Source of the DNA: a virus
DNA length: 23,028 nt
IMG/VR virus record: IMGVR_UViG_3300023170_000183
Span: 1 to 23,028 of that record
Strand: one strand, 5' to 3'
A program made the position numbers and the translations under genes. Shown here in pieces: positions 1 to 23,028 of the stretch. Every line of letters starts with the position of its first letter. Within the stretch, counting starts at the first letter, position 1. The notes beneath the pieces are model-generated. The model was not told the DNA's origin, searched no databases, and worked only from the letters and a program-made list of their open reading frames with translations.

Positions 1-297
1 ATCTGCCTGTGATGGTTTTGTAATGAGCATCTCCTCTGGAGAATACTCAATGGGATTAAATGATGGAACACTTCCATCACAATAAGTCCTAGCACCTCTT
101 GGGTCATCCTGTGCCAGTTGCGGACCACCATCGGGGTGTGCTTCTACGCAACCAGGAAGATCTACAATAGGGGTGCCGATAGTTAGCGTTACTGGTGGAC
201 TGAGTAAAATCGGAGTATAATTCTGACCGACTACAGTTTGAGGAATTTCAATCTCACGAATTTGAATATCGGGAGAAGTAATATTTTGAATGTCCAT
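1..297 (-). CDS. Unrecognised phage protein, C-terminus outside window
   Basis: An open reading frame of 99 codons runs from an ATG at 297 to the left edge without a stop, so the protein is incomplete. The start overlaps the stop of the 37-residue gene before it in a TAATG junction, which supports this start and suggests translational coupling. The protein begins MDIQNITSPDIQIREIEIP and contains the segment GCVEAHPDGGPQ followed by an Asp/Arg-rich stretch and PSFNPIEYSPEEM. It has no membrane segment or signal peptide in the visible part. The composition (Pro, Thr, acidic, two Cys) resembles small conserved virion-associated proteins of marine T4-like phages, but that is an impression from memory, and I assign no function. 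Confidence 0.72.
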   Translation of the reverse strand, partial: MDIQNITSPDIQIREIEIPQTVVGQNYTPILLSPPVTLTIGTPIVDLPGCVEAHPDGGPQLAQDDPRGARTYCDGSVPSFNPIEYSPEEMLITKPSQAD

Positions 298-410
298 TAG
301 TCCTCAAACAATTTAACAATGCCTGTCCAAATAGAGTGAAAGAATACGTAGAGAAAGAAAGTTTCCGTCGCCTCTTTCTTTGCACGCTTCTGATAAGTGG
401 ATTGTGCCAT
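297..410 (-). CDS. 37-residue putative membrane peptide
   Basis: The ORF starts MAQSTYQKRAKKEA and ends GIVKLFED. A basic N-terminus is followed by a hydrophobic stretch (TFFLYVFFHSIWTGIVKLF), so it could be a small single-pass inner-membrane peptide with a cytoplasmic basic head. Its stop overlaps the ATG of the next gene by one base (TAATG). It fills what would otherwise be an empty gap between two genes. There is no clear Shine-Dalgarno; the 25 bases before the start are almost all A/T and include TATAAT. Function is unknown. Confidence 0.55.
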   Translation of the reverse strand: MAQSTYQKRAKKEATETFFLYVFFHSIWTGIVKLFED

Positions 411-435
411 AATTATAAAAAATTATTTTAACTAT

Positions 436-741
436 TTAACAATCATTAAACGCTCTATTTTTAATTTGAATATCATCAAGTCCTTCCACTTCTGATGATT
501 TGGATTCAACAATGGGTTCATGCTTCTCTTCCTCTTCCCATTGTTTTTTTATTTCTTCTGCCTGTTTATCAACAGAAGTCATCTCCATCTGAACTTTACC
601 ATCAACCCAGTGTTGCCACAACCACTCAATAAAACCTAAGGCAAGATGATTGATTGGAAACTTTTGTTTGTTTGCCCATCTCTTGCCTTTGGTGTACCAA
701 GTGTCTTCGCCACCCCATTGATATTCAAATTCATATTTCAT
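436..741 (-). CDS. Hypothetical protein, 101 aa, C-terminal FNDC
   Basis: A soluble protein rich in Trp and charged residues. The N-terminal half (about residues 1-50) has seven Trp and ends in a QHWVDGKVQMEM segment. The C-terminal half (about 55-95) is strongly acidic and probably helical or disordered (KKQWEEEEKHEPIVE). It ends in FNDC, the same four residues that end the neighbouring gene at 760-1323. I do not recognise a family. It lies in the late/structural block on the minus strand, 18 bases downstream of the 187-aa gene, so it is probably co-transcribed with that gene. Confidence 0.75.
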   Translation of the reverse strand: MKYEFEYQWGGEDTWYTKGKRWANKQKFPINHLALGFIEWLWQHWVDGKVQMEMTSVDKQAEEIKKQWEEEEKHEPIVESKSSEVEGLDDIQIKNRAFNDC

Positions 742-759
742 TTTCGATGAAATCCTTTG

Positions 760-1323
760 TCAGCAATCGTTAAATACACTACCAACTTCAGAACCAACTT
801 CTGATCCCACCTTCTGCCCAAGAAGAAGTGCCCAACCAGATGCCAACCATCCAACATAGGGAATGCTAGAAACTGCTGGGACTACGAGACCAGCACTAAT
901 TGCGGTCCCTGCCATCGCACCTTGTGACCGTGCGCCAGCGTCCGCCCGAATGCACTCTTCGCTTTTCGCACCCAACTTTCCCTCGCCGTCAACGGCACCC
1001 CCTATGTTGCGAACGCCGTCCATTGTATACTGATCATGGCGATATTCTCTTCGGTGCTCAATTCCTCCACCACCGAATAATCCACCCCTCTTCTTATCAA
1101 GTCTTAGTTGCCTCTCAGAATTAAGAATAGCAGGATCGTTTGCCTTATACTTAATTTTATATCCATCCCTCGTTGCTTCTACTTCATAAGAAGAATAGTC
1201 ACCCCTAGGAAATTGAATAATAGGATATTCTGGTCTAGATGCGTTCAGCAAATGTCCAAGTACTCCAATATGAGCGACACCAATAATGCCGCCTAAAGTA
1301 TAAACAATCCATCTAAGTTTCAT
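760..1323 (-). CDS. Putative membrane protein, glycine-rich, 187 aa, C-terminal FNDC
   Basis: Residues about 5-28 (WIVYTLGGIIGVAHIGVLGH) form a probable N-terminal membrane anchor or uncleaved signal. The middle (50-130) is charged and Gly-rich with a GGLFGGGG run. Residues about 137-172 form a second small-residue hydrophobic region (AGTAISAGLVVPAVSSIPYV) like a glycine-zipper hairpin. The tail carries a tandem repeat of VGSE and ends FNDC. A Cys at about residue 125 sits in SEECIRADAG. The layout could suit an envelope-interacting or lysis-related protein, but no known family is recognised. It starts four bases after the stop of the 82-aa gene. Confidence 0.75.
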   Translation of the reverse strand: MKLRWIVYTLGGIIGVAHIGVLGHLLNASRPEYPIIQFPRGDYSSYEVEATRDGYKIKYKANDPAILNSERQLRLDKKRGGLFGGGGIEHRREYRHDQYTMDGVRNIGGAVDGEGKLGAKSEECIRADAGARSQGAMAGTAISAGLVVPAVSSIPYVGWLASGWALLLGQKVGSEVGSEVGSVFNDC

Positions 1324-1327
1324 AGAA

Positions 1328-1576
1328 CTATGGCAATTGAATTGGGGGAGATGATACTGCAGGTCCAGTTACTTTAGGCATCTCTGGCATAGCACTATTC
1401 AACATACCAGGAAGAGCATTTGTAATTGCTTCCGTTGCGTGCTTTGTTACTCCTACTTTGATTCCCTCAAGGATTGCATCTCTCTGCAAATATACATAAG
1501 TTCCACCACCAACGATGCCAGCAACACCCGCAAAAGACAAAACCGCTAAAACATTAATTACTTTTTGCATTATCAT
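1328..1576 (-). CDS. Small single-pass membrane protein, 82 aa
   Basis: Starts MIMQKVINVLAVLSFAGVAG; residues 7-31 form one hydrophobic segment, followed by a charged helix (RDAILEGIKVG) and a Pro-rich tail ending PPIQLP. It resembles short conserved cyanophage proteins with the same plan (N-terminal anchor, then an ALPGM segment and Pro/Met tail), but no function is known to me. The first ATG is at 1576 and a second, in frame at 1570, is equally possible. A late-type promoter (AATAAATA, 1596-1603) lies 19 bases upstream, so it is probably expressed late and heads the block running to position 1. Confidence 0.8.
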   Translation of the reverse strand: MIMQKVINVLAVLSFAGVAGIVGGGTYVYLQRDAILEGIKVGVTKHATEAITNALPGMLNSAMPEMPKVTGPAVSSPPIQLP

Positions 1577-1595
1577 CTACTAAATACACCAGGGT

Positions 1596-1603
1596 TATTT
1601 ATT
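1596..1603 (-). promoter_or_regulatory. Late promoter, AATAAATA
   Basis: Read on the minus strand this is AATAAATA, seven of eight matches to the T4 late -10 box TATAAATA recognised by the gp55 sigma factor. It is 19 nt before the ATG at 1576, in a gap with no minus-strand gene. Assignment is by motif and position only. Confidence 0.6.
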
Positions 1604-1629
1604 CCCAAAAAATTTCTTTAGAGGATATT

Positions 1630-1827
1630 ATGGCATTTCTACTTCCACTAGCGTCAAAAGTTATCATGTCGGCAGTCGAAAGGATTCCCGATAATGAGGA
1701 ACTTGGAGAAAAACTCATTGAGGTCTGTCTCGTGATTCTTGGTAAGGCAGTTAAACTAACTAAGACTGATATGGATGATCAACTTCTTGAGGCGGTTGCG
1801 AAAGCGATTCGCGCTCGTCCAGAGTGA
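1630..1827 (+). CDS. Small protein on the opposite strand, 65 aa
   Basis: The only credible plus-strand gene. The ATG is preceded by AGAGGATATT, a good Shine-Dalgarno at normal spacing. The protein starts MAFLLPLASKVIMSAVERIP, is largely amphipathic helix (EKLIEVCLVILGKAVKLT), and ends AIRARPE. It has no convincing membrane segment. No minus-strand gene occupies 1604-1759, which supports it. Its last 68 bases overlap, antisense, the end of the minus-strand gene at 1760-1936, and just beyond its stop is a structured element (1851-1919) with a T-run that could terminate its transcript. I recall similar short helical proteins from cyanophages, function unknown. No strong late promoter was found on this strand; a weak ACTAAATA lies at 1579-1586. 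Confidence 0.68.
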   Translation: MAFLLPLASKVIMSAVERIPDNEELGEKLIEVCLVILGKAVKLTKTDMDDQLLEAVAKAIRARPE

Positions 1828-1936
1828 GTATCCAGTAAATAACATATATCACCCCTGCAAGTAGTATCGCTAAAGAAATAACGATACTCCATGTCACATC
1901 GTTGACATCTTGCAGGGGTTTTAATAATAGGTTCAT
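1760..1936 (-). CDS. Small single-pass membrane protein, 58 aa
   Basis: Begins MNLLLKPLQDVNDVTWS, followed by one clear membrane segment (about residues 17-38, IVISLAILLAGVIYVIYWIL) and an acidic/polar tail ending VDHPYQS. The ATG overlaps the TGA of the 2OG-like gene upstream (ATGA), the junction used throughout this genome, so the start is well supported. The 3' end overlaps the plus-strand gene at 1630-1827 by 68 bases. Codons for about residues 6-29 also encode the inverted repeats of the three-way junction at 1851-1919, so this stretch carries two constraints. A holin-, spanin- or antiholin-like role is possible but not shown. Confidence 0.6.
   Translation of the reverse strand: MNLLLKPLQDVNDVTWSIVISLAILLAGVIYVIYWILTLDERESLSQPPQEVDHPYQS
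1851..1919 (+). other. Perfect three-way-junction inverted-repeat element, possible terminator
   Basis: Three nested perfect helices can be drawn. P1 pairs 1851-1861 (ACCCCTGCAAG) with 1909-1919 (11 bp). P2 pairs 1863-1869 (AGTATCG) with 1882-1888 (7 bp, 12-nt loop). P3 pairs 1891-1896 (ATGTCA) with 1903-1908 (6 bp, 6-nt loop). Junction linkers are 1, 2 and 0 nt. On the plus strand P1 runs directly into TTTTAATAAT, so a terminator for the plus-strand gene at 1630-1827 is the simplest reading. All pairs are Watson-Crick, so either strand could fold. On the minus strand it lies within a small membrane-protein gene. Confidence 0.6.
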
Positions 1937-2457
1937 CTGAGTAAAGGAACCATACCTAAGTTGTTATTTAGACCTATCTGATCTTCCGTCAGGACATCAA
2001 AACCTATAGTAATTCTGGGAGTATCAAATTCCTCATCAACCACTACACGATGCTTTCGATATCCAGGTCCGATGTAAATATCTCCTATTTGATTTCTAAT
2101 CTCATATTCTTCAAACTCTGTCCTAGTCTTGTGTGGACGTATGGATATGTATCCATGATAAGGATATCCATGATCATGCCAGTCCAAGACTTCATCAATA
2201 GTATGATAATTGACCCAAGATTGTATCCACATCCTTTGATCAGTTTGAACAAAGTCAAATATTACGTTTCTAAGATCCACAAATAAATCATAAAAGGGTA
2301 TAGTAGCGGAAGTAAGTCCGAAGACATTATACTTACCGTATGCCCATGTATACCCCTCAGAAAATTCTTTTTGAGATACTGATCTATCCAGTATCTCAAT
2401 CATCTCATTCTGATATCTCACTATCGTATCACTACGATAAACACGACAATCATTCAT
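1933..2457 (-). CDS. Putative 2OG-Fe(II) oxygenase-like protein, 174 aa
   Basis: The C-terminal half looks like the double-stranded beta-helix of phage 2-oxoglutarate/Fe(II) dioxygenase-like proteins. It has a WHDH motif (His94, Asp95, His96), then GYISIRP, then GDIYIGPGYRKHRV with a distal His136, and PRITIGFDV with Arg148, matching the usual HxD/H...H...R order loosely. The first pair being HDH rather than a clean HxD lowers confidence; a catalytically inactive cupin is an alternative. Such proteins in marine T4-like phages are often structural or of unknown substrate. I chose the ATG at 2457; an in-frame GTG precedes it directly. The stop overlaps the next gene's ATG. Confidence 0.62.
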   Translation of the reverse strand: MNDCRVYRSDTIVRYQNEMIEILDRSVSQKEFSEGYTWAYGKYNVFGLTSATIPFYDLFVDLRNVIFDFVQTDQRMWIQSWVNYHTIDEVLDWHDHGYPYHGYISIRPHKTRTEFEEYEIRNQIGDIYIGPGYRKHRVVVDEEFDTPRITIGFDVLTEDQIGLNNNLGMVPLLR

Positions 2458-2470
2458 CACTTTTTAAGGT

Positions 2471-2941
2471 TTATACTGTGGGCATTACAGGTGGTTCGCC
2501 ATCCTTTTTGGGAGCAACAGTTGCAATCTGAATGGGCGCTTGTTCAATACGGATAGTTTGAGCAGGTGCTGTTTGTGCCGCAGCAGCAATAAGTTTCTCA
2601 AGATCTGCCTTGGTTATATTGCTACCGCCACCCATTTTCATTGTGCCATCACCAGACTTCTTTGCAGTCTGAACCCCAAAAGTGGCTAGAACCCCAGTGA
2701 AGACAGATGCGATGAAAGTGGGATCAAGTTTTTGCTCGGGAATACCAAGTGCGGCAGGAAGTTTAATATAAGCAAGAGTCAAAATACCACCAGACCATAC
2801 GAGAATACCAAGTCTGACCATTGTACTGATTGCTTCCAACTGACCTTCATGATCAGTAGCAGCATCCCTCAATTTAGCAAATGGTCCTTTCTTCTTTTCT
2901 TCTGGTTTTTCTTGCAGAGATTCTTTATTTTCATACGCCAT
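2471..2941 (-). CDS. Putative holin-like membrane protein, 156 aa
   Basis: A charged N-terminus (residues 1-40, Lys/Glu-rich) is followed by two hydrophobic segments: about 41-63 (MVRLGILVWSGGILTLAYIK) and about 73-92 (PTFIASVFTGVLATFGVQTA). Then comes a Gly/Lys linker and an Ala/Pro-rich tail ending GEPPVMPTV. Two membrane segments, small size and late-promoter control fit a holin or other inner-membrane late protein. Similar proteins are common in cyanophages, mostly annotated as hypothetical, so holin is only an inference. The start codon is preceded by a short hairpin and T5 run (2946-2962) and a late box GATAAATA (2963-2970). Confidence 0.75.
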   Translation of the reverse strand: MAYENKESLQEKPEEKKKGPFAKLRDAATDHEGQLEAISTMVRLGILVWSGGILTLAYIKLPAALGIPEQKLDPTFIASVFTGVLATFGVQTAKKSGDGTMKMGGGSNITKADLEKLIAAAAQTAPAQTIRIEQAPIQIATVAPKKDGEPPVMPTV

Positions 2942-2945
2942 TTGT

Positions 2946-2962
2946 AAAAAGCAAGTCCTTGC
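2946..2962 (-). terminator. Short hairpin plus T5 before start codon
   Basis: On the minus strand GCAAG-GA-CTTGC is followed by TTTTT and, four bases later, the ATG of the holin-like gene. The two-base loop means the real stem is probably four pairs (GCAA/TTGC), so it is weak. The 5' arm fills the gap between the late box (2963-2970) and the expected transcription start. Confidence 0.4.
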
Positions 2963-3294
2963 TATTTATCAAACAGTTTAATAAAATATTCAGCGTCAAT
3001 AACTGCTAATGGTTTTTTACCATTCTTTTTCATAATCACAAGTGGTTCATACTTACCACAATTTGCTTTTGCTTGCTCATATGCTTCCCACACATTGAGT
3101 TTCTCTACGTTTTTACACTCAATAGAATGAGGAAATCTTTCTCGTGCCGCACGCGCCATGATCAGGTCTTCTCCACCTGCTCCCATAGAACGAGACTCAA
3201 TATCCTCAGGATGTATATCCAGTGCTTCAATAAGTTTCTGTCTCACCCATTGCTGCAACCGTCTACCCTTTGCTTTAGCAGACTGGGCACGCAT
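2962..3294 (-). CDS. PD-(D/E)XK nuclease, possibly resolvase-like, 110 aa
   Basis: A compact PD-(D/E)XK-type nuclease. The N-terminal helix is basic (AKAKGRRLQQWVRQKLIE), then SRSMGAGGEDLIMA supplies the first acidic residue (Asp43), and SIECKN supplies Glu59 and Lys61, giving the D...ExK pattern. The rest is a short alpha/beta tail ending KLFDK. Size and layout resemble small archaeal-type or phage Holliday-junction resolvases and VRR-like nucleases, so DNA-junction or recombination-intermediate cutting before packaging is plausible, but substrate is inferred. The ATG directly follows the T7 run of a hairpin, so the only Shine-Dalgarno-like sequence (AGGGG) lies in that hairpin's 3' arm. T4's own resolvase gene 49 is also controlled by a hairpin in this way. 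Confidence 0.78.
   Translation of the reverse strand: MRAQSAKAKGRRLQQWVRQKLIEALDIHPEDIESRSMGAGGEDLIMARAARERFPHSIECKNVEKLNVWEAYEQAKANCGKYEPLVIMKKNGKKPLAVIDAEYFIKLFDK
2963..2970 (-). promoter_or_regulatory. Late promoter, GATAAATA
   Basis: Seven of eight matches to the T4 late box, 21 nt before the ATG at 2941. It is made from the last codons of the nuclease gene (GAT AAA TAG, Asp-Lys-stop). Confidence 0.65.
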
Positions 3295-3322
3295 AAAAAA
3301 ATACCCCTATTACTAGGGGTAT
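3295..3322 (-). terminator. Terminator/RBS hairpin with GUAA loop and T7 run
   Basis: On the minus strand a perfect 9-bp stem (ATACCCCTA with TAGGGGTAT, 3322-3314 and 3309-3301) closes a GTAA tetraloop and is followed by seven T, then ATG. It can end transcripts from the upstream 365-aa gene. Its 3' arm contains AGGGG, the only ribosome-binding-like sequence for the nuclease gene, so folding would also hide the start. The 5' arm overlaps the late box. Confidence 0.8.
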
Positions 3323-3327
3323 TTATC
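3320..3327 (-). promoter_or_regulatory. Late promoter, GATAAATA, overlapping the hairpin
   Basis: Seven of eight matches to the T4 late box. If transcription starts seven bases after the box, as at T4 late promoters, the first base is the G of the GTAA loop, so late RNA lacks the hairpin's 5' arm. It is 25 nt before the ATG at 3294. Confidence 0.7.
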
Positions 3328-3342
3328 TAGTTGTCTTTTAGA

Positions 3343-4440
3343 TCAAACGCCTTTAACACCAGGACCTGCTTTGTACATGGGGGAACCATCCTTTAGTTTC
3401 TTACCCTTCAGGTATCCTTGATATGCAGGTGTGTTACCTTTCATATCAGCAACGTTAACCTGCATGGGGAAAGTGAGTTCATAGATGTCCTGCATCATTT
3501 CCTCAATGTAATCAGGATTCATGTTGGCAAGGATTGTCATGCCACCTTCAAAGTCTCTAGCAAAACCCTGCTCGACTAGGTTCTCTGCAAGATCGCTAGC
3601 AATTTGATAAGCATCTTCGCCCATAGGCTTTTTCTTGCCCTTCTTAGCGGGGGGATCAAGTCTATTTGCTAGATTTCTAGCACCCTTCTCTGCATCACCC
3701 AGTTTTCTGTTGGCATAAGATACTGCTCTTTCTTTTGCTGCAGAACCCTTTGCCTTGATTTTTCTTGCAGTGTCAACGACAGACTTGACAACGCCGCTGG
3801 ACTGACGATCTGCCTTGTTAACTTGGCGACGTGCTCTGTTGATTGCGCCACCAGGAGATGCAACAGATCTTAGAGCAGATGCTAGTTTCTTCTTAGCGCC
3901 TGCCTTAGCAGCACTGACTGCACCACCTGCTGCTTGCTTTGCTCTCTCAGCACCAGCACCTGCAGCATCACGTGCCCTTTGGACTCTAGCAGCAGTGCTC
4001 TTGGAAGAGTCACCAGGTTTCATTTCAACCTTGTTTGCCATACCCTTGATGGCAGCCTTTGCCATGCTACCAACTTTCTTGATAGCACCCTTTACACGCT
4101 CAACACGTGCCGCACGCTTCTCTGCACGTGCTGTTTTTTCTGCTTCAGATCTTTCAGACTTGCGCTTCTCAACTCTTGCCTTGGCAGCAAGTGCGCTGCC
4201 TTGACCGTAAGTAACCTTTGCCTCAACAAGTTCAATGGCATGAATTTCAAATGCTTCTAGCGATTCATTCAAAGAGTAACCGAAGTCTTCTAGTTCCTCG
4301 CTAACTTGAAGAACAACGTCCTCAATATCCTCATCGCTCAGAAGATCAATATACTCAAGATTGTCTTCTTGTAGTTCCTGACGTAGTTCTGCGTCATAGA
4401 CAGAAGCATACGCTTCTCTAAGATTAGATAGACCTGCCAT
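3343..4440 (-). CDS. Basic Lys/Ala-rich structural (internal head?) protein, 365 aa
   Basis: Three zones. Residues 1-75 are acidic and helical. Residues about 80-270 are extremely Lys/Arg/Ala-rich and low in complexity (AEKTARAEKRAARVERVK and similar), as in DNA-associated or scaffold proteins. Residues about 275-365 form a folded tail with GEDAYQIASDLAENL and VADMKGNTPAYQGY, a segment I recall from cyanophage virion proteins. Sites resembling the T4 prohead protease consensus (L/I-x-E before A/G) occur at LRE|A (residues 7-10) and LVE|A (71-74), consistent with a processed head-core protein. A perfect TATAAATA late box lies 33 nt upstream, with AAGG just before the start. The gene ends before the terminator at 3295-3322. 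Exact virion role is not known. Confidence 0.78.
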   Translation of the reverse strand: MAGLSNLREAYASVYDAELRQELQEDNLEYIDLLSDEDIEDVVLQVSEELEDFGYSLNESLEAFEIHAIELVEAKVTYGQGSALAAKARVEKRKSERSEAEKTARAEKRAARVERVKGAIKKVGSMAKAAIKGMANKVEMKPGDSSKSTAARVQRARDAAGAGAERAKQAAGGAVSAAKAGAKKKLASALRSVASPGGAINRARRQVNKADRQSSGVVKSVVDTARKIKAKGSAAKERAVSYANRKLGDAEKGARNLANRLDPPAKKGKKKPMGEDAYQIASDLAENLVEQGFARDFEGGMTILANMNPDYIEEMMQDIYELTFPMQVNVADMKGNTPAYQGYLKGKKLKDGSPMYKAGPGVKGV

Positions 4441-4466
4441 TGCCTTAACTTATAAAATCAATGTTA

Positions 4467-4613
4467 CTATCTATATTTATACTTTAATGATTGCAACATC
4501 CATGCTTGGGCAAGAGATTTTGGTCCATACAAAAGAACCTCGACCTGTTTGTCGGTCAAGGTTGGATCTGATAATGCTCTTTTTTTCCACTCAGGAGTGT
4601 TAGAGTTTGCCAC
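4467..4613 (-). CDS. Possible 48-residue protein with GTG start
   Basis: In the gap after the 86-aa gene one frame reads from GTG (4613) as VANSNTPEWKKRALSDPTLT and continues DKQVEVLLYGPKSLAQAWM to a TAG at 4467. The composition is protein-like. No ATG is available in this frame; further GTG codons lie just upstream, and a stop then bounds the frame. No Shine-Dalgarno is visible. The first codons overlap the end of the upstream gene by 14 bases. The same DNA holds a 10-bp hairpin (4536-4563), so the region may instead be an untranslated terminator. A late-type box (GATAAATA, 4643-4650) lies about 30 nt before the GTG but inside coding sequence. Confidence 0.42.
   Translation of the reverse strand: MANSNTPEWKKRALSDPTLTDKQVEVLLYGPKSLAQAWMLQSLKYKYR
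4474..4481 (-). promoter_or_regulatory. Late promoter, TATAAATA
   Basis: Perfect match to the T4 late box, 33 nt before the ATG at 4440. It lies inside the codons for the final Tyr-Lys-Tyr of the putative small gene at 4467-4613. Confidence 0.75.
4536..4563 (-). other. Hairpin, 10-bp stem, possible terminator after the nrd genes
   Basis: On the minus strand AACCTTGACC pairs with GGTCGAGGTT across an 8-nt loop. One pair is a U-G wobble that works only in minus-strand RNA (on the plus strand it would be a C-A mismatch). A short CTTTTGT follows. It stands between the nrd block and the late structural gene, where a terminator would make sense, but the T-run is poor and the region may be coding. 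Confidence 0.42.
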
Positions 4614-4860
4614 CGACACAACCGCTATTAACAACACGGGTGTATTTATCTAAGGTGCCTTCCTGTTCACACTTCAAATACCACCGCGTCATGCGGGTGA
4701 CAACTTCTTCACTAATACCAAAGATAAAATCTTTGCCTGTGTCCTTACGGATTGACTTCCACATGAAACGGGCTTTCTCAACACGAAATGCATCGTCAAT
4801 CCATTCATACTGTTGTTCAATTTGTTGCATAGCAATAGAAACTGCACTCGTTTGTATCAT
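4600..4860 (-). CDS. Hypothetical protein downstream of nrdB, 86 aa
   Basis: Starts MIQTSAVSIAMQQIEQQYEW and includes FRVEKARFMWKSIRKDTGK and EEVVTRMTRWYLKCEQEG; ends NSGCVGGKL. Mostly helical, two Cys, no membrane segment, and not a glutaredoxin (no CxxC). The ATG overlaps the nrdB TGA (ATGA), so it is translationally coupled to ribonucleotide reductase and probably made with it. I know no function. Cyanophages often carry a short gene here, sometimes nrdC; this is not nrdC. Confidence 0.75.
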   Translation of the reverse strand: MIQTSAVSIAMQQIEQQYEWIDDAFRVEKARFMWKSIRKDTGKDFIFGISEEVVTRMTRWYLKCEQEGTLDKYTRVVNSGCVGGKL

Positions 4861-5987
4861 AGTTGGAATCCAGCAAATGTGTCCTTTTTGACATCTTGCT
4901 TAATACCACCGACAATGTAAGATTCTACTTCGGTTTCTTGGGGAGCAACTTGAAGACCTTTAGAAGAAATCCAATGCTCTGTCCAGGGTAGTGGGTTATT
5001 GTTTGCAGGTGCATCAAAAATTGGTTTAAGACCAATTGCTTTCATTCTACGATTGGCAATCCATTCAACATACTTAGAAAGTAGTTTATCATTTAGACCA
5101 ATCATAGAACCATCCTTGAACAGATATTCTGCCCAAGATTTTTCTTCCTCAACACATGCTCTAAACATGTCGGTAATGTTTTCCTTTTCCTCCTCAGCAA
5201 TCTTCTTCATGTCAGGATCATCACCTGCTGCCCACTTGTTCAGAATATTCTGAGTGATTACCAGGTGTTGGTTTTCGTCCCTGGCGATAAGAGAAATGAT
5301 CTTTGCCGATCCTTCCATGAGCTTAAGTTCGCCAAAAGCGAACGAGCACGCGAAGGAGACATAGAATCTAATTCCTTCCAGGATGTTGACGTTTGCGACT
5401 GCTCTATAGAGTTTTCTTTTGAGTTCATACAGTTCTTGTTGAGCGGCAGGAACCCCTTCTAGATTATGCCTCCACATATTGCCCGAATCATAGAGATGGG
5501 CGGCATTAATAAACTCATCATATGCTTGAGTTACACTTTTTGCCCTAGAAAGGATTTTTTCATCATCAAGAATAGTATCGAATACTTCTGTTGGATCAGA
5601 GTAAACGTTCTTGATGATGTAAGTATAAGAACGGGAGTGAATCATTTCCATAAATTCCCATACCTTCATACACGCTTCCAGTTCAGGAAGAGAGCAGTAA
5701 GGTGCAAATGCCATGCTTGGACCACGACCCTGAACAGAATCAAGAAGAATCTGATACTTCAGGTTGGAAGTGTAAATATGCTTCTGTTCAGGACGCAGTG
5801 TCTGGTAATCTCCACGATCTTTTTGAAGGGAAACCTCTTCAGGTCTCCAGAAATATCCAAGTTGTTGTGTTGTGAGTTTATCAAATACTGGATACTTGTA
5901 AGAGTCGTACCTTTGAACCCCTAGTGGTTGACCAAAAAACATTGGGGATTTCTTGTGCTCAACCTTGTTAGGATTGAATACAGTCAT
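4857..5987 (-). CDS. nrdB: Ribonucleotide reductase class Ia, beta (radical) subunit
   Basis: Houses the di-iron tyrosyl radical that NrdA needs to reduce ribonucleoside diphosphates. From the ATG at 5987 (MTVFNPNKVEHK) the protein has 376 residues, and the ligands fall almost exactly on E. coli NrdB numbering: Asp83, Glu114 and His117 in EMIHSRSYTYI, radical Tyr121, Glu204 in LEGIRFYVSFACSF, and Glu238 and His241 in ARDENQHL. All metal ligands are present, so it should be active. Earlier in-frame starts exist at 6011 (ATG) and 6050 (GTG, overlapping nrdA), but family length favours 5987, even though its GAGGG sits unusually close to the ATG. It follows nrdA in the same operon. Confidence 0.96.
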   Translation of the reverse strand: MTVFNPNKVEHKKSPMFFGQPLGVQRYDSYKYPVFDKLTTQQLGYFWRPEEVSLQKDRGDYQTLRPEQKHIYTSNLKYQILLDSVQGRGPSMAFAPYCSLPELEACMKVWEFMEMIHSRSYTYIIKNVYSDPTEVFDTILDDEKILSRAKSVTQAYDEFINAAHLYDSGNMWRHNLEGVPAAQQELYELKRKLYRAVANVNILEGIRFYVSFACSFAFGELKLMEGSAKIISLIARDENQHLVITQNILNKWAAGDDPDMKKIAEEEKENITDMFRACVEEEKSWAEYLFKDGSMIGLNDKLLSKYVEWIANRRMKAIGLKPIFDAPANNNPLPWTEHWISSKGLQVAPQETEVESYIVGGIKQDVKKDTFAGFQL

Positions 5988-6030
5988 GCCCTCAAAAATA
6001 ATATCATTCATTGAATTTGATGAACCAGTT

Positions 6031-8331
6031 CTAAAGTTTACAGGATTCACAGTCTTCCTCTCCTTCTTGTAAAATTTGGTCTACTAGTGCGCTAAGTTCA
6101 GACTTTTCTTCTTTTACTTCATCAGATTTATTGTCATAAGTGTTCTGATAATAAGAGGTCTTCCAACCGTACTTATATGTAGTCAAAAAGTCATTTGCCA
6201 TGACCGATACGGGAACTTCATTGTCAGGATAGTTCTCTGGATTGTAAGACCAGTTGCCAGAGATTGCCTGGTCAAAGAACTTCTGCATCACAGCAGTAAC
6301 TTTGATATATCCTTCATTAGAAGGCATATCCCAAAGCAGGGTGTAGTTGTTCTTCAAAGAGTTATATTGTGGAACAATCTGCTTAAGGGGCCCCTTCTTG
6401 CTCTTCTTAACGGACAGGAAGTCTCTAGGAGGTTCGATTCCGTTTGTAGCATTTGACACAACGGAACTGCTCTCCGAAGGCATCTGTGCGGACAGTGTGC
6501 TGTGTCTGAGTCCGTGTTCTCGTATAGACTTTCTAAGATCCTCCCAATCATGCTGATACTTGGCCTCCGAGATCTCATCTACGTCCTTCTTATATGTATC
6601 AATCGGAAGAATTCCATCTGCATACTTGGTTCGGTCAAAGTAACCACACTTACCCTTTTCAATGGCAAGTTGATTAGAAGACTTAAGCAGATAATATTGG
6701 AATGACTCTGCAAGAGTATGAACTGCGTCCCATGCTTCTTGAGATTCATATTTAAATCCAAGTTTAGCAAGATAGTGTGCCAGACCAATAAATCCAACAC
6801 CCAAGGAACGACGATTTTTAGTTGCCAGTTCTGCAGCGATGACAGGGTAATCCTGATAATCAATCAACTCTTCAAGACCACGAACTGCCAGATCACATAG
6901 ACTTTCAAATTCATCGTCAGATCTTACCTTGCCAACATTAATAGCAGATAGGATGCAAAGAGCAATCTCACCTTTACCATCAATGTGCTGAAGAGGATCT
7001 GTTGGCAGGGTGATCTCCTGGCACAGGTTGCTCATATTCACCTTGTCTTTGAACGAAGAGTGACTATTGCAGTGGTCGATGTTCATGATGTACAAACGAC
7101 CAGTCTCAGCACGTTCCTTGAGAAGATCAAGGATCAGTTCTTGAGCACCAATGGTTTTTCTAGGGATCGTCTGGTCTGCTTCGTATTGTACATATAGTCC
7201 ATCAAACTCAGGAGTGCCGAAAGCGTCATAAAGGCCAGGCACATCGTGAGGACTAAAGAGAGTGATGTCCCCATTAGAGATAAATCTTTCGTAGAAGATT
7301 TTAGAAATCTGGATCGAGTAATCAAGTTTTCGGACACGGTTGTCTTCAGTTCCTTTGTTATTTTTTAAGACTAGGATGTCTTCGATTTCTTGGTGCCAGA
7401 TGGGGAAGTGGACAGTTGCTGATCCACCTCTAATGCCATTTTGAGTGCAGCATCTGACAGTTGCTTCAAACTTTTTGAGGAATGGGATAACACCTGTGTG
7501 TTGAACTTCTCCGCCTCTGATCTTACTGTTGATGCCACGGATCCTGCCCGCGTTGATACCGATGCCCGCCCTTTGTGCAACATATCTGCCGATAGCCATA
7601 TCAGAACTAAAGATGCTATCGAGGGTGTCATCAACATCAACAAGAACACAGCTAGCATATTGTCGAAGTGGAGTTCTAACCCCCGCCATGATAGGTGTGG
7701 GAATGTTGATTTTGTGCTTGCTGATCGCGTCGTAGTATCTTTTGACATAGGACAATCTGGTTTCCTTAGGATACTCAGCAAAGATTGCAGATGCAATCAG
7801 TGCATACATGATTTGTGGGGTTTCGTATACACCACCATTGCTACGATCTTGTACAAGATACTTATCAGTTACTTGTCTTAGTCCAGCATAGGTGAAGAGT
7901 AGATCACGTTCATGGTCCACATAACCGTTGATCTTATCCCACTCTTCCTGAGTATACTTATTAGGTAGTTCAGGGTCATAGATATTTATTTTGATGCCGC
8001 TATCAAGGTGTTCTTTGATAGATGGAAATCCTTGATTCCACTCAGGACCAAAAACTTCTTTATACAAACCAAACAGCAGTAGTCGTGCCGCAACAAACTG
8101 ATAGTTCGGATGATCTAGATCGATCAAATCACTAGCAGAACGAACCAAGATTTCTTGAATCTCATTTGTTCTGATGCCGTCGTAAAATTGAATACCAGAC
8201 TGGATCTCAACCTGACTAGCAGAAACTCCAGCAAGACCCTCACAAGCACTTTCTACCATCTTATGAATCTTGTCCAGATTCAGACCTTCAGTTTCACCAG
8301 ATCTTTTAATAACTTTCGTACCGTTGCTCAT
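6031..8331 (-). CDS. nrdA: Ribonucleotide reductase class Ia, alpha (catalytic) subunit
   Basis: Makes deoxyribonucleotides for phage replication, with NrdB. From MSNGTKVIKRSGE it has 766 residues, close to the 761 of E. coli NrdA. An ATP-cone-like N-terminus (residues about 5-90, including LNLDKIHKMVESACEG) suggests dATP/ATP activity control, though divergence could have removed it. Active-site elements are present: the first Cys in QYASCVLVDVDD, the NLCQE triad, the partner Cys in ALCILSAIN, the Tyr pair in TSYYQNTYD and the C-terminal thiols in CESCKL. The spacing of those last Cys is two residues shorter than in E. coli (CESGACKI). The start is fixed by overlap with the primase stop (ATGA) after AAAAAGGT; a longer frame to 8385 would lie inside primase. 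Confidence 0.97.
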   Translation of the reverse strand: MSNGTKVIKRSGETEGLNLDKIHKMVESACEGLAGVSASQVEIQSGIQFYDGIRTNEIQEILVRSASDLIDLDHPNYQFVAARLLLFGLYKEVFGPEWNQGFPSIKEHLDSGIKINIYDPELPNKYTQEEWDKINGYVDHERDLLFTYAGLRQVTDKYLVQDRSNGGVYETPQIMYALIASAIFAEYPKETRLSYVKRYYDAISKHKINIPTPIMAGVRTPLRQYASCVLVDVDDTLDSIFSSDMAIGRYVAQRAGIGINAGRIRGINSKIRGGEVQHTGVIPFLKKFEATVRCCTQNGIRGGSATVHFPIWHQEIEDILVLKNNKGTEDNRVRKLDYSIQISKIFYERFISNGDITLFSPHDVPGLYDAFGTPEFDGLYVQYEADQTIPRKTIGAQELILDLLKERAETGRLYIMNIDHCNSHSSFKDKVNMSNLCQEITLPTDPLQHIDGKGEIALCILSAINVGKVRSDDEFESLCDLAVRGLEELIDYQDYPVIAAELATKNRRSLGVGFIGLAHYLAKLGFKYESQEAWDAVHTLAESFQYYLLKSSNQLAIEKGKCGYFDRTKYADGILPIDTYKKDVDEISEAKYQHDWEDLRKSIREHGLRHSTLSAQMPSESSSVVSNATNGIEPPRDFLSVKKSKKGPLKQIVPQYNSLKNNYTLLWDMPSNEGYIKVTAVMQKFFDQAISGNWSYNPENYPDNEVPVSVMANDFLTTYKYGWKTSYYQNTYDNKSDEVKEEKSELSALVDQILQEGEEDCESCKL

Positions 8332-9305
8332 ACCTTTTTCCAATCGTTGAATTTGAGTCGTGCTTGTAAACCTTGATATACACATGATTCTACCATGTCT
8401 TGCACATTATGTCCAGCAAGAAACATGTCATTGATGTCTTTTTGAGTGACATCCTTGGGCCAGATAACTACACTAAAACCCTGGTCGATAGTCTTACTGA
8501 TTCGATTGAGGATTTCTCTATTGCGTGGTTCGTTATCATAGACATAAACAGGATTGCTGATGCCCCAATTGCTGATATCAAGATCAGCTCCGCACATAGC
8601 AATCGAATTGCGAAGGAACGTTGAGTCAAAAGGACCTTCTGTAATGTAGACGGGAGAGGTTTTGTCAATTGTGTCAAGTCCATAGATTTTGGGTGCATCC
8701 TCTTCAATCATCAAGGTGAGATATTTAGGTTGAACAAAAGAGTTTAATGCTCTCCCCTGAAATCCAATCAGTTTCTCCTGATACATTAAGGGAATAACAA
8801 TCCTCTGTTCATCATTGCGAACATTATCATAAGTATGTTTGTATTTGTTGACAAACTTCTTAAACTCGGCGGCGTAATAAAAATCATTTGGATTGATCTT
8901 ACGCTTCTTTAAATAATCGCTCGCTCTGGGGTCGCTAGATGCCCTTGGAAGGTCGATGGAAACCTTTTTCTTAAACACGGGTTTCTTGAACTCAAACTTG
9001 GGTTCTGGGACCACTGTACCCCTTCCTGTGAGTCCCGATTTAAATCGCTCAAAAACATATTGATCATACAAAGTAGGATCAAGGTCTTTCAAAAAATACC
9101 CAAATGATTTTGAAGTGCCGCAATTGTGACACTTGAAGTTATAGTCAGACTTGTTCTGATACAAATATCCCCTACACTTATTCTTATACCTCTGGGAATC
9201 TCCACAGTAAGGACAGCGAAAGTTGTAGAGACTTTGCCTTACGTTTTTAAATTTGTCAAGTCGTGACGAAACCAAACTAATGTATCGATGTTCGATTACG
9301 CTCAT
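8328..9305 (-). CDS. 61: DNA primase, T4 gp61-like
   Basis: Synthesises RNA primers for lagging-strand replication with helicase gp41. The 325-residue protein (T4 gp61: 342) has an N-terminal zinc-binding domain with Cys31/Cys34 (CPYC) and Cys59/Cys62 (CHNC), and a TOPRIM-type core with Glu223 in YITEGPFDS and Asp257/Glu259 in VYVYDNEPRN. All key residues are present. The start is the ATG at 9305 (MSVIEHRY); an in-frame GTG lies directly before it. It is not adjacent to gp41 here, being about 5.5 kb away, across a block of late genes. Its stop overlaps nrdA (ATGA), so primase and reductase are co-translated. Confidence 0.93.
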   Translation of the reverse strand: MSVIEHRYISLVSSRLDKFKNVRQSLYNFRCPYCGDSQRYKNKCRGYLYQNKSDYNFKCHNCGTSKSFGYFLKDLDPTLYDQYVFERFKSGLTGRGTVVPEPKFEFKKPVFKKKVSIDLPRASSDPRASDYLKKRKINPNDFYYAAEFKKFVNKYKHTYDNVRNDEQRIVIPLMYQEKLIGFQGRALNSFVQPKYLTLMIEEDAPKIYGLDTIDKTSPVYITEGPFDSTFLRNSIAMCGADLDISNWGISNPVYVYDNEPRNREILNRISKTIDQGFSVVIWPKDVTQKDINDMFLAGHNVQDMVESCVYQGLQARLKFNDWKKV

Positions 9306-9331
9306 CACAAAAAAGTTGTTGTGTATCCAGT

Positions 9332-9733
9332 CTATCGCACCTGAGCGGGTCTGTCAACCTCCAAAAAAGCAGGAACAATATTGCTTATAGTTCCAACCAA
9401 AAGTCCAGCGACAACTAAAACACCACCTACTTGCCAGCGAAACTTTGAAAAACCTTTTAGTTCTTCCTGTATTTTATCGATCCTATCATGAATAACTTTA
9501 TGGTCTTTCTCACTTTCTTCTTTTAACTCATCAATCATCTTAATGATTAGAGTATCAGTCTTCATGCTCTGCTCAATTCTCTCATCATGCTTGGTGAGAA
9601 TCTGAGCAATTCTATTATTTCCTTCCGATATTTTTTCTACGGCGGATTCCAACTTTGACAGCATTTCGCGTGACAAGTCTTCGTAGATTGTAAGTTTTGA
9701 TTCTAATACGTCTACCTTAGAATTAGTAAACAT
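9332..9733 (-). CDS. Coiled-coil protein with C-terminal membrane anchor, 133 aa
   Basis: Residues about 5-95 form a long heptad-rich coiled coil (EDLSREMLSKLESAVEKI; HDRIDKIQEELKGF), and about 98-124 a single membrane segment (WQVGGVLVVAGLLVGTIS), leaving a short tail ending RPAQVR. The plan is like XhlA-type haemolysin/holin-associated proteins: a cytoplasmic coiled coil tethered to the inner membrane. A lysis or membrane-associated role is plausible. The ATG shares one base with the stop of the 56-aa gene (TAATG). It ends about 27 bases before the primase start. Confidence 0.78.
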   Translation of the reverse strand: MFTNSKVDVLESKLTIYEDLSREMLSKLESAVEKISEGNNRIAQILTKHDERIEQSMKTDTLIIKMIDELKEESEKDHKVIHDRIDKIQEELKGFSKFRWQVGGVLVVAGLLVGTISNIVPAFLEVDRPAQVR

Positions 9734-9903
9734 TATACCATCCAGCGTTTACGTGAACCGCATCCTAAAGAGGCATATTTCTTTCTTTTCTTTTTACGTA
9801 CAGGAGGATTTCCTGGATCAGCCTCTGGACTTCCAGCAATCTTACCAGCACCAATGTTGTTGGTGGGAACTTCTTCCCAGAATTGTTGGAATGTCTTTTT
9901 CAT
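9733..9903 (-). CDS. Small basic protein with capsid-targeting-like N-terminus, 56 aa
   Basis: Begins MKKTFQQFWEEVPTNNIGAG, then KIAGSPEADPGNPPV, then a strongly basic run (RKKKRKKY) and ends SLGCGSRKRWMV. The first ten residues resemble the capsid-targeting sequence of T4 internal proteins (MKTYQEFIAEA), while the basic tail would suit DNA binding inside the head. Both points are inferences. It lies between two genes with a three-base gap before it and a TAATG overlap after it. It is downstream of the late box at 10304-10311. Confidence 0.7.
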   Translation of the reverse strand: MKKTFQQFWEEVPTNNIGAGKIAGSPEADPGNPPVRKKKRKKYASLGCGSRKRWMV

Positions 9904-9904
9904 C

Positions 9905-10282
9905 TTAGATAGAATTCAAAATAGTTAGGCATTTCAGGTCTTCCTTAATATCATTAAGGGTAGTTGTGCAGTTGGGGTATTCAGGAAATCTATTCAAGAA
10001 GACCAGAAATGCTTTTAAAAAAGGCCAATACTGCTTTTCAATCTTGTAAAACATTAATGGTGTAGCAGCGTCACCAAAAACATTATACAAAACAATAATA
10101 TGATTAAGAATCAAGTGGTACTTTAGATCATTCTCAAGCATATACTTTTTGAATAATCTTTTGATATACTTAAATCTCCTCATGTCACTACGAAAATCCT
10201 CAATCGTGGTAGCGTTGGGATTTTCGTAGTACTTTATAGCGAAGAATAGTACATTTTTTTCATTCAGTTCATCAAATTTCAT
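9905..10282 (-). CDS. Conserved marine-phage hypothetical protein, 125 aa
   Basis: An all-helical soluble protein: MKFDELNEKNVLFFAIKYYE, then FRSDMRRFKYIKRLFKKYM, LILNHIIVLYNVFGD and a C-terminal helix pair ending LTILNSI. It resembles a family of short uncharacterised proteins of T4-like marine phages (possibly the one listed as DUF7207), recognised by the FYDNPN-like start and the LILNHxIVLxNVFG motif. No enzymatic residues are apparent. A perfect late box (TATAAATA) lies 21 nt upstream, so expression is probably late. Confidence 0.8.
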   Translation of the reverse strand: MKFDELNEKNVLFFAIKYYENPNATTIEDFRSDMRRFKYIKRLFKKYMLENDLKYHLILNHIIVLYNVFGDAATPLMFYKIEKQYWPFLKAFLVFLNRFPEYPNCTTTLNDIKEDLKCLTILNSI

Positions 10283-10302
10283 TAAAAAGAATCAGTTAGA
10301 AA

Positions 10303-11091
10303 TTATTTATAGGAAGGATATTGAATACCGTTTGCGCCAGTTGTAATACCAGATGCTGCGACCAGTGTCTCAGACTTAACTCTTAGATTACCATGACAAT
10401 CAATGTAAGTCATGATACCAACCCAACCCTGGTGAGTGATTGCCTTTGCATAAATTTCAGGTGCATAAGCAGTCGTGGAGATACCATAGACTTGCTTATC
10501 ATACCCATCAACAAGACGCTTGAAGGAAATCGAATCGCTTGTCGAAATGCCTGCAGTGATGTTAGATGCCAAAGTAAGTGCAGTTGCACCGATTGCAGTA
10601 ATAACAAAGTTAGTGCTGTCATTAACCAAGAGGTCACCAACAATAACGTCTGCACTGCCAGGAACTACAACAGCAACTGTATCTGTACCAATCTCAGAGT
10701 TGGTAGTTGCTGTACCAACATAGGAAAGATCAACTGCACTACTTGCAGAATCACTTCTATTGCTATAACTAAAGTCTTCTACAGTGTAACTAGGAAGTTC
10801 ACTGATGAAATATTGAGCACCAGAGATACCTCCAGCATTCAAAATTCCAGTTGTCGAACCAATAGTAAGGCGTGTCGAAGATGCAATACTAACAATTACT
10901 GCATCGCCAAAATAGTTACCGCCGTTACGAGTACCAAAACGAATAACATCACCCGTTTTTGCACCACCAACTACAGTTTGACCAAACTGTGCATTATGCT
11001 CTTCACCACTGACAATCCAGTCACCACCAGTCAAGTTAAGGGTACAAATACCCGCGCTTACGATGTTATCAGAACTACCCCAAAGTGCCAT
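10303..11091 (-). CDS. Beta-rich virion structural protein, 262 aa
   Basis: Starts MALWGSSDNIVSAGICTLNL. The sequence is rich in Gly, Ser, Thr, Ile and Val with many short strand/turn repeats (GDVIRFGTRNGGNY; GISGAQYFISELP), no membrane segment, and few charges. This is typical of phage surface or decoration proteins, and MALWG-type starts occur in cyanophage structural proteins. A late box lies 32 nt upstream. Which part of the virion it belongs to cannot be said from sequence. Its last codons form the late promoter of the next gene. Confidence 0.75.
   Translation of the reverse strand: MALWGSSDNIVSAGICTLNLTGGDWIVSGEEHNAQFGQTVVGGAKTGDVIRFGTRNGGNYFGDAVIVSIASSTRLTIGSTTGILNAGGISGAQYFISELPSYTVEDFSYSNRSDSASSAVDLSYVGTATTNSEIGTDTVAVVVPGSADVIVGDLLVNDSTNFVITAIGATALTLASNITAGISTSDSISFKRLVDGYDKQVYGISTTAYAPEIYAKAITHQGWVGIMTYIDCHGNLRVKSETLVAASGITTGANGIQYPSYK
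10304..10311 (-). promoter_or_regulatory. Late promoter, TATAAATA
   Basis: Perfect match to the T4 late box, 21 nt before the ATG at 10282. It is formed by the last codons of the upstream gene (TAT AAA TAA, Tyr-Lys-stop). Confidence 0.75.
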
Positions 11092-11123
11092 CTGTTTCTA
11101 ACCGATAAATTTTGTGCTTGAAA

Positions 11124-11131
11124 TATTTATG
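11124..11131 (-). promoter_or_regulatory. Late promoter, CATAAATA
   Basis: Seven of eight matches to the T4 late box, 32 nt before the ATG at 11091, just after the end of the 368-aa gene's last codons. Confidence 0.6.
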
Positions 11132-11135
11132 AGTT

Positions 11136-12242
11136 CTAAAACTTCTTGAGAATTGATTCAGTAACTCTTTCCAGTTCTGTCTTCTTTTCTTCAATTTTCT
11201 TTTCGCTCAACCAATAGTTGAGTTCATCACTAGACATTTTAGATTCACTTGCCAGATTTCTTTCACGTCTAGCATCTCTATCGAAACGCTCATCCTCCTT
11301 CTGTCTGGTAATTGCAGAAACAATTTTTGCAGACTTCTTACGAGTTTCTTCTTTCTCTTTTTTGTCATCAGTAGAAAGAGACTTGCGTGCTAGATTACCA
11401 GCACGACGATACATTCTGTTTTCTTTGTCCTTATCAATGGATTTGAATCCCTCAAGAACACCCTCAATTTTACCAACAACTTCCTCAACAAGATCACCAT
11501 CAATCTCATAAGAGTTAGCAAGTCTTACCATGCTGCCAGGAAGAATAGGACCTTTCGCTTTAGCAGCGGCATTGGGAACACCAGCATCAGCAGCCTTATT
11601 GATCTTCTGCTGTCTTCTAGCAGAACTTCCACCAGTGCTTCCTACAGTGAAACTAACTTGCTCATCAGCAAGAACTTCTTCAGTTTTAATTGTGGGCATA
11701 ACTTGAATTTTATTCTTGATGCCCTTTCTGACATCCATCATTTCTTGATCTTCTTCTTTGTCAATGAAGACCTCACCTAGTTCAGCACGCCAAGAAGAAT
11801 GTTCTGCGTAAGAACCTTTCTTCTTTTTCTTCATCGAACCGCAAGATTTTTCACCAAGTACTTCAGCATTCTTGTCATAGTTGTCAAAATGCTCGTGCTT
11901 TTCAGAAATTAGAATCTCAAGATCTTCAACGGGAACATTCTCATAAACGTATTCACCATCAGTGATATCGTAATGAGTTACAGTGCCATCCTCCAGCATC
12001 GTGTGCATCTCAGGGATGACATCAAATTCTCTACCTTCACAACTTACTTTCTTAGCACAATCGTGCTTTTTCTTTCCACCCATCTGGTCTTTGCCAGTTG
12101 CACCAGCGATCACATCACCTCTAGTTACCTTATCATAAGGAGGATAATTGTTGGCAAGATCGCCATCATTATCACATTTTTTCTTCTCCCCAAGATAAGG
12201 CGCTCTCAGGTCATCGTAAATAGGCGCAAAAGGATTAGACAT
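11136..12242 (-). CDS. Putative virion structural protein, 368 aa, Cys/Lys clusters
   Basis: N-terminal 150 residues contain three Lys/Cys-rich patches: GEKKKCDNDGD, GGKKKHDCAKKVSCEG and GEKSCGSMKKKKKGSYAE. Between the second and third lies a small beta module (MLEDGTVTHYDITDGEYVYE, then NVPVEDLEILISEKHEH). I recall similar modules in cyanophage structural proteins. The C-terminal half (about 210-368) is long charged helix with coiled-coil character, ending TESILKKF. No signal peptide or membrane segment. A perfect late box lies 33 nt upstream. Metal binding by the clusters is possible but unsupported. Confidence 0.7.
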   Translation of the reverse strand: MSNPFAPIYDDLRAPYLGEKKKCDNDGDLANNYPPYDKVTRGDVIAGATGKDQMGGKKKHDCAKKVSCEGREFDVIPEMHTMLEDGTVTHYDITDGEYVYENVPVEDLEILISEKHEHFDNYDKNAEVLGEKSCGSMKKKKKGSYAEHSSWRAELGEVFIDKEEDQEMMDVRKGIKNKIQVMPTIKTEEVLADEQVSFTVGSTGGSSARRQQKINKAADAGVPNAAAKAKGPILPGSMVRLANSYEIDGDLVEEVVGKIEGVLEGFKSIDKDKENRMYRRAGNLARKSLSTDDKKEKEETRKKSAKIVSAITRQKEDERFDRDARRERNLASESKMSSDELNYWLSEKKIEEKKTELERVTESILKKF

Positions 12243-12275
12243 TACTGTACAATTCTATACGATTAGCGTTAATTA

Positions 12276-12283
12276 TATTTATA
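12276..12283 (-). promoter_or_regulatory. Late promoter, TATAAATA
   Basis: Perfect match to the T4 late box, 33 nt before the ATG at 12242. It overlaps the stop codon of the upstream gene (GTA TAA, Val-stop). Confidence 0.75.
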
Positions 12284-13151
12284 CTTCAATAACGTCTCTT
12301 ATCCAGGATTTAAACATTTCCCCGTCTTCTGTCACACAAATTAAGTGGTTTGCTCCGCGCCTAATAATCTCTCCGACCTGCCCATTATTATTCTCTACCC
12401 TGGCACCAATCTTCAAAATATCACCATCGACATACTGTTCACGAACTGTTCTTTCTTCTACAGGGATATAATTAATAGAAGAGAAGTTGTAGAGATCGCC
12501 GTTATACTTACTAACAAGTTCTTCGGTTTGATTTGCTCTACTTTGTCGGACAACAATATTAATATTGGTGTGTCCCATTTCATTAAATGTTTGCAGAACA
12601 TCAAAAATAGTTTCTGCGTCCTTATCATCAATAATACTTTCCGCAAACTCAGGATATGCTTCCTTTAAAGATTGGATGTCTGCACTCCTGCTAGGAAATA
12701 CAAAATATTGTCCGCCAACATTTTCTAATGTAGCAAACATATTCTCTGCAACTGAAGCATCGTCAAATCTATCAAATGCAACGGTCAGCGCACGACCACC
12801 TTCTGCAGGAGGATTTACAGTTGCTCCACTACCTGCTGCACGACCCGATTGCTTTTGTGCGACATCAGCGGTTGTTACTGATGGTCCGCTTCTTCTTGCA
12901 TCAGTAGAATCACTGCTTGCTCTCTGATCAATTTGAGGTTCTACTGCTTGACCTTCAGGAGAACCTTGATCTGCGGACTTATTTTTTTGCCCGTCAAAAA
13001 ATACCAGTTTACCTTTGATTGTTTTCGCTTTCAAAGCACCCTGTTTGTCATACCAATCCCCATGTCCATCCCCCACAAGTCCCAGTCTCTTTGCCTGCTG
13101 GGATGCGGAGGTGGTTTTTGCCTCAGTAACAAACTGACTAAAATTTTTCAT
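12279..13151 (-). CDS. Putative internal head protein with capsid-targeting-like N-terminus, 290 aa
   Basis: Begins MKNFSQFVTEAKTTSASQQA, a close match in pattern to the T4 capsid-targeting sequence MKTYQEFIAEA, with a VTE|A site near the prohead protease consensus. Next comes a short module (KRLGLVGDGHGDWYDKQG, then FFDG) seen in cyanophage proteins. A Ser/Gly/Ala-rich linker (about 55-125) follows, then an alpha/beta middle domain (about 125-220). The C-terminal module (GARVENNNGQVGEIIRRGAN, then MFKSWIRDVIEV) looks like an SH3/KOW-type small barrel, also common in these phages. The start is fixed by an ATGA overlap with the previous gene. It probably is packaged in the head; function inside is unknown. 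Confidence 0.75.
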   Translation of the reverse strand: MKNFSQFVTEAKTTSASQQAKRLGLVGDGHGDWYDKQGALKAKTIKGKLVFFDGQKNKSADQGSPEGQAVEPQIDQRASSDSTDARRSGPSVTTADVAQKQSGRAAGSGATVNPPAEGGRALTVAFDRFDDASVAENMFATLENVGGQYFVFPSRSADIQSLKEAYPEFAESIIDDKDAETIFDVLQTFNEMGHTNINIVVRQSRANQTEELVSKYNGDLYNFSSINYIPVEERTVREQYVDGDILKIGARVENNNGQVGEIIRRGANHLICVTEDGEMFKSWIRDVIEV

Positions 13152-13369
13152 GTATCAAGTTGAGCGAGAATATCGTCTTGGTGGTCCATAATGTACTTAA
13201 GACCTAGTGTCCTAAGTCTAGTGTATTTTGTCTTGTCTTCCTTATATTTATCTAGGGAAGATACGTAGAACTGTGCAAAATGCTGTATGCGCTTGGATTT
13301 TAGCATTTTACGCATATTTTTCATGCGATTTCGATACTTCGCAATAAAGAGGCCAATAATCTCTTCCAT
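13148..13369 (-). CDS. Small basic protein, 73 aa
   Basis: Starts MEEIIGLFIAKYRNRMKNMR and continues KMLKSKRIQHFAQFYVSSLD, ending DILAQLDT. Strongly basic in the middle and probably helical, with no known family. The ATG immediately follows a hairpin and T7 run, and the only ribosome-binding-like sequence (AAGGGG) lies in the hairpin's 3' arm, so translation should depend on late transcripts that start inside the hairpin. Its stop overlaps the next gene's ATG (ATGA). Confidence 0.72.
   Translation of the reverse strand: MEEIIGLFIAKYRNRMKNMRKMLKSKRIQHFAQFYVSSLDKYKEDKTKYTRLRTLGLKYIMDHQDDILAQLDT
13245..13252 (-). promoter_or_regulatory. Possible late promoter, GATAAATA, inside coding sequence
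   Basis: Seven of eight matches to the late box, about 94 nt before the ATG at 13151 and within the codons Asp-Lys-Tyr of the upstream gene. Distance and location make it less certain than the others. Confidence 0.28.
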
Positions 13370-13391
13370 AAAAAAATCCCCTTACGGGGAT
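13370..13391 (-). terminator. Terminator/RBS hairpin with GUAA loop and T7 run
   Basis: On the minus strand ATCCCC pairs with GGGGAT around a GTAA tetraloop, followed by seven T and the ATG at 13369. It could end read-through from the replication cluster (mazG side) and hide the AAGGGG ribosome site. It has the same loop, T-run length and placement as the element at 3295-3322. Confidence 0.78.
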
Positions 13392-13398
13392 ATTTATT
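13391..13398 (-). promoter_or_regulatory. Late promoter, AATAAATA, abutting the hairpin
   Basis: Seven of eight matches to the late box, 21 nt before the ATG at 13369, overlapping the upstream gene's stop (CAG TAA TAA). The predicted start is inside the GTAA loop, so late RNA lacks the hairpin's 5' arm. Confidence 0.7.
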
Positions 13399-13618
13399 AC
13401 TGTTCAACTGTAGTTTTTTTATTGAACCCAAAGGGTAGTGCTTCCATTTCTTTTTCAGCACGAATCTTATGCGCCAAGGTACAGACAGTTTCCATTACTT
13501 TAAGTGTGTCCTCAATAGTTGCCTCTACAGGCATTTGGTTGCGGATTAGATCAAAGATAGGAAAGAACTGCTCACAAGCAACTTCTGTCTCCTCAACTGT
13601 CAGTGGTTTCTTATTCAT
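13397..13618 (-). CDS. Hypothetical protein downstream of mazG, 73 aa
   Basis: Starts MNKKPLTVEETEVACEQFFP, helical, two Cys, ends FGFNKKTTVEQ. No recognised domain. It follows mazG with a TAATG overlap and is the last gene before the hairpin at 13370-13391, so it closes this early/middle transcription unit. Confidence 0.75.
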   Translation of the reverse strand: MNKKPLTVEETEVACEQFFPIFDLIRNQMPVEATIEDTLKVMETVCTLAHKIRAEKEMEALPFGFNKKTTVEQ

Positions 13619-14022
13619 TATAGATCACCTTCTGCACGGTTTTCAGAATAGTAAATGTCAAATGCGCCACCAGGATAACGTGCTTCAAGTTTCTTGACGT
13701 TACGTGCAATCACATCATCGAAAGAAACATTGAGTGCCATGCAGGCTTGAGCAACGTACCACATAATATCACCGAGTTCAATAATAAGATGCTCACGGTT
13801 ATCGTCGTTCCAAGGTTTTCCTTGGAAAACCATCTTCTTGATGATTTCAAGAAACTCGCCACCCTCAGCATTAATACCAACACCCGCAGTAAGAAGTCGC
13901 TCAATATTGGCACCCTTCTCATCAAGGGCAACAAGGCGGTCGGAAAGTGCGAGAAAATCAGTAGAGGCGTCGCTAGTAACCGCGTCAACAAACTTTTGAT
14001 AGCGTTCAAATTCAATAGTCAT
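13618..14022 (-). CDS. mazG: MazG-like nucleotide pyrophosphohydrolase
   Basis: A 134-residue all-alpha NTP pyrophosphatase. The metal-binding pattern is visible as Glu53/Glu56 in NAEGGEFLEIIKK, with Glu82 and Asp85 in IELGDIMWYV, the usual two-helix EExxE/ExxD arrangement. Cyanophage MazG has been proposed to act on host (p)ppGpp or on odd nucleotides such as dGTP/dCTP; which substrate applies here cannot be told from sequence. The extra N-terminal 45 residues are typical of the phage form. Start and stop overlap the neighbours (ATGA and TAATG). Confidence 0.92.
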   Translation of the reverse strand: MTIEFERYQKFVDAVTSDASTDFLALSDRLVALDEKGANIERLLTAGVGINAEGGEFLEIIKKMVFQGKPWNDDNREHLIIELGDIMWYVAQACMALNVSFDDVIARNVKKLEARYPGGAFDIYYSENRAEGDL

Positions 14023-14822
14023 CGAAAATTGGGGATAGTCAAGTAAAAAATTTCACGCAGTTTTTCATACTGCTGCTGAACTTCTGGGTTTGAATCAATC
14101 AGATTATATGATTCTGAAGGATTTAACATAGTTACAAAGGAAAATCTATCATCTTCAAGATATGAAGTTGGAGGAATATAAGGATTGTGAAATAGCATTC
14201 CTGAGTAAACAAAGAAACTGTTGTACTTGTGCTCAAGTACATAATCCAATTTCCACTCATCTATACTATCATACTGCTCCCAATCCGTCAACACTTTACT
14301 TTCAGTCAATCTAAGAATCTTGTTCTTATCAAAAGTATTCAAGTGATGCATTGATGGATATGGTTCTGGTTTTGTGCCATCATCGAATGACCAAAATCCA
14401 GTACCGCCGTGACACGTTTCACTTAGAAAAATATTTGCTGCAAGAAAATTATGCCCTAATCCATCCGTATGAGGCCACTTACTTCTTTCAGAAACTTTCA
14501 TATCTCCGTTCATACAATTTGTATAAACGCTATGAATACCAAAAGCATCTACACCAAAGATAGAACTAAGATATTCAGAAATAAAATCGCCCATCTTCAA
14601 TGGTAAGAGGGCAGATTTCCCAGGTCTTGAAAACCCAGTAGAATCAATTTTATTTTGCCAGTGTGCCTGTGCTAATAGAAACTCTTTGAAATCATCTGGT
14701 CTTGAAAGAAAATTTTCAACTACAAAAAAGGCGCGACCCTTTTCAACCCTAACTTCAATCTGAGCATCAGGATTAATTTTTGTTATTTCAGCGTAATGCT
14801 TATCTGCACTTTCTAATCTCAA
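14019..14822 (-). CDS. 2OG-Fe(II) oxygenase-like protein (DUF6445 type), 267 aa
   Basis: The iron and 2-oxoglutarate ligands of this superfamily are apparent: His118 and Asp120 in KWPHTDGLGHNF, a distal His212 in SGMLFHNPYIPP, and Arg226 in DDRFSFVTML. Between them lies a typical beta-helix core (AANIFLSETCHGGTGFWSF). The pattern fits the DUF6445 group found in marine bacteria and phages, whose substrate is unknown. It sits between helicase and mazG, with ATGA overlaps on both sides, so it is expressed with replication genes; a role in nucleotide, DNA or protein modification is only a guess. Confidence 0.78.
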   Translation of the reverse strand: MRLESADKHYAEITKINPDAQIEVRVEKGRAFFVVENFLSRPDDFKEFLLAQAHWQNKIDSTGFSRPGKSALLPLKMGDFISEYLSSIFGVDAFGIHSVYTNCMNGDMKVSERSKWPHTDGLGHNFLAANIFLSETCHGGTGFWSFDDGTKPEPYPSMHHLNTFDKNKILRLTESKVLTDWEQYDSIDEWKLDYVLEHKYNSFFVYSGMLFHNPYIPPTSYLEDDRFSFVTMLNPSESYNLIDSNPEVQQQYEKLREIFYLTIPNFR

Positions 14823-16204
14823 AATTTAAATCCCTCAAATGTTTTCTTCTGTGGTTTATCTTGATTATGTTCATATTCTTCCTCTGCCTGACCACTATCA
14901 AGAATATCTTTTTGGGCAGACTGTTCAACATCATACAACCTCATCTTCGCTCTGTCAACCCCCACAATAAACCTTTTGTTCATGTTGAGATCGTTATAGC
15001 GATTCTTCAACTGCTTCACCATAATTTGTCCAAGCCCTTCAAGTTCATCTGTAGAAATAAGGGCAAACATAAGATCAGCAGTAGCAGGGAGACCAAAGGA
15101 CTCACTAGTGTCAGTAAGGTCAACGTCACTGCTACTATAACCAGAGCGAGTGGTCTGCGTGGCAGAAACGATAGGGACGTTTGTCTCAACAGCCAACCCT
15201 CGAAGTTCCTCTGCAATCGCTTTGATATAAGAATATGAATTGACAGAAAGGTTTGACTTATAGCGGGAGGAAGCACATATATTAAGGTAATCAACGAAAA
15301 TAATATCAGGTCTAAATGATTTCTTAAGTGCCAGTTCATTTAAGAGTGCCTTGAAGTGTCCAGCGTGTGCTGATGCAGTTGGATACTCTTTAATGATAAG
15401 TTTACCCTTGGTACGGTCAGCAAGTTTAGCAAGTTTTGTGTCAAAACTCTTTTTGGGTAATTCACGCACATCCTGAATATTGACATTAAGGAGGTTTGCA
15501 TCAATTCTCTCTGCAATCTTTTCCTCTGCCATCTCAAGCGTGATGTAGAGTACATTACTTCCCGCCAAGAGGATGGAAGAAGCCACATGGCACATGAACA
15601 AAGACTTACCGACACCTGTACCAGCAAGAGCGACATTAAGAGTCTTATTGGATATACCACCATTTGTAATTTTGTTGAAATATTCAAGATCGAAAGGAAC
15701 TTTAGTTTCAACTTTGTGGTATAACTCATATCGGTGTTGAGCATCATCAATGTAATCGTGACCAATGTGATTATCAAAAGATACCGACAGTGCTTCAGTT
15801 AGAATTGATGGAATAGAATCTCTCGATTTCTTATCATCTCCACCATCAGCAACACTGACTGCTTCCATCAGAGCAAGATAAATCGCACGATCCTTACACC
15901 ACTTCTCAGTGTTATCAGTCAACCATGTGATATCGTGATCTGTTTCAACAATATTACTTATAAGTTCTTTTACTTGCTGATATTCATTGTCAGACAAGTC
16001 ATTTCGATTGTCTACCTCAATTGCCAATGCGCCTTTTGCGGGCATTTTATTGTAGGAAATGATGAATTTAGAAATCTCATCAAATACAATCTTCTCTGCC
16101 CTAGTCTCAAAATATTCTGGTTTAATGAATGGGAGTACCTTGCGAGAGTACTCGTCATTAGTCGCCAGATTACTGAGAATTAATTTCGTCAGAGTTTCTT
16201 CCAT
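14819..16204 (-). CDS. 41: Replicative DNA helicase, T4 gp41-like (DnaB family)
   Basis: Hexameric 5'-3' helicase that unwinds at the fork and partners with primase gp61. From the ATG at 16204 (MEETLTKLILSNLATNDEYS) it has 461 residues. An N-terminal helical domain (1-100) precedes the RecA-like motor: Walker A AGTGVGKS (Lys200), LEMAEEKIAERID, Walker B IIFVDYLNI (Asp305), then SATQTTRSGY. T4 gp41 is 475 residues. Two ATGs further upstream (16219 and 16231) and a TTG at 16234 are in frame, but 16204 best fits the family start; it overlaps uvsX by 35 bases. No Shine-Dalgarno is visible for any of them. Confidence 0.95.
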   Translation of the reverse strand: MEETLTKLILSNLATNDEYSRKVLPFIKPEYFETRAEKIVFDEISKFIISYNKMPAKGALAIEVDNRNDLSDNEYQQVKELISNIVETDHDITWLTDNTEKWCKDRAIYLALMEAVSVADGGDDKKSRDSIPSILTEALSVSFDNHIGHDYIDDAQHRYELYHKVETKVPFDLEYFNKITNGGISNKTLNVALAGTGVGKSLFMCHVASSILLAGSNVLYITLEMAEEKIAERIDANLLNVNIQDVRELPKKSFDTKLAKLADRTKGKLIIKEYPTASAHAGHFKALLNELALKKSFRPDIIFVDYLNICASSRYKSNLSVNSYSYIKAIAEELRGLAVETNVPIVSATQTTRSGYSSSDVDLTDTSESFGLPATADLMFALISTDELEGLGQIMVKQLKNRYNDLNMNKRFIVGVDRAKMRLYDVEQSAQKDILDSGQAEEEYEHNQDKPQKKTFEGFKF

Positions 16205-17198
16205 AACTAAAGTTTGCATTGGCGATTTCATCAAGTGCTTGCATCACCTCAGGGGTGAAGTATTTTTCAGGTTCTTTAAGAATCTGTTTGGCATAGACTT
16301 TTTTGCCATCAAACTCGTACCGTCCTGCGACATTCTTCCAGATACCGCCCAGTTCACCGAGTTCAAGAAGACCGTAATAACGATCAAGACCACGCTCGTC
16401 GTAAAACAAACGTACTTCCACATCTTTGTTCTCCCTGCTTAGACGCGACTTAGCAGTCTTAGCTTTGATAACATTGCCGACCACTTCTGTTCCATCTTTT
16501 TCTTTCTTTTTGCTGAGATAAATGATCGTAGATGCTGCGTACTTGAGTCCGCTGCCTCCCCCCATTTCTTTAGTTGGTACATAAGATCCGATAACATCAT
16601 AGGTGTGATTGGTAACAATCATTGGAATGTTTGCTTGACCCAACTTGAGAGTGAGCATACGGAACGCACCCTTGACCAACTGAGATTTGGTCATGTCACG
16701 AACTTGCTTGTCGTTTAGTGCATCGGTGATCTCTTTCTCTGTAGAAAGCATACCCAGTGAGTCTAGCACAAACATACAAGGTTTGCGATCTTCTACGGGT
16801 TTCTTAAGGTAGATGTCTACTGCCTTAAGTGCTTTACTGCGAAAATCTTCAACAGTAACAACGTTGGTAACTGCTACTCTATTTAAGTCAAGTCCACGAC
16901 TTTCTAAGAGTGATCTATTGACAGCTGCTTCAGTATCAAAATAGAGACAAAAACCATCGGGATTGGAATCGAGAAAATTCTTAACAACGGCGAGACTGAA
17001 GAAAGTCTTTCCAGTAGAAGACTCTCCAGCAATAGCAGTAATCTTATTCCCAGATACACCACCAAATATGCTACCTGAAACCAGTGCATTAAAAATGTAC
17101 GAACCTGTATCGACAAATGTCTCAGTCTCATCAATATCTGATGCGAGTTGGGTGTATTCATCACCAATTTCTTTTACAATTTCTTTCAGAAAGTCCAT
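16170..17198 (-). CDS. uvsX: Recombinase UvsX (RecA/Rad51 family)
   Basis: Forms filaments on single-stranded DNA for strand exchange, recombination-dependent replication and repair. The 342-residue protein has Walker A GESSTGKT (Lys64), Walker B CMFVLDSLGML (Asp146), a Tyr/Phe-rich subunit interface (SIFGGVSGNKITAIAG), and a KEMGGGSGLKYAAS segment in the DNA-binding loop region. It lacks the long C-terminal tail of bacterial RecA. The ATG overlaps the stop of the preceding 54-aa gene (TAATG). Confidence 0.95.
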   Translation of the reverse strand: MDFLKEIVKEIGDEYTQLASDIDETETFVDTGSYIFNALVSGSIFGGVSGNKITAIAGESSTGKTFFSLAVVKNFLDSNPDGFCLYFDTEAAVNRSLLESRGLDLNRVAVTNVVTVEDFRSKALKAVDIYLKKPVEDRKPCMFVLDSLGMLSTEKEITDALNDKQVRDMTKSQLVKGAFRMLTLKLGQANIPMIVTNHTYDVIGSYVPTKEMGGGSGLKYAASTIIYLSKKKEKDGTEVVGNVIKAKTAKSRLSRENKDVEVRLFYDERGLDRYYGLLELGELGGIWKNVAGRYEFDGKKVYAKQILKEPEKYFTPEVMQALDEIANANFSYGRNSDEINSQ

Positions 17199-17362
17199 TA
17201 GGCAACCATCCCGTATTGTTCACGAAGAATTTTTTTATAAGGCAGATCCTGCTCACGCAGTTCCTTTACAAGTTTGAGTTTTTGATATAGCGCAGTATCA
17301 CCTCCAAGAGACATTGCTTTCACAATAGTATTAAGTTCGTTATCATTAATAGGCAGATCCAT
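17198..17362 (-). CDS. Small protein between polymerase and uvsX, 54 aa
   Basis: Read from the ATG at 17362 (MDLPINDNELNTIVKAMSLG), which shares one base with the polymerase stop (TGATG); the frame also extends 15 codons upstream into gp43, but the overlap argues against that. The protein is helical (DTALYQKLKLVKELREQDLP) and ends REQYGMVA. Genes of this type occur between polymerase and uvsX in cyanophages. No domain recognised; co-expression with replication and recombination genes is clear. Confidence 0.78.
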   Translation of the reverse strand: MDLPINDNELNTIVKAMSLGGDTALYQKLKLVKELREQDLPYKKILREQYGMVA

Positions 17363-19854
17363 CAGATAAAAAATGACTCCAAGGTAATTGTTTTTTTGTG
17401 TGACCACCCAATAGACTCTAGGATGATCTTTAGAGGTTCCAAAAATGATTTGTCAAACTGCAAATCATAATCAATGTAATCATTCAGTCCCAACTCTACA
17501 GGAAACTCCGAAATGAAGGAGATTACGTTCTCCCCGATGGGATTGGGTTTCTTGAGATAACAGAACTTGATCTTTTCCCCGTTCTGTATGACGGGATATT
17601 TATGGTCAATCTTTCGTTCTTTAATGTAGTGGTTATAGAGCACAGATCCTCTAGAGTGAATCGGCGTGCCTTTGGCGTAAATAGTTTCTCTTGATTTGTA
17701 CTTGTCTACATTGCTAACACTACGGGGGAACGAAATTTCTTCTGGACCAAGTTTTTTAAAGTCCTTCCGCCATTGATCGATGAAGGCAATAATGTCATCC
17801 TCAGTTTGGGTGAGAATGATTTTGATACCTTCCTTAATTTTAGCACGACAAACTGCTGGTGTCGAGGACTTGACTGCCTCAATACCCATCATCTTTAGTT
17901 TGGGAGTTTTATAAGCAACACCCTCACTGTTCCAAACATTAAGGATGTATCGCTTCTTACCAGTCCAAATGCCACGGTCAGCGATATTCTCACGCTTCAT
18001 GAACATCTTCTGTTCATAGGCGTTTAGGTATGATGCCAATTCTTCGTAGCAACGATCAATATATTTTTCAAGTTCCACCTTACACACCTTGTCAAGGAAA
18101 CTAATGATGCTCTCATTAGTTTTCTCTCGCTTTTCGTATACACGGTCAACCAAAGGACCCATGTTAAGATAAACAGAGTCAGTGTCAACAGCAATAACAT
18201 AATCATCATCAGTCTTGAGCAACTTATTTAGATACTCGTTAATTTTATTTTCAATCCAACGGATCGAAACTTGACCAGACAAAGTGATTGCTTCAGCGTT
18301 TGCCAACTTGTAGTATCTAAAATACTGATTACCAATAGCACCATAAGCAGAGTTTAGTTGAATCTTTCTCGCCATCTGCATGTTATTGCACCGAGAAATC
18401 TCTTTCTTCAGATCCTCTGACGGATTGTCTTCATACTTCTGCTTTGCCTCAAGCATCTTCTTTTTGTAGATCACACGATCACTGTAGATTTTGTCCATGA
18501 GTTCTGGCAAAAATCCACGTTTATTTTTACTGTACATTGCACCATTGGCACATACAGCAAACTCAGAATCTACCTCAAGTTCTTTCTTAAGGATTCGATC
18601 AACACTCGCGTTTGGGTATCTATTTTCCTGTAGTGTCTCTGGTGAGATATTGTACTGCATAATGAGGTGAGGATAGAGACTGTTAAGGTCAAAATTAACA
18701 ACCCAATCATACTTTCCAGGAATCGGTTCCTTGACGTATGCTCCTGCGTACTTTTCATCTTTAGTAGAGGTAACCTTAGGAGGAATAACGATGTTTCTCT
18801 TTTTCAGATAGTTATAAATGATAGTATCCCACATGCGAACTTGAGAAAATACATCCCCAAAGTTCACCTTGGCATCATATGCAAGCGTGACTGCAAGTTC
18901 GATGAGTTTCATCTTGTCTTCCAGACGGTCAACAATCTCAACGTCAACGATGTTGTAATCTACAAACTTTTCCCAACCATTGCGATAAAAGTCTTTAAAG
19001 GTATCAAACTCAGAGTGATCTAGTTTTCTCTGATCAAGTTCCACAAATGCAATGTGGTCTAGGCGATAACTCTCTTGGTTGGTATAGGTGAATTTTTTGT
19101 ACAGGTCAAGATAGTCAAGTGACGTTACACCACCGATGTCATAAGTAATGTGCTCACGTCCCATGATAGTGACTTTATCTTCGGTCACTAGTCCCCATGG
19201 AGATATGCGCTTCATCAACTTCTCACCCAGAACCCTCTCTAGGCGACGAACAACATAAGGAATATCGTACAGGTTGCTATTCCAACCAGTAATAACTTCG
19301 GGAGTATTCTCCTCAATCATCCACCAGTTGATGAAATCATTCAAGAGATCATACTCGTTGTTAAATTCCTTGTAGAAGTGGTTCTCTTTTTTAATCTTAT
19401 ATGGACCCTTACCCCATGTGATAATCTCCTTGGTGGTGTAATCCTGTAGCGTAATCAACAGAATCTCTTCTGCTGCAGAATGCACATCAGGAAATCCATA
19501 CTCGGATTCTACTTCGATGTCAATTGTAACCAGTTTGATTTTGTTGATGTCAAACTTAATCTCATCTTCGGTGTAATTGTCCGAGATGTACTGGTAGATA
19601 AACTTTTCATTACCATAGATAGGAAAGTTCTCAACCTCTGCATACTGCTGCATGAAGTTTCTACAGTCCTTTACCCCACCAGGTTTGATGGGTTCAACGT
19701 AGTTACCTTCCAGAGTCTTGTAGTATGTCTCTTTTTTGGATGGTACAAAAAGAGTTGGTTGGTATTTTTCTCGCACCATGAAGTGACGACCATCGTCGTA
19801 ACCACGAACAAGAAACTGATTACCAACCATTTGAACGTTGGTGTAAAACTTCAT
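17362..19854 (-). CDS. 43: DNA polymerase, family B, T4 gp43-like
   Basis: Replicative polymerase with proofreading. It has 830 residues, against 898 in T4. Exonuclease motifs: Exo I TIDIEVE with Asp112/Glu114 (identical numbering to T4), Exo II TGWNSNLYDIPY (Asp197) and Exo III DYNIVDVEIVD (Asp304). Polymerase motifs: A, DLNSLYP (Asp389); B, KIQLNSAYGAIGN (Lys497, Tyr504); C, VDTDS (Asp557, Asp559). All catalytic residues are present. The ATG overlaps the stop of the Sm-like gene (ATGA). The C-terminus (KTITLESFFI) resembles a clamp-binding peptide. In T4, RegA and gp43 itself repress gp43 translation; no operator was identified here. Confidence 0.97.
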   Translation of the reverse strand: MKFYTNVQMVGNQFLVRGYDDGRHFMVREKYQPTLFVPSKKETYYKTLEGNYVEPIKPGGVKDCRNFMQQYAEVENFPIYGNEKFIYQYISDNYTEDEIKFDINKIKLVTIDIEVESEYGFPDVHSAAEEILLITLQDYTTKEIITWGKGPYKIKKENHFYKEFNNEYDLLNDFINWWMIEENTPEVITGWNSNLYDIPYVVRRLERVLGEKLMKRISPWGLVTEDKVTIMGREHITYDIGGVTSLDYLDLYKKFTYTNQESYRLDHIAFVELDQRKLDHSEFDTFKDFYRNGWEKFVDYNIVDVEIVDRLEDKMKLIELAVTLAYDAKVNFGDVFSQVRMWDTIIYNYLKKRNIVIPPKVTSTKDEKYAGAYVKEPIPGKYDWVVNFDLNSLYPHLIMQYNISPETLQENRYPNASVDRILKKELEVDSEFAVCANGAMYSKNKRGFLPELMDKIYSDRVIYKKKMLEAKQKYEDNPSEDLKKEISRCNNMQMARKIQLNSAYGAIGNQYFRYYKLANAEAITLSGQVSIRWIENKINEYLNKLLKTDDDYVIAVDTDSVYLNMGPLVDRVYEKREKTNESIISFLDKVCKVELEKYIDRCYEELASYLNAYEQKMFMKRENIADRGIWTGKKRYILNVWNSEGVAYKTPKLKMMGIEAVKSSTPAVCRAKIKEGIKIILTQTEDDIIAFIDQWRKDFKKLGPEEISFPRSVSNVDKYKSRETIYAKGTPIHSRGSVLYNHYIKERKIDHKYPVIQNGEKIKFCYLKKPNPIGENVISFISEFPVELGLNDYIDYDLQFDKSFLEPLKIILESIGWSHKKTITLESFFI

Positions 19855-20114
19855 TCAGCAGTCAGTTCTTGGAATTTCTGGATCAGTTCTTTGGTCGGTT
19901 CGACAATAGTCAAGATGCTGTCAGAGTGAATTACTGCGGTTCTCTGACTAGTAAATTCAGGCCATGGTTGTAGTACGTTCCACTTGCCGTCTACGTTCTG
20001 CGTCAAGGTAAACGGATTCGTTAGTTTGCAATCAGGTTCACCAAGTTCAGAACCAATATCTTCAATACTGGCAACCAAAATGATTCCCAACTTCAACATC
20101 AAAATTTTGATCAT
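19851..20114 (-). CDS. Sm/Hfq-like small protein, 87 aa
   Basis: Predicted small beta barrel: strands at LKLGIILVASIEDIGS, a PDCKLTNPF loop, QNVDGKWNVLQPW and SDSILTIVEPTKEL, then a short helix. This matches my memory of an Sm-like protein of cyanophage origin with a solved structure, which would make RNA binding possible, but the link is from pattern alone. The ATG at 20114 overlaps the upstream stop (ATGA); an internal ATG at 20099 (MLKLGI) would fit the domain boundary as well. Its stop overlaps the gp43 ATG, so it is co-translated with the polymerase. Confidence 0.72.
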   Translation of the reverse strand: MIKILMLKLGIILVASIEDIGSELGEPDCKLTNPFTLTQNVDGKWNVLQPWPEFTSQRTAVIHSDSILTIVEPTKELIQKFQELTAE

Positions 20115-20839
20115 AACAAGGATAGGTTCTTGTCCTTTAAGTGTACCACATACTGCCTGAGTTTGTCAATATACCCGCCTGCTCGCAGTCTCTTAAATAC
20201 AAGGTTTTCGATACCATACTCTCCGCCCTTTTGGAGACCAGACTCACGGTAACGACCCAGTTTTTTAATTAGTTCTCTAATTACATTCTCATCGTTAGTA
20301 GTCTGCAAGACATTTTCAATACGATGGATGTAATCCTTTACTTTCTTATCTACTGCTTCAGAATCAATCTCACCCGTTGGAGTGGTTGGTTCTTGAATCC
20401 ATTGATTTTTCATCACAGAATATACACCTTGATATTTCTTTCTAGGAGTACCAGGAGTTTCAATATAAGGTTCTACGGGTGTTCCGTAAATTGTAATATT
20501 ATGAGTTAAAGTCCAGAGGTGTTTTTTATCTTTAAAATAATCCGAAATTATATTTTCGTCGCAATCTGGTATTTTATCAGTATCTACAACAATGTGCAGA
20601 TCAAGATCTGAATTACTAGTATAGTTATATCCTGCGTTTCCGCCTACTAAAATTACGTCTACTACCGCCTCTGGACTTATCTCAGTGAAGTCAATGAAAG
20701 CATCAGCAATTCTTAGAAGTTGAAGTCTCACAATAGACTTCAATTTTTTCTCATGCCAAAATGTCCCATTTAAATCAGATTGATAAAAATGAGATACCGA
20801 TTGCTCTAAGAATTTTTGAAGATTCTTCATATACTTCAT
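20111..20839 (-). CDS. Nucleotidyltransferase-like protein, capsid-targeting-like N-terminus
   Basis: The core has the Pol-beta-type nucleotidyltransferase signature: GGNAGYNYTSNSDLDLHIV, with the Gly pair at 66-67 and Asp78/Asp80, and a third acidic site possibly at Glu123 or Glu127 in VEPYIE. A C-terminal helical domain contains ESGLQKGGEYGIENLVFKRL, a block conserved in cyanophage members. The N-terminus, read from the second ATG (20830), is MKNLQKFLEQSV, similar to the T4 capsid-targeting sequence. A late-type box (20876-20883) lies 36 nt before the first ATG, unlike the neighbouring replication genes. Substrate is unknown; RNA, nucleotide or protein modification are all possible. Either ATG (20839 or 20830) could be used; both lack a good Shine-Dalgarno. 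Confidence 0.72.
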   Translation of the reverse strand: MKYMKNLQKFLEQSVSHFYQSDLNGTFWHEKKLKSIVRLQLLRIADAFIDFTEISPEAVVDVILVGGNAGYNYTSNSDLDLHIVVDTDKIPDCDENIISDYFKDKKHLWTLTHNITIYGTPVEPYIETPGTPRKKYQGVYSVMKNQWIQEPTTPTGEIDSEAVDKKVKDYIHRIENVLQTTNDENVIRELIKKLGRYRESGLQKGGEYGIENLVFKRLRAGGYIDKLRQYVVHLKDKNLSLL

Positions 20840-20843
20840 ACAG

Positions 20844-20870
20844 AAAAAGGAGAGAGTATATACTCACTCC
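20844..20870 (-). terminator. Hairpin with T5, downstream of hsp20
   Basis: On the minus strand a 10-position stem (GGAGTGAGTA with TACTCTCTCC, one mismatch, tight two-base loop) is followed by TTTTT. It can terminate hsp20 transcripts just before the nucleotidyltransferase-like gene. Unlike the elements at 3295 and 13370, most of it would remain in a late transcript. Confidence 0.6.
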
Positions 20871-20875
20871 TTCTA

Positions 20876-20883
20876 TATTTATG
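20876..20883 (-). promoter_or_regulatory. Late-type promoter, CATAAATA
   Basis: Seven of eight matches to the late box, overlapping the hsp20 stop (GCA TAA), 36 nt before the ATG at 20839. It is the only intergenic late box in the replication half of the window. Confidence 0.5.
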
Positions 20884-21325
20884 CAATTTCGTATACTTTA
20901 CGCATTTGATGTTCTGGTACAACTCGATTTAGTTCAATTGTAAGCATTCCATTCTCAAATGAAACTGCTCCAACAACTACATCATCAGATAGTGTCCAAC
21001 TGCGATTGAAAGCACGTTTTGCTACACCACGATGCACATACTCTACTTCGCTTTCTTCTACTTTCTTGGATTCTATATGAAGTTTGTTCCATTCCGTACT
21101 AACTTCAATGTCTTCCTTACCATAACCTGCTAGAGCAATCTCTAGTCTAAACTTGGTTGCGGTTTCTTTTACTAGGTTGAATGGGGGATAATTTGTTTGA
21201 GATTCATGTGCTGTCTCAAACCTCCTAAACCATTCATCCATCCCAATACTATTTCTCTGAATGTCTCTCAGATAGCGTTTGGTTTCGGGCACACTGAGTG
21301 TGAAAACATTTGCGTCGGTAAACAT
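20879..21325 (-). CDS. hsp20: Small heat-shock protein, Hsp20/alpha-crystallin family
   Basis: An ATP-independent holdase chaperone, common in cyanophages. From the ATG at 21325 it has 148 residues: MFTDANVFTLSVPETKRYLR, then an alpha-crystallin domain from about residue 45 (YPPFNLVKE, FRLEIALAGYGKEDIEVS, AFNRSWTLSDDVV, AVSFENGMLTIELNR). No clear C-terminal I-x-I motif is visible, which may limit oligomer assembly. The frame stays open upstream to an ATG at 21394, but AGAGGT at good spacing before 21325, the family start and the promoter between them decide for 21325. It has its own promoter and lies between terminators. Confidence 0.93.
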   Translation of the reverse strand: MFTDANVFTLSVPETKRYLRDIQRNSIGMDEWFRRFETAHESQTNYPPFNLVKETATKFRLEIALAGYGKEDIEVSTEWNKLHIESKKVEESEVEYVHRGVAKRAFNRSWTLSDDVVVGAVSFENGMLTIELNRVVPEHQMRKVYEIA

Positions 21326-21353
21326 AGTGACCTCTAAAGCGTCTGTTAATTTT

Positions 21354-21370
21354 GGACCCTTTCGGCATCC
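21354..21370 (-). other. 5' UTR hairpin with GAAA loop
   Basis: On the minus strand GGATGCC-GAAA-GGGTCC folds into a short stem with one bulged G, one G-U pair and a GNRA tetraloop. It lies in the hsp20 leader, about 28 nt before the start. Stability or thermosensor roles are only speculation. Confidence 0.35.
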
Positions 21371-21377
21371 ACTACTA

Positions 21378-21386
21378 ATTATAACA
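21378..21386 (-). promoter_or_regulatory. Extended -10 promoter for hsp20 (TGTTATAAT)
   Basis: A perfect TATAAT with an upstream TG at the extended -10 position, read on the minus strand; no TTGACA-like -35 is found at 17 bp, where the terminator's C-run lies. It is a host sigma-70-type (early) promoter by sequence, placing hsp20 in its own transcription unit with a leader of roughly 45 nt. Confidence 0.6.
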
Positions 21387-21395
21387 GAACGCATT

Positions 21396-21417
21396 AAAAA
21401 GGGGGTGTGGATCCCCC
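21396..21417 (-). terminator. Terminator after regA
   Basis: On the minus strand GGGGG-ATCCACA-CCCCC followed by TTTTT. It ends the gp62-regA transcript directly before the hsp20 promoter. Confidence 0.75.
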
Positions 21418-21424
21418 TACATAA

Positions 21425-21859
21425 TCATTCGGTTTGTGCTACTTTCTTCTTTCCGATGTTATATTTGCTTTCTAGAATCCAATCATTCTTGTCCTTGTAA
21501 GACAAAACTTTAATTTGATTCAGAGGTGCAATATCAGAAATAGAACTTGCATCTTGAAGTTGAATAAGTCCCCAGTCAGCAATTAGTTGTGTAATTCTAT
21601 TTCTACGCTGAATATCATTGACAGTAAGATTTACTTTCTTACCATCTAGAGCAAACAGTTCTTTAAAGTGTACAATATAGTATCTGCCCTGTTTATGTAG
21701 AATATGACAGGACTGGTATAATTTCTTTTCTTTGCGAGAAGCGACTCCAATACGTGTCAGAGTTTCTCTTACTTTAAGAAAGTCATCTGGTTCGCCCAGA
21801 ATGACTTCAACCATCATGTCCTGACTCCAATTAATCTCAGGTTCATTCACGACGCTCAT
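21425..21859 (-). CDS. regA: Translational repressor RegA
   Basis: RNA-binding protein that represses early mRNAs, in T4 including gp44, gp45 and gp62 messages and its own. The 144-residue protein aligns closely by eye with T4 RegA: PDDFLKVRETLTRIGVASRK, LYQSCHILHKQGRYYIVHFK, and a C-terminal region ending GKKKVAQTE, longer than T4's 122 residues mainly through a longer N-terminus (MSVVNEPEINWSQDMMVEV) and tail. The T4-like start might be the internal Met in DMMVEVILG, but the ATGA overlap with gp62 favours 21859. It lies in its usual place after gp62. Confidence 0.95.
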   Translation of the reverse strand: MSVVNEPEINWSQDMMVEVILGEPDDFLKVRETLTRIGVASRKEKKLYQSCHILHKQGRYYIVHFKELFALDGKKVNLTVNDIQRRNRITQLIADWGLIQLQDASSISDIAPLNQIKVLSYKDKNDWILESKYNIGKKKVAQTE

Positions 21860-22239
21860 GTTTTGCCTCCACGGTCAAGTCTTGATCTAATAAATGCAAT
21901 TTGCTCAGAATTCAAAATGCTCAAGACCTCTCGTGCTTTTTCATTACTATAACCATAGTAAGACTTTACAACTTCAAGATCTTCAAGTTTTTCTTTTTTG
22001 AGCCAGGGATTAAAACGTTTCCGTTTTCTCAAAGTATTTAGCAAAAAATAATACTGTAAATCAGAATCAAGATTGGGATTCAGATTCATCTCATTAGCAA
22101 ACATAATTGCATCAAGATCGCCAGACAAACAGCGGTTGACAATGTATGCAGGGTATTCTTTAGCAGAGGCACCCTCTTCAAACAGATCATTTTTTTGATG
22201 GTTGATGCTGTTCAACCAGTCTTTTAGTTGGTACGTCAT
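21856..22239 (-). CDS. 62: Sliding-clamp loader small subunit, gp62-like
   Basis: In T4, one gp62 joins four gp44 subunits to load the gp45 clamp. The 127-residue protein is shorter than T4 gp62 (187) but typical of cyanophage versions: MTYQLKDWLNSINHQKND, YPAYIVNRCLSGDLDAIMFA, LRKRKRFNPWLKKEKLEDLE, YYGYSNEKAREVLSILNSEQ, ending RSRLDRGGKT. The order gp62-regA is conserved. Its first 53 bases overlap the end of the small membrane-protein gene. gp44 would be expected next upstream but does not appear before the window edge; another gene occupies that place. Confidence 0.9.
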   Translation of the reverse strand: MTYQLKDWLNSINHQKNDLFEEGASAKEYPAYIVNRCLSGDLDAIMFANEMNLNPNLDSDLQYYFLLNTLRKRKRFNPWLKKEKLEDLEVVKSYYGYSNEKAREVLSILNSEQIAFIRSRLDRGGKT

Positions 22240-22387
22240 TCCAGTGCCTAATCACTCCACTAATAATAAAAAGGTTGGTAGCCAAGTAAGAAACAAAAAT
22301 AAGGGTGCGTATGCCAGCAACAGTATCTGCTTCTCTGTCATTTCGTCCATCTTTCTGCCCCAGTGCTTTTGCCCAGATTCTCCACAT
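22187..22387 (-). CDS. Small membrane protein, 66 aa
   Basis: Starts MWRIWAKALGQKDGRNDREA, then a single hydrophobic segment (about residues 27-47, TLIFVSYLATNLFIISGVI), then a basic tail ending HQPSKK. The start overlaps the stop of the DruA-like gene (TAATG) and its end overlaps gp62 by 53 bases in another frame. Tight coupling to both suggests a genuine gene. No family recognised. Confidence 0.68.
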   Translation of the reverse strand: MWRIWAKALGQKDGRNDREADTVAGIRTLIFVSYLATNLFIISGVIRHWNDVPTKRLVEQHQPSKK

Positions 22388-23028
22388 TATCTAATGATCT
22401 CCAAATCAACACCAGGTGACCAGATTTCAAGTTCAGACCTCAGTCTTCCTTCAGTCTTCAACTTATCATACCTCTTAGTTGCTTTCTTGACCCACCACTC
22501 AATCGCTTGATCAGCAGTGTGACGAAAATCTCCAAGATAGTATCGTTTCTTTTCTGTAAGTGATTTAGCATGATCAATACAATCATTGAACTGCTTAAGT
22601 TTGTCACTATCAGTCAAAGAATTTCTAATGATGGAGATCATCTTAGTTTGAATCTTTAACTTCTTTGATGACTTGTCTGCAGCAATCAAGCGTTCACCTT
22701 GATTGGCATTATCATTAAACCACCAGAAAAGGTCTCTAAAGTACTCGTCGTGGAACAAAGGTAGAAAGTTACTCTCAGTGTCTCCAATGTGCCTTAGAAA
22801 CGGTTTTAGACCGTCGTACATGGACACTCCTTTAGTAGTTCCATATAGTGATGTAGTTTCAAAGTACTTGAGATCTGTTCCATACTTCTCATCAAACTGA
22901 TGCTTCAGTTCTTGAGAGCAGGCAAGAAGAGCAAGAAGTTTGCCACCCAGATAGTTATAACCAAAAGGTTGAACTGGAACAATGTTGAAACCCATCACAA
23001 ATTCTTTGTTGATTTGCGATAGAGGTAA
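22387..23028 (-). CDS. DruA/DUF4338-like protein, N-terminus outside window
   Basis: The frame is open to the right edge (upstream codons read LPLSQINKEFV before MGFNIVPVQ), so a GTG at 22998 is not the start and the gene is partial: 213 visible codons. The visible part opens FNIVPVQPFGYNYLGGKLLA, then LLACSQELKHQFDEKYGT, ETTSLYGTTKGVSMYDGL and FLRHIGDTESNF. The P-x-x...KLLALLA...KYG...ETTSLYG order resembles DUF4338/DruA-like proteins (the Druantia defence component is one member; others accompany mobile elements or phages); I cannot confirm by search. A helical, charged second half ends SPGVDLEIIR. Function in phages is unknown. It sits where gp44 would normally precede gp62. Confidence 0.6.
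   Translation of the reverse strand, partial: LPLSQINKEFVMGFNIVPVQPFGYNYLGGKLLALLACSQELKHQFDEKYGTDLKYFETTSLYGTTKGVSMYDGLKPFLRHIGDTESNFLPLFHDEYFRDLFWWFNDNANQGERLIAADKSSKKLKIQTKMISIIRNSLTDSDKLKQFNDCIDHAKSLTEKKRYYLGDFRHTADQAIEWWVKKATKRYDKLKTEGRLRSELEIWSPGVDLEIIR

Follow-up and report, generated by a model that had tools for sequence, protein, structure and literature searches.

A putative nuclease gene in a T4-like cyanophage is preceded by a late promoter box and a terminator-like hairpin that share bases and run directly into the start codon. The window analysed here, a virus record of 23,028 nt (~23 kb; IMGVR_UViG_3300023170_000183), has the make-up of a T4-like cyanophage, with nrdA, nrdB, a primase gene and a gene of the translation-repressor family; nrdA and nrdB precede the nuclease gene on its own strand. 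The module at 3327-3292 (Table 1) is confirmed as real and not a chance arrangement, and we think it probable that it works as a self-insulating late promoter. A polymerase arriving from upstream would copy the whole hairpin and be halted by the U-tract immediately ahead of the AUG; in read-through copies the Shine–Dalgarno (SD) sequence AGGGG would be locked in the stem, a second block wherever the 3′ arm is purine-rich. A polymerase carrying the phage late sigma factor (gp55 homologue) would open the shared bases and start at ~3314, giving a late RNA that, without the 5′ arm, would have no terminator and would carry an at least partly freed SD in a leader of 20 nt. The nuclease would thus be expressed with late transcription and independently of its neighbours. 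We infer the start site, termination, timing and translational effect from the arrangement of the module, and the termination strength of the module hairpins is likewise judged from their sequence.

Table 1. Features of the two modules and of the genes next to them (window positions).
Feature	Position	Strand	Basis
T4-type late promoter box GATAAATA	3320..3327	minus	sequence; predicted -13 to -6
Hairpin 5′ arm AAATACCCCTA; overlaps the 3′ part of the late box	3314..3324	minus	stem search, folding
Loop GTAA	3310..3313	minus	sequence, folding
Hairpin 3′ arm TAGGGGTATTT; contains the SD-like AGGGG	3299..3309	minus	sequence, folding
Seven T, putative intrinsic-terminator U-tract; first three able to pair with the box	3295..3301	minus	sequence
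ATG of the 110-aa nuclease-like gene	3294-3292	minus	sequence
Nuclease-like gene, 110 aa; carries GED and ECK motifs, belongs to PHROG 244, matches Pfam PDDEXK_15 weakly	2962..3294	minus	profile searches
365-aa Ala/Lys-rich gene; stop 15 nt 5′ of the late box	3343..4440	minus	ORF
Second late box AATAAATA, overlapping the stop codon of the upstream ORF	13391..13398	minus	sequence
Second hairpin ATCCCC-GTAA-GGGGAT; predicted late +1 at 13385, first loop base	13376..13391	minus	folding
73-aa ORF directly after the T-run, ATG at 13369	13148..13369	minus	ORF

Read along the minus strand, GATAAATA is followed by CCCCTA, GTAA, TAGGGGTA, seven T and the ATG. The GC-rich stem, short loop and U-tract of an intrinsic terminator are all present, and the late box sits at the foot of the 5′ strand of the hairpin, which is the hallmark of a switch of the gene 49 type (box in or at the foot of that strand). 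An earlier note on this DNA had described a perfect stem of 9 bp; the stem is indeed perfect but comprises 11 bp (3324-3314 paired to 3309-3299), since the T-run contributes its first bases, which pair with AAATA of the late box. The minimum free energy of the 76-nt module stretch is −19.7 kcal/mol (z −2.64), and 4 of 200 shuffles were equally good. AGGGG is, as had been proposed, the sole SD-like run within the 35 nt 5′ of the nuclease ATG. A search of the window against Rfam at gathering scores gave no match. T4 late promoter boxes begin at −13 (accessible text of PMC2988020), and since they are numbered in this way the predicted late +1 is 3314, the sixth base past the box and the last base of the 5′ arm. 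This is one base earlier than the start at the first loop base (3313, 7 nt past the box) that had been suggested. The consequence drawn from that suggestion stands by prediction, as an RNA beginning at the last base of the 5′ arm would lose the hairpin and be unable to form the stem.

The box itself is strongly overrepresented where a promoter would be expected. ATAAATA occurs 13 times in the window, always on the minus strand, against an expected mean of 5.45 on both strands, and none of 100 shuffles reached 13. In the stretch 8-60 nt upstream of 3257 script-called ORFs from 16 phage genomes and the window, ATAAATA was counted 355 times in sense and 12 times in antisense orientation (20.9 expected by density) and CTAAATA 197 and 10 times (12.5 expected), the corresponding numbers being 32 and 13 for GTAAATA and 39 and 28 for TTAAATA. 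[A/C]TAAATA, which thus exceeds its genome density ~16-17x with a strand bias of ~20-30:1, was therefore taken as the late box. It is consistent with the late promoter motif NATAAATA of S-PM2 (reported in the accessible part of PMC2984593), and the nuclease gene has what defines a Kyanoviridae late promoter, a NATAAATA box in sense orientation upstream of the gene. It could be argued that the hairpin is a plain terminator whose resemblance to a late box is fortuitous, the nuclease being expressed from elsewhere; not every T4 late-box match is a proven promoter, according to the accessible text of PMC2988020. The enrichment and the strand bias speak against such an accident, and so does the presence of the box in 49 of 101 orthologues of the nuclease, 45 of them with the hairpin; we regard this explanation as very improbable.

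The orthologues comprise 21 phage records and 80 IMG/VR loci. The nuclease was detected by tblastn in 74 phage records, of which 21 had their upstream region examined, and the IMG/VR loci are the best 80 of at least 597, so that the sample leans to close relatives; loci found via the module's own pattern were excluded from the count. Box and hairpin occur together in 45 of the 101 (4/21 phage records, 41/80 IMG/VR loci), a full unit being defined as box, hairpin of at least 5 bp and T-rich tail, and the stem is GC-rich in 42 of these and AT-rich in three. This joint retention bears out the initial suggestion that the start codon belongs to a single unit with the late box and the terminator-like hairpin. 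Four orthologues have the box only and 52 have no box, two of the latter carrying an AT-rich inverted repeat at the ATG. The full unit is absent in 56 of the 101, many of which have their start codon within the upstream ORF or directly behind it and could rely on translational coupling instead. At two others of the 52 without a box (L020 and L110) a GC terminator is located ~30 nt further upstream, without a late box.

Conservation of the stem was followed in 35 distinct modules, pattern-found ones included (36 were listed, one being a second reading of another). Alignment was possible for 29 of them, five out-of-register leaders and one in-register near-copy being left out. Pairing is kept in 94.7% of the 319 cells and in at most 63.0% when the arms are slid against each other. 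Four stem pairs are invariant, and so are four consecutive T that follow the stem; a single stem pair is open in 12 of the 29 modules. Changes on both sides were seen at three stem pairs, corresponding to 7 of the 319 cells; this number of cells was reached in none of 500 shuffles and the three pairs in 46 of 500. The covariation with a retained late box, proposed earlier as a check in relatives, is thus borne out as to the pairing, which is mostly kept, but both-sided changes are few, and from these alignments the covariation is present but modest. Applying the T4 spacing, late RNA would retain 0-1 bp of the stem in 24 of the 35 modules and 2-5 bp in 11, and the median predicted folding energy of the 35 leaders at 25 °C changes from −15.4 kcal/mol for the read-through RNA to −2.4 kcal/mol for the late RNA.

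Alternatively, the terminator of the upstream gene and the late promoter may both be of the usual kind and share bases merely to save space, without any selected switch. Phage genomes are compact, AAATA suits the foot of a bidirectional terminator, and over half of the orthologues do without the unit. However, the upstream ORFs of the loci with a module fall into 10 blastp clusters (54 of 57 contexts, pattern-picked loci included, with two clusters holding 39), so the unit appears to go with the downstream nuclease gene whatever precedes it, and the spacing of box and hairpin to the ATG is tight. Moreover, among 21 arrangements of the box letters in eight genomes and the window, ATAAATA adjoins terminators 7 times compared to 0-2 for the others, although five of the nine box matches in this count (C-type included) are nuclease sites. 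We therefore consider mere compaction improbable. In the larger set, 9 of the 552 [A/C]TAAATA boxes lying 8-60 nt upstream of ORFs in the 16 genomes and the window adjoin a terminator-like hairpin, whereas 200 dinucleotide shuffles of the promoter-to-ATG stretches gave a mean of 0.75 and a maximum of 4; the independent count is four, since the nuclease accounts for five of the nine and its presence was the criterion by which 14 of the 16 genomes had been chosen.

The self-insulating late promoter has its closest relative in T4 itself. A blind hairpin scan of T4 produced 65 terminator-like sites, two of them adjoining an ATG, and one with a late box, gene 49 (ATG 46855); besides gene 49, the scan found no T4 site that combines late box, terminator and abutting ATG. 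As this sole match is a documented hairpin-controlled gene, the late switch is of a known kind. In T4 e, soc, 49 and I-TevI the SD or the AUG is locked in a helix, from which the late RNAs of e and I-TevI escape because the 5′ part of the helix is absent (accessible parts of PMC3014915 and PMC2988022). The comparison with e, soc and 49 made in the earlier note holds best for gene 49, where the blind scan revealed the identical layout: ATAAATA directly followed by the hairpin, a short T-rich tail and the ATG of a gene for a DNA-junction nuclease. The two differ in that T4 gp49 (endonuclease VII) belongs to Endonuclease_7 and the protein of the window does not, and in the T4 tail, TTTATT, a weaker U-tract than the seven T found here. 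This difference fits the proposal that the present module adds a terminator to the T4-type switch, and the design is not special to the nuclease, as it is also found before other genes of related viruses. The leaders of T4 e, soc, I-TevI and Aeh1 mobE share the SD-masking hairpin but are described as being under translational control, with no U-tract terminator in the stem mentioned in the accessible parts of PMC3014915 and PMC2988022. The anatomy of the module, its recurrence, the co-retention of box and hairpin, the mostly kept pairing and the gene 49 layout are direct observations.

Given this kinship, the hairpin might mainly hide the SD, as in the documented T4 cases e, soc, 49 and I-TevI (PMC3014915, PMC2988022, in their accessible parts), with the T-run serving as an A/T-rich spacer that causes little termination. 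The SD-like run of the window sits in the 3′ arm, an SD-like purine run follows the predicted start in 32 of the 35 late modules, and the only T4 match is gene 49. Folding of five leaders (window, window 13391, S-PM2, Sf-FR1 and T4 gene 49; at 25 °C, T4 at 37 °C) predicts all five SD bases to be paired in the read-through RNA of the window, S-PM2 and Sf-FR1; in window 13391 and T4 gene 49 the first of the five is an exception. In the predicted late RNA of the window, however, the SD bases are unpaired with probabilities of 0.66, 0.63, 0.03, 0.05 and 0.08; the values go up to 0.97 in S-PM2 and range over 0.05-0.65 in Sf-FR1, 0.02-0.31 in 13391 and 0.27-0.92 in T4. SD release is not clear-cut, as in these predictions the freed arm finds a new partner in the coding region. 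In addition, the nuclease leaders of S-CREM2 and S-H34 have kept box, hairpin and T-run with a pyrimidine-rich 3′ arm, and thereby separate termination from SD masking. The sigma70 modules described below point the same way, 53 of the 59 with an ATG lacking an SD-like run after the predicted start, and so do the four invariant T. Masking of the ribosome site, which had been part of the initial proposal, thus finds no support as a general rule, and a purely translational switch seems rather unlikely. Since an SD-like run downstream of the predicted start is missing from two of the nuclease versions and from most sigma70 ones, the common denominator would seem to lie in insulation through termination more than in SD masking.

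The 110-aa protein matches PHROG 244 (E 2.1e-22), whose label, RusA-like Holliday junction resolvase, is an annotation only; the PHROG 244 profile also matches the control genomes of Haloferax volcanii and Sulfolobus acidocaldarius. The GED and ECK motifs are invariant across 24 nuclease sequences, all of which match PDDEXK_15 at E up to 1 (best 3e-6), the protein of the window reaching 0.019, below the cut-off. The motifs look PD-(D/E)XK-like, and the RusA-like label may accordingly be wrong. A sequence search of the PDB gave no match at E up to 1. The predicted structure is of modest confidence (pLDDT 68), its fold matches in the PDB are weak and mixed, and the comparison yielded no match at E 0.001. 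We also considered the nuclease as a replacement of endonuclease VII and rejected this in its simple form: PF02945 (endonuclease VII) was found in only 3 of 20 non-T4 records, and these three, S-PM2, S-CREM2 and S-H34, have both enzymes while Syn9 and P-SSM2 have neither. The 365-aa gene between nrdB and the nuclease, whose transcripts would be ended by the hairpin of the 3314 region, gave a single match in the phage collection, a weak one to Synechococcus phage B23 with 22% coverage, and is also present in close IMG/VR relatives, e.g. L001.

A second copy of the module is found at 13398-13367 of the window, with six T between hairpin and ATG. For the 73-aa ORF that follows, neither the phage collection nor PHROGs contain a match. 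Three IMG/VR copies exist with 100% identical protein and identical leader, the latter identity being therefore uninformative on conservation. At ~21418-21392 (minus strand) a terminator hairpin, GGGGG-ATCCACA-CCCCC followed by TTTTT, abuts the ATG of an Hsp20-like gene; it has a poor -10-like TGATTATGT at its foot. Elsewhere, S-CREM2 contains two copies of the stem GAGGGTGAGAGATCACCCTC (134706 and 135074, scan index), 368 nt apart, that bracket gp166 and each have a late box and a T-run, perhaps a duplicated cassette. A near-identical block around ATAAATACCCCCGTAAGGGGG with its T-run is present in eight IMG/VR loci (L188, L204, L207, L217, L238, L241, L242 and L266). The genes after it encode 465-478 aa with different N-termini and represent two PHROG families among three tested, as if the cassette had been kept while the downstream genes change.

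Promoters placed at terminators that adjoin a start codon are more widespread. A hairpin scan of the 16 related genomes, 14 of which were chosen for carrying the nuclease, and the window gave 868 terminator-like sites, 60 adjoining the ATG of an ORF of at least 40 aa. A promoter core is present at the hairpin foot in 22 of these 60 and in 19 of the 808 others (Fisher p 5e-17), made up of the late box (8/60 versus 2/808, five of the eight being nuclease sites) and a sigma70-type -10-like hexamer (14/60 versus 17/808). Removal of the five nuclease sites leaves 17/55 versus 19/808 (p 1e-12) for both classes and p 4e-10 for the sigma70 class alone; the late form is rare outside the nuclease (3/55 versus 2/808, p 0.002). 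With shuffled upstream bases, 0.1 late and 2.2 sigma70 cores would be expected at the 60 sites, where 8 and 14 are observed, and 1.1 and 22.2 at the 808 others, where 17 sigma70 cores are observed; the sigma70 excess is thus limited to terminators followed by an ATG. In 13 of the 14 sigma70 cases the hexamer is preceded by TG with one base in between (extended -10), and 8 of 83 extended -10 elements adjoin a terminator (dinucleotide shuffles: mean 0.8, maximum 4). The late box can also lie inside the hairpin (5/60 versus 6/808, p 4e-4). Five of these six non-abutting sites, in S-PM2, Sf-FR1, Syn1, S-H9-2 and S-RIM32, lie 17-20 nt upstream of a gene for 276 aa whose products resemble one another at the N-terminus, that of S-PM2 being annotated as neck protein gp13; at the S-PM2 site (L532; 66789-66833) GATAAATA occupies the loop of the terminator hairpin upstream of neck gene 13, and the same is seen in four relatives identified by N-terminus.

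In IMG/VR, the late-like pattern (NTAAATACCYCC...) has at least 125 matches in at least 120 loci; among the matches listed, 95 adjoin an ATG, 50 of them that of the nuclease, and the base before TAAATA is A in 82, C in 22, T in 12 and G in 9. Ten other proteins after such modules include a head-tail adaptor, a homing endonuclease and a member of a GTP-binding-domain family, the rest being without assigned function. From 18 genomes a strict box-stem pattern recovered the nuclease sites in S-PM2 and Sf-FR1 and nothing else, and it had no match in T4, Syn9 and P-SSM2. The sigma70 pattern has 119 IMG/VR matches, 85 adjoining an ATG and with 47 different N-termini, and ten named proteins downstream include thioredoxin-fold and 2OG-Fe(II) oxygenase proteins. 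As a control, the sigma70 pattern, and only this one, was run on 84,980 species genomes of bacteria and archaea; it matched 10 times, never next to an ATG and never in a genome titled as cyanobacterial. With the sigma70 spacing of seven bases from the -10 hexamer to the start, 70 of 84 distinct modules would retain 2-4 of their 5-9 bp, and escape from the hairpin would thus be less complete than in the late form; an SD-like run follows the predicted start in 6 of the 59 sigma70 modules with an ATG.

We consider the case evenly poised for a general class of promoters in T4-like marine phages that start inside a terminator, either with sigma70 (extended -10 at the stem foot, usually no SD-like run) or with the late sigma (box at the stem foot or within the loop, as before neck gene 13), and would shield units from read-through without extra DNA. 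This estimate is unchanged without the nuclease sites, on which the sigma70 class, its main support, does not depend. Other ways of limiting read-through are known. In mobE and segF, intrinsic terminators in the 5′ part do so (PMC2988022) and resemble the module in placing a stop signal at the start of a nuclease gene, but they lie within the coding region and no base-sharing promoter is described in the accessible part of that paper. Insulating terminators before promoters, as in synthetic circuits or the end terminator of Tn916, also block read-through into the next unit; in the accessible parts of PMC5162094 and PMC11658703 promoter and terminator appear to be separate, whereas here bases are shared. 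In the titles and abstract openings of the open-access literature we recognised no account of cyanophage genes preceded by a promoter whose bases are shared with a terminator. What is new is the breadth of the design across related genomes, the late switch itself being of the known kind. It suggests an insulation rule for dense phage genomes, in which promoter and terminator share bases, so that the RNA would contain the stop signal or lack it depending on where transcription starts. It would carry the gene 49 case of T4 over to marine viruses and to promoters of the host sigma factor, predicts the 5′ and 3′ ends of the mRNAs, and could have a practical offshoot in an insulated-promoter part of ~35 nt.
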